A stretch of 64,000 nucleotides of DNA, taken from assembly GCA_950295325.1 (NCBI GenBank), contig OX485803.1, positions 57,427,554 to 57,491,553 of the forward strand. Reading direction: 5' to 3'. The notes beneath the pieces were generated by a model, which was not told the origin of the DNA, searched no databases, and saw only the letters and a program-made list of their open reading frames with translations. Position 1 is the first letter of the stretch. Each line of letters begins with the position of its first letter. The position numbers and the translations under genes were made by a program. Positions 1 to 64,000 of the stretch are shown one piece after another. The DNA comes from Polytrichum commune. Its lineage: Eukaryota; Streptophyta; Polytrichopsida; Polytrichales; Polytrichaceae.

Positions 1-696
1 AACCTAGAGCCCCATCCACTATCTAAAATACATCCCAACCTAAGCTCAAAAAGCACACCATACCCTAGCTCCAAACCCAACCTCCACTTGAAAAACAAAC
101 TATGTCAAAACTACGAAATGACCTTGACCTACCATCTTCACCACAAACCAAACCCTATCACAACCAAATGGAAACCAAGCACAACTACAAAACACATACT
201 CCAAGACAACTCCCATACACACCTAACAACTAAATACAACACCCACCAAAACCACAAACCGTTCCCCAAAAACCACCCCTACCCAAAACTAAATATACAT
301 ATTAAACAAAAAGCCAACCCGAAAAACAAAGCAACCTCAACATACCAACCTCACCTCTCAACAAATGCCAAAGCACACCTACAAAACAAATGCTCAAAAA
401 ATAAACCCTACCCTAGCTTCGAACACCATAACAAAATCAAACACCTATTAAGCCCTCATATAAAATACCAACCCCACCCAAAAAACACAATGGCCTCGGC
501 CTACCGGCCTCGCCACACAAAGAATAACAAATACCACTTCATAAATAATTGGAAACCTAACTCAATAACAAGCCAAAAATCTACAAATAATACGAAACCA
601 CACTTCTCACCCATACAAATAGAAAAAACCATACCCGCTATACCTAACCTATTTTCCACAACCAAATGTACAATCACAATATATCTAAAAACAAAC

Positions 697-792
697 ATGA
701 AAAACCCCAACATAATCCACTTCCACGGATACTACTTCACTAACAAACTAGAATTACTAAAATGCGGAGACATAGAATCCAACCCCGGACCA
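697..792 (+). other. 2A-like ribosome-skipping peptide
   Basis: The peptide ends in the residues GDIESNPGP at 766-792, a full match to the 2A consensus D-[VI]-E-x-N-P-G-P, preceded by a leucine-rich run (KLELLK) as in known 2As. In characterised 2A peptides the ribosome fails to form the last Gly-Pro bond (here between codons 787-789 and 790-792) and goes on translating. The next codon after the Pro is ATG. Placement close to an ATG (697) resembles the N-terminal 2A of L1Tc. The match is seen directly; activity is inferred. Confidence 0.85.
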
Positions 793-1437
793 ATGCCTAA
801 CATCCTACATATGCATCCTGCTACACACAGAAAGAGAGCCAAGATATACTTCATTCCAAACACTATCAAACTACAACCTGAATACCAACACATAGCAAAT
901 ACATTTGCTCACATACTAAGGAATACACACCCTCTACACCATCAAGCAATAATTACCCACCCACATCTACACCAATACATCCAAACACAAAGGCAATCAC
1001 CACCAACCCATTTGCTATATGCTATAGTCATCACCATCCACCCCTCAATAGACACATGCAATAGCATACTAGCCCACCCCCAAAACTACCACTTTAACGA
1101 CATATGGACCAACACACTAATTATTAGACTAGCTAACCTCACCAACCCCCCCGAAAGACACATACTGACACCGCACCCCTACACAATATTCATAGAAAAC
1201 AATCAACATATAATACTCCCCCAAAACTCAATACACACCAAAATATACGATTTCATCCACAACCAAGCCACCACACCCACACCAAGCACCCTCAAGAAAG
1301 AATTCCCCTTCCTTCCAAACCAGTTAATAACCGAAACACTTAGATGTTTAGAAAATATAAGCGAATACTCACACCCACCCCCACTCCTGGCCGCTCCCAC
1401 GCCAATCACAAGAATGAACTCTAACACCGAGCACGAA

Positions 1438-2210
1438 ACAAGCATAATAACTTGGAATGCGTCATCGCTCAACACATCACTACCAAACTTACAAGACTTA
1501 ATCAACAACTCTCTAAATAACACAGCAATCATTCATATCCAAGAAACCAAACTCACTGCAAACAAATCTACTAAATATATACAAAACTTATTTCCGGAAT
1601 TCAAACTCACTTTCAACAACACACACGCACTCACGAGGTGCATCCAACAAAGAATGCCCTATACCCCCGGAAGAGGCGGCCTACTCACACTTATCCATCA
1701 CAAATATGCATTCCCAGGAAATGTCACCAAAATTCCCACACCAGCAAACATCTCCCCGTACCTACAAGTAATAAAAATAAACAACCATCCACTAACACCT
1801 TGGCTAATTATACACATGTATATGCCTATGCACCTAGAAGACACATGTCTTATCCCACACCTTAAGAATGAAATCACTAAACAAATCACTACACACCCCA
1901 ATCACATATACACACTGTGCGGTGACTTTAACAGAGATATTGCACTTAGAGGTAGACAAAATAACAACACTACTACCCCCCCACAAGAAGAGGACTTCCA
2001 ATGGAAAAATTTTACCACATCTCTCGACTTAGAATATATCACTACCAACACTAGTATCTCCAGACAAGGTGGCTACAACTACACATCCACAAGCCTAATA
2101 GATGGTTTCTACATTCACTCCCTTGACAACAGCAAATTTACCTCCACTACAAACACAAACATGAATCTAAATTCAGATCACTATCCAGTCACATTACACA
2201 TCCCACACAA
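1438..2210 (+). other. APE-type endonuclease domain of the LINE
   Basis: Exonuclease-endonuclease-phosphatase fold motifs occur in order: TWNASSL (catalytic Asn region), HIQETKL (catalytic Glu), GDFNRDI (Asp/Asn pair) and SDHYPVTL (terminal Asp-His). In this family the domain nicks target DNA to prime reverse transcription. All the key residues are present, so this domain itself looks intact. Confidence 0.9.
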
Positions 2211-3059
2211 CACACTTATAGCTAGACCTCCGCCCTCTACACACACCACACCAACTAGGATACTGAACCCGATACCACCGGAAAACCTAGAAAACTTTAA
2301 CATAACATTCTTCGAAGAAAATTCCACCCAACTTAAAGAACTTACCACACTATTAGAAGACCACCAACACTTAACACCTGATCAATGGCAAAATGCCTGC
2401 ACATCATTGGAATACATTATAAACAAAATCTCAAAAACAATTGAAAAAACCTGCAAAGCAGACCCTCTACCCAACCTCACAAACAGAACATCACAACAAG
2501 GTGGTTTTTTACCACGCAAACTAGCTAGAGAATGGAAAAGACACCTCAACACATATCACCTCATCAGGAAAACCATTTACATTGTACAAAATGACCCAAG
2601 CTGGCAAGTACACCCCATCCTAAACGATATCCGAAACCACCAACACGTCAACATTCCGCACCCACCTACTACAACAACATCTCATGTCGAATGGATTGAC
2701 ACCATAGCAATTATCGCAAAAACGGCAAATAAAGAAGCTAGAAAAATTACCACAAAATACACCAGAGACTGCATCCTAAAAGCCGTATCAAAATACCGTC
2801 AAATGTATGAAAAAAGCCCCAAGAAAATAAATCGGAAAGTCTTCAAGAACACTGAAACCTCACCTCTTGACTCCATCATTGATAGACAAAACAACATATT
2901 AACCAACCCTGAAGACATTGCTTTAGAGATTTACGCACAACAATCCATCAGTAACCGCCCAACAGTCCCCACATGTCACCATCAAAATACACATCTAATT
3001 CACTGTACATGTGGAGTAAGGCAATACCCTTGGCACGACTTAGATGGGTACACAATCGA

Positions 3060-4200
3060 CATACGAGGAGAACCCCAAATCCCCTTGCACACATACTTTG
3101 ATCAAGAAACATACGACTTCTGTCTTAAAAACCTAAGTAATAATAAAGTCCCAGGCCCAGACAAAATTTCCAACTCAATTCTAAAAAATATGCCTCCACG
3201 CTTTCACAAAATATTGTTTCTATTCTTTAAACACTGCTATAAACAAAAACAAATCCCAGCATCATGGAAAACTAGTCTAACAGTTTTACTATATAAAAAA
3301 GGTAACCCATCACAACTAACAATCACAGACCTATTGCACTAGCTAACACTATATATAAACTATACACAAGCACATTAACCTCTATCCTATCAGCATACGG
3401 AGAAAAATACCAAATACTACACGATAGTCAAGAAGGATTCAGAGCAGAAAGAAGCACCTCCAGACAAATCCAAATACTAATTGCAGCGCTTGAAGACGTC
3501 AGACTCACAAACCAAGATATATACATTCTTTACATTGACTTCAAAAACGCCTTTGGCTCCATTGACCACGCCAGACTATTAGCCATAATGAAAGACCTGG
3601 GTTATCCCAATGACTCCATAAACCTCATAGGAAACATATACTCACAATCATCAACCATATTTACCGGAGAACACTTCGGAAAAACTCTACCAATCCACAT
3701 CCAAAGAGGTACAATACAAGGCGATACCCTTAGCCCATATCTATTTATCATATTCTTGGAACCCCTAATTAGATGGCTGCAACAAGAAAATAATGGATAT
3801 ACCTTCGGTACGTCCAGAGTGAAAATCTCATCAGCAGCATATGCAGATGATCTTGCAGCAATCGCCAACAAACTAGAAGCATTACAAACACAATTAAACA
3901 AACTAGACAAATTCTGTGAATGGGCAGGAATGGACCTAGGTATACCAAAATGTGCAGTGACTGGATGTCCAAACATATCTAAACTTAACCCCACAACCTT
4001 CAAAGCCCTAATCCAATCCACTAACATAAATTATAGAAACCAACCTATACCAGTCCTAAACCAACATGAACCCTATACATACTTAGGAATAAATCTTGCA
4101 CCATCACTCAAATGGAAAACACAAATAAATACCACCACAGCTAAAGTAATCAAACAATGTCAAGCCCTCGTAGCTTGCCCAGCTACTATGAAACAAAAAA
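3060..4200 (+). other. Reverse transcriptase domain of the LINE
   Basis: Seen in order: VPGPDKISNSIL (finger/palm entry), a frameshift near 3,310-3,326, RPIALANTIYK, EGFRAERST, DFKNAFGSIDH, GTIQGDTLSPYLF, then YADD at 3,840-3,851 (the catalytic Asp pair) and TYLGINL. These are the conserved blocks of non-LTR retrotransposon RTs. The catalytic residues are retained; only the reading frame is damaged. Confidence 0.93.
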
Positions 4201-6344
4201 TCAACATGGCAGACACAGTCATACGTGCTGGAATAACATATAGTTTTTATGCAGTACCATACTCCATACCAGCCATAAAAAAAACTAGACAAAAAAATCA
4301 TCGCACTCCATAAAATAATATGTGGAATACCTAAATGCACATCTAATATTGCCACGCAACTCCCCCACAACCTATTTGGAATTGAAGCATTTTCATTACA
4401 AAATGCCTATCTAAGGTGCATTGGAGAACAATTACAAAATGCCCTCAATGACAAAGGCAGAATTGGGAGAATATATACCGGTCTAGTACAATTCATACTC
4501 GCCACACATGGGGGCTCTCAAGAAATCACTTGCATTAAATACCACCACTGTGTTAGATCACCCATCACTAGAACACTGTTTCTGCTAAAACATAAAGCCG
4601 GAGTCCATTTAAAAAGCACAATAAATAACTTTCTACTAACCCCATCCTCACTTGAAACAGCATGGATGCAAGAAGCACAAATGCTACATGGCCTAAACCC
4701 CAACACCTCACTTAAACTACTACACAAATTACTTATACATAACATAACCACACTAGACCAAATTACCTTGCCTAATGGTACCACTCTGATGAACAAGGAC
4801 GAATTCAAAATCTACCACTCCACTCCTTCTAAACTTATCCAAAGCGCACTTAACATAGCTAATGAACTATTCTGCCACCCCCCCTGCAATCAATGCCCCC
4901 TACCCTGCCAACAACACCACCCACCAAGATCCCTCAAAAACAAATATATAATAAGAAATCACAACATCCTACCTCACACACCGACCGCCCCCGTACACCC
5001 CCTCATCCCCCATCTACCTCCTCCCCCCAACAACATGCTTAAAGACCCCCGACAATTCCCCATACACAAAATACTCGATCACAAACAAAAACAATCTAAC
5101 GACCACAATGGAATAAAAAGAACAGTTACGTCATATATGTGTCAATGGACCACAACAAATAACAACACATATAATAAATGGCGAACCCAAAGGGACCTAT
5201 ACCCCTACTGTGAAGCCAACATATGCAACCACAACACAAACCTGCTTAACCAATATTACACAGAAAGACAACACAATCATTTTTCAAACATCATTAACGC
5301 TTACTTCAGCACGGAACAACACCGAGATACAAGATACGTCACACCATCCACAATAATTCCGCTAGCACATATCTCTATTAGTGAATGCAACCCAGAAAAC
5401 GACATTGAAACAAATTCTGATACTATCCAAACACAATTCGATGTCGCCCACATATACGAAGACAATGGAAGGCATCTCATCACCATCCCGAAAGCTAGAC
5501 TAACATGGCTATGGAAACAATACCAATTGGCAAAAAATACCACACATGGTCTAGAACCACCTACCCAATCATTCGAAACTGAAATTGTCTGGCTATACCA
5601 AAGATACAAATACCGTATCCCAAAGAACGATCCACTCAAAAGAGCCCAATATACAATACCAACTCAAATACTGGATCTACTAATTACAACATTCAATATT
5701 ACCCACTCATACTTTTCATCCCCAGTTACATGTCCTACACAATTCACCCAATTCTACTCACCATTTTCACGAGACATAATATTTGGATCCTTAGGAAAAG
5801 TGTTTGACTATAAATGGCAAGGAATTGGATACGCACATCCGCACATCCGCACAACTCAACAGACCTACAACAAACCATACACTGGGCACGCATGGCGGCC
5901 CAAAATGACCCTTACACAATCACTATAATTATATCCCCAGACACTGACTGGTACCAAAACTGGAACCCACACACAGGCCCATTCCCAGACACACATGTCA
6001 TTGCCCATTTTGCTGCTGACACAATCACATACGAAGAACCAACAATACCCCCCGAACTCAATACTACAAGGAAAGAACCATCTACCATGCAAATATTCTG
6101 TATCCATCACCAAAATAATAACATAGGTACCTACGAATAAATGAAGCTAATACACGACACAGCAAATAACCTCCAAATATTACAAAGCCACACTCAAATT
6201 GCACCACCCACCCCTCCGAACATCACCGTTAACCCTAGTAAAAAATGGGCTCAATCAAACTACCCAAACACACCCCTATACAATAAAAACCCCACCCCAC
6301 AACTCCCAAACTACCAAACCAACTTACCACTAAAATTCCACCCC

Positions 6345-6790
6345 CAATTCAGCTACTACACAGATGGATCCTTTATAAAACCCAAAGAAATTGCCCCTGG
6401 AGTATGGAGAAGAGAAAGAGCTGGATATGGTATCTATAGCCCCAAAGGCTTCAATATCGCCAAAAGACTCCATGGGCATCAAAACATACTACGTGCAGAA
6501 ATGATGGCTATACACAAAACACTAAGAATCATCAATACACAATTCCCTAATGAACCCGCATTTATATTCACAGACAGTCTAAACATACTATATCTACTCA
6601 ACACACAAATTAAACACCCCACTCTCCATAATAGTCACCCAGACCAAACCACACTCAACTCCATGGTAAAAATCCTCCAAGACCGTACACAGCCTATCAC
6701 ACTATACAAAGTCCGAGCACACGTCAACATTGACGGTAATGAAAAAGCGGATAAACTAGCAAAAGACGGGTTAGAATTAGAACACAGAAT
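6345..6790 (+). other. RNase H domain of the LINE
   Basis: RNase HI motifs are visible: YYTDGSF (first Asp), RAEMMAI (Glu), FIFTDSL (second Asp) and HVNIDGNEKADKLAK (last His/Asp block). In LINEs of the I, R1, Tad and Dualen groups this domain removes RNA from the RNA:cDNA hybrid. It lies downstream of the in-frame stop at 6,138-6,140. Confidence 0.92.
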
Positions 6791-7139
6791 CGCCATACAC
6801 CCATACGAACATGCCCACGCCACCCCATACTATTATCAAAAGGACGTCTGGGCCTCAATGGAAGAAGTCCCAGACAAAGGTCCAGTAAGATTCTTAGAAA
6901 AACAAATTAAAAAATATGACAGGGAAACCAATATAGCAGTCATGGCCACACAAACCCCCAACACGTGTAAATGGACAGAAAATATAGACATTGACAAAGA
7001 ACTGTCCAACGAATTCTGGACAAATCCCTTAATCACAGACAAACAAAAATCGTGCCTTATTAAATTCCGTACAGGAACATACATGGGTAATGCTAGAAAA
7101 CAAATGTTTTTCGGTCACCAGAGGTACCCCTCTATCACG

Positions 7140-7770
7140 TGTCCCATATGCAATTCAAACGAACCAGACACTTGGCTACATGTACTACTGAAATGTAACC
7201 AACAACATATACACTCACTACGAATTAAAAGACATAACAAAGCAGTTGGAGAAATTAGGAAGCTCCTAATCTCGTCCGAAAAATCCCGATGTTTTACCCT
7301 CATGAATGCCGGTACCTTCAATAATAATCCCCAAGAAAATATTGTCCCCAATTGGCTACTCCCCTGCGCATGTAACACACAAAGATGTCATTGCAATGCA
7401 AGGTTTCGCCCTGACATACTATGCGTCAAAGGATTACCATATCAAAAGGACCCTCCCATCGACGTTGACCCTAACCTCACCATACAATTTATTGAATTCA
7501 CATATTGTAACGACAGGTTTTCCCCAGAAACTATTGAAGCAAAAAACAACAAATACAAACCACTGATTGACAGTATCGCTTCCAGAGGATGGAAAATCGA
7601 ACCACTTATTGTCCTCACAGCTGGGGCCCGAGCTACGGCCCACATCCCATCCATAAAAATACTAGAAGAAAATCTCAAAATACCCATGGTTACCATCAAA
7701 AATACCTTTAAAAACATTAATACTATTGCAATACAATATGCCATGTCCATCCTCCTACATAAGAGGAGAC
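7140..7770 (+). other. Zinc motif plus restriction-like endonuclease (RLE) domain of the LINE
   Basis: A C-x2-C-x9-H-x4-C motif at 7,140-7,196 is followed by RFRPDILCV at about 7,400, then FIEFTYCNDR, then AKNNKY. The arrangement zinc knuckle - R/K-PD - acidic-x-T - K-x-x-K-Y is that of the PD-(D/E)xK endonuclease of R2-type LINEs. The segment from the acidic motif to the C terminus is strongly conserved with the truncated copy at 44,104-44,671 (for example IQFIEFTYCNDRFS is identical in both), which supports a real functional domain. The PD-to-acidic spacing (about 26 residues) is longer than in R2, so the catalytic assignment is an inference. Confidence 0.72.
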
Positions 7771-7869
7771 TTGAAAACCACCAACCGCTCCCCCAAAACT
7801 TAGACCCTCCATAAAACCCAAAAACTTGTATAATATCTTATATAATACCTAGTATCTACTTACAGCTCA

Positions 7870-8040
7870 GAATGAGGGACGGGTGCCGGTTGGTTGGTAC
7901 AAATTTCATGCCTTTTATTCACTTGCGCACCAAGTCATGTGTTACATTTTAGACGATCATACGGACTCAACGGGAATCGAACCCGGAACGTCTTAACTCA
8001 AACATCCTCCCACAACCAACCGAGGAATCATGACTTGGCG
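7870..8040 (-). repeat. tRNA-derived SINE-like sequence inside the LINE 3' UTR, antisense
   Basis: On the minus strand a Pol III B box (GGTTCGATTCC, plus-strand 7,973-7,983) follows an A-box-like CCTCGGTTGGTTGTGGGA about 45 bases upstream, the spacing of a tRNA-derived SINE head. The truncated LINE copy 2 lacks this segment while sharing the flanking 3' UTR, so it looks like an insertion. A 10-bp inverted repeat, CCAAGTCATG (7,930-7,939) and CATGACTTGG (8,029-8,038), brackets the tRNA-like part. No clear target-site duplication was found. Confidence 0.6.
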
Positions 8041-8089
8041 TTCACTCTCATTACAAAAACACTAATTATCCTTAAAAGGCATGCACCTT

Positions 8090-8289
8090 CGTGGGCCATA
8101 ATCGGCCCATGTTATTTGTTTCTCGGTTACTGTTTCTCGGTTACTATAGTGTCCATCCTCGAAAGAGGAGAGTAGTTCTGTCCCAGCTTCCCCATGTCCT
8201 GTGGGCATCGGGTTGTTGGCATTACGAACGGACACTCTATTCACGCCGGCCCCTAAAAGGGACCGGAGTTTCTATCTATCTATCTAGAT
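8090..8289 (+). other. Conserved LINE 3' UTR with terminal hairpin and (TCTA)n tail
   Basis: This segment aligns with the reverse complement of 44,104-44,300, including ACGAACGGACACTCTATTCAC versus ACGAACAAACACTTTATTCAC. A stem-loop at 8,246-8,266 (CCGGCCCCT, loop AAA, AGGGACCGG) precedes GAGTTTC and the tail at 8,270-8,288. In LINEs the 3' end is the site recognised by the RT for target-primed reverse transcription. Confidence 0.8.
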
Positions 8290-8933
8290 ATGGGCTCAAT
8301 AAGGTTAGTACCAAGTGGTATTTGCATCAACTCAAGTCTTTTCCTTACTAGTTCTTTCACATGGTTATGGAGGAGAGGGGTGTTGGGTAGTTGAAATTCA
8401 ATAGCAACATGGAAGTCCAAAGAGAGACATGTATTGGGATCGATTGGGATATCATATGGAATTTGTGTTAGGTTGAGGTGTTGTCCAAGGACACCATCCT
8501 CCCTCTTACCTGGGTAATAGATTTGGGGTATCCTTGGGAAGGATATTGTGACCCCCTCCATCTCTTCCGCTTCCTTCCTTGGTACACCCCTAAGTACCCT
8601 ATCTTCAATGGATTCACCATCAAAGAGCTCTTCCAACCCCTCTTCCATAGCCAATTTCTCCATGTTAGTGAAACCATACCAAAAAATTTGACGGAACCTT
8701 CGTTCCGGGAAAATGGAATTTACCTGTGTGGCTTGTGGGCGTCGTTGTGGGGTTTGGTGTAGAGACTTGTTCGGTGTTGTCTTCTCCCGGGTCCTCTTGG
8801 TGCCTATTTCCTTCGAAGTTTGATTCTCCTTTGTCTTCTCCGCTAAGAGCCGCATGAGGTTTTGTGTGGGTGAGTCTACCTCCATGTTGTCATCATCACC
8901 AAAAACGGTTCGGAATGTGGAGGGTGATGCCAT
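8280..8933 (-). CDS. Hypothetical 217-aa ORF, interrupted by the LINE tail
   Basis: An ATG-initiated minus-strand ORF starts at 8,933 and runs into the (TCTA)n tail of the LINE, where its last codons and stop lie, so the native C terminus has probably been lost to the insertion. The N-terminal third is charged and low in complexity (KRTREKTTPNKS); the C-terminal part is more ordered, with many Pro and Ile/Leu residues. I see no zinc knuckle, RT motif or other known domain. A CAG/AGC-rich leader and a 61-bp tandem array lie upstream, which would fit ORF1/gag of another retroelement with a monomer-type promoter, but that is a guess. It could also be a truncated host gene. Confidence 0.4.
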   Translation of the reverse strand: MASPSTFRTVFGDDDNMEVDSPTQNLMRLLAEKTKENQTSKEIGTKRTREKTTPNKSLHQTPQRRPQATQVNSIFPERRFRQIFWYGFTNMEKLAMEEGLEELFDGESIEDRVLRGVPRKEAEEMEGVTISFPRIPQIYYPGKREDGVLGQHLNLTQIPYDIPIDPNTCLSLDFHVAIEFQLPNTPLLHNHVKELVRKRLELMQIPLGTNLIEPISR

Positions 8934-9640
8934 GTTTGAATTGTTGTGTCCGAGTTCTCCTACAACCTTGGTTCTCCTCCAGTAGCTCCTCGCCCGCAGC
9001 TCCCTCTAAATTTCCAGCAGCTCCTTGCCAACGGGTCTCGGTGTTGAAGTGTCTTTTGCAGAACTTGTAGTGTAGCACCTTGTTTAGAAAAACTTCTGGT
9101 TCGAAGCAGTCAGTAGCTTAGCCTGTTCTTCGTCCGCAACAACCCCTGGCAATAATTCCCCAGTAGTAGGCAGCAATTTTTTCTGATCAGCAGTCTTCCT
9201 TTGCGGCAGCAGGTGGCGTCTCCTCTCGGTAACAAGCAACACCAATCAGCTTTCCCCGGGCAGCAATAGTCTTCTCCCTCGGCAGCAGGCGGTGTTTCTC
9301 CCGGGTAGCAGCAGTCAGTTTTTGTTTGTAGTTATCAGTGCCGGTGGGCAGTAGTGGGTGGCGGTAGAATTGTTACTAGTCTGGGTGTTTAGCTAAAACA
9401 CCGGTCGTGGGGTGTTCACAGGGTCCTAATGATCACAGGGTGTTTCAACTTCGATCGTGATGCAGCAACCGAATCCACTTGCCTTCGATATCTAGCTTCG
9501 GTGTATGGCTTCGGTGTGGCAGTAGGAGCCTTAGTTGTCGGTAGATGAGGTTTGGTGCGGCCAGTTCTTTGATGTTCGTGGAGCTCTGCGATTTAATCGC
9601 AGAGTACTCAGAGTGCCCAGATCACAAAGTGCCCAGGTTG
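8934..9640. other. Non-coding leader, CAG/CTC-rich
   Basis: No gene seen. The stretch is rich in GCAGCAG/CAGCAAT and TCCTC motifs, recurring as imperfect short repeats, and leads into the 61-bp tandem array. Confidence 0.5.
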
Positions 9641-10312
9641 ATCGCAGAGTGTCCAGATCGCCGGAAGCGATCTCAAATTGATCACCGATTACTCCTGAAG
9701 TGAACTCAGAGTGCCAGATCACCGGAAGCGATCTCAGATTGATCGCCAATTACTCCTGGAGTGAACTCAGAGTGCCAGATCGCCGAAAGCGATCTCAGAT
9801 TGATTGCCGATTACTCCTGGAGTGAACTCAGAGTGCCAGATCGCCGAAAGCGGTCTCAGATTGATCGCCGATTACTCCTGGGGTGAACTCAGATCGCCGA
9901 TTACTCCTGGAGTGAACTTTAGAGTGCCAGATCGCCAAAAGCGATCTCAGATTGATCGCCGATTACTCCTGGAGTGAACTCAGAGCGCCAGATCGCCGGA
10001 AGCGATCTCAGATTGATCGCCAATTACTCCTGGAGTGAACTCAGAGCGCCATATCGCCGAAAGCGATCCCAGATTGATTGCCGATTACTCCTGGAGTGAA
10101 CTCAGAGTGCCGGATCGCCGAAAGCGGTCTCAAATTGATCGCCGATTACTCCTGGGGTGAACTCAGAGTGCCAGATCGCCGAAAGTGATCTCAGATTGAT
10201 CGCCTATTACTCCTGGAGTGAACTCAGAGTGCTAGATTGCCGAAAGCGATCTCAGATTGATCGCCGATTACTCCTGGGGTGAACTCAGAGTGCCAGATCG
10301 CCGGAGTTTCAC
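9640..10312. repeat. 61-bp tandem repeat array, about 11 copies
   Basis: The unit has a GATCGCCGAAAGCGATC core, itself a near-palindrome with GATC at both ends, followed by TCAGATTGATCGCC, GATTACTCCTGGAGTGAAC and TCAGAGTGCCA. I counted 61 bases for one full unit. Copies differ by a few substitutions, and some units are shortened (around 9,885-9,920). The array is head-to-tail and has no spacers, so it is a minisatellite and not a CRISPR. Confidence 0.9.
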
Positions 10313-10778
10313 GGAGTGTCCGATCTGCTCTCACTATCTTCTTCAGCAGCTACTTTGGTAGTTATTTGGTGTACTCTCTCGGCAGCGACGTACTTCTTCA
10401 GCATTGACTTTGATCGTTGTGGGGTGCTGTGTATTTGTAGAGTGCTCGGTGAGGATGAGCTCGCGTACGCTTCGGCACTTGTAGTTCAAGTATCTGAAGT
10501 GTGGTGGTGGACGGTGTTCATAGGTCCCGAATGAAGAGCGCTCCTGGTGCGAGCCTCCAGCTGCTTTCAGAATTAGGTCACCGCGTTTCCAACTTTTCCA
10601 GGAGCGGCTACATCTTCATTCTTCTTGGGTCCATGTACACTTTCCACTATCACAACATCGCTTCCTCGAACTCCCTAGTGCGTCCGGCACCGAGCTCTCT
10701 CACCGGGCGCAGAGCTTTCACGCTTCGTTCATCGGCCCTCTATCAGATTCTCTTAATTGGACACATATTCTTCTTAAT
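10313..10778. other. No gene recognised
   Basis: Short frames are open here but none resembles a known protein. The base composition resembles the leader at 8.9-9.6 kb, so it may belong to the same element as the tandem array. Confidence 0.4.
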
Positions 10779-11000
10779 AGGGCCAGTCGTTGCTCAATGG
10801 CAAGTTGGCAACATGAGGGGTTCCCTCTTGATAGGAAAAGTTCATCTCTGTCCCAAATCCACGGCTATCGGTAAGGGTTTCTCACCCCACTCATAGTGAC
10901 CTCACTAGATGTGATGTACTACAATTTCGCTTGTTCACTTTGTTGCATACAAGGCAAAATCTCCTATTAATATGGAAACTCTCCCATCGTGTGGGCCTGT
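10779..11000 (+). repeat. Diverged copy of the 59,978-60,224 MITE
   Basis: Shares long blocks in the same order with the MITE near 60 kb: GGCAACATGAG, CTTGATAGGAAAAGTT, TTTCGCTTGTTCACTT, TTGCATACAAG and ATGGAAACTCTCCCA. The clean inverted ends of the other copy are not visible here, so it is an old or truncated member. Confidence 0.7.
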
Positions 11001-11307
11001 CTTGTCCTTGCCCATTGCACCTGTGGATATGGATTGATGTTCTAGGCCCATCCCCATGTCGTTTTGGAAAGATTGGACGTCAATGGCAACACCACCCATG
11101 CTCTCTTGTTGTTCAACCCTTAACTAATGTTTAGGTAAAATTGGACAATGTCCAAGCGTGGAATTAGAACATGCTAAATCATGTTATAAGATCTTTAGAT
11201 AGGATTGTATGGTAGGATCCGCTAATGGAATATGCAGAGTTGATTATTGTAATATTATATTTTTATTATATATTAATTTATTCACATTTGATTATAGATA
11301 TTAGCAT

Positions 11308-11327
11308 CACACACACACACACACACA
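11308..11327. repeat. (CA)n microsatellite
   Basis: About ten CA units, followed by TATATG-rich DNA. The surrounding 11,000-11,500 stretch is AT-rich and holds no gene that I can see. Confidence 0.9.
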
Positions 11328-11499
11328 TTTGTGTATATGTATATATATGATTTTTTTGGTCATACTGTAATATCATAAAAATTCAAGTAATCGGTAAAGA
11401 TTTAGACATCGCCCTTCAATTTGAGTACAATAAAGTGTAGTGACAAATCTGCCAATAGAAATGAAGCAACCAAAAAGTCCAAATTTTGAGAATATGTCT

Positions 11500-11880
11500 A
11501 AATGTACTTATATATGAGTTCCTTCCAAAATGTAAACTTAGTAGATGTTTGAGTGGTATATGGTAAGGCTTGTAGTTATAAGCATTCTCATAATACAAAC
11601 ACCGTTCTAGGTTCAATAGTGAACATGATTGGGAGGACCTATGTGGACTTTTATAACATTTGCATCTCAATCCCAATTCTAAATCTTGAAATGACAATTT
11701 GTTTGATTCACAATTACTAACCGGATGAGAGAGTTCCCAAGCCAATCGAACGGTCATAATTGTTTGTGTGGTTAAAACCGCCCACAATAGGGCCACCAAG
11801 AGAAGAAACGTTGACTTTAGTGGGGCCACATACCTTAAAGGGTTATGCTTTGTTGCTCTTCGACTCATCCTTTGTTGTGG
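11500..11880. repeat. Dispersed repeat R1, copy 1
   Basis: Aligns in order with 33,930-34,300: TTGAGTGGTATATG, AACACCATTCTAGGTTC-type blocks, TTTGCATCTCAA, GACTCACAATTACTAAC-type and CCACATACCTTAAAGG. No coding capacity is evident and the ends are not defined. Confidence 0.75.
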
Positions 11881-12479
11881 ATCCTCTCAATGCGCATTAA
11901 CACAAAACCACCACTTTGGTTGGTTGATGGTTGTAGGTTGATGTGAGTTTGTTTTCTTTGGTTCTATTTATAAGGAGTGATAAGGAGGGATAAAGATGAA
12001 AATTACAACCACAACGGTCACTCTTACTTGCACAACTAATATACAAAGATGTTGTTGTGATGGTCATAGTTTACTTGCTTTGGCTATGTTTTGTTTGAAG
12101 TTGCTATGTGGCACCTGGAGAGAACCTCCAGGTCAAAGCATGGAAGAGAATTTGTAGAAGGCAATCATTATAGGACAACATTTCCACTAGGATCCATAAA
12201 TTGCTTATCCTCACTCCATGGATTGCACCAATAGGAGGGACGAACATTGAGGTCAAATCACCTCTTCAACTACAACAAGAGTTGCTAGTGTTGTGTACAA
12301 GGAAAAAAACCAAATGATGGCTATACTTGAAAGCAAGCCTGATTCACAACCATTATCATAACTACAACCACTCAAGTACACTGATATCACCTATTAGTGT
12401 GGGTTCCCAGGTGGATATACACACTACTATAAATGTTCTACCAAGAGTGTCATTTTTACCAAGTTGATTATATAATCTT

Positions 12480-12960
12480 TCTTGACATACACGCTACACT
12501 AAATAATCCTATTATTGGGGCCCACAATATATTTTTAGATCCCACCCTAATTCCTATCAAGAGAGTTAATGTGGGCCATCACATTAATCTTTGACCCATG
12601 CTAAATTTCTAGTAGAAAATTAACATGGACCAACAATAATTAATTTTCTAGAATATGAATGTGGGCGATTTAATATTTTTTGTTGTGCTACTTTTGATGT
12701 AAGATAATATTTTACTCTAAGTAAGGTGTTGGTGGGAAACCTTCATGCACAAGACCCATGGTCTTGGATCCACAAAAATTCCACCTTAACTAGAAAATTA
12801 ATGTGGCCCATGCTAATTATTCCCACCCTAATTATTTCCTTCCACATATATAGGCCTATTAAATGTACACTATATATTAATGCTAATCTGGGCTATTTAA
12901 TTATATCGTCAATGTATGGCTATAGCACTGTTAAACTCCAAATGGCGACCCACACAAATG
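12480..12960. repeat. Dispersed repeat R2, copy 1
   Basis: Aligns with 52,117-52,560: CTACACTAAATAATCC, TTCTAGTAGAAAATTA, CTTTTGATGTAAG, GGTCTTGGA and GACTAGAAAATTA-type blocks occur in the same order. The start CTACACTAAA may be a terminal inverted repeat (see the 52 kb copy). No gene. Confidence 0.75.
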
Positions 12961-13096
12961 GATGATATTGGTGTAAGCTTAAGTAATTATGCACCTTCAA
13001 AAGACCCTGGACTCCTGGAGCAGTGAAGGAGAAAGTGGGGTGGAGCCAACAATAAACAACGACATTCAATTGTCGCTGAAACCATAACCGTAGGCA

Positions 13097-13097
<1 letters not shown>

Positions 13098-13127
<30 letters not shown>

Positions 13128-13128
13128 A
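13098..13128. repeat. TC-rich microsatellite
   Basis: Interrupted (TC)n/(TATC) run just upstream of the GC-richer segment that begins the unrecognised gene. Polypyrimidine tracts like this are common in plant 5' leaders. Confidence 0.7.
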
Positions 13129-13129
13129 G

Positions 13130-15950
13130 GATTCTTGGGGATCGGCCTCTCGTCATCGGACATCAGTGGCGGTACCCAAAGTCAACACATTCTGAGCACA
13201 AGAATCTTACGAGACGCAATCATCATTGAAAGATTCTCCTACGTATACCGGAATCATACGCACAGTACATACTACACACTCCGCCTCTCCTCCTCTCCCT
13301 GCAACTTGGAAGTTGGAAGTCGCACGCCGCTCTCCCGCGACGCCGTAAGCCGGACCTCCTCGCCAGTCGCACGCGCTTCGTCTTGCTTCCATCCTCTGCC
13401 CTGCTCTGCTCTGCTGCGCTCCTGACGCCTTTCAGCCCCAACTGCTCTCCATATAAAACTCACCCTCTCCCTTCGTTCTCCCTGCACTCACATTCTCCCT
13501 GCATTCACATCCCCACAAGCCAACTCCCCCCGAGACCTCGCTAGAGAGCACAGTGTGACGTGACTAATAACTGCTCTGTTGTCTCTCCTCAAGCTCTGGT
13601 TTAGCCTCGTCTGTGTCTCTAACTACTTTACCTTCGACGTTTCTTCTTCGCTTCTCGCTTCCCCTGCATTGCGCTCCCGAATCCGCAACACAAAGCCCTG
13701 CCGTCGGAGCACCGGGGCACTTGGAAAGGTTGTAACACTCGTCGTGCAGATTGGTGAATGCTTTGAGCTCATTTTCTGCAAGGGCGATCTCGGTCCGCCG
13801 ATTAGGAGTCATCTGCGATCTTTTTTCGAGTGATGCTTAGGATGTTCGCAGGAGAGAGAGAGAGGGAGAGGCGCTATGAAGCTCATGTTTGTGTACAATT
13901 TGTGCAGGAAGACGGCAGCGCTTGATTTCTTTTCTTCTATTTCTGTTATTGCAATGCTTCGTCAAGGCTTGAAGGAGAAGAATGGATCGGTGAGCTGACA
14001 GAATGCAGTGATCAAATGTGTTACAGTTTTTCAAACATTTTGAGAACTAGAGAAATCTTGTCTATGTCAGCTGTCCCATTGCGACTCCCGGCGGGAAACA
14101 TTGTATAAGACATCAATTTGGCTAGCAACCGCTCCAAAATTGCAACCAGAAGCCTAAACGTGTGGTTGACAAAACACAATTGATACATTTATGCATTTTG
14201 TTTTTGCCAAGAGCTGCAACGGATGGTTGAAATAGACAAGATTTCTTCTGGTGTGGGGAAACACCTGCTCATCGCAAATGGGAGGGTTTACATTTACACT
14301 AATTTTGATCCTTGGTCGGCTTGTTTGCGCAGATCTTGCACCAGTCGTGGAAAGGGATTTGGGTCTCTTTTACTGGTTGTCTCCAATCAATCTCCAACCA
14401 CCATCACACGTCTTCAGCATTGGTATTTGGCGCTTGGACATTTTTCTTACTCAGCCGAACTTGTGTGCTTAGTGTTGTTTTATAGCAAAATGCTTGGAAA
14501 GGGAGGGGTCATTGAGAGGAATCCATTGATACCATTGAATGTGTCTTTACGCATTCAAAGCCATTTTCAGAACTCAATAGAAGCAATATTTCTGGAGTAG
14601 GGGTCAGTATCCACATACAAATCCCCTGAATAACTAATTACACTTCTAAGAAAACCTATAGAATTTCTTAGATTTATAGTCTAAGAAATGCTTACTACGA
14701 AAACATCTCCAAAATAATGCTTTAAAATGTTCTAGTAGCTTTAAACCAAGTCTAAGAGACGCTGATAGTTGCCACCCGGATTTCAAGATACCGTATGGCA
14801 CATGCTGTACAAAGAACTGCCAGGGCTTGACTCTTCCTGTTTTTCCCAAAATCAAATTTGCAGATCGCTGATTACGCCAACAAAATGATGGAGTCCAGCT
14901 GCTCAACTGCCACAAATGCCAACTCAGGTGAATTGCAACTCTTATAAGTACGCAATCTATAATATTTAGCAGGAGAGTTGTACAATTATGTCAATTGGAA
15001 TTTGTGCAACATAACGCGAAGTTCTTTCAACCGTTACGAGGATCCTCATGGTGCTTTACAACTCCGATTGTGACAGATACTCTGACGACGGTCCACAAAG
15101 ATGACTCCTGCAACGATGTGCAAAATCTGCATCTTTCTCTGCCAGGAAGATGTGACAGTGATTCTCGCCATCTGGTCGTGGAGAATTCTTTACCGAGTGC
15201 ACCGTTGCTCGAATCATCAGCCTGCAGCAGCAGTAACGACCGCTTTTCAGTAGACAATCTGCAAACTGCACACGTGACCAGGAGCAACACCATGGACCCA
15301 TGTGATATTCCAGATGCCTGTGAGTACGTAGTTAATAGGAATGTCTTGACAGTGGCTTACATTTATACATATCTAGCACTCTTGACCCAGTGTCTGGGAA
15401 GATTTTTGGGCATAATCAGTCAAAATCCTAGTGTTTCCAAGTCCAACCGGATACATGTTGTGAACTTCCGGTTTTTAGGAGATATAATCCATAGATTCCT
15501 CTAAAATGATCTGTAATTGTCCCGAAGCCTTGAACTTCAACCGGTTATGTCTCCAACTTAACCAGTTCATCTTTGAGTAGTGGTCGGTTCTCCCCGTTCA
15601 ATGCTCTGACTTGGTATAGATAATCGAAAAGTCCTTTCCATGTAGGCAATTTTTTAAATCTCCTGGTGGTAAATGTGTTAGTAGGTGGGGTCATCTACTA
15701 ACACATGGCATTAACTGTTTTTGTTTTTTTTGCAGTGGTAGATACAGCTTGGAGTTCCAAACTTATGGAGTCGGATGGTAAATGGGTGGTTGTGCCTCTA
15801 ATTTCAAAACAATGTGACGTAGGGAGATGCTGTGACACAAATGTTGGTCAAGTTCCTATCAATACCCATGAACCTGTGTCTTGGGGACTTGAATGGGACG
15901 CAAACGCGACAATGAAAGGAGGCGTGTGTTTGCCAACAGTTGAAGGCTGA
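13130..15950 (+). CDS. Unrecognised spliced gene, last two exons modelled
   Basis: GC content rises from about 13.25 kb and falls again after 15.95 kb. Two exons can be joined: one ends at 15,319 before a GTGAGT donor, and the last runs from 15,736, after TTTTTTTTGCAG, to a TGA at 15,948-15,950. The join closes the frame (DIPDA-L-VDTAWSS). The upstream exon is open from before 14,995 in the same frame and is Ser/Leu-rich and acidic. The last exon has GKWVVVPLISKQCDVG and several Cys. An earlier exon may end before GTGAATT at 14,928, but its phase did not connect cleanly. I recognise no domain. It may be a real lineage-specific gene or a decaying one. Confidence 0.4.
15420..15605. repeat. Dispersed repeat R3, copy 1 (AACCGGTT-rich)
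   Basis: Nearly collinear with 29,935-30,125: ATCCTAGTGTTTCCAAGTCC, ATTCCTCTAAAATGAT, TTGAACTTCAACCGGTTAT and CGGTTCTCCC blocks. It lies inside the intron of the unrecognised gene. Confidence 0.8.
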
Positions 15951-15959
15951 GACTGGTTG

Positions 15960-17830
15960 GGAGTCAGTGTGGATGTTGAATTTGGATGTTCTTTTTTTCT
16001 ACAAGTGGTGTTCTTTCACAGTGGCAGGGGTATCTGTTTCACATGCACCCTGTAGTTATACACATGTAGTGTTCGCAAGAGACTCGTACATTTGTAGTGG
16101 TTTTGATTTGATTAGACCTGTACTTATGTTCTTGCAAACCGTGTTAGGGTTTATATAGGAAAGGATCGCTTGAAGGTCCAATGAGAACAACTATCAAGGG
16201 GCACCCACGTTGGAGTGGGAGAATGGGCCATTGATTGTATATATGTATATATTTAAGCATTTTTCGCGGCGCATATCATTGATTGTAACAGATTAAAATG
16301 TAAAAGCAATATTTGTCTACCTCTCATTTAAAGCTCATATAATTGAATTATATTTTTGTGTGGTTGGAATGATTTTTGGTCAAACTCAAAATTGAACAAG
16401 GATAGCATAACATAAAGCATTGCGAACTAGACAATCCTTCCAAGGATCCCATAAGAGTCTATTTTGTCACTCTAGTTTGATTCGAGTGATAAGGTCTTTG
16501 TTCCTTTATTTTCATGATGTAACTTAAGTATTTGGTATCTACAGAAAGGTTGGGTTTGTGCATGCTATTGTGTTTTTCCACAATAATCTATTATAAAAAT
16601 TTCTCAACTTGGGCTCAAACCCTCAACCATTGACATAACATTAAGTAGCAATGCTACCAGGGTACCCTTTCGGTTCGTAAGCGAATACAAGGTAAATGTA
16701 CATGAAGTGAAAAAATTACTCATTAATGTAGGTTAAGACTATGCTAAGCAAAGTTGAAATGTATAACTTTAGTGTCTTACACAAAGTGCAATCAATTAAT
16801 AAAAAGTTGTTTGCAAATTTGGACTAGTATTCAACTTAGATCAATAGCGGAATATTTTTTTGAAAAGTAAATCACTTTGTTAATTTGCATTAAAAAATTA
16901 ATCTTTTTATTACTCTCTCGATTTGTTTTGATTTAAACCTGGTCTAGATAAAATTTTTTGCCTTTTAGCATTGATTTTGTTTTTGAAACCTTTATAATAA
17001 TTGCTAAATAATAAAATAACTACCTAAATTGATCAAAAAATGGCTAAGTAAAATTTTAAATGAAGTGCTATTTTAGCTCTCAAAAGAGCATCAAACATGT
17101 GCGCTCTAGTTTGGTGTTCTTTTGAGAAGGTCAATTGGAAGACGCAAAATAATGTTATGGAAGGACTGGCTAGCAATGGCCAAGTCCCTATTTGGTCTAA
17201 AGCAGGTTGTCCATGGGAATTTGCCTATTACCGTTCTTTTTGCTAAAACCATTAGCAATGCACAATAAAATCAAATATCTTTAGAGTTCCAAGTCAATAC
17301 ACATTATACTAAGTTGGTAAAAGGCAAACAGGCACTTCCTTTTCGTAGTTTGGACCTTTGTTGATAAGTACTGTGGGAATTAAAACCCCTCCTTATATAA
17401 CATACAAATATACATATACTCTGTAATAACAAGCTCCTTGATGTCAATCCTTCTCTTAACTCCTGAAACCCTAGGGAACGGATGTTCTTAGTTTAAATCT
17501 CATTCTTGGTTATCACGTTTTCCTCCCATATATCACGGGTTTTGACATTAAAATATACACCTACATATTCAAACAACACGCTCACATACATCATGTTGTC
17601 ATCATTGTAATTATCGCAATGTTGACTTTGCATTATTCCATACTGTCACATGCTACACTAATTCTCTTTTATCATGCATCCATATTAACACTATAGAACT
17701 CCTTTATATCACGTGCGCTTTGGTTGCCACAAACGTGATATTACAGAGTTTAGAATGTATATATATCTTCGTCCTCTATGTCTGAAGGATGAATTCGTTG
17801 TCAAGGCTAACATTACAACTTAATATTGTA
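15960..17830. other. AT-rich intergenic DNA
   Basis: No gene, RNA or clear repeat boundary seen. The first part (to about 16,300) probably includes the 3' UTR of the preceding gene. Confidence 0.5.
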
Positions 17831-17831
17831 T

Positions 17832-18140
17832 TTGGTGTCACCAGTAGCATTTGTCTTGCTCACTACTAATTGTAAACCGCTAGTGTATTGCCACCAACAC
17901 TAAATGTAAACCTAACAGTATTTGTCATTCCTTGTAATTTTTTTTGGGCATTGTAGACTTCCAAGATTACAATTATTGTCACTTATTAAGTGATTTTTCA
18001 TCCAATTTTGAATCATCTATGACAATATGTTTTACTTAAAATGCTAGGATGAAGAATATAACAAACACTGTAAGTATTTCATTACTGAAATGTAAGTTGG
18101 AATAATAGTACTTGTAAAATTACTCATAAATATGCCATCA
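17832..18140. repeat. Dispersed repeat R4, copy 1
   Basis: Aligns with 31,682-32,030: GGTGTCACCA, ACTAATTGTAAA, CACCAACACTAAATGTA, ATTTGTCATTCC, CACTTATTAAGTGATTTTTCA and TGCTAGGATGAA occur in the same order. Confidence 0.75.
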
Positions 18141-18689
18141 GAAAAGTCACCACAATGTCAGAACTTGCAACATGGAGCTCCTTCAATGCCTCATCCTTGG
18201 AATAAACTGTGGATAAATTTTGTCCCTATAATTCAAAGTCCCATAGAACAGAACTGAACTTTTGAGTAGTGTTATGGATTCGAAAGGATTTGGTGTGGAT
18301 TGTGTGATAGATAATACATTGGGGGGGGGACTATGCATTGAGGACGGGAGGTTGAGAGATGGGTCCGTATGCCCATAATAATTCTCCCCAAGGGCATTAT
18401 CTCATGTAAAACCATTGCAACTCTTCTAGCCGTTGGATTGCTATTATATTCATAATATCCTGCTGCGAATCATGATGGAAAATTCCGTATGCATAACATT
18501 ATTAAGATCCATGACAATGTTCTTTGGAACTGACAATATTCCATAGGATATTTCCGGATATTTCCCACACTCAAATTAAGTATCCAAGAATATTTTGTGG
18601 AATACTGTCAGTCCCACAAAACACTATTATGGATCTAAATAATGTTATGGTACATAGAACCATAAAAGATACAAGGGATTCATGTAATA

Positions 18690-18935
18690 AGGGCCGCTTT
18701 ACACCTAGATGCCGGGCCAATTCGTTGTGTAAGAGGCTTGAAATCCTCACTTGTGATTGGTCAAAAGGTTGAAAACGGCCCCAACCCCTTTACACCTAGA
18801 GGCCGGACCGATTTGGTGGTATGAAAATTTTAATCAAAAAATGCATGGTATGACATGGCCCGAGCTCGTTGAATTGGGTGCACCCAAAATTGGAGGGCCA
18901 ATTCTTGGCCTCGGGACCAATGTCACATTTCAATT
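18690..18935. repeat. Two tandem partial copies of a GGGCCGCTTTACACC element
   Basis: GGGCCGCTTTACACCTAGATGCCGGGCC-type sequence near 18,691 recurs about 95 bases later as CCCCTTTACACCTAGAGGCCGGACC. The start resembles the GGGCCACTTCACAC ends of the Harbinger-type MITEs. No matching right end was found. The preceding 18,140-18,690 stretch contains no gene. Confidence 0.45.
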
Positions 18936-19139
18936 CAAAAATAAATAAATAAATAAAATATGGTATTTTTCAACGAATTATATCCATTACGTTATGTGAA
19001 AATATGAACGGCTCTATGCTAGATCCGCTGGATTATGCTAGATCTGTTGGATTATGCTAAATTTATTGAATCGGCCTAGCTTCTTGGCCTAGGTTTAGCT
19101 TTTTGCTACTAAGGAATTGAAAGTGGCTGTGTGGCAGCA

Positions 19140-19650
19140 ATGTGGAATTCGTCCTCCCTCCTCACGTAATACAACTTGGAGGAACTTCAGAACAAATGCA
19201 ACAACCTCTATGAGACTGATACAAGACCTTTGTCCCCGTTTCCTTTGTTTTGTCTTGTTTAGGTCTTCCTCCTCTTTTATATTTTGTTCATCAGGAAGAC
19301 GAAATCTGACTCCTTCCTGCTGGTGGCTTCCTCAGATTCGCACAGACAAATAATTGCTCTCTATGAGCGGTTCTGTCAGCTGGACCGCACTGGCAAAGGA
19401 TACATATCTGCGGACGAGTTTATGGGAGTCCCCAAATTTGCAGTGAATCGCTTTGCCAGGTGTGCATATGATATGACCTATTGGTGATGTTTCCCATACT
19501 TTGATATTTCTTTAACCTTCAAGACCATGATTTGTGAGGCATGTCATGTCATGTCATGTTATGTTGCAGAGGTTACTGAAGATGCTGGAAGGTTAAAAAT
19601 TCAACGAGTTCATTGCCCTTCTCTCTGCCTTTAATTCACGGGCGGCATTT
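19140..19650 (+). pseudogene. Calcineurin-B-like EF-hand protein, unprocessed pseudogene
   Basis: Three blocks match the plant CNB-like EF-hand family (compare Arabidopsis At3g18430). The ATG at 19,140 begins MWNSSSLLT, then a TAA in place of the usual Gln, then YNLEELQNKCNNLYE. Next comes IIALYERFCQLDRTGKGYISADEFM up to a GTGTGC donor near 19,458. After TTGCAG near 19,570 comes RLLKMLEG, a stop, then KFNEFIALLSAFNSRAAF. Introns are still present, so it arose by DNA duplication and not retroposition. The family normally continues with two or more EF-hands, which are not recognisable here. The Asp-rich loop of the visible EF-hand is partly retained. Confidence 0.8.
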
Positions 19651-19699
19651 CAAGACAAGCTTAATTGAGAGTGTTCTCTCTATTATGTATCCCCTGTGG

Positions 19700-20970
19700 C
19701 ATGAGAGAGTTATCAGGTGCAAGTGTGGAACAAATGTTCCAAGAAACCTTGTAATGATTAAGGTCATGGCGGTGGTTCTGGAGGCTTTCTCGCATGGCAG
19801 TGGGAATGGGTGAATCACATTGTAAGATGAATCGCAATGTAAAATGAAACAGGCTCTTTAAAGAATGAAATCCATACAATGTGGCATGTCATAGGTGGCT
19901 TTCTGGTGAACAAGAATGGTTATGGGTACCAAGATTCAGGGACTCAACATGGTGATTGTACATACATGGATCTCAGTTACTTGATGGGCAAAACTGCTAG
20001 TCAATCATATCCGGGACTAATATCAGCAGAGTTGATGATTAAAGTCCCCCTAGTCTTTTTTGGTTCCAGTTAAATGACCTTTCAGAGCAGTTGGGAAATG
20101 TCTCAAAAATCGTGAATTCGAAATCCAATTTTTAGCTGTACAGGTTCTGAAACTATGATTTCCTTGGGAGGTTGGCGTTTAATGGGAGGATTACCATTAT
20201 AATTTTGTAGCTTGACCCTAGGCAACGCTATTTCTTTGCCACTGAAGGTGAAAGGCATTGGTAATGAAGCACAGGTCTGAATTTGCGGATTGGGTTAATG
20301 GGTGCCAATGCTTTAGCAAAGATTTGCTTAGTCTATATTTGGGTTGAGGTTTAGTCTTTTCTTTCCTTCATGGATAGCAGTGGATGTTGCCATCATCCCA
20401 ACTGAGTAGTGGCGTTTCTGAGTGTTCCAACATCTAAATTCTGGATGTCTTTCAACTTGATCAGTTTGATCCACAAGAATACGCACTCTGAAAGAACCGA
20501 GTACCAGGTCATTCCCAGAGCATGAAGGGTTTCTTTCAAGATGTGTCGAGTAATGTATGTCCACTTCAATAGTTTGAACAACAAGTAGACTGTGGTTATC
20601 ACTGTTAAAGCTATTTGCAAGAACGTCATGCAGGGAAGATGTATTACCAAGAAATTTCGTAGTTGCTTCATAAAACTAAACTATTGTTTTATTAACACCT
20701 TAATTCTTAATCGAGAGTTTGAATGATGAAGAATGTCCTATGACGAAGAATGGATGCCTCCTTTGTTAAAATTCACCTCTTTAGTTGTTAGAGATATAGA
20801 CGGTCAGAGAACATGCAGGGATGCTCGTAGTCTTACAAGACCCAGTATCCACATAATTTGACGAATTCGACAAAATCACATCCTGAAGATTACAACATAA
20901 AATGTCTGTCCCGGTACTTTGTTACTGCATTAATGTTTCTAGATAGGTAAAAAGTTTGTTTTGAAGGGAT
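19700..20970. other. No gene recognised
   Basis: A few short frames occur, including minus-strand ones around 20,330-20,670 with some protein-like character, but none resembles a known family. Confidence 0.4.
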
Positions 20971-20977
20971 ATAATGG

Positions 20978-21050
20978 CGCCACCCCAGGGGCTCGAAGCC
21001 TGGACCACAAGGTTAAGAGCCTTGCGCTCTACCAACTGAGCTAGGACGGC
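20978..21050 (-). tRNA. trnK-CUU: tRNA-Lys (CUU), possibly decayed
   Basis: The reverse complement folds as a cloverleaf: acceptor GCCGTCC with GGGTGGC (two G-U pairs), the D-arm A box TAGCTCAGTTGG, the anticodon loop CTCTTAA giving anticodon CTT, and a T loop TTCGAGC. It is very close to the usual plant tRNA-Lys through the anticodon arm. The closing T-stem pair, normally G53-C61, is C opposite C, which breaks the invariant B-box G. A run of five T lies about 25 bases downstream and could stop Pol III. No intron. The broken pair makes a pseudo-tRNA or a SINE head possible. Confidence 0.7.
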
Positions 21051-21159
21051 GTGATAGAATGGATATGTACTCCTTTCTTGCACTTCACCACTCATGGCCC
21101 AGCCCTCGCCTCTAAGGGCGGGACAGTGAGGGACCTGTGCCTCACTGCTCGCCCAGGCA

Positions 21160-21228
21160 GGCTGCCCGCCGCTCCCCCGCTCCCCACTGCCCGCCTTCCA
21201 TACCCGCCATGGCGCCACTTGGGGGTTG
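21160..21228. repeat. Short GC-rich sequence shared with 30,830-30,880
   Basis: CACTGCCCGCCTTCCATACC followed by CGCCATGGCGCCACTTGGGG is present here and, reverse-complemented, near 30,830-30,875. It contains the palindrome-like CATGGCGCCA. It lies just beyond the tRNA-like locus. 21,230-21,880 holds no recognisable gene. Confidence 0.7.
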
Positions 21229-21884
21229 ATGTCAAGCTTGGGGATCGACTGAGATGCGTTGGTTGTAGCGAGGCAGCTATGGTGGATCCATTGCTCGCTC
21301 AATCGCCATCGCCATGAGCAGATGCAAGCGCCGTGAACACATCCTCACAGTAGTTTGTGGGCGGTAAGTCTCCCCAGCTAATCTGCTTTCATTTATTTGT
21401 TTTTCAATTCGAAGAGAATTCTGTTCTTTGATCGGACCAAAAATGCAATGCAGGTCGGAGGGTCTTGGCTCTGGCGCAAGGCTCGCTATGTATGGCATCA
21501 TCACAATTTCGTATTCTCACTTTGAAATTTCTCAAGATTGTATTTTCGTGGCTTTTCGGAGCCCCATTTTACATGTTGTTCATTTTGGAATGTGGATACT
21601 GAGATGTGCAATTGGAGTCTGGGGTTTCTACGACATGAATTGGAATTACTATCTGAACATGCGAAAAGTAGAAGCGTATCATAAATCTTGATGTGGATTT
21701 GGAAATTTGAGCTGTGATTCTTGACAAAATTCAAGCTCCGGAGACAAGAGGCATTAGGTCGAGCTGGCTATGGTGACCTTTACCTTAACCAAACAAACTT
21801 TGTTCGAGTTGAGTGCCTCAATGTCTATCTTTTAGTCCTGTTAATTAAAAGATCAATTAATAGTACAGGGTGTTTTTGGCATAA

Positions 21885-22461
21885 TCCCATAAAGGCCCAT
21901 AAGATCTGCCATTGCATATACAATGTAAGCTGACAACATAATGAATACCAATTCAAACTTGCAAAACTCGTACTTAGAGTCAACATTCTTCAGAATGAGC
22001 GCACAGATTAAGGAGACTCCAAAACCAAGGCCAATGGATGTGATGCTTATCACACAAAATTGCACTGCAAATGGATCCACAAAAAAAACTTCAGTTTAAA
22101 ACCTTACAGCCTTGATTTGTTGCCCTCTGATTGAACTCTTCGATTTGAACAATATCAACAATTAAAAACCTACTAATATAGAAGACACAGGCACTGCATC
22201 AGAGCTCGTTCGTAATTACAATGTCGTGATAATGAGGTGGAAATTACCATGCCTCAATGTCAAAGAAATGAGAAACTCTGAGCACCTTTATTATTGGAAG
22301 ATAGTTATAACAAAGGTCACAAAATTTAAAGTATTGAGATGTAGGATAACGAAATTAGATTTTGAATCTCACAAATGTGTGGAATAGGACAATGGCTACT
22401 GCATCGTTCACAAGGCTTTCACCAAAGACCAAATTGTATAATGCACTTGGTACAGAAATGT
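21885..22461 (-). pseudogene. CPA1-family Na+(K+)/H+ antiporter, two-exon fragment
   Basis: An exon at 22,461..22,373 has a good acceptor (CATCTGCAG) and donor (GTGAGA) and encodes LYNLVFGESLVNDAVAIVLF, the conserved FGES-x2-NDA-x-AIV core of NHE/NHX exchangers. A second exon from 22,064, after CATTTGCAG, encodes a membrane segment with the pattern SAYIVYAMADLMGLYGIM, matching the E/A-x-LGLSGIM helix of NHX5/6-like proteins. The intervening phase does not close (a short exon is missing), and after GIM there is no donor and the family sequence stops. No other exons are visible. I read it as a truncated gene copy; the nearby transposon cluster (from 23.3 kb) may have removed the rest. Confidence 0.65.
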
Positions 22462-22474
22462 CTGCAGATGAGAA

Positions 22475-23345
22475 GAAGAAAAAAAAAACAAAAAAGGTCA
22501 ATACCAGGGTAATCCTGCACAATAAAGAGTCACGTTTCATGAAATGACAATTATAACTACAAATAATATGGCACAATAAGTATATAGTAATAAGTATTTC
22601 TAGTTTGTTGATTTTGCTCAGATATTCAAGGAGGTGCTTTATTTGATGCAGACACTTTATGTATGAATAATTATAAAATTCTGAACCAATTATGCTATAT
22701 TGGAGTGGTTGATATATTGCATGTGACTAATATATTGGAGTGGTTGATTTTATGTGTTTTGTTAAAGATTTTGAAAGGATTCTTGCTCTGAAATATTCTT
22801 TTGTGATTGTTTGCAGGCTCCTGTACAAGTTGCAAGCCAACTTTCGAGTGTGACCCAAGCAACAAGCAGTAAGGCAGATTAGGAGGAGAGTGGAGGTGAA
22901 GAAGGGAAATCAGATGCGTTAGATTCCGAGCGTTAGTTTTCGATGCGTAGGGAGCTTGGAAATCAGGCTCCCAGAAGCTGTTGTAACGCAAGTATTGTTT
23001 CTTTTTTAGGAGAATTTTCAAGTCTAATGAAATTTTCATATAAGAACTTTTCAGCGTTGCTGTAAGCTGTTGAATCAGTGAAATTAACACATAGTTGGGC
23101 CGTCTGTACATGAATTAAAACAACATCTTACGCTCGAAATATTATGGATATTATGGATATTATTGTTCTTGATTGCAAATTATGTGCTTTTCTTTTGCAT
23201 TGCTTACAAACTTGAAAATAGACCTCAAAATTCAAGAAATACAATTAGGGTTCTCAAAATTTAGGGTTTACTTATTTAATTGCATACATTGTTCAAAAAT
23301 ATGAGTGTGTATATGCATATGGGGGTTGTTTTTATAGACCTTTTG
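22475..23345. other. AT-rich DNA without recognisable gene
   Basis: Contains short direct duplications (ATATTGGAGTGGTTGAT twice near 22,700-22,750; GGATATTATGGATATTATT near 23,150). No antiporter exon was found here. Confidence 0.5.
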
Positions 23346-23352
23346 TGAAGCT

Positions 23353-25980
23353 TTGGCGTCAAAGATGGAAGATGATGGACACTATATGAAGAATGACAAT
23401 TTCCACCCTTCCGATTTTCAAAATGACTTAAATGAGTTGGTGGGGGTTGAGGAACTTTTCCAAGGTGTGCATGAAAGAAGTAACATAAATATTAAAAGTT
23501 CAACATTCCAAAAAACTTATTTCTTATCATCGAATGATAAATCGGATATGGATGAGGAAGAAGGAGTTGAGGAGATTTTGGAGCTTTGGGAGGACTTGTT
23601 GGTGGAAGGTGTGGAGCATATGAACATTGGAACTCCAACACCTCATGAGTTGTTTTCATCATCCTTGAAGAAATTTTTTATTGAAACGTTTCCAAAGTAT
23701 GTACATTTTACCCTCCAATCCATCACACTTATGATTAATTGCTTAAGGAGGTGATATTTTCCTTCATTTCACCAAATCTATAAAACAAACCCTCTTTTTT
23801 GTTCCCTCTCAAATTTTCATGGGCATTGCACAATTAACAACATGGAAACTCATACAATTAAGAGGTGAAAAAAATGCAAGGGAAATTAAAAGTTATATAA
23901 GTTTTTTGTATCTTCGAATTGTCTCATTTGAGAGATAGAAATGATAGAAAAATCGCACCAATTAAATATTGGCATTTGATTGTGTACAAAGGACATGTTG
24001 ATAGAAATGAAAAACATTTATCAACTTCTTTGACAACAAATGTCATTCGTATTCAATGGAGTACGGATATCAATATGGGAGGTATTAATTCCTCATTCAT
24101 AAAAAATTGTGTCAATTCTTGTGAAGTGTGTCAAGAAATGAACATTTGGAATGAAGTAGTAACGGTTCTATTGGAGTACCTAAGTGCAACCCTTAATGCA
24201 CTTTGTATAAAACACATTGTGCTAAGAAAGCGTTATAAATGCAGTGTGTGGGGAATGAAAACGGTGACTTATTATTGTTGTCACCAAGGTGGAAACAAAA
24301 AGCGTCCTCATAGAAAAATGGTTATATAAAACGTATAAATCGAAAAGAGTCTAGAAGAAATAAAACTTCTAGGTTATGTAATTGTGAGTTCCAAATAAAA
24401 GTAGTGGAACCTAAAATATCAAAGTGTTCAAGTAGTTTGGTTTATATCATTATATATATTCATAGCAAACATACTGATCACAACCCGGGATCCGATCCGG
24501 ATCTTTTTTCCTACGGGTACACCTTTACGTCATTGCATTGGTCATGAAAAAAATTAAAATACATGCATTCGCCACGAATTATGGAAGCAGCATCGCAAAT
24601 GGTACAAAATTTATTTTTCAAAATGGTGACGGATTTAGACCGTGCTACATATAGGTTTTTCATCATAAAAAAGAAAATACACATTCTAGTATATTCTTTG
24701 ATAATGAATAGTATGTTATTTCCTCTTATGACTCCATTTTTTCCTTGTGATTATAATGATAATTTTAAATATAAATTTTTTTTTTCTAAAATAACTCACT
24801 TTATACAAGTTTTTTCATAACATGTACTTTTAGATATAATAATAATAATAAAATTGAAAATTTTAATATATGATAATTGTATGGATTTTAATAAATTTTT
24901 AAATGAATAGAAAAATATTAAGGTATGGCCTCTTATTTTAAAAAGTACCATAATGCTAAATGACATTATCATTGTAGTTGGTGTTGCTTTTGATTTCATA
25001 AATCTATAAGTTTTTTATCTTCTAATTTGCATATAATTTTTTAATTTTATTCATAAAGATGCACTTCATAAGAATAATTGAGATGCGGCCCAAATTGAGA
25101 TCACTAGACTCTAAGCCCAAGGGAAAGTTCTTTACTACCCGCCATATGTACTTACAGACGATGATCCACAAAAAAAACCATCTGTGATTGTTATTCAAGA
25201 TGAGTTCATGAAAAATCCGGCTTGAAGATTTTCTGCTACCAACTTTTGGGCTTTGGACTCTACTTTCAAAATTAATCAATATGGAATGCCGCTTTGTATG
25301 GCAATTGTGCCGGAATAAGATGGAATATGAATTCCGGTCTTCTATATGTTTTGTAGCAATGATATGTAACAAGGGCACGAATGTATAGCTATAGAATTAG
25401 CTTTAATTCGTATTTCTGAGTCGTTGGGAAAAATTAGGCCTTCCGCCATTGTTATTGATAAACACAAGACATCATTGAATGCAATTCAAAATGTTGTAAA
25501 CAATTGTGTTTATTTTTTAACTCATGAGGAAGATACAAAAATACAAACCGGTGAAAGAGTGTTTTTGTGTCACCTCTATATTATAAAAGCATGTAGTGAG
25601 AACTTATTCACCTAAGTCCCTAACGAGAACAAAGACCATATATAGAGAGCCTTACACGTTTTGATGTTTTGTCCTAGTGAGACTCACTTTTATGAAAATT
25701 CGAGATGATTTTGTGTTGAACTTCAACACATTCCAGCATTTCCTACATATATTAATTCCGGATGGCCCGGAATTAATGTGTCTTGGAAAAAATTATGGCC
25801 TCCATTTCGGAGGTTTTTTCATATGGTGGCATAGACACAACAAACCATGTTGAAGGACACTGAGAGTTGATAAAGTATATTCTCCTCTAAGAGAAGGTCA
25901 ATTGGAATCTTAGAGACTTAATTATGATAAATATCGGAAGTGCCAAAGATGGCACCCCTTTGGGCCAACCCACATTGTTG
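23353..25980 (+). pseudogene. MULE-like transposase relic
   Basis: An acidic N-terminal frame (23,353-23,754) is followed by a Cys-containing region with YYCCHQGGNKKRPHRK (to 24,329), then by a broken frame near 25,230-25,615. The latter has NFWALDSTFKINQYGMP, AIVPE, PVFYMFCSND, AIELAL, IRPSAIVIDK and FLCHLYIIKACSENL. The pattern W-x-LD-S/T-TF-K-x-N with a later H-x3-KA-W/C is that of MULE-domain transposases, with a FAR1-like zinc region upstream. It has several stops and frameshifts. Similarity to the family fades after about 25,920. Which element it belongs to is unclear because a Harbinger transposase follows directly. Confidence 0.6.
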
Positions 25981-26099
25981 AGTTAATTCAAAATGATTCA
26001 ACGAATAATTAAATTTTTAATTTTTAATTTTTTTAATTTATAAATGTTTTCGTATATGATATTAATTTGATCCTTACTTGTTTAATGTGTAGGTGATTC

Positions 26100-27020
26100 G
26101 GAGCGATTCATAAGAAGGGGAAATGACAAATCACATTGACATCGATTAAAAGGAGGAGAGAGGATTTTTAAAGCTTATCAATCATCTCCAATGGATGTTT
26201 TGGAGGTGATTGACAAGGATTGCATTCTATTCTATATCAAAAGCGAAACAAACCCTACTCTTTGGAATAGTGTGCTTCAGTTTAGAATTTTAGCTTCGAG
26301 TTTTGAAAAATTACACGGCATTCCTTATATCATAGGTGCAATAGATGGATCACATATTCATGTTTTAGCCCCTCTAATTGGCGGATAAGATTATTACTGC
26401 AGAAAGTCATTTTATTCAGCAATTCTGCAAGGAATTGTCGGACCAGATTGTATGTTTTGGGATTATGAGTTCGGGTGGACATGAAGTTTTTACGACTGAA
26501 GCGTATTTCAAATTATAAGAATCGGACGTGAATGTATAGAAGTTAAATTTCAGCCGTACAAACTTATAGGGGATGCGGCATATCCGGTTCGGCCATGGAT
26601 GTATTGTCCGTTTAAGGGCGGGAAGACAACACTATCCGGGAAGGAGGCTAATTGGAATTTCATTCAATTTTCAACTAGGATGTGTGTAGAAATGGTAGGT
26701 GGAGGGTGATAATGAAGCGATACGAAGTGTCTTTGCGGAATATGCCGGATATTGTAGCCACTTGTGTAGTGTTGCACAATTTGTGCATTGTGAACAAGGA
26801 AGGCATAGAAGAAGATTGAATAGTGGAGGCAAAAAATAAATTGAGTAGAAGGTTTGGTGAGGGAGAAATACGAGAAGGTAGTGAATTACGGGGCGAAAAA
26901 GCTAGAATTGCTAAAATGAAGAAGAGGATGTTAGCCACCGAAAATGCTTCAATTCTATATGAAGTGAATAATGACGAAACAAAAAAAAATATTAAAAGAA
27001 AACGAGAAGGCAAATGACCT
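26100..27020 (+). pseudogene. PIF/Harbinger transposase (HARBI1-like), degenerate
   Basis: Fragments in two frames read IPYIIGAIDGSHIHV (first catalytic Asp), YYCRKSFYSAILQGIV, then a damaged DYEFGW segment where the second Asp should follow, VATCVVLHNLCIVN, and a charged C-terminal tail (REGSELRGEKARIAKMKKR). These are hallmarks of DDE_Tnp_4 transposases, which cut at TTA/TWA targets. Several stops make it non-functional. It converges with the Myb/SANT-like frame on the minus strand at 27,177-29,453, the usual partner ORF of Harbinger elements. Confidence 0.85.
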
Positions 27021-27649
27021 TCTGCGGGGAACCACAGTAATACACGAATTAATGGAAGAAAGTTTGTGGCAATACAAACTAAGGCAAAAATCAACTATAA
27101 TAGACAGTGATAGTGATAGTGAAATTGAATAGCTGGAATTTTTCTAGGAGGGCAACAAAATTTCTGTTCATGTTCTTTAGAATATATTGTGGATTCCTGG
27201 AATGAGGAAATAAGAGCCCCTATTTTTACCAACAACATGTTCTAATAAAAGTTTTATCTTCTCTTGAATTTTGTTCTTGTTGTCTTGTGTGGAAGTTCTT
27301 GTTGAGTTTGGTGTTGTAGCAGTTGTTATCTGAGATGGAGGAGTAGATAGAATGACATCTTCGAGAGTTGATTTTGTAGCACTTGCTGGAATCTGGTTGC
27401 GTACACTTGCAGTGCTGCCATGCCACTCATTCATTTCAGTGAACCACCTGCATTCTTGATGTATGTCTGCACCTGAAATTTCATTAGTCCATTTATCATT
27501 TCTGTAATTACTTGGAATGGATTTGTATTTTTTCTTATAAGACAGCCAAGACTTGTTGAACCCTTTGATTGCAGCTACCAGCCGAATTTGCAGTTTGAGC
27601 CATGCGTTAACACCTGTAAAAATCCAATCAAAAATGTCAAAGAATGTCG

Positions 27650-28715
27650 CGCACCTCTCCATGAGGAGTGGCCGAAACACCATGGGCACAAGGGGGACCC
27701 CGGAGTGACACCCGGGACTTGTGGCGCCGTTGGTGAGAGGGCCCAAGTGATCCTAGTGTGGGTGAGGGCCCCGGGCGTTGGGAACGCCTCCCACCCACGA
27801 AGACTAGGAGGCACAAGGGTAAGGCCATGAGTTATGCGTAGCTCATGGCGTGATGATTCTAGAATGCTCAAGATCACCTCAATCGGAGGTGTGAGCTAGG
27901 AGTTATGGCCATTTGAGTGGGGCGCTGTCCCGGGACAGCGCCCTGGTACAGCAGTGCCTGGGAGTGATTCCCGGGACTGCCAAGGTTCAAACAGGCATAA
28001 CTTCCTCAAGACTTGCCCGAATGGGGCAAATGAGGAGTCCATCCGCATCTACGTGAAGCGTAGATGAGGATGGAGTGGTTGGTTGTTGGAATCAGACATC
28101 ATACAAGGAAGTTATGATGGTCTGAAGCTGATGGGGGCTTCTAGGCCCAGCGGCTAAGGGAAAGTGTCCGCTTGGCCCCAACTCTTGGTGGAGAGACAAG
28201 AGGTTGGTTGACGGTGGGGTAGGGGCCCCGCGTAGAGTCCTAGAGGCTTATATGGGTGAGGTGGTGTGGCCTCACCCACCCGAGGCCGAACGGCACGGCC
28301 TCCATGGGCATTGGCCCATTGTGAGGCCATAGTTGCCTAGTATGGTTCGGGTTGTTGTAGTGTTGCCCCGGCAACGCGATGATCAACATAGGATTGGACT
28401 TCCATGGATGGAAGTCCACATTGGGGAAATGGGTTACCGATTAAGGGGTGAGTCCCGAAAGCAAAGTAGGAGGGTTGGTTCCCTCCTATGAACTATTGGT
28501 CCGGGGTAAGAGGAGCTATCCATTAGCATGGCGGAATGCTAAGGGTTAGCCACTCGTAACCTTTGCTAGAATTCAAAATAACCAAGATGGTCAAGGGGGG
28601 CTAGCAAGGGTTGCGACAAAGAAGAATGTCAAACTGAAATGTCAAAACAACATAAACTAGATAAGTAAGTGATGTATATGAACGAAGTGATTGAAAGAAA
28701 TGTCGAATAAATTAG
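27650..28715. repeat. GC-rich insert in the Myb-like intron with a perfect 24-bp palindrome
   Basis: This stretch is markedly more GC-rich than its surroundings and carries GGGCGCTGTCCC followed by its exact complement at 27,920-27,943. Related CCCGGGAC motifs recur at about 27,710 and 27,975. No coding frame is recognised. It looks like a repeat inserted into the intron, possibly a solo LTR or non-autonomous element, but the ends are not defined. Confidence 0.45.
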
Positions 28716-28940
28716 ATTGGAGTAGTGGTAGGTGAGTGAGGGACGAAAGGCTTTGCTCAAAAGTGAGCCAGGTTCGATTCCTCTAGCGCGCGAGGCACCC
28801 ACAAATCACGGAAATCGTGAATGCCCCTGCGGCAGCAGCTGACCATGTTTTGGGGGAGGGGGCATAGGGGCTTACGGCCAAGGCCAAGGCCTTTTACGGC
28901 CCATCATGCGGCATCATACAAAACATTCAAGACATTCAAG
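28715..28940 (+). repeat. tRNA-derived SINE-like element
   Basis: A B box GGTTCGATTCC at 28,771-28,781 is preceded, at tRNA-like spacing, by AGTGGTAGGTGAGTGAGGG near 28,722, an A-box-like start. The head is followed by about 150 bases of unrelated body ending in T-rich DNA. No clear target-site duplication. Confidence 0.5.
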
Positions 28941-29689
28941 ATTTTTAAGGTTTTAATTTTTGTTCAAAAAAATTATATTTCTCTGAAAATTTACCTTGTT
29001 TGTTTGACAATTTTGCAAACTCTTCTTCCATTTCTCCTCGAATAGCAATGAGCTGATGAACCTCAAAGTCCTTCCACTTCATTCTTTCCATTTCCTCTTC
29101 ATCTGATTCTCCAACTTCTATAATATCCGCTTTCTTCACCTTCTTTGATCATTCTTTTGTTGTGCGCCCCCTCTTTTTTCCAACCATTCTCTTTTTCCTA
29201 TTTCTTCCTTGCCTTCAAAAATTCCAACTTCAATAGTGGAAAGAGGAGGGTGAATTACATGAGGATGAATTCTAGGAGGAGGAGGAAATGCACTAAAAGA
29301 AGATGGAAGCAAACTAGGTCTCTGTAGCATTTTTGAAATTAAATAATGAGGTTTGAAAATTGGAGCTGCCATTTCTTGCATCCACTCAGAATTTTGTGAC
29401 CACTCTCCTTGTGACTCTCTTTGTGATCCCCCATCACCGCCATAACCCTCCATTTTCTACCTCAAATATATCACACACTACTAGATGAAGTAGACCAAAA
29501 CAGTGATGAAACGAACAAATACAAACGATCAATTTCTTGCAAAAAAACGGTTGCAAAAACGGGCATTTTCTATTGTGCTTTCAACCATAACGGAAATATG
29601 TATTTATAGTGTTACATCCTTCTAACTCCAGCCGGAGAAAATCATTAACTAAGTTGGAAAAAAAATCATTAAAAAATCATTAAAAACGG

Positions 29690-29935
29690 CATTTTTCTAA
29701 CATGGGCCCTTGTTGTTTTTCCCAGACCACCTCTTTTGGTTGTCCCAACGGAAAACCCGTTGGACCATGGCAGTGGATAGAGTAGGCTTAAAAAAAATTT
29801 GTGGACCTCAACCTCCGTGGTCACTCGGCCATTTTTTCCTTGGTGTAAACCCAAGTCGTCCCGGGACGACTTCAACGTCCAATCACATCGCTTAGACGGC
29901 CGTGGGACGACTTCATGGTCCATAGTGTAAACCGC
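29690..29935. repeat. Probable right end of the 23-30 kb transposon cluster
   Basis: Holds a perfect 20-bp palindrome (AAGTCGTCCC and its complement, 29,853-29,872), a third GGACGACTTC at about 29,902, and a GTGTAAACCGCCCCTG end abutting repeat R3. That boundary against R3 suggests an element end, because the other R3 copy (15.42 kb) lacks this sequence. Confidence 0.4.
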
Positions 29936-30125
29936 CCCTGAGATCCTAGTGTTTGCAAGTCCAACCGGTTACATGTTGACATCATCCGGTTTTGCTTTAT
30001 TAAATTCGGGTATATTCTATAAATTCCTCTAAAATGATTGGTAATTTTCCTACAGTTTTGAACTTCAACCGGTTATTTCTCAAACTCAACCGGTTCATTT
30101 GTGACTAACTGCCGATTCTCCCTGA
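29935..30125. repeat. Dispersed repeat R3, copy 2
   Basis: Collinear with 15,420-15,605 (ATCCTAGTGTTTGCAAGTCC, TTGAACTTCAACCGGTTAT and others). 30,125-30,880 holds no gene. A sequence like the left end of the 60 kb MITE (TGCCCACACTAAGGGCCAGT) occurs at about 30,353. Confidence 0.8.
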
Positions 30126-30879
30126 TCATTGCTCCCCCCCAAAACAAGAATTTCCAAACAATGAAGGGTTGTTAAAATATATTTTCATTTCTCTTCTAAA
30201 GTATTTATGCAAATCCGAAATGGAAATGTAGAAGTGTGTCTTTGAGTGAATGTCTGAACTTGAAGACAATGCCTCCCACTCTAAAGAACTATATATGTAT
30301 TGACTTGTGAAAGGCAACTTGGAGCAATGCATTCCCTTACACAAACGAGGAGTGCCCACACTAAGGGCCAGTGTAGACTACAACGAAGAAGTGCACTGGT
30401 CAAGATTTTAATAGGATTGATCAATTCGTTACAAAATGGGTTATTCATCGGCCGGGGTTTAAACTACAGCCAAAACTTCTATGGTGGAGAACTTTAAACC
30501 TGAATAATGTTTGGCGATTGTCTCAGTTCTATGACAAGACAACCCAAATAAGTTATCTTGCAAGAAAAGAAAAAAAAAACACACTATCTTAATTGCATTT
30601 TTTTGTAATTATTATAATTAAACTTAATAATCTTCTCCACCAATTATTAAAAAAGACTCTTATTAGAATCATTATGTCCTAGTCTAAGTTCAACCACAAA
30701 ATGTCCCGCGACCAAGACTTTCAAAATGTGATATGGATTCTCTTGGTCATGGCCTTGGACCGCCGACCATGAGCATGAAAAATCTTGAACCATTTTGAGC
30801 ATACCTGGGGAATACCCTGCCTCTGAACCCCCAAGTGGCGCCATGGCGGGTATGGAAGGCGGGCAGTGAGGCCCAAGTC

Positions 30880-31178
30880 CCTCACATGAGCCACGGGCGG
30901 TGACCATGAAACCACGAGACCCCAAAAGGAAGTTTCCAAACGTCGACCCAAGACACTTCCAAAATCATGCAGTGTAGTCACAGGCCCTCAAGTGTTGCGT
31001 GAAGTTGTATGTGATCGGGCCCTCAACCGAATCCTATTTCAATGAATTTATATCCATGCGGGGTCCTCACACATGATGAAATATAATAAAAACAATGGTT
31101 GCGAGATTTTAAGGTGCCACGGTCTCCTAGTTTTGTGTTCGGCCTACCTTCAGGAAGTGGTTTTTGAGAATATTGTAT
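30880..31178 (+). repeat. Older, left-truncated copy of MITE family A
   Basis: Matches the first half of the element at 31,182-31,679 block for block (CACATGAGCCACGGGCGG, CCATGAAACCACGAGACCCC, ACTTCCAAAATCATGCAGTG, CTCAAGTGTTG, TCCTAGTTTTGTGTTCGGCC), but lacks the terminal repeat and stops where the younger copy begins. Confidence 0.85.
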
Positions 31179-31181
31179 TTA

Positions 31182-31679
31182 GGGCCACTTCACACATGAG
31201 CCACGGGCGGGGACCATGAAACCACGAGACCCCAAACGAAGTGTCCATACGTCGTCCCAAGGCACTTCCAAAATCATGCAGTGCGGTCACGGGCCCTCAA
31301 GTGTTGTGTGAAATTGCATGTGATCGGGCCCTCGACTAGATGCTATTTCAATGAATTTCTATTAACGCGGATCCTCACACATGATAAAATAGAATAAATC
31401 AATAGTTGTGAGCGTACGGAGTGCAATGGTCTCCTGGTTTTGTGTTAGGCCTACCTTCAAGAGGTGGTTTTTGAAAACAATCCAAGTGACCATGAAACAT
31501 GATCCATTTGATGCCATGTAGGAATTCGTGTGGACTCTACATCCATCTTGCATTCACTTACTCCATTCGTTCCTCAAGCATAGTGTGAAGCGAACTTGGA
31601 CTGACTCCTCCTTCTCCACCAACGAGAGTGCTTGAAGTGCAATGGTCACAGGCCCTCAGTCTCGTGTGTGAAGTGGCCC
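31182..31679 (+). mobile_element. Harbinger-type MITE, family A, 498 bp
   Basis: The terminal inverted repeats are GGGCCACTTCACAC and GTGTGAAGTGGCCC, flanked by the direct repeat TTA at 31,179-31,181 and 31,680-31,682, the target-site duplication typical of PIF/Harbinger elements. No coding capacity. A longer relative with the same ends and a transposase relic lies at 46,491-47,917. Confidence 0.92.
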
Positions 31680-31681
31680 TT

Positions 31682-32030
31682 AGTGTCACCATTATACTTG
31701 TCATGCTCAATACTAATACTAATTGTAAATTGCCCATGTAGTATCACCAACACTAAATATGGACTAAATGTTATTTGTCATTCCTAGTATAAAAATTAAA
31801 ATAAAATAAAAACACTTAGTCACTATAGATTTGCAGTGTTGCAATTCCTATCACTTAAAAAGTGGTTCTTCAGCCAAATTTCAATCATTCATGACAGTAC
31901 TTTATTCCATAAATGTTAGGATGAAAACTATAGCAAGCTTTGTTTGGATAAATCAGCATTTGGATGAACAAACGTAGGTTAAGATGACAATACTTGTAAA
32001 CTTATTCATAAAAAGTGTCACTAGAAAAGT
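31682..32030. repeat. Dispersed repeat R4, copy 2
   Basis: Collinear with 17,832-18,140. It starts at the right border of the MITE. Confidence 0.75.
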
Positions 32031-32069
32031 TACCAAAATTTATATAAAATAACATATGACACTAAATAC

Positions 32070-32092
32070 TAGATAGATAGATAGATAGATAG
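32070..32092. repeat. (TAGA)n microsatellite
   Basis: Five to six TAGA units followed by GACTCTCAAATTGAGTC, a small stem-loop. It resembles the tail of the LINE family but lacks its CCGG hairpin, so it is listed only as a simple repeat. Confidence 0.8.
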
Positions 32093-32469
32093 ACTCTCAA
32101 ATTGAGTCAATCAACAAAGCAACAAATTTCCGGAAGTCATATTTGGAATAATATTGATCTTTTTGTCAAATTGTAAATTGGGTGAGATATGCAACCAAGT
32201 TGGCTACCATCCTTCTAGGTTTTAGCTTAAAGTATTACAATAATGAAAGAAAAATTTTATTTCGACTAAACTTTGGTCTATTGACTCAGTTTTGGAATTT
32301 TTTCATCACTGACCTTCACTTGCAAAAATAAATTCACAACATCGCCTATGGTTCTTCCTCTCACCTATGGTTAGTAGTGTGGCCACTTAGGACAATTTCT
32401 CTCATAATTGTGAAGTTTTTCTTTGCCCATGAAAGCATTTCCATAGGCGAAAAGGTTGAATGCTATAGC

Positions 32470-33395
32470 CCTAATGCAACATGTGCGTAGCACATGTGAA
32501 GTGTCAAAATTGTTGGGTATCTCTCAATCTACAGGCTCTAGGATTCCTAGCGAGTATGTTCCTCATGTGGAGCTTTCAAGAGGAGGGCGCCCAAGAAGCA
32601 TCACCCCTGCTCAATGACAAGCGTGTGTAAGAGCCATTAGAGTTGGTGGACTACATGATGTTGTAGACAAGAGAATTGCTTTGAGTGAGCACTTGAATGT
32701 GATAGTGAGCGCTAACATAGTGGGGTGTGCACTTCATGAAGCAGGTTTTGGGTCATTAAAGAAGCAAAAGAAGTTGGTGCTCACAACCAAGAATGTGCAT
32801 TGCAGGATGGAATTTGCTCAACGTCATCAAGATTGGACTAAGATCAATCGATTTCAACCTGATGGTCACACTTGATGTGGGTGAGGGATGGAAAATCTCA
32901 ATTACAAGCTCATCAATTAAACATGGATATTGGTGCATATGTGGGTTTGTATGACTTCCTATGGCATGGGTTACATGTGCAAGATAGAGGGGAACATGAC
33001 ACAAGCCTTTTATCTTAACATTCTTCAAGACAGGGTCATGAACACATTTGAATGATACCGTTTCATCCATTGCTTGTGTCATACTTCAACATGGTTATGA
33101 TCCTAAACATATTGCAAAATTAGTCAAGCAGTGGCTGTCAATGCAAAATTTTGATGTACCTACTTGGCCTCCTCAACCACATGACCTAAATCCAATTGAG
33201 CACATGTGGGCACTTGTGAAATGGAATCTAATGAGTCTCCAACACCAACCAAAAGAATACTTCAATTGTGGGAGTGTGTGCAAGCTTCTTTCCATTCCAT
33301 CGAACATGAGCAATGTCAAAAGTTCTATCATAGCATGCCCAATCCGTATCCAAGTTGTTTTAGCTTGTAAAGGAGGATGGACATATTATTGATAC
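32470..33395 (+). pseudogene. Tc1-type (IS630-Tc1-mariner) transposase relic
   Basis: The N-terminal helix-turn-helix region reads SKLLGISQSTGSRIPSEY and GGRPRSITPAQ, then stops; the middle reads KKQKKLVLTTKNVHCRMEF, FAQRHQDWTKI; the end (33,090-33,240) reads YDPKHIAKLVKQWL and WPPQPHDLNPIEHMWA. The DPKH and DLNPIEHMW blocks place it in the Tc1 group, and the spacing fits DD34E once the catalytic Asp, two residues before DPKH, is counted; here that residue is Gly. Several stops and the lost catalytic residue make it dead. Plants usually carry DD39D mariner-like elements and not Tc1-type ones. Terminal inverted repeats were not located. 33,400-33,715 holds no gene. Confidence 0.82.
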
Positions 33396-33714
33396 ATAGG
33401 TAGATGTAGGTTACAAAACTAAGTCAATGTAAATAGTTCTCTTCAAATCATTGTTTCTCCACGTGTGATTCTGCATAGACACGAGACTATGGAAATGACT
33501 AGACTATGACTATTCACTTACATAAGTGAATTTTGTATGTTCTTGTTTGTATTTGCCTAGCATTGTGTGTGATATTTGATGTAGTGAGTCACTAACTCAG
33601 TTTTGAGAGTCAGTGTAGGTCCTTGGCATGTTTTACTTTTCCCCTAAATGTCACATTCATTTTTTGCCAAGAGAACCTATTTAGGTTTACTTGTTACAAA
33701 CTCCAAGTGACCAC

Positions 33715-33925
33715 CAACGCATTATCCATTTCAGACATGTAGGATTCCATGTCACTCTCTCGTCTCTTCTCTTACATGATCAATCTTTTTTTTTTTGATG
33801 ACCTTGTGTGAAGTAGGGTGGAACCACCACTTGTTTCTCAACCAATGAGGGAATTTAGAAAGCAATATTCATGGTCCTTGGTCATTAGTATACACAAGCC
33901 CTCAATCAAACACTTGTCTCATGCA
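33715..33925. repeat. Dispersed repeat R5, copy 1
   Basis: Shares TTTCTCAACCAATGAG, AATTTAGAAAGC and GTCATTAGT blocks with 35,050-35,225, in the same orientation. Confidence 0.7.
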
Positions 33926-33929
33926 ATTA

Positions 33930-34300
33930 CATTTGTTTGAGTGGTATATGACAAGGTTCATGGTTAAGAAAAAAAACACAAAAAATATACATATTACAAT
34001 GATATCGAACCATGTTCCCAAAATAAAAACACCATTCTAGGTTCGGTATTCAACACAATTGAAAAGGGATGTGTAATAACTTAATGAGGCAAGAGATCTT
34101 CACTTTTATCTCTTATAACCTTTGCATCTCAACTTTGATTTCAACACGTGAAACAACAATCTTCATGACTCACAATTACTAACTAGATGACACAACTTAC
34201 GATTTCATCCAATGCCCAAAAACACATGGAGTTGGAAGTGTCTCTTATAGGCCCACATACCTTAAAGGTCTAGGAACTTTAAGTCTAAGTGGATCAATAG
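33930..34300. repeat. Dispersed repeat R1, copy 2
   Basis: Collinear with 11,500-11,880. Followed by a relic of a family-A MITE end (AGGGCCACTTTACAAAGATG at about 34,418). 34,450-35,050 shows no gene. Confidence 0.7.
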
Positions 34301-35049
34301 AGGCCAAATGATTTATGCCCCTAAATTAAGTTGAAGGTGAAATAGTTGTTCAAGTTAGAGAAGTTTGACAATGCACCAGATTTGAAATATGAACTAGAAC
34401 CCTTTGCACTTTCTTTAAGGGCCACTTTACAAAGATGACCAAGGGCCAAGAAAAGAAATGATCTAGCACACATAATTACTTAGCCATCTTGGTCAATTCA
34501 TCGGACCATGAACTAAAGTAATGTTATTCTATGGGCCCTCACGAACAAAGTGGTAATATTCAATTCTTGTCTATACACAAGCCAACACTTGAGAATTTGG
34601 GTGGAGTTATATTCCCGGCATTATTCATTGGAACCATTGTTCACAGTGGCATTCTCCACTATTGATGTTGGGGTCGATTTCTTCACATTGAGGTAAGATG
34701 ATGAAGGATCTTGGCATATGTTAAATATATAAATTTACTCAACCATATGGTTGAGTGATGTTATCAGTAGTCCCAATACCATGACCAATATAAGCTCACG
34801 CCACTTTTTAAAAGCCTAGGTCACATCACATAATGTAAACCGGACTTAGGTTAGGACATATTGTTTGAAATGAAATAATTTTAAAACAATCTATATAAAA
34901 ATTTATTAAAATCAATGATCCCCAAAATACACGTGAGTAAATTTTATGCTAGAATATTATTATGGCATGACCAACTTTTTCTCTTTGGTGAGACAAACTA
35001 TTTGACCACTCCCACTACAAAATCTAGGTAAACACCGACATTATTTATT

Positions 35050-35225
35050 TTTGAACATGCAATTTCCATGTCATTTCCTCCTTCATTTGCTGACATGCTC
35101 ACCCATGGTCACATTTAATTTTGGTGACCTTGTGGAAAACCAAGCGGGAACGCCACCCATTTCTCAACCAATGAGAAATTTTAGAAAGCGGTTGTCATGG
35201 TTATTGATCATTAGTGTTGCACTTG
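35050..35225. repeat. Dispersed repeat R5, copy 2
   Basis: See the copy at 33,715-33,925. Confidence 0.7.
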
Positions 35226-35830
35226 TTTAGGCTTCATTACGCTTAATTAGGTTTAATGTGTTGACTTGCACTTAATCAAGCTTAATTAGCTCAAATGTGT
35301 ATGAATACTTGTAGAAACTTGGGCCTTGCGCTCAATTACGTTCAATACCAATTATTTACGCTTGATTGCATTGAATCACGCTTAATTAAGTAGAAGGCAT
35401 TACCTAAACTATTATAAAACTTACATACTAAAATCAGCACATGAATTAAAGTTTCATTTTAGAATGACAAAGACCCCTTCAAATGGTAAGTCACAAAAAG
35501 TATAACCTCAACGCTAATGAGGATTTTGTAATGTCTTTGACTTTCAAGTTAATTACATGCTTTAATGATGATTTTACTTCAGATACGAAATTCCGTTCAA
35601 TTGCTTACTTACTAAGTGGAAATGCACATGTATATTGGATTTTAGACATTAAAGGTGAAGTGCACTCAATATGGGATTTGTGGACAAGCGATCCAAGGGC
35701 AATGTTTCTTTCGAAGTCAGGCGGGGCGAGCAGCAGTTTTCGGTCGGGTTCAGAAAATCTCAAACTTTTTCTGGGGGGCTGCCCGTTGTCCCCCATACAA
35801 CACAGGCACCGTACACACAGGATCATTACA
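35225..35830 (+). repeat. Dispersed repeat R6, copy 1, with a shared short frame
   Basis: About 600 bases aligned with 47,930-48,560. Both contain a frame reading MSLTFKLITCFNDDF or its variant, then SIAYLLSGNAHVYWILD and EVHSIWDLWTS. This copy is open over about 120 codons (from a non-ATG codon at 35,483); the other is frameshifted. The protein is not one I know. Shared codons between copies hint at past coding function, perhaps a fragment carried by a transposon. Confidence 0.7.
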
Positions 35831-36434
35831 TCGAGAATTGCTTGTTCATGAACATATATCAGCATCATACACCTGTACCAGGAGATTTTTGATGGACTAA
35901 AAACTGGCCAGTGACTCGGATGAATTGACAATGACAATTTTAAGCATCCTGACTTCACACACTATATTCAACACTACAAGCTTTACAAGTGTATAGCAAG
36001 CTTACTTTCCAAGTGAAGCCACACATGCTAATACTTGGCAGCTCATCTGGTGATACATTGTACAGACTACATAATGCAATCTGTGGTTCAATCGTTTGAG
36101 CTTTGAGGGCTATTGCTTCGTTCCTGTTCCTGGAATTTAGAAACAAAGGCAGCAACAACATAAAGATGGGACTGTATCTCCTACACATTACACATCATGG
36201 GCAATGCAATGGAACCTTTTGTTTATTTTCATATACTGCAGCATAGCAATGCCATGTATTAGCACACTGTCAAGATAAGACATTGTTCTCAGCTTGATCT
36301 CAATTATCCTCTCCAATATAAAAGGAGTGCTCCCTGACTCACGCTGTTGTTGACAGCACGAATTGCACTGCACCTTTTGGTGCAGATGAGGACGTAATTG
36401 TGCCCTATTGATCTAATGTGACTGATTTTGCATC

Positions 36435-39400
36435 TTATGTGACTGCAGGATGGGGGCTATTTGTGGGCATGCCATGCTGTAAATTCTGATATACAAGAAA
36501 GGTTGAGGTGCCGCAATAACGGGCAGCAAAGGCCTGACCATCTGGAGTGGGCTGTGAAAATGCACACTGTGATGTCTTCAGGGTCACTCCTAAGCAGAAT
36601 GTCTTCCTGCAAACACAGGAGCTCATATTAAATCTCTGCCATCATATCTAACAGTTGATGAACCTCAAGGCCTGTTTAATCATGGAGCAAGATACTATTT
36701 GCACACTTATACTTTTTTTGAAACACACTAGGATGTAATATTCACTTAATTAGCACATTTTAGAATTAGAGGCATGCGGATGCATAAACCCAGGACAAGC
36801 CAATTGCATCTGTCAACATTTCAAATGACTACAAGAGAATCTTTCAGAAGTACTTAAAGCATATTTATGTGGAACACAATGAAGGAAGAAAGAAACACAA
36901 AAGGGCATTACCACTACAAATTGCCTGACAGCAATATTGAGAACCATGATCTGAAATCCCTCACATATGGGATATACATCGAAATTACTATGCAAATTAA
37001 TCAAGACTGGGCAATGATTGCTTACCGCATGGCATCCAGAAGATATGTAGCAACACCTTTCCTGCGCTCAGAGCGAGACACCCATATTCCTCGCACACCA
37101 CAGACTGCTGGGACCCCTGTCTTGCTACACAAAATGGCTCGACCCAGATCACCATGATCACTGGTGTGTTTTTTTTTGCGAGTCACAACCTCCCTAGTAA
37201 ATTTCCAATCACCAAAATTGAGCCAAGTAGAAGGCTTCAGTCTTTCTCTATTTGTATGAACTAAACTGGAACTACTATCACTAAGTGTGTCATACTTAGC
37301 TGGCAGATCATTAGGTTGAGATAAAACAGACGGAACAACCTTCAGGTCTGTATTAAGTAGGACAGAGGCACTTTTAGGTACTAATTGTGTAATTACAGTC
37401 TCCCTCAAAGAAGATGTTATAGATACAAGTTCTGGATTCTGGGAAGGATATGTTCGATTACAATTAGCTCTGGATTCTATGGACTTTCTATAAAACCTTT
37501 CACTAGCAGGAAATTCCTCAAGCCCTTGGCGGCAAGGGTCATCAACACTACTGCTTGATGTTCTTTGACATTCTGGTGCTGATGGTTGCAAAATGGTGTC
37601 TTCATTCTTAGAAGGTACTATAGGAAAAGCACACGTGATCTGTTCAGCAACGATGCATCCTACTATTTTCTTGGAGCCTGAGATGAAAAGATACACCTGT
37701 TGCAAGGAACCAACGCTTCTTTAATAACATGTCAGGTATAAAGCATCAAGTTTGTGCAATAGACGGAGATTCCAAGGAAATCTTCAAGTTTTAGGTGAGG
37801 CACAATAGGAACTTCTTGATCAGGGCCAAAGTAGCAGTATCATAAATTCAGAAAAGGGTGAAAAGTTCCAAAATAGGATTGCCTACTTTGCAGTGCTTCT
37901 GCCACAACCAGCCTTCAGACAATCCAAGCTCCTGCTCCATAACTTTCACCACTTCCTGGACCTTTCTGAGGTGGCTGTTGGAGTCCCCAGGCAGCACACA
38001 TATCACCCGGTCATCCTTGCCAGGAATCCTTAGTGCCACCCTTTCATGATCCCATCCCTGCAAAAACCCATGATTCCTTTTAGAGGCGGCTTTAACACTT
38101 AACCTAAAAATGGGATGGGAATCACAAGTTATTGCAAGAGTCCAATACAAAATACGTTGCCTAGGTATGCTACGCTCTCAACCTGTGGGGATTCCAACTG
38201 ACAAAAACCTGTCTAAAAAATAAATTGCTAGGCGTGTGCGTAGTGGAACTGACATTATCCACTACACTGTAGTACCATATTAGCAACATGTGAAATAAAA
38301 CAATTACTCACATGTCACACAAATGAAGCTAACACATGTTACACAAATGTTGGTTGGATTAAAAATGTTGACTCCGCACACAGGCAGTAGAGGTGTGAAC
38401 CTTGAAGTGAATGCCCTTAAGTTGACTCCGATGGAATGAAGTGTGAAGCTTCTCGTCACTTTCAAGACCACGAGCATAGACAAGGCCACAGGATGAGCAT
38501 GTTGTATGAGAAAAATCTGCTTGGCCAAGATCCAAGAAATACTGTCCACGCACACGCTTTGTGGGGCCTGGGGCTACTGTCCTTTTGGGAAATGGTACCT
38601 TCCTCACTACTTGTGATGAAGAACTCTTGAAGAAAGGAGCAATTCTATCGAGTTTTTCTGGTGTCAGCAACTCCAACGATGAGATTGATGGCACGTCTGC
38701 CTCAGAAGCCACCTCCTCATACTGCTTCTCCTCAACATTTGCAGCTGCATTTGGGTCAGACAATTTCCTGAAGAGGGAAAAAAAGAAATTGCAAATGTGA
38801 GGAATTGACAGTGCACAGTTCATTCACATGTTGCAGCCACAATCCACTTTAGAGATATTTTGGCAGCATATCAGAAAAAAATCTACACAAACAGCAGCAC
38901 ATTGGCACCATACATCATAGTGGCTTCACATCATGAGTACAAGGGCAGCACCTCTTACTTGATAGCAATAATTGGATACCTTTGATAAATCAACAGATAT
39001 ATCAAACTTTGCAAAGTCACTTCGTGTCAAATTTTGAATACGTTTCAACAAATATCCAGAACCTCGTTTTAAGTTTTTATTCAAGGTGAGTGCTGCAGAC
39101 TCAAAAAAAAACAAAAGTGGATGGTACTCCCACAAAATGTGGGTGCCACAGGGGATGCCACATTCAGTTGACATGTAGCTAATATGAAGACTAGCTTAGC
39201 TTATCATATATTTCACTTGTACTGCTTGAGTTTCAACCATGTTCTGTTGCTAGACTTCAAGCACCCTAACAACTGAAGCTGCTTCTGCGAACACTAAACT
39301 CAAAACTGTAATTGAAGCTGTCATGGCGGGCAAAGCAAATACTTGGTATTTGACTGGCACTCCGTCATTTAGACTGGGTGTCCATCCATTCTGAGGAAAG

Positions 39401-40461
39401 ATGGTCAATTTCTGGTGATTCTGACAAATGCTGCTCTAATAATGCTGGAAGGTGAGCTAGAGCTTAACATAATCTGATGGAAGACAGCACCCATTCAAGG
39501 GAAATGGTGAGCTTCTCAATGCATGGGGGACGAAGAATCCACAGGATTCGCAGCTAAACTCCCAGATCCCAGGTGCCCTTACTTTTCTTTGAAAAGTGCC
39601 CTAATCCTTCTACCCAAACATTTTAGTAGAATACACAATCTGGACTACTCTGTAACCACGCCATTCACAGTCGAATGACGAGGAATCGTATCAACACTGC
39701 ATGCAACAGTTCATTCTAACAGTTGCTGCTGTCTAATGATGCTGGAGCTTAATCCAATCTGATGGAGGACAGTACCCATCCAAGGGAAACGGTAGGCTAT
39801 CATAATACACGGCGCACGGGGAGTCTAAACCATTTCCCGCTAATCTGTCTAGACCGCCAATGACCTAATTGAGAAGCGGACAGAATCCTTCAAACTAAAC
39901 ATTCAAGTACGACATAACAATTGGACTACTATGTAACCGCACCATACACAGCCGAATGAAGTGGAACCGTATCAACACTGCATGCAACATTTAAATCTGA
40001 CACATGCTGTCTTCTGTGATGCAAGGAGGCGAGCTCGAGCTTAACCCAATCTGATGGAAGACACTGCCCATTCAGGAAAACGGTGAGGTTTCCGCAGCAC
40101 TTGCTGCTAATCTGCCCAGATTGCAAGTACCCTAATTTATTCTCTTTAGGGAAACACAGAATCCTTCGAACCAAATACATTGCGTAGAATATACCATTTG
40201 AACTACTATTGAACCGCACCATACAGCCGAAAGAAGTGGAAATCGTATCAACACTCCATGCAACGAACACTTTTACGTACCAATCCCAACAAGTATGCAC
40301 ATGCATACGACACATAAGAGGATGAATGTTGTTAAACAGCACCTGGCAGAAGAAGGTTTATCACATTTGCGTCGCTTGTACGTCAAGAAGGGCTTATCGT
40401 TCCTCGAAAGCGCAACGCTGCTGCAACCGAATTCATTGGCCACTTCCGAATGTGGATCCAT
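36435..40461 (-). CDS. CTF7: Cohesin acetyltransferase CTF7/ECO1 (ESCO family), 499 aa, five exons
   Basis: Exons: 40,461..40,343, 38,767..38,401, 38,057..37,887, 37,696..37,026, 36,606..36,435. All introns are GT-AG and the total of 1,500 coding bases closes exactly. The enzyme acetylates SMC3 in the nucleus to establish sister-chromatid cohesion. Exon 2 has the family zinc finger (TTCSSCGLVYARGLESDEKL, then HTSFH, i.e. C-x2-C-x14-H-x3-H). Exon 3 has RKVQEVVKVMEQELG. Exon 4 starts VYLFISGSKKIVGCIVAE and ends AVCGVRGIWVSRSERRKGVA, the acetyl-CoA loop. Exon 5 has CAFSQPTPDGQAFAARYCGT and ends in FLVY plus a short tail. It is longer than Arabidopsis CTF7 (about 345 aa), mainly because of a Ser-rich linker in exon 4. 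No clear PCNA-binding QxxIxxFF motif is seen in the first exon. Confidence 0.93.
39390..40260. repeat. Imperfect tandem repeat in CTF7 intron 1
   Basis: Three to four units of roughly 250-300 bases share AATCTGATGGAAGACA, CCCATTCAAGGGAAA and ATCGTATCAACACTGCATGC. They fill most of the 1.57-kb first intron. Confidence 0.7.
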
Positions 40462-40699
40462 CCCAAGGAGGATCACTTCCAAATTGGCTCCATGTGCTAC
40501 TCCCCACTCCTGATGATGATCTTTTAGGGTTCAGGTGAAAATTCCTTCAACGCCCACTCTTTCAGATGTAAATCGCCACAAGAACCACTTCCTGCCTGTC
40601 TGGGTTTCTACTAAGGATACAATGAAAGGTGGACAACAAGACTCACAGTCCAGTGATCCGAGAATCGGAGAGAACCCTGGAACCTCATTATCCCCGGAG

Positions 40700-40950
40700 T
40701 AGAAGTGTGGAATTTCTCAACAGGTAACCCGATAAGTGGGCATAACTATTATGATGTTGCACATTGTCAATGCATCGGACATAGCCCATTTCAAAATCAA
40801 GAAGAAGATCGTATAAGGAACGAGAAGTGTTGGATTCCTCAACAGTTCACACGATAAGTGGGCAAACCTACTATGATGTTGCACATTGCCAATGCATCAT
40901 CTGACAAAACCCATCGCAAAACCATGAAGGAGGAGACCATAAAAAGGAAC
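40700..40950. repeat. Tandem duplication, unit about 122 bp, upstream of CTF7
   Basis: AGAAGTGTGGAATTTCTCAA (40,701) recurs as AGAAGTGTTGGATTCCTCAA (40,823); both units contain GATAAGTGGGC and ATGATGTTGCACATTG. Being 240-490 bases upstream of the CTF7 start codon, it may overlap promoter or 5' UTR. Intergenic DNA to 41,840 has a GC-rich stretch at 41,230-41,640 but no recognised gene. Confidence 0.7.
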
Positions 40951-41847
40951 GATAACCCCAAAGCCCAGCCCAGCCCAGCACTGGGTTTTCAAACCCAAAA
41001 GAGTGCGCATGGCAATGGTGACGATAATGCCCAAACAGATCTCAACAGAAGAGGAAAAAAAGTACATCAATAGCTGCCTGTGTTTTGCAAGAAGTAGGAA
41101 CTTGAATAGAATGTGACAATGCAGAGATACATGCCATTCTCTCACCACTTCTGCAAACTCTTTTGCTCCCAAAACCTGAGTCTCCACCCACACCATAAAG
41201 CCATCTCTATAACCGCAAGAAGGAGGAGGAAGAGCAATGTATGGGGAGCTTCACGCCCTACTTACAACACACCAAGAAAAACCTCTGCAAAACCCCCTCT
41301 GAAAGCCAAACCCAAGCCAAACCGAAACTTCTTGGCACTCTGGACGAGAGGGGAGGGGAAGGGAGCTTTTGGTGGAAGAATGTGCTTGAAAGATGTGGTG
41401 TGCGAGCTCAAACTTTGGTGAGGATGTGATTCCTGGCAGTTGGCACAATTGTCGACGCTGTCTTGAGATTGCGTGGGGCGATGGGACGGGTCGGGATGCT
41501 TGCATGCATCCTAGCCTACCCTAGCCTACCCTTGGGCCTTCAATTGTGCTCACAAAATGGGTTTGAGCTTGGTTTCCCGCCCTGAGTCCAACTCCTAATT
41601 TGGAATCCGAAACGGGGCCGACGGCGCTGTCAGTTGCATTCATCTCTCCTCTGTCAACAGTGAACACTTCTTCGTAAGATTCCGCATGTAAAATCCATCA
41701 CGTCTGTGAGCTTTCCGCACTTACTGGGATGAAAGGAGCCCAACGGTCCAGGCTTGCTTTTGTTAGTTGGGGCATTTCTGTGCAGTGTGAGGTGGATGGG
41801 TCTTAAATGGTTACTTTCCTCCAACTAGCTCACTCCTCCTTGGATAT

Positions 41848-42610
41848 GAAACACATGATTAAGTTAGTAAAAGATGGTTAGCATATCCAAATCGAAGCCA
41901 TAGCCACTTTCTTCTTACTTTTAAAGGTATGTGGGTGGTATTTGGTTCCTTCTTCATAGTCTCCAATTTCTACTGATTATATTTACACAACAAAACTCGT
42001 GTTCTATTAGCCGATCTACAATGGAATGTCTGCAAAAATCGGATTGAAGATCGGACCTTTCTTGATTTAGTTATGGCTATCGGAAGTGCATGTTTGTTGA
42101 ATTCTTAAACTAGACACATAGGTCCTCCCAATTGTGTTCACTATGGAGTGTAGACTAGTTACTGATATTTGAAGATGTAGTCCAATCTCTTTTAAACGTG
42201 CGTTCTTATGATGTTTGTTTTTTGATCCTCACCAAACCACACAACAATCAAATACAAGGGTTTGATTAAGAAAAAGAAGCCACTCAAGACCCATCGACAT
42301 TATGAAACGCATGATTGAGTGAGTACAAGATGGGTAGCATATCCAATTGGAGGTCATAGCCACATTCCTCGTATTTTAATGGGATCGTATGAATATCTTG
42401 TTCATTGTCCAAGTGAAGATTCTTGTGCTCATTAAATGGTTGCATAGGTCCCGCCAATTATGTTGACTATTGAGTCTAGAATTGATATCGCATTGATATC
42501 GCATTGAAGCATATTTCGAGCACACAATCCAATGATTTTTTTTTTAAGATATGTCTTTTTGGTGTCCGCTCTTAGAGTCACACCAAAACACATGGATACC
42601 ACTCAAATAT
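41848..42610. repeat. Two tandem copies of a repeat of about 400 bp
   Basis: ATGAAACACATGATTAAGTTAG and GCATATCCAAATCGAAG in the first unit match ATGAAACGCATGATTGAGTGAG and GCATATCCAATTGGAGG in the second (about 42,301 onward); CAAATACAAGGG/CAAATATAGGTG and AATTGTGTTCACTATGGAG-type blocks also recur. 42,620-44,090 shows no recognisable gene. Confidence 0.65.
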
Positions 42611-44103
42611 AGGTGTCTTAATGAGAAAAATAGTATAGCAAACATCGTCTATCTTGTGTGTGTCCTTTTGGGATCCATTTGGGTTTGGGTTTGGTTTCAT
42701 AACACATGTTGAGGGGATAATAGGGAGAGAAAAAATTGCCCCATGTGTGTTGGTTGTTGGTTCACGTCAATTTGAGCTCACCATACTCTAACCTCCCTAA
42801 TATCATGCCTTAGTCGCAACCAAAGTGCATGTGATATTAAGGAATTGGACGTGTGATAACATGGAATCAATGTAGCATGTGAGGTTATAGAATAACATAA
42901 AGTCAACAATGCACTTTGAGTTATAATTTGAGTTATTTTCATGTCAAAACCCATGATGATATGAGAGGCAAATGTGACAACAAGGAAAGGAGATATAAAT
43001 TGAGCACATCCATTCCTTAGGGTTTTGGGATATAAGAGAGGGAGTGACATTATAGAGGTTGATATTACGGAGGTTTGGGTGTAGTCTAATTTGGGGTCTT
43101 TGACACCAATTTAGGGGTTGATTTGGCTTAAATAATAATCTTTGAGTTCCACGATAGTGTTAAGCATTCTTACTTCCCCTTCCCCCAGTTTGCCCTACCT
43201 TTTGTAGATGTTATGATAGTTACATGATTCTAATGTGATAATTTTACATTTAAATTTGACTACACCATGCATGCACCCATTTCCCCCAAGGGTATAGTCA
43301 ATGTATTTAAGAGCCCAAGGATTGTGATGACAATAGGAAACTAATTCACTTGCATGACTTTGGAATGATACTATGCTTAGATTGTGTGAGCTAATTCAAT
43401 TTTTTGTTTTTCATGATGGATTTCTTGCATCTGAATTGACTCAACATTATTCAACTATTATTAGATGTTCCATTCTAATAGTAATCACTACAAGTGCTTC
43501 ACCTAAATCTCACTCGTTTTTCAAGTTGAGTTCACTTATTCACAAGCATATGGAAGGTATAATTCTAGCACCTTACGTGACATATTCTTGGCCCCACCCA
43601 ACCTAGTCACTCAATTAAATAATGTTATGAAATTTCTTGTGAATTTCATGGAAGATGATAATGATATTGAATCCAAACGGGCATTTAAGCACCTGCTAAT
43701 TATGTTGATAAAATTGCTTTCAATTGCAAACGTCCTTTACAATTATGAAACGATAAGTAATTACTCTCAAAATTTAGGATTACATACATAATGTTCACTA
43801 CAATAGCTACAAACATATAACAACTTTCTTATTTATGTTCACATACGTGTTTTTTGATCGTGCTTTCAACCCTTAAATGACATTATTTGATAACATCTTT
43901 GAAATAAATTCCTCATTATTATGAGAAGGAGTCATGACATAAATTTTCCATGAATTCATTGGAATCCCATCACTGGTCTATGTTTTAAGTTATCCAACCG
44001 GTCCTAAAGGTGACTTGGTATTGACAAAATGTAGGTTAATGTATTGTTTAAATGGTGTAAAAGGGTTCAATCATCCATGACTCTGAAATAGGGATAACTT
44101 GGA

Positions 44104-44671
44104 AGAAGAAGAAGAACTCCAGTCCCTCTCAGGGGCCGGAGTGAATAAAGTGTTTGTTCGTAGGACATCCGTGGCCAAACCCCAGGGCATTGGCGTTGGA
44201 TGTAATACTACTTCACCCGTTAAGGGAGTAGACACTATTTTAGTAACTGGTGATGTTACCAGTAAACCAAAAGGCGGGGTGTGCAGTAATTTAGGTGGGA
44301 TTTTGTAAACCGGTGATGGATTGTCTGTTTTCTATCCGTCGTTTATGGATCAATATGGTGTGTGCGTATTGTATGGCGATAATATTTATTTGTTTGAATG
44401 TACTTCTTATTTGTGATGTGGGAAGTTTAAGCTTCGTGGCTAGTTCATTCATCGAGGGGATGTGAGTGGTAGGTCTGGCACCTAATGCTAATACAATAAG
44501 TGGGGCTACGTTCCAACCGCGTGCAATTATATCGTTGATGAGTGGTTGATATTTTGTTATTTTCCTGGCCGTTGTTTCAGTAGAGAATCGATCATTACAG
44601 TATGTGAATTCAATGAATTGTATAGTAGTTACCGGTGTAGGTGCGTCTGGTGGAGGGGAGTTGTATGGGTG
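44104..44671 (-). mobile_element. LINE copy 2, 5'-truncated, 13-bp target-site duplication
   Basis: The reverse complement encodes the C-terminal RLE part of the same polyprotein as 1-8,289 (TIQFIEFTYCNDRFS, KYQPLINDIIARGW, PLIVLALGAR, HIPSMNELATKLKLP, AIQYAHTILIHKRRIENRQ), then a collinear 3' UTR, the terminal hairpin at 44,119-44,139, and a (TTC)n tail. The direct repeat GGGATAACTTGGA stands on both sides (44,091-44,103 and 44,672-44,684). The frame is open across the retained part. 568 bases remain, truncated within the RLE domain. Confidence 0.95.
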
Positions 44672-44684
44672 GGGATAACTTGGA

Positions 44685-45751
44685 CTTTTTATTCTCCTCT
44701 AGGGCTCCTATTATATTTGCAAGTATATGTTTAGGTACGGTCAAACCCACAACACATTAAACATGGATGGATTCAATTGATTTCGTAGACATGTAGATGG
44801 TTTTTGTCAATGATATCCATTACAATGGATGAAAACAACGACACATCCTTCCATCAAGATCTTTCAACGGATGGTGGAGATCGAGTACATGACGTGACCG
44901 AGACATCGTAGCCACAAGAAGATTATTATGCCCCCTTCCCACTTGACTTTAGCTAAGCCTAAATGTTGGTTCTAAAAACACGGCCTTCACACCATCGACA
45001 CTATATAGTCCCAAGCTCAGTTGGCAAATGATGTGGCATGGTTTAGAAGTGAAGGTTTTAATTCATAAGCACTGACCCTCCCATCGGTACCTAGACATGA
45101 GGTAAGAATGTAGGACCTTTAAAAGTGTCACCTCCCGCCCTTGTGATTGGTTGCTTTTAGTCTTAGCTATGAGGGCACAAGGAGTGTCATTAACAAAAAC
45201 TGATGGTAAGATAGATAAGTAGTAAGGCATTTGGGGATGGGACAAAAACTATCCGGCATTCATTACTTGGTAGATAAAATAATGAACATGTGTGAAAACT
45301 ACTTAGCTAAAATCTACTCGAAAACCTCCGGAGCAAGTTCTTATAAGTGCACTGGGATAGCCGGGTGCCTCCTCTATAACCGAGGGAGCTTTACCCGGGT
45401 TTTAGAAAATACTTTGGTGGTAAAGTCATGTGGGAAGGGGGCATTATCTTCCTTATCATGAATGTGGTAGTCTTTTCATAGGGTGGAATTGTGAACTCTT
45501 CGTCGTCGGCTAAGCAACCAACTAGAGGTATTGTTGCAAGATGTCCACTTGCCATGGAATTGACCATTGGAATTGCAACGTTTGGGCGTCAACTTCATCA
45601 CCAAGATCATTGGAGGCCTAATGCTTACACATTGTTAAGCATATTCCAAGAAGTTTGCACCCCCTCCATGCATGTAATCAATCACAATTTAATGTTGTAG
45701 TCCAATATGTTATGTTCCGATCAAAGGGCTTAATGCTTGTTATATCAACAA
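44685..45751. other. Intergenic, no gene recognised
   Basis: Scattered short frames only. Confidence 0.5.
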
Positions 45752-45754
45752 TTA

Positions 45755-46153
45755 GGGTGAGTTTCCATGTAGGTCGCTTGTCCACTAGATTCTAGTGTGA
45801 ATAAGGACAAACCCACCCAAACGTAGAGGAAATCTAATGGGGTAGGGTTTGTATGTGCCAGCTAGTTACCCCGTCTTCTCAAGTTCGGGCCCACCTACTA
45901 ACCTCCTCCTCCATGTTAAAACCTCCTCCTCCTTCAAAAATTGTCTTCAAAACCTTCGGTGACTGCCACTTGTAAGTTCAAGATTATTTAATGAACACAT
46001 GGAAGTCTAGTGGCATGTGTCCACGGCCCTCCACATTCTAGTGGACTGCCAAAATATGGTTGGATGGTGGCTTGTGCTTAAGTACGTGTGAACACCTCCA
46101 ACCCATTATTTTCTAGAATCTAGAGGGCAAACAACCTACGTGGAAACTCACCC
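45755..46153 (+). mobile_element. Harbinger-type MITE, family B, 399 bp
   Basis: Terminal inverted repeats GGGTGAGTTTCCATGTAGGT and ACCTACGTGGAAACTCACCC, flanked by TTA at 45,752-45,754 and 46,154-46,156. The second copy, in the opposite orientation, is at 60,707-61,105 and has the same length. Confidence 0.93.
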
Positions 46154-46490
46154 TTATGCTCCTACTTGCTGCACGACTCTAGTGGGACTCAAAAGCTTCT
46201 TCATCATTCTTTACAAAATAGGGAACTTGAAAAACAAATTCTTGGATGAATTGCAATAACAAGGGATGAATGTAAATCTCCTTTCGAATGGATTTCATCC
46301 ACACACTTGTTTTTCTTTGAAGTACCTTAGCTGTAATGCCTTTTATGTGTTCAAATTTGGATTAATCTTCAAATGTCTAAGAAGCCCGAATGTGTTAAAA
46401 TGAATGTGATAATGGTGAAAGGGCAAGGGACATGTTGGACATTCGTATGGCATGTGGAGCCACCATATTCATAGATTAAAGGCATATTTA

Positions 46491-47917
46491 GGGCCACTTC
46501 ACACGTGAGCCAAGGGCCGTGACCATGTAATGGTGAGGGCCCTTGATTCTCATCGAAAGGTCATACCATGGGTGTTGGGATAGCCATTTTGTGTAGTCAC
46601 ATGCCCTCATGCATAGTATGAAGTGAGAATGGACCATATTGAGGAACAATTTTATGGAAATAAAGGGGCAACCCTATCCCGCTCATTATATATCTTCGTT
46701 TTTTTTAACATTCATTTTGAGTTTTACATTGGTGAGGAAGGAAAGAAGAGCGTGATGGATCATATTGCGGGAAGAGGGAGGATTCTTGTTGCATTTGCTT
46801 TATATTGGTGTTTGCATATGATTATGCAACATAAGCTTGATATACAAGCATTGGCATTCAATGAAAAATGAGAGATTGCCCTGATTTTTAGCATTCGTTT
46901 TGAGAGTGTGAACATGAGCGATTGTACTGTGTGGGCATTTGAAAGAAATCTAGGGTTCACATGTAGATTATTATTGGGTTTTTTCATGGAAAGAATGCTT
47001 AAGCAAAGAACGTGTGTATCTCATAATACATTCAAGTCTTTTTGTGAGAGGTTAGGTCATATTTGTAAAGAAAAAATATGTATATGAGAGAGACGATTTC
47101 AATTAAGAGTAAAATTGCAATGTCATTACAAAGGCTTGGGATTGGAAATATGTTGTGTATTGTAGGAGAGGTATACAGGATGGCCGAAGTACAATCTCAT
47201 AAATAATGAGTTTTTATGTGGATTGGTAAGATTTCATTTGCAATGCACTTCTGTGCAGTTTCCAAGTCCATGTTAGGTCAGAGTTTTAGCATAAGAATTC
47301 GAGGCATTTCATGAGATTCCCCATATTATCGGAGCAATTGATGGAACCCACATTCCTATTCTTGCACATATAATCGAAGGAGAATATTACTATTGTTCAA
47401 AGTCATTTCACCATCCAAGGAGAATTTTGGCTCCATTTTTGGGTTTCGGAACCACTGTTGTCTTGCAATAAACTTGCCATTGAGGATGAACAATTATATA
47501 GAAATGTCTACTACACACACACATACTAGTAAGTTCCAAAAACTTGAAGTTATGGGCATTTGGAGGGAACGATTCTTTGTCATGTCTTTAAATATATGTC
47601 GCAAAAAAGTTACTATTACACAAATTCATTAAATTAATCATGGTAGCCAATGATAGTTGTTCGACTGTCATAGTTTGTCGGAATTTGCATCAAGCCTACC
47701 TCTTCGAGATGGACTTGACGCAATTTTTAGTAGACTGTAAAACCCGAACCATAGTTTGCCATCTAGGACTCCATGTGGATTTTTCGTTAATAAATTTTTA
47801 TTTGGACCTTTAGACCTTCACCTTCTAATGTGAAATGAACTTGGTCTCTCCCTTTTTTTTTTAATCAATGAGAGCTCTTACATTGTAATGGTCACAATCT
47901 TGCGTGTGAAGTGGCCC
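46491..47917 (+). mobile_element. Harbinger element, family A ends, with transposase relic
   Basis: The left end GGGCCACTTCACACGTGAGCC and the right end GCGTGTGAAGTGGCCC match the family-A MITEs, and the subterminal sequence (GTGACCAT, AATGGTCACA) is shared as well. The element is 1,427 bp. The left flank is TTA but the right flank is TAG, so the target duplication is not perfect. It encloses the transposase fragment at 46,880-47,640 and thus links the MITEs to a source family. Confidence 0.75.
46880..47640 (+). pseudogene. PIF/Harbinger transposase fragment
   Basis: Reads NTFKSFCERLGHICKE, then after stops EAFHEIPHIIGAIDGTHIPIL (first catalytic Asp in GAIDGTH) and EGEYYYCSKSFHH. The downstream catalytic residues are lost and several stops are present. 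Same family as the relic at 26,100-27,020 but a separate copy. Confidence 0.82.
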
Positions 47918-47929
47918 TAGTTAAGCACA

Positions 47930-48560
47930 TCAATCCTCATCTATGAATTAAATCATAATTAATTTCAAAAGCACAATTTAGAATCAATTAGGCTTAATTG
48001 GTTTGGTTGGCATATTTTTTTCTTTGATTAGGATTAATTAGTTTCATGAAGCTCAATTAGGCTCAATACGATTGATTACATCTAATCACATTTAATTAGT
48101 ATGAATGTGTAAGAATACTTGTGAAAAAAGAAGGAATTACCTAAAATATTCTAAAATATACATACTAAAATCAACACATTAATTTAAGTTTCATTTTAGA
48201 ATGACAAAGACCCTTTGAATTGGTAAATCTCCAAAATTATAACCTCAATGCTTAGGACGATTTTATGATGTTTTTGACTTCCAAGTTAATTACATGCTTT
48301 ATTGATAGTTTCGCTGCAGGAATGAAATTCCAATCAATTGCTCATTTATTAAGTGGAATTTCACATATATATTGGATTTTGGACCTTGAAGATGAAGTGC
48401 ACTCATTATGGGATTTGTGGACAAGCAACCTTCAAGAATCCAAAGAGCAATGTTTTTTTTTCGGAAGTTAGACGAACAACCAACAATTTTCAATCATATT
48501 CATAAAATCTCAAAAATGTTTTGGGGGCCTGCCCCGGCCCCTATCCACCTCCCCCAAAAA
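47930..48560 (+). repeat. Dispersed repeat R6, copy 2
   Basis: Collinear with 35,225-35,830, including the frame SIAHLLSGISHIYWILD and EVHSLWDLWTS; here it is interrupted by stops. It begins just right of the Harbinger element. Confidence 0.7.
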
Positions 48561-48609
48561 GCTCATTGGGAGAGGTTTAACATCCCCGTGTTGTATGGCG
48601 GTTATACTA

Positions 48610-49552
48610 CCGTACGTTAAGGGCAGGTTTGGCACAACATAATTCTAAAAATAGATGCCAAATTTTTTGGAAAATCATTGGCATTTTTTGCCGAATATAA
48701 AATTAATTATTTTTCAAAATTGCCAAAAAGTAAGAAATTTTTACTTCTCACTAGAGTTTTACTTACAGTGGAAGCATATGTGAATTTTGAAAGAGAGAAG
48801 GTGCTCCTTTTGTAATCAAGCTCACTTACATTAGTCCACAAAGAATATGGGTTAAGAAGTAGCAAGACTCTAGGTGAGGCTTTTCAAATGTGTTGTACAC
48901 AAATTTTTGGAGTCCAATTGAGCATAGAAGATGAAGTTTTATAGAATTTTGTCCAACTAACAAAAGTTGAGAAATCAATCCTTCTTCCACCTCCAACAAG
49001 TTTTGTGTCAAAATAAGTCTTTATGCAAAAGATATGGACAAAACATTGCAGCCGTGTAAAGATCAAAAAATTAAAATGCGTTCATAACAGTTTTTCGGAG
49101 CTCATTTGTGCATAGAAGATCAACTTTTTTGGAATTTTTCTGGTCTAAGAAAAGTTTAGAAATCAAGTAATCTTTCACCTCCAAGAAATTTTATGTCATT
49201 TGAAGACTCTATGCAAAAGTTATGCGTGTTATAAAAATGAAGTCTAACTCGGTGCTTCACCTCAAAGTTTACATATCCCATATGCATTGTTGAACACAAC
49301 TCCACTCTACTTGCATAAAGCACAGAGCATTCTCAACTCTTCACTTACATCGTACTTGTCATTCAATGCAAGAGAGATGTACAAGATATAAGCTTAAATA
49401 GAAAATTAAAAATGAATTTAGGCTGAATTTTTAAAAATTAAAAGAGAAAATTGCTGAAAATATGAATGTACTATTTTTAGGTGCCAAACCTACTTTTTGA
49501 ACTTTAATTAATTATTCGGCTAACATGTGTCGAAGCTGCCCTTAACATACGG
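48610..49552. mobile_element. Non-coding element with 17-bp terminal inverted repeats
   Basis: CCGTACGTTAAGGGCAG at the left and CTGCCCTTAACATACGG at the right are inverted repeats with one mismatch, flanked by TA on both sides (48,608-48,609; 49,553-49,554). A second inverted block, GGTTTGGCAC and GTGCCAAACC, lies just inside. The interior holds a tandem duplication of about 190 bp (GCATAGAAGATGAAG at 48,922; GCATAGAAGATCAAC at 49,111). TA flanks would suit a Tc1/mariner-type MITE; TTAA inside the ends leaves piggyBac-like insertion as an alternative. Confidence 0.7.
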
Positions 49553-49642
49553 TATTCAATATGATATCTTGAAAGAAAGGCCTCTATAACCAATGAGCGA
49601 TCTTGGTTATGAATGGAGAGACAAGCATGTTGTCATACCTTA

Positions 49643-50630
49643 GGGCCACTTCACACACGAGACTAAGAGCCCGTGACCATTACACTACAAACACTCTCAT
49701 TGGTGGAAAGGGTGGAGTTGGTCTAAGTTCGCTTCACACTATGCTTGAGAGACCAACATAGTATGTGAATGCAAGATGGATGTAAGGTCTACATGGATTC
49801 GTACATGCCATCAAAAGGATCACGTTTCATGGTCATTTCAACTACTTTCAAAATCCACTTGTTGGAGGTAGGCCTAATACAAAACCAAGAGACCATGGCA
49901 CTCTGAACGCTCATAACTGTCAATTTATTTTATTTTATCATGTGCGAGGACCCGCATGAATAGAAATTCATTGAAATAACATTTGGTTGAGGGCTTGGTC
50001 ACATATGACTTCACACTACACTTGAGGGTTTGTGACCCCCCCCCCTCCGGGTCAATATGCAAAATGTTGGACAATTGTGTTTCTTTACACACTCAATTTT
50101 AAGGTTGCACTCCACTTGCATTCTTCATTACAATATTGTTGGTGTAATTAATTTCTATTGTGTTTCTTCTTGCCATATCACAATAATACAATCCCGTTCT
50201 TACAATGCCAATTCACAATGCACCCCCCCCCTCGGCTAACAATTAAAGGTTATGAAAAATTTGTAAGAGAACCAGGGTATTTAATATTGAATACATTCTA
50301 GATTTCTAATTATCACTAGGGTATTAAAATTTTAAGCTCAATGGATTTTTTTTCTACTTGAAGGACTCCTAATATTCTAATTCTTATAGATAATACCCCC
50401 CTTGAAAATAAGTGGTCGTCGTAGGTGTCTCCAAAATTCTACTATGAGTGTCCCCCCCCTCCCCCCCCCCCCCCCGGGCCATGACCACAAATAGATAGAT
50501 AGAAACTCCGGTCCTCTTGCGAGGCTTTGCCATGACCACACTACATGATTGTTGGGATGGCCTTTAACCACTTTCTTTGGGCTCTTACAATTTCATGGTC
50601 ACGGCTCTTGGCTCATGTGTGAAGTGGCCC
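49643..50630 (-). mobile_element. Harbinger-type MITE, family A, 988 bp, with internal insertion
   Basis: Ends GGGCCACTTCACAC and GTGTGAAGTGGCCC, flanked by TTA at 49,640-49,642 and 50,631-50,633. The left 390 bases are the reverse complement of most of the 31,182-31,679 element. An unrelated stretch bounded by C-runs (about 50,036-50,475) and the 39-bp LINE insertion account for most of the extra length. Confidence 0.9.
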
Positions 50631-51371
50631 TTATAATGCCTAGAAAGCCGATGGTAGCAAGAAAGTTGGGACACTATGAGCTCCTTAGTGAGTTTCTATT
50701 CGTAGTTTGACCCCACCCAAAAGACCCAACAATCACAAATGTACACTTTCACAATGGTATGGTTTTTATATGTAAAGGAAGTGCTTTCGGGAACTTGATC
50801 TATACTATCTTCTTTAAGGCCTGTTTGGAGCGAACAAGGAAACAATTGAGCCACTATTGTTCTCATTCCTACCTCCGAGTTTCTCCCTTTGTTAGTTTGC
50901 ATTTGTGTTGGAGCTAGACATCGTCTTCCTTCATCCTTGCCTTCCTCTACACACCATGCTTGCCATGTGTTGGCCATGGGCACAAGCTACAACTCTCATT
51001 CTTACATACATACGACAAGCTATGACATAACCTTATTCAGATGCTATCAACCGTTTCATTTTAATAATATCAATACATTGCTTCATCAAAGTTTTCCAGC
51101 CTAGATATGCTAGTGTAGTGTAGTGTTGTGGAAGTGCACAAGTTTAATTCCGAATAGAATTTGGTTTATCCCCCCCCCCCCTAGCATACAAACTCAACTA
51201 AATAATGCTATGTAGACAAAAATGAACTAGCACAATTCTCAACATATTCATAACAAAATTTGTCCACAAGGTTCGCATGAAGAAGCCATAACTAAGACGA
51301 ATATCCATAGGGACAACCACAAAGGCCCCACCATGTGCTGCAACATGCTTACAGTCATCCCCCCCCCCCCC
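50036..51371. repeat. Cluster of five poly-C tracts
   Basis: Runs of 10 (50,036-50,045), 9 (50,223-50,231), 15 (50,461-50,475, preceded by C8-T), 12 (51,170-51,181) and 13 (51,359-51,371) C on the plus strand. Such long C homopolymers are rare elsewhere in the window (one G9 run near 18,321). 50,640-52,110 holds no recognised gene. Confidence 0.85.
50490..50528 (-). mobile_element. LINE copy 3: 39-bp insertion, terminal hairpin plus (TCTA)n tail
   Basis: On the minus strand it reads AAAGCCTCGCAAGAGGACCG followed by GAGTTTCTATCTATCTATT, the last bases of LINE copy 1 (hairpin, GAGTTTC, TCTA tail). The direct repeat GCCATGACCACA lies immediately on both sides (50,478-50,489 and 50,529-50,540). 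The host is the family-A MITE. Confidence 0.85.
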
Positions 51372-52116
51372 ATTCCCATGTAAACCAATAATATTGCATC
51401 TACTTTATTTGTTTTGGGATATTATCAGCCTCAACTAATCATGCTAAAGAGGCAATTCACCACACACGCCTAGATGCTTGAGAAATGGAAGGCCATTGTG
51501 TGCAAACATACAAGCCTAGCGACATTCTATTCAAGAGGACTTATAATTTACACTTGTGTGATCACAATTGTGCATTGTAGTATGTAACATTGCGAAGCCT
51601 CATGCTTCTTCATCCTCCCTCACTCCTACTAAATAAAAGAGATGACATATTTCATGGGGACTTTGCCACGACACTAAAACATAGGCCATCATTTTACGAG
51701 AATCACATGTTTGTTCATAACTCATGGTTCTATTTTGATCTCCTCCCTACGGTGAGGGACCACGAGGCTGTGCAAGATGTACCCCTTATTTGTGCAAATT
51801 TTGTCAATTTGCTCCTTCATTTTGCTATATCTTTTTAGTTGGCATCGAAGAGGGGATGATCCAACAAACAACTTGCAAACAAAGTGTAGTTTGGAGTGGG
51901 ATAACAATGCTCAACCTCTCACTATTGAACCCTTTTTGAACGGGGTATGCAGAGTGAGTGGTTGTAAGATGTACATGTTTTGTAGGTTACTTGATAAAAC
52001 ATCGCACTTGGCTAGGAAGGTCCCGGGATAGCAAACATGTTATGTGGGGCAGGTCGGCAAGTTGTGGCTCTAGTTGCAGACAATTTAATTGGATGGATGT
52101 TTTAAACATCAATAAG

Positions 52117-53121
52117 CTACACTAAATAATGCTACAACTTCAATAGCCCCAGTCGAGATCCGAGCTACACTAAATATTCCTATGTTTGCATGCCACAATA
52201 ATTTTCTAAAGCCCATGCTTATTCTCATAATGACAAACAACATGGGCCACGTTAATTTAAAACCCACACTAAATTCTAGTAGAAAATTAGCATAGGCCAC
52301 AATATTTGGTTTTCTCGACAAACAATGTGGGTGATTGTTTGTTTTTGTGTTCCTTTTGATGTAAGGTGAATATTTTGTTTTAAATAAAGTGTTAATCATA
52401 AGTCTTCACAAAGAGTTAGGAAAAACCTAGGGTCTTGGACCCACGTTACATCACCATGACTAGAAAATTAGCGCAACTCACATTAATCATTTCCATGCAA
52501 AATTTTCACCCACACTAATAGGTATATTAAGTGTAGCTATTAGTTAGAATGGGAGGCTATGAACATTACTCATGCTTAGGGCAGATAGTGCGATATTTGA
52601 GATACATTAAGTGTAGTTGTCGGTTAGAATGGGAAGCTACGAACATTACTCATGCTCAAGAAGATAGTGCGATATTTGAGATACATAGTGAGAGAGAAAC
52701 CCATGATAAGTACACTTAAGATGATATTTAGTGTTTGATTATATTTAATGTTGTTACCACCCTACCTTGCTCAACACTATTCTTCTATTTCTTGACAATT
52801 AGTGTTAGACATAAACGTGCCGCTACCTTCCCTATTGACACCTCCCTTCATGTGAAGCATGGATTTCACCGGATTTGTGATTTTGAGGATGGTACCCCAC
52901 CTTCTTGCTCATTGATCTCTCATCTGTCAAAGCTGACAACAACTTCTTTCATATCCTTACTAACACTAAATTTAAACATGTAACTTCCACATATTACCAT
53001 AGTCGATATTTAGTGTTTGAGTTTACATTTGATGTTACTTACTTTCATAGGGTTATTGACATTTAGTGTATGCGCTTGTATTTAGTGTATCAAACGCTAA
53101 ATATCCTTTTTAGTGTAGTGT
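52117..53121. repeat. Dispersed repeat R2, copy 2, possibly an inverted-repeat element
   Basis: 52,117-52,560 is collinear with 12,480-12,960. CTACACTAAA at the left and TTTAGTGTAG at 53,112-53,121 are inverted and may be the ends. An 80-bp unit is duplicated in tandem at about 52,527-52,688 (ATTAAGTGTAGCTATTAGTT and ATTAAGTGTAGTTGTCGGTT). Confidence 0.6.
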
Positions 53122-53167
53122 GTTGGGGTAATAATGCTTGGCAAATTCCTGGCAATGTTATTGGGTT

Positions 53168-53210
53168 GCAAAAGCAAAAGCAAAAGCAAAAGCAAAAGCA
53201 AAAGCAAAAG
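53168..53210. repeat. (CAAAAG)n hexanucleotide repeat
   Basis: Seven units, followed by GAAAAGGATC-type purine-rich repeats to 53,275. It lies about 360 bases upstream of the EMC2 start codon and so in the promoter or 5' UTR region; no TATA box was assigned. Confidence 0.9.
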
Positions 53211-53566
53211 AATTCCTTGATAGAAATGCTCTGGAAAGAAAAGAAAAGGATCGAAAAGAAAAGGATCGATAAGAAACTTAAGTTAGACCTTCTTGCTCAC
53301 CGGACTTCCGGACAAACTTAGGGTTTACCATCTCTGGCAAAATATCGATCCCCATTGCCAAGGTGCCTGAGAACTCCCCGAACGAACTTTGGATTCGGAA
53401 GCATTGGCCCAGAATTGAAAGCCAAGGAATTCATCACTCAATCATTCTACACAATTTGATTTCTGTGCGCTTGTCGATCGAGATCGCGGAACACAGTGGT
53501 TTGTGGTAAGGTGATTGGGGACTCGGGAGGATCGAGCGAGTGCCCTTGGGGTTTGGTGCGGGTGCG

Positions 53567-56500
53567 ATGGTGGGCGTAAACGAAGAGCTGGAGTTGGAGA
53601 GGTTAGAGAAGCAGGTGGAAGGAGGAGGTGGCGGTGTGGCAGAGTATTTGGCACTCGTGCGGAAGCTCAAGGTGCGGAGGTCTAGCATCGTTGCCAAGCA
53701 TGGCCTTGCGCTTCTTAACAAAGCGTCCTCGAGATCGAAGCTGGGAGCCGATGGTATGTATGTATGTATGTATGTAGCTTCATTTCGTTAATGTCACATG
53801 TTTGATTAGAAGCCTGTATGTCACATGAAATTTGGAGCTGTGAAAACAGTGTGAAAATTTGGAGATGGAATGGGTTTTACCCGCTTGAAGAGGACATCAA
53901 AGGAGAAATCTTTCGTGAGCTCGGATGTTCCTCTCGTCAGTTCTTATGGACATCAAAGCTGTTAAGTCTGTGTACAATAAAGGAAAGAAGGAATAGAACT
54001 CTGACTCAGGAGCAGGCTTGAAAATGAGCCTCTTTGCCATAAAAGAATTACTGTCCCCTTTCCTGTGTCCATATTTGGAGGCTCGCTTCTCTGCATAGAA
54101 TGTACATTTAAGAGCCATGGAGCTGAGGCAGTTGGATAAGAAGAGATGAATCTGATGTTACCATCGGCAAGAATTGTGGTGTTGCTTCAACTCTGAGTTG
54201 GTCTAAGTCTATTACGGAATCTCAAAACAGGCATTATGAGAATTAGATGGCCCTTGAGGACTACTGCCTCCTCCTTTCATAGATGAACACCTTTAACGGG
54301 TGCAACAGGTGCAATGGGTGCCGTTCCCACATGGTTGTTTGAAAATATCCGGTCCTCCTATGTATCTCACATATCCCAGTATGATTGGGTGGACCATAGT
54401 GGTAGGGTGCACTGGAAATTCAAGTGTTAGGAAGATCAGCCATCCTAGCACTATTCCAGCCATAGGCAGCTCATCCTCGGAATTCCCATGAGAATTGGGT
54501 TAAGGCCTTGGGTCCAAGCCATCCATTCCTCTTATCATTACTTTACAGACATCAAAGCTGTGTGCAATAAATGAAAGAAAGAATAGAACTGTGGCCTGGT
54601 AGCGGGCTTGAAATTGAGCCTCTTTGCCACAAATGGGTTACTGTCCCCTGTCCTGTGTCCATTTTGGAGGCGGGCTTCTCTGTGTAGAACTTATATTCAA
54701 GAGACATGGAACTGCGGCAGTTGGAATGAAAATCCTCCAAGCTTGAGGAAACTTCCAGATTTTGGCACCTGACTCCATGAAGACGTTTCTGCCACAAATC
54801 TGTGAGACGGAGGGAACAAAAGAATAGACAATATTTTGCCTTGTTGTACTGTAGGAGGTCCTGCTCAGAAATAGTCTATCCTGGCTGGGACTTTACCTTC
54901 CAGTGTAGTACTTTGTCTTGGCAAATGCCAGGTCATTGGTGTGGTTGGTGCGATTATTGTGTGCATTTTCAGTGGAGGGATTGGCATTGTAGACCTTTAC
55001 CAGTGCATTGGAGTTGATTCAGACAAATGTATTTTGACTATTATCAGAAGTGGAAGCTGCAGAAATCTTGTTGTCAAAGAGGCAAGATGGATATAATGTG
55101 CTTCTGAAGGACCCAAAACCCCCTTGAATATTGAGATTGGTACTTGTGGATGTTCAGACCTTGGGACGTATAACAAACAAAGAGAGCAAAGCAAGGAGGA
55201 CTCTGATCATATTTTCTGATCATCTGTATAATGTTTCACTGTCCTTAGTACTCATTTGTAGTCCTTGTTTGGTTCTTTGCAGTTTGGACTGTGTACGAGC
55301 AAGTGGCTATTGCAGCTATGGATTGTCATGCCCCTGAAGCTGCAAAGGTACTGCCAATTCGTTGATCTACCTAGTAGTTTGGAACTGGAGTAGAAATTGG
55401 TCAGCTGGAAGAAGCTTGCTTAGATTAACCTCTAGTTTAGGCATGTAGGTTCTTGTCATTACCAGAATAATTCCGGGACTCTTTGAATCAGGTTGTGCTA
55501 AAGATTCCAGAACTTTAAAAGTTCTGCTGCTGGGGAGGAGTATTTTAGCAAGTAAATCATTCTATGAGCTTTGGTAGAGTTTTTTGTTGTGGTAATTGTT
55601 ACCTTAACAATCAAGACTAATCTGAGGTTCTATTATGATTTTCCTCACAGGAGTGCATCCATACTCTGGACAGAAGATTTCCTGACAGCATGCGAGTTGG
55701 TAATTATGTTTTTCCTTGTTTTAAAGATATCTTATGTTGTTTGTACGATTTTTTGCTCATGTCCATATGCATTCCCTTGGGCATAATTTTCTGATTTTTT
55801 TTTATGCCCTGAATTTTGCTTTGAAAACAAGACTTCTGTGAACATGAAGTGTATTTCCAATTAACTTTGTTTACTAGATACCAATAGCTCTTAGATTGAG
55901 TTTCAAACTCAATTTGTCTGAACTTTCTTACAATCTCAAATACTTGCAAGGACATGGTCGTGGACTTTAATTTCTCCAGTGGAAATGAAATTGTTCTTCA
56001 TTAGCTGCTGTCCTCCTCAACTTTGTTGTGTAGATTTTGAGGTGGTTTTATTGTAATTATATACTCCAGGGCGCTTGGAAGGAATGTGGTTGGAAGCAAA
56101 AGGAGCATGGCAGCAAGCTGAGAAAGTGTATTCAAACCTCCTGGCTGAAAATCCTTCAGACACTGTGAGTGGATATCCCACTTCTCAAGATGATTTCCGA
56201 ATGATGTTTGCATTTTACAGATTCAAATTTGCATAATGAGTTTGAGTGCTATTCAATGAATTAGTCGCTTGGACGACTATTCTTTGTACTTTGTGGTTAT
56301 CATTTGTTTCAGTTGGATTCTTGTAGGTACTGCATAAAAGAAGGATTGCTATGGCAAAGGCTCAGGGAAATATGACGGGTGCAGTTGAAGCTTTGAATAA
56401 GTACTTGGAAACGTATGCATTACCAATACACTTTGTGCCATGCTTGAGTTTTGCACATTGTTATGTGCACTGGTCAATGTTTACAATTTTGGTCACTCTA

Positions 56501-58251
56501 GACTTGTCACATCTGGCAGTAGCAAAGAATATAGAGATTTTAATGATGAGAATAGTTTCCCGCCATCTATATTATAAGTAAATCTTCATCTCACTAAGGT
56601 TGATTAGGTCACTGATAGCACTCACTTCGCAGGTTCATGGCTGATTATGACGCGTGGAGAGAACTCGCTGACATTTACATCTCACTACAAATGTAAGTTC
56701 TCCCTGGTGTGTTTACAATCTGTCGAAAGGAAGGCGAGCTCTGTGTATGGCCTCATGGATGTCTTCTTGCATCCACTCTGCCTCATAGAGAGGTTCTTTA
56801 AATCACAGCGTTAATACCATAGTATGGTCAAAATTCTGTTTATTCAGCTTTTAGAGGTTGCTTGTTCCTTACCTTTTTTCCTCTTGCTTTTTCTTGAGCT
56901 ATCATCCCAAAGATTGTATTGCATCATTCAAAGATTTGAAGATGGTGTGCGAGGAGAATATTTAAAGTTGTCACAAGGTGTAATGAGGACCATAATATAA
57001 TTAGACAGTTCACCTTGATGGATGTTGCAGGTACAAGCAGGCCGCCTTTTGCTTTGAGGAGCTCATTCTTGCACAACCTACAAATGCACTATATCACTTG
57101 GGTTATGCAGAGGTTTGTGAAATGTATACTAAAGTCTTGATTTCTGATTTTAGAGGTGGATTGGGAAGCAGTTTTGATTGGAGTATCTGTAGCTTCGATG
57201 CATCAAGAAGTTTAGTAATGTTCAAACACGTATGAGCTGTAATGAAGTGTGAATGACTCACTTAAAAGTGTAGTAGGATTAATGTTGACAACATGATTTT
57301 GATTATTTTAGGGGTTTAGTCTATATGTTTTGTTAAGCAGATTTACTTGAAAGTGCTCCTAAGCATTTACATTTGTTAGGTGTAAAGAGGGACCGAGTAT
57401 GAAGGTCTACTCACCTGAATGACTTTGTCTCTTCTTTACCTCTTCTGCATTAAATGTGTTGTCAGAAGCTTGTGCTGATATGTACTGGTGTGCATGTAGG
57501 TATTGTATACATTAGGAGGCATAGACAATTTGCGGGCAGCACGAAAGTATTATTCAGCAGCAATTGAGCTGAGTGGAGGCCGTAATATGCGTGCACTGTA
57601 TGGAGTTTGTTTGGTACATCCCATCATTTTTCCTATCAGTGTACAGGTGTATTAGAGTGGTCATGTTGACTAATAATTTGTGGAGCTCCACATCTTTTCT
57701 TCTGGCTGTATAGGAGTGCAAATTCAATCCCATTTCACACTAATATTTTGTAATGCAAGGATTTGCAAGTCATAGTAGACTTTGCTTGGCCTTTCTTATA
57801 AGTTTCTATCAGAATCTAAGTTAGTATACAATACTCCTTGAAGGCTGTGGGTTGATAATAGTGCAATAGAAATTAGAGTGCAGCATGTACAACAATATAA
57901 TCTCCAATTACCCCCTTCAAACAATGTGTGGTAATTGACCTTTGTTAGTGATTCCATCTATTTAGATTGGAGAAATATTTGTTTTGTGGGTGGGATTAGG
58001 TCTTCCTTCCCTTGGGTATAGTAAGTTAATAACATTCCTAGGATGGACATTTGACAAGGAATTTGCATTGTTGGCAGTGTGGGGCTGCTATCAGTCAGAC
58101 AAAGGGCCGTGCACGTGACGAAAAGGACAGTCAAGACTTGATTTCACTAGCTGCTTCAGTTATTGTGAAGGAGTACAAGGAGAAGTCGCCCGGCAAAGTG
58201 GCACTCGTCTCATCCATAATTGATAAGCAAAAATTATTGGCAGCCGCCTAA
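53567..58251 (+). CDS. EMC2: ER membrane protein complex subunit 2 (EMC2), 303 aa, nine exons
   Basis: Exons: 53,567-53,753, 55,283-55,347, 55,651-55,699, 56,070-56,164, 56,327-56,412, 56,633-56,692, 57,031-57,112, 57,500-57,613, 58,078-58,251. All introns are GT-AG; 912 coding bases close exactly. EMC2 is the cytosolic TPR subunit that scaffolds the EMC, which inserts tail-anchored and multipass proteins into the ER membrane. Diagnostic stretches: EYLALVRKLKVRRSSIVAKH, VWTVYEQVAIAAMDCHAPEA, NKYLETFMADYDAWRELADI, YKQAAFCFEELILAQPTNAL, GYAEVLYTLGGIDNLRAARK. The length matches the family (about 300 aa). The ATG at 53,567 gives the expected N terminus EELELERLEKQVEGGGGG. The exon 1 donor lies at the first unit of a (GTAT)n repeat. 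The gene looks intact. Confidence 0.95.
53754..53778 (+). repeat. (GTAT)n microsatellite forming the EMC2 intron 1 donor
   Basis: Exon 1 ends GCCGATG and is followed by GTATGTATGTATGTATGTAT. Every unit is a consensus-like GTATGT donor. Only the first restores the frame exactly (GAT-G|TT-TGG); use of the next unit would add four bases. Confidence 0.9.
53957..54730. repeat. Direct repeat pair in EMC2 intron 1
   Basis: A segment of about 180 bases at 53,957-54,135 recurs at 54,553-54,730 in the same orientation (TTGAAAATGAGCCTCTTTGC versus TTGAAATTGAGCCTCTTTGC; TTACTGTCCCCTTTCCTGTG versus TTACTGTCCCCTGTCCTGTG). Confidence 0.85.
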
Positions 58252-59970
58252 TAACACGGGCAAAAATTCAATTAAAATACTGGTACCTTTACATCCTGCA
58301 TGAGCAATGTGAAAATACTCTTTGGTGCTGTATAGGTGCTGACATGTTGTGCGACTAGTTTGATTGTCTTCAACAACAGGGTAAAACCAATGTTAAGGTT
58401 CTTCCAACATTTTTCCGTTTATTAGAATCCGATAAAGAGTATCCTGATTTGATTTGATGGTTTAGCTTCAGCTTTAGCAAGGATTCAGGTATGCAAAGAA
58501 TTCAATAGTGTGTCAGCACCAGCATCAGGCTAAGGATTGCATGGGTTGGTGTGACACTGGAGGGCTTGTACTTTACCAGTAAATAGGCATGAGGTCTAGT
58601 TCAGGAACTTGTGCGGAGTGGTTTCTTCACATAAATTTAAAGCTAGCCACCAAAGTTATTGATGGTGCAAGTTCTGGTCTTGGTTCTACAATGAAATTTT
58701 CTCACTAGTTCAGAGGGTTCCACATTTGGACATTGTTCTTGTCAGTGATGGTTGCAAGTCATCACCTGTTCAGTCCTACAGCCTACTCGACATTCTCTTC
58801 AGTAAGTCCCTGGTAATTGTGTGAGTATCCTGACTTCTCTGATCCTGGGTAGTATCCTTTTGGAAGTCAATCATACGTGAATTGGATTCTACTAAGGGAC
58901 ATCCGAAATGTACAAACAAAAATTTATTGGCTCTGTCTGTAGGACAGAGGCTATGCATCAACTTCTTCGTTTCAAGAGCAAATTTCCTAACCACTTTGTG
59001 TTCACACTTGGACGTTACTTGTTCTTGTTATTTTTGGTCCACTTTATTTAATGTGGATGTTAACTATAATTATATATGTATGTATATGTATATATAGAAC
59101 TATAATTGCTCCCTAAAATGCATTGAAAGAAATCTAGTTAACTATAGTTATTTCGGCAGTTCTTGATTATTTATTCTAAAAATTTCGGGTGACATCAAAA
59201 TCCTTGACCTGCATTTGAGAAGAAGGTGCACAAAATCCAAGAAAGGTTTGGTATAGTAAATAGCCATGGATTGGCATGAGCAAAGTGGACAACTATAATT
59301 GTAGTCTTTCATAATAAAGGACAGAGCCTCGCGGTTCTACCGTTTTCTTGTTCCTATTGCTCGTTTGGGCATATACAAAACAGCCCTCTTGACACCCACT
59401 CGTTGTTGACTAATCTGGACACATTGAATTAACCCACATGCTGTGACTAAATATAAATCTCAGTCCAAGTGAACATCTGAAGGTTGTATGAGCTTGAAGT
59501 GTAGATGAGGACACCTGATTAATGTGAACTGAAGTTTCTGGAGAATGATGAGCTCTTGAGCATGCCAGCATCCAGCATCCCAAACAAAGTTCGAACAAAG
59601 CATCAAGGCTCAATCCAAGAAGACCTCATTGTTTTACGTGTCAGCATCACTATTCCATAGAGGAAGTCCAGGTGGTGCATTGCCTCACTGCAAACAATTG
59701 AGATTTGTATCACCTACTTACCTAAAATTTTCTTCCCAGATTGTTGTTCATCTCCACATGGACACAAACATGATCAATGTACTTCTGAAGTTGGTTGAGT
59801 TGAGTGCTTGCCTGCCTTCCAATTTCTGAAGGGTTACCTTGTCCTTGTGTTTTCTCATTGTGTTGCAGCAGTCCTCAAAGATATTGCCCAAACCAATTCT
59901 GGAATCCCAATGCCAAATCTCTGCTCAGACTTTGCTTGGTTTCAGAAAGCCTTAAGTTTTTATGTACAAA
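58252..59970. other. EMC2 3' UTR and intergenic DNA
   Basis: The 3' UTR presumably covers the first few hundred bases. No further gene is recognised. A TATATGTATGTATATGTATA simple repeat occurs at about 59,075. Confidence 0.5.
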
Positions 59971-59977
59971 GATAATA

Positions 59978-60224
59978 GCATGCCCACACTAGGGCCGGTC
60001 GTTGGTCCTTGGCAACATGAGTCCCTCCTGATAGGAAAAGTTTATCACTTTCCAAAATTTATTGCTATTAGTAAGGAATTTTTGTCCTACTCACAGTAAT
60101 TTCACTAGATGTAATGTATTGCAGTTTCGCTCGTTTACTTCATTGCATACAAGATAGAAACTCCTATCAAGATGGAAACTCTCCCACTAATGTGGACCAG
60201 TCGTTGGTCCTAGTGTGGGCATGC
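59978..60224 (+). mobile_element. MITE, family C, 247 bp
   Basis: A perfect 16-bp terminal inverted repeat, GCATGCCCACACTAGG and CCTAGTGTGGGCATGC, is flanked by TA on both sides (19 bp of perfect inversion if the flanks are counted). No coding capacity. A diverged relative lies at 10,779-11,000. A TA flank suggests a Tc1/mariner-type superfamily, but it is too short a signal to be sure. 60,230-60,700 holds no gene. Confidence 0.85.
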
Positions 60225-60706
60225 TATAAACTTTGTGTCCATCTATCGGTTGTTGAAGAATACACATTCCCACACAATATAAATTTGGCTTTGTCTTCAA
60301 TTTGATTACTTTAGGATAAGTTGGCATTATGTGGTCACTCTTCTCAATTAATAACCTAATATATTACATTTACATATACATACCTAGAGTAGAGGTGCCC
60401 ACAATTGATGACTGAAGAGATTCTTTGCCAAATTTTGAGAAGTATAAGGTGGTGCAAATTTTTCATGTGTACGAAGATAGAAATTTGGAGGATTGCAATT
60501 TTATTTGGTAATTTTATTCCTTAAATTCAAAGTACTTTGAATTCTTGAAGCTAGAATTTGGCTCAAACACATTACCAATGTTTAGAGCCTGGCATAACTG
60601 CTCATTTTGAGACAAAATTTTCCTCACTTTAGTACTCAAAATTTGGGGACATGTGGCATGGTAATATCAATTCCCTAATGATACCATAACCAAAGTTAGA
60701 GACTTA

Positions 60707-61105
60707 GGGTGAGTTTCTATGTAGGTTGCTTGCTCACTAGATTCTAGAAAATAATGGGTTGGAGGTGTTCACATGTAGTTAAACACAAGTTATCATCCAA
60801 CTAGATTATGGTGGTCTACTAGAATGTGGGGGGCCTTGGACATGGGTTGCTAGACTTCCATGCATCCAATAAAGAATCTTTAACCTACAAGTGTTGGTCA
60901 CTAGTGGATTGAAGACCGATTTACAAGGAGGAGGAGGTTTTAACTTGGAGGAGAAGGTTAGTAAGTGGTTCTGGATATGAGAAGATGGAAGTAGCAAGTT
61001 GGGACATACGAACCCTACCCCACTAGAATCCCCCTACATTTGGGCGGGTTTGTCCTTATTCACACTAGAATTAGGTGGGCGAGCAACATACATAGAAACT
61101 TACCC
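60707..61105 (-). mobile_element. Harbinger-type MITE, family B, 399 bp, second copy
   Basis: Ends GGGTGAGTTTCTATGTAGGT and ACATAGAAACTTACCC, flanked by TTA at 60,704-60,706 and 61,106-61,108. The interior is the reverse complement of 45,755-46,153. Confidence 0.92.
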
Positions 61106-61109
61106 TTAG

Positions 61110-62161
61110 AAACCGTGAAACATGGAACCTTATTTTAACCAAACATGAAAAGAAATTACCGAAATCAATCCCAACTTGGTTGAAATTTTGGCACCCTATA
61201 GATCGCTAATAGGGTCCCGATTGGGAAAGGGCGCCTTTACTCTAGATCTGTTTCAAAAATCTAGGAAACCCAACAAACAAGCGCACAACGAAACCTGAGG
61301 TCAAGGCATTCATAATCGACCAAGTTCATTTAACTGCTCACTAGGATCATGTACAATGCCAACATGGATGATATTCATATTTTTTTAAGCAAACAAAGTT
61401 GAAGTTTATGTTATGATGGCTTGTGATTGATTACCTTCATAAGAATTTTGACGATTGTCGTAGTCAAGAATTAACATTTAGATGAGCAATTATGGGTTAA
61501 CCTATAGATCAACTACGTGTTACCCTAAACTTTATTCATTAATTTAAAAAAAATAATTACATCCTCCTAAAAATGTGTTTCTCTTTGCAAGAAAAATAAT
61601 TCCCTGCTATTACTCCCAAACAGATGCATACTCTCTTATTATATCGGTTATAGATGCCTCAACCTTAATACCACTCACATAGGTGCCCCGGTTAATGTGA
61701 TCTCTCCTATCCTAAACAGACGACCCAGATACGCCCAAACCGCAGATCTAGCGGCCAGGATCTCCCCACCAGGGCTAAAGGTGCCAAAGTAATCCCCCAC
61801 CGTTTCCCCTTCCCCTTTTTACACCGAAGCACTACTGTACATAGTGGCTCGCTCAACTTACTAGTAACTTACTAGTAACCCTTCTTCCCCCGTCAGCTTG
61901 CTTGCAGCGGTGGTGATCATCGATGGCGTAAGCTGACATACAGAATTTATTACGCAGCGGACTGTCAAATTGCTCTTAATAAGTTCTTCTCCGATTATTG
62001 TCCTGATGATTCATCAATACCAAAACTCGCTTCCTCCGCCTTACAGAAATTTTCTAGGAGAGAATTGAGCCAGTTTCGCAGAGGTGTTTGGCTCGGGGAG
62101 GAGGAGTGAAGGAGAAGACCGAGCTTCGGAGAGGAAGAACGAGTGGAAGAGTTTTGAAGAA
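61110..62161. other. Upstream region of the peroxisomal gene
   Basis: AT-rich to about 61,650, then more GC-rich. No other gene seen. Promoter and 5' UTR of the downstream gene presumably lie in the last few hundred bases; CTTACTAGTAACTTACTAGTAAC is a short tandem duplication at about 61,857. Confidence 0.45.
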
Positions 62162-62255
62162 ATGGGGAAGTGGAGTGTGAACATGGAGGTTGGTGGAGAT
62201 GCAGTGGCCGTCATCACGATCGACAACGCACCTGTGAACTCGCTCGCCATCCCGG
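62162..62255 (+). CDS. Peroxisomal multifunctional beta-oxidation protein (MFP2/AIM1-like), exon 1
   Basis: The ATG at 62,162 starts MGKWSVNMEVGGDAVAVITI, then DNAPVNSLAIP, up to the donor GTGAGT at 62,256. In plant MFP2/AIM1 the same start (short N terminus, V-A-VITI-x-NPPVNSLA) opens the enoyl-CoA hydratase domain of a bifunctional hydratase/3-hydroxyacyl-CoA dehydrogenase acting on fatty acids in peroxisomes. The frame is also open upstream to an ATG at 62,084, but homology favours 62,162. The exon ends in phase 1. The remaining exons lie beyond the window: the intron runs to at least 64,000 with no further exon recognised. Confidence 0.75.
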
Positions 62256-62379
62256 GTGAGTTTTCCTTCCCTTTTATTTCTTTCTCTCTTTCGTTCTTTG
62301 CACGTTTTTGCTTGAGTTAGGCTTGGGTTAGGATGGGAGAGTAAATGATTTGGGAGCAGGAAGGAAAGGGATGAGTGTG

Positions 62380-63860
62380 AGTGGATCTCCTATCCCACTC
62401 CACCTGAAAATTGTACGTTGCATGGATTTTACTTGGACTTCATCGTGAAGCGTTGGGGTTTCATCCCTGCCTCATTTCTTACAACATAATTTAAATCTCA
62501 GGGTGTGGTTTTTAATGCTCTGTCTCGGGAGAATTAGAGATTGTTGTGTAAATGTGATCACAGACACCTGATTCTAGAAATTCTGTCACGGATTTTACTT
62601 GGAAGTTGTGGAGCTTGCTTGCTGGCCCTTTCCTTCTTTGCATGCTTTTAATTGCTCGGGGTTAGGATAGGAGGAGTAAGTGATTTGGGAGCAGGATGGA
62701 TGGGGATGAGTATGAGTGGATCTCCTCCCCACTCCACCTGGAATCATTGCATGGTTTTTACCTGGGGAACCCTGTAGCGTTGGGGTTACTTCCATCTCTG
62801 CCTCATTTTTGTATAACAAAATAATACAACATCATAGTGTAGTTTGGAATTTTCGTATGCTTAGGGTGAGTTCTGGATTATAATGGGAAGTTGTGTAGCG
62901 TTGGGTTTCATCCCTTCCTCATTTTGCACAACGTAGCTTAAATTCATAGCGTGGTTTTGTATGTTGAAATTTGTATATGAGGAGAGAAAGAAGAGAGTGA
63001 CATCCAAACGCGATCACAGACATTTCTTCCAAACTTTGTTAGTGACTGGTTCTTGAAATTCTTTCACGGATTTCACTTGGAAGTTGTGTAGCGTTGGGAT
63101 TACATCTCTTCCTCAGTTTTGCAACATAAGCCAACATAGTGTGGTGTAGTAGTTCAAATTTTTTTATATGCTTGGGTTCAGAGATTTTCAACTGAACGTG
63201 ATCACAGGCACTTGTTGTACACTTCGTCAATAAATGGTGTGTTGAAATTCTTGGAATGATTTTACTTGGAAGTTGTGAGGTGTTGAAATTCTCAGAATGA
63301 TTTTACTTGGAAGTTGTGAGGTGTTGGGGTTACATCCCTTCCTCATTTTTCGACAACATAACCCAACATCATATTGTAGTTTGGATTTTTTGTATGCTTT
63401 GCTTGAGATAAGAAGAGAGTGTCATTTGAACTTGATCACAGATACCTTATGCACACTTCGTCAGTAAACGATTCTTGAAATTCTTGCACAGATTTGCTTG
63501 AAGTTGTGTAGCGTTGTGGTTGCAAACCTCAGTTCTGCAACAGAACTGAACATTATGCCATGGTTTGAAGTTTGGATTTTTCATATGCTTTGCTTGAGAT
63601 AAGAAGAGGGAGTCATTTGAACATGATCACATACACGTTTTGCAGACTTCGGTATTGACTGATTTTTGAAATTCTCTCACGGGTTTTACTTGGAAGTTGT
63701 GTAGCCTTGGGGTCAGAACCATCCTCATTTTTGCTACGTAATCTAACACAGTGTCTTTCTGTAGTTTGGAAATTTTATATGCTTTGGTTGAGGAGAGAAG
63801 AGAAGAGTGTCATCTGGACGTGATCACAGGCACTTATTGCGCACTGTTAGTGAATGATTT
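62380..63860 (+). repeat. Tandem repeat array in the first intron of the MFP-like gene
   Basis: Five to seven imperfect units of about 190-210 bases. The recurring core is CACGGATTTTACTTGGAAGT, then TGTGTAGCGTTGGGGTTACA and CCTTCCTCATTTTTGCAACA, and each unit ends with a GATAAGAAGAGAGTGTCATT / TGATCACAGACACTTGTTGC block. Copies of the core are near 62,588, 63,070, 63,260, 63,485 and 63,670. All are in the same orientation. Confidence 0.85.
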
Positions 63861-64000
63861 TCTGTCCAACCAAAATTTCTATGTGTGTTGGTTTGGTGAT
63901 ATGTCTTCCGTCCTTTCTTTTGGTTGGGTTACTCCGCACATGTTTTGAGTGTCCAGCATTTTAGGTCTTTGTCATGTTTTGATAAAACAAGCTGGTTCCA

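Follow-up and report, generated by a model that had tools for sequence, protein, structure and literature searches.

LINEs that combine two endonucleases are described from Chlamydomonas and its relatives, where Dualen/RandI elements carry an APE endonuclease, a reverse transcriptase (RT), an RNase H and a restriction-like endonuclease (RLE) in one element (PMC4640811, PMC3636483; excerpts of both). In the excerpt of PMC4640811, Dualen is also invoked in support of an origin of APE LINEs by replacement of RLE with APE. Beyond the green algae, repeats of Dualen type have been reported for cryptophytes (PMC12747079, excerpt), and RandI elements have 3′ repeats other than A in 8/8 families (PMC3747384, table). 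Here we analyse a stretch of 64,000 nucleotides (the window), which very probably contains a degraded copy of a non-LTR retrotransposon of Dualen/RandI anatomy, active until recently, in a land-plant, probably moss, genome. A sequence-only reading of this DNA had proposed a dual-endonuclease LINE; homology of the C terminus to the R2 RLE, conserved catalytic-type residues and purifying selection on both APE and RLE support that proposal, to which we add a PCIF1-like domain, a 2A motif, ORF1, exact 3′ ends, target-site duplications and a SINE.

Element layout and host

Positions 1–8286 (plus strand) are part of one LINE copy, decayed by three frameshifts and one stop. ORF2 passes through frame 1 (1–3339), frame 3 (3306–4310), frame 1 (4279–5925) and a last stretch in frame 3 (5814–6137, stop, 6141–7811). 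The features are:

1–3339, plus: first part of ORF2, in frame 1 and running on past the left edge; 83% identity to L002 ORF2 residues 139–1128; holds a basic low-complexity region, the 2A-like motif, a conserved part without Pfam match, APE and the RT start
766–792, plus: 2A-like (StopGo) motif GDIESNPGP, positioned via a gapless match
1450–2247, plus: APE endonuclease (QETK, GDFN, SDHY), from motifs and relatives' Pfam matches
3070–4295, plus: RT in two frames (frameshift near 3306–3339), PF00078 E 2.5e-30
5266–6221, plus: PCIF1-like domain (PF12237) in two frames, Pfam stretch 5545–5823
6351–6773, plus: RNase H, PF00075 E 4.7e-13, PDB RNase H1 E 9.4e-5
7140–7196, plus: CCHC knuckle, CX2CX9HX4C, invariant in 8/8 aligned sequences
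7230–7811, plus: predicted R2-type RLE, from homology to R2 RLE and conserved residues; RHN 7230–7238, PD 7410–7415, E 7494–7496, KxxKY 7542–7556
7815–8286, plus: 3′ UTR ending GGGACCGGAGTTT(CTAT)n, from shared junctions and exact ends
8280–8933, minus: piece of ORF1 from a different copy, lying at the 3′ end in reverse orientation, from the ORF list; compared by eye, its protein is almost identical to the beginning of L001 ORF1
44315–44668, minus: fragment of a second RLE, 60% identity over 118 residues

Three other genomic copies (L002, L003 and L004) retain an intact ORF2 of 2625 codons, with 30–51 mutual differences per 7878 nt and the domain order 2A-like motif, APE, RT, PCIF1-like domain, RNase H, CCHC and PD-(D/E)xK endonuclease (RLE). 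The single polyprotein of the sequence-only reading is therefore real in these three copies and broken in the window copy. Its constituents (APE, RT, RNase H and a C-terminal CCHC plus PD..E..KxxKY domain) are all present, in this order and on the plus strand; its extent of 1438–7770 proved too small, as ORF2 continues leftward past the window edge, ORF1 lies upstream of ORF2 (1210–3030 in L001) and the element ends near 8286.

A genome scan scored 114 matches among 5793 candidates, all 89–100% identical, which argues against a chance assembly; the near-identical copies suggest recent movement. For the second RLE, at 44315–44668, 150 relatives were scored among 3622 candidates. The window copy combines L013-like and L002-like sequence, and since L014 is 95.8–98.5% identical to it in full bins, this mosaic is a trait of a subfamily and a recombinant specific to the window copy is ruled out.

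APE lies upstream of RT in the family. The window copy's own APE stretch gives no Pfam match at E≤1 and is 88% identical to that of L002, which itself matches below cut-off; L010, L012 and L037 match above it. Pfam gives no APE match at E≤0.01 for L038, despite which the alignable sequence of the window copy and L038 is the same APE domain. RNase H (PF00075) is above cut-off in the window, L002, L037 and L038.

The LHCII encoded in the genome is nearest to land-plant structures in the PDB, with moss the best; the top row, 9vfj (512 bits), was set aside because its 620-aa chain matched in two stretches. We take 8htu to be a moss entry, and a published passage confirms 7xqp as one. We place the host among the land plants, probably the mosses. 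Copies of the element occur on all seven large contigs, which rules out algal contamination as the source and bears out the suggestion that this LINE lives outside green algae.

3′ ends and insertion sites

The 3′ end is sharply defined: 18/18 junctions share it with (CTAT)n, a repeat other than poly(A), and exact 3′ ends occur 848 times in the genome, versus 0 for the reversed sequence. The flanks beyond differ in 18/18 cases, ruling out R2-like site-specific insertion. A SINE has its last 145 nt in common with the LINE 3′ end. Forty insertions were sampled by eye, all on contig C1 and from the early entries of the list of places, avoiding RLE copies, so the sample leans to short copies; 36/40 have target-site duplications, mostly of 10–14 bp, a count that includes L048, whose duplication is low-complexity. 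On the top strand, the preferred insertion site at these 40 places is WR^T, whereas L1 APE prefers TTTT/AA.

Movement would proceed by target-primed reverse transcription, with the LINE 3′ end presumably recognised on the SINE too. APE may make a first, weakly specific nick at WR^T on the top strand, the RLE beside the CCHC knuckle then cutting the second strand or resolving the junction; we hold this division of labour tentatively, at a little under even chances. A rather less probable arrangement of the same element has the RLE nicking first, as it does in R2, with APE as helper or second-strand enzyme. The departure from the L1 APE preference would suit this arrangement, as would the adjoining of CCHC and RLE at the C terminus, which the R2 structure shares (PMC10499050, excerpt). 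R2-like site specificity is lacking, however, given the 18 differing flanks, and the R2 RLE directly follows the RT linker, whereas here the PCIF1-like domain and RNase H intervene.

Reverse transcriptase

The RT comparison covers R2 and L1 as its reference clades. The RT profile scores best against R2 (three sequences; 136 and 121 bits) versus 86 for L1, a value that the silkworm R2 (R2Bm) RT equals; the RT of a host L1 LINE (L033) scores best against L1. A tree of 17 rows, from which the 87-aa window piece (<240 aa) and any ORFs lacking an RT match were left out, sets the family apart from R2 and L1, its sole outside clades.

Could the RT instead derive from an APE-only clade, for example an I-like one with RNase H, the RLE-like domain having been gained separately and the Dualen resemblance being convergent? 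We judge this improbable. I-group LINEs do have RNase H (PMC4640811, excerpt), 2A motifs upstream of APE are known in APE LINEs (going by the title of one reference) and the tree compares the RT with R2 and L1 only; against it stand the higher scores of the RT profile to R2 than to L1 and the non-A 3′ repeats, as in RandI.

C-terminal domain

At the level of sequence, the C terminus is related to the R2 RLE and is of PD-(D/E)xK type. Aligned with hhalign it scores 37.95 against R2 RLE, compared with 23.5 for the best of 200 column shuffles, and a second comparison to R2 gives 14.0 bits, with none of 2000 shuffles exceeding 9.1. In the PDB, R2Bm alone is matched at E≤10 (E 0.47, not significant alone, and covering the CCHC–RHN part only). 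The hhalign alignment pairs PD and KxxKY with R2 and leaves E unpaired with R2 D1009, a correspondence that we set by eye. An AlphaFold2 model from two window sequences only reached a pLDDT of 39.9, with no usable fold. The CCHC spacing is X9, differing from the X7–8 stated for LINEs.

The sequence-only reading took this domain to be conserved with a second copy, probably the fragment on the minus strand at 44315–44668, and to be under selection. Both points hold: the 60% identity of that fragment is accompanied by an RLE dN/dS of 0.08–0.10 in near pairs (0.08–0.27 in all seven pairs, of which those with dS above ~1 are saturated). APE has a dN/dS of 0.08–0.22 in near pairs, and APE and RLE are each under purifying selection. 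That the domain descends from an RLE, binds DNA without cutting and leaves the element to act as a plain APE LINE is improbable: cutting is a prediction from sequence, hhalign left E unaligned, and duplications without a fixed site are what many APE LINEs have, but the low near-pair dN/dS and the invariance of PD, E and KxxKY in 8/8 aligned sequences, at identities down to ~46%, speak against it.

2A motif and PCIF1-like domain

NPGP is present in 9/9 loci scanned elsewhere, within GDIExNPGP in the window and most loci, with H, Q or K in place of the E in some; this fits the 2A signature D(V/I)ExNPGP. The motif may separate a basic N-terminal protein from the enzyme part of ORF2. PF12237 matches the window with E 2.3e-11 (44.0 bits versus a cut-off of 31.1), and human PCIF1 alone matches the domain profile in the PDB at E≤10 (E 0.59). 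The catalytic motif of PCIF1, NPPF, is found at the corresponding place (set by eye) in 0/11 loci read, which have HPHN, HPPN, HPHT, HPKD or FPTD; a regular-expression search of L037–L040 found no NPPF either. The catalytic motif thus looks degenerate, and the domain may bind nucleic acid, such as the 5′ end of the RNA.

The fuller picture, which we regard as unlikely in its entirety, is of a land-plant LINE lineage with two working endonucleases that split their tasks, a non-catalytic 5′-end reader derived from a cap methyltransferase, and a 2A array. The reader would recognise the element's own capped RNA 5′ end, so that full-length insertion is completed, and the 2A array would free a separate RNA-binding protein.

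Discussion

This element type is known mainly from green algae and could be studied in a land plant. A many-copy, recently active dual-endonuclease family there would offer another setting for asking which strand each nuclease cuts and for what reason the two have been retained. The tail shared with a SINE and the clear target-site duplications provide a readout of mobilisation, and the PCIF1-like domain would tie cap modification to LINE biology. Peptide-pattern matches in viral and genome contig collections included none confirmed as relatives; eukaryotes are sparsely represented there, and absence does not follow.

L1 LINEs of the same genome (L033–L036) likewise have APE and RT. They differ in an RT nearer to L1 (L033), gave no RLE match among the best 12 rows, and PF12237 was not found in L033 and L035. 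With PCIF1, the cap-adenosine methyltransferase, the element shares an above-cut-off PF12237 match; here, however, the NPPF place is altered and the domain sits inside a retrotransposon polyprotein. R2 has the CCHC knuckle and an RLE with PD and KxxKY in common with our element, whose RT scores highest against R2, but R2 is an RLE-only element without APE, confined to one 28S rDNA site, whereas the element here has APE and unrelated flanks. In Dualen/RandI, as here, APE, RT, RNase H and RLE occur together, alongside non-A 3′ repeats and SINEs with the LINE tail. The PCIF1-like domain and 2A motif go without mention in the excerpts of the Dualen/RandI descriptions, and the host here is a land plant. 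The predicted domains APE, RT, RNase H and R2-type RLE support a Dualen/RandI-type element as a likeness of anatomy, the kinship of the RT having been compared with R2 and L1.

A C-terminal domain resembling R2-type nucleases

The C-terminal region of ORF2 appears to be a PD-(D/E)xK-like nuclease, as the sequence-only reading had proposed. An excerpt of PMC5678591 gives the LINE restriction-like endonuclease (RLE) layout as a CX2-3CX7-8HX4C knuckle, PD-(D/E) and a catalytic lysine, the first of KX2KY; the silkworm R2Bm residues named in part of PMC10499050 are D996, D1009 and K1026. In our family CX2CX9HX4C, RHNKAV, PDILC, EFTYC and KxxKY are invariant in 8/8 aligned sequences, the X9 exceeding the published CX7-8H spacing by one (L037, a distant family outside this alignment, has EFTYT in place of EFTYC). 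Profile–profile comparison with three R2 RLEs scores 37.95 (P 5.1e-5, probability 67%), against at most 23.5 for 200 column-shuffled versions, 17.8 for the reversed profile and at most 14.6 for PCIF1-like, RT and APE alignments. In this alignment RHN, PD and KxxKY find their R2 counterparts; the conserved E does not, its match to D1009 being made by eye. Against 177,635 distinct PDB sequences, the domain's profile matched only two R2Bm sequences at E<=10 (E 0.47, CCHC-RHN part aligned), and the family HMM scores R2Bm at 14.0 bits (best of 2000 shuffles, 9.1). Among the 12 best rows of the family RLE HMM search, 0/5 ORFs from four L1-type loci appear. An AlphaFold model of the region (pLDDT 39.9) is too low in confidence for reading the fold.

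With the RT profile, three R2 sequences reach 136, 121 and 120 bits, while R2Bm (86) equals human L1 (86); a host L1-type RT (L033) scores 130 bits for L1 and 67 for R2. An RT tree of 17 rows, confined to the family, R2 and host L1 and giving the family no root, separates the family's ten rows (100/99), R2 (91/90) and host L1 (100/99), with three long branches flagged. Four loci of this genome (L033–L036) are L1-type LINEs, L035 having a long extra C-terminal part past zf-RVT.

Domain order, copies and selection

ORF2 consists, in this order, of a basic low-complexity region, a 2A-like motif, a conserved part without a Pfam match, APE, RT, a PCIF1-like domain, RNase H, CCHC and RLE. RT and RNase H exceed their Pfam cut-offs in the window copy itself; APE does so in L010, L012 and L037, falls below in L002, and has no Pfam match listed for the window copy or L038. 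NPGP occurs in 9/9 loci scanned (8 by search expression, L038 by eye), and upstream of APE the 2A-like motif of L010, L012 and L018 occurs, with its surrounding sequence, as two or three repeats; an excerpt of PMC12846837 gives the StopGo consensus, natural use in plant viruses not being found there.

The arrangement had been described as a single polyprotein. This fails for the window copy, whose ORF2 carries three frame changes and one further stop (6138-6140), and stands for L002, L003 and L004, each with an open frame of 2625 codons. These three differ pairwise by only 30, 49 and 51 per 7878 nt, near-identity by which we judge that the family has transposed recently. A query with the C-terminal 357 residues gave 114 scored matches among 5793 candidates (89-100% identity, the window's own included), which lie on each of the seven large contigs and on a single small one. 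More distant families are represented by L010, L011 and L012 (42-47% identity along ORF2), by L018 and L019, which belong to the subfamily of the RLE fragment at window 44315-44668, and by L037 and L038; within the sequence examined, open frames reach 2372 (L010), 2169 (L018), 2746 (L037) and 2890 (L038) codons. The window copy's own subfamily (601-7811; L014, L013 and L002 compared) is a mosaic, closer to L013 to ~4.2 kb and then to L002, which looks like recombination between LINE subfamilies or template switching.

Low Nei–Gojobori dN/dS in near pairs indicates that both nucleases are kept. RLE values are 0.090 (L002-L013), 0.099 (L002-window), 0.082 (L013-window) and 0.102 (L010-L012), bearing out the suggestion of selection on the C-terminal domain; the same pairs give 0.075-0.224 for APE and 0.058-0.135 for RT. 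Pairs with dS above ~1 are saturated, with dN/dS up to 0.27 (RLE) and 0.35 (APE).

The window lies on C1 (57427554-57491553), in an assembly of 407.8 Mb (64 contigs, seven large). A/C skew is strong in its first 8 kb, where the partial LINE sits on the + strand; ORF2 runs on leftward past the window edge, with an ORF1 frame of 607 codons upstream (L001 1210-3030), 39% identical to the ORF1 of another copy (527 columns) and without a Pfam match at E<=1.

Other features of the window
9592-10416, tandem repeat of 61-base spacing, just downstream of the LINE
20978-21050 (-), tRNA gene, the sole Rfam match within the window
37022-37705 and 38359-38823 (-), ESCO1/2-type cohesin acetyltransferase gene pieces (PF13880, E 8.4e-10)

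By eye, a zinc-finger-like exon accompanies the ESCO1/2-type pieces.

A PCIF1-like domain

The PCIF1-like domain scores 44.0 bits in the window (Pfam cut-off 31.1), is also above cut-off in L002, L012, L037 and L038, and lies slightly under it in L010 (30.7 bits). Genome-wide, 150/150 scored matches (697 candidates) exceed the cut-off. It was found in 0/14 control genomes, a weak control in which PF00078 (three) and PF00504 (one) reached prokaryotes only. Human PCIF1 is the only PDB match at E<=10 (E 0.59). PCIF1 carries an NPPF motif, whose position in the LINE domain we presume by eye; the loci read HPHN, HPPN, HPHT, HPKD or FPTD there, so methyl transfer by the domain is unlikely. Its dN/dS of 0.08-0.21 in near pairs argues that it is still in use. 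Among the literature matches listed, no paper joins PCIF1 with retrotransposons.

Insertion sites

All 18/18 3' junctions finish GGGACCGGAGTTT(CTAT)n or stop a base short of this; n varies and the flanks are unrelated. The 22-base 3' end has 848 exact occurrences genome-wide (415 forward, 433 reverse), the reversed pattern 0. Of 40 insertions on C1 (two sets of 20 from the first places listed, selected visually so as to leave out RLE copies), 17/20 and 19/20 have target-site duplications measuring 8 bp or more; with shuffled flanks, a comparable match arose in 0-11/200 trials per first-set site. A copy of ~12 kb (E3, L003 with L015) has a duplication of 12 bp; with it the sites number 37, and their duplications measure 8-17 bp (mode 12). 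The preceding base is G at 22 sites, A at 11, T at 3 and C at 1, and the first base is T in 36/37, although this T may partly belong to the tail; the second set alone gives G or A in 17/19 and T in 19/19. Duplications and site preference fit target-primed reverse transcription from a nick of weak specificity at WR^T. Because RLE LINEs are mostly site-specific, according to an excerpt of PMC4640811, we lean towards APE rather than RLE as the source of this nick.

Host and comparison with known systems

Judging from one protein, the host belongs to the land plants and is probably a moss. The LHCII of L005 scores 461 bits against 8htu, 459 against 7xqp (moss Physcomitrium patens) and 431 against 5zji (maize; both sources from part of PMC12589708), and 512 over two stretches of the 620-aa chain 9vfj; on this protein, the placement outside green algae holds. 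The LHC family has 58 matches in the genome, and fourteen equal-scoring LHCII genes lie inside 95 kb at C5:1751760-1846160. Excerpts of the literature confine Dualen/RandI, by the state of 2015, to green algae (PMC4438587) and place LINE/Dualen repeats in cryptophytes (PMC12747079) and Chlamydomonas relatives (PMC8226300); two Physcomitrella LINEs are mentioned, domains not given, in part of PMC7466625. No title among the literature matches listed reports Dualen in land plants; novelty holds within that search, with Repbase outside it.

In 24/40 sampled places the LINE end is preceded by a common 5' part, forming an element of ~375 bp (279-372 bp matched; for example, L045 1153-1530). This SINE has its last 145 nt in common with the LINE. 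Of ten copies compared, nine match the tenth at 94-99% identity, and sequences resembling box A and box B are present. That the SINE derives from a tRNA is a guess, since ARAGORN gave no tRNA in one copy and four loci have no Rfam match at E<=0.01. In Chlamydomonas, SINEX families likewise have tails in common with RandI, as an excerpt of PMC3747384 describes.
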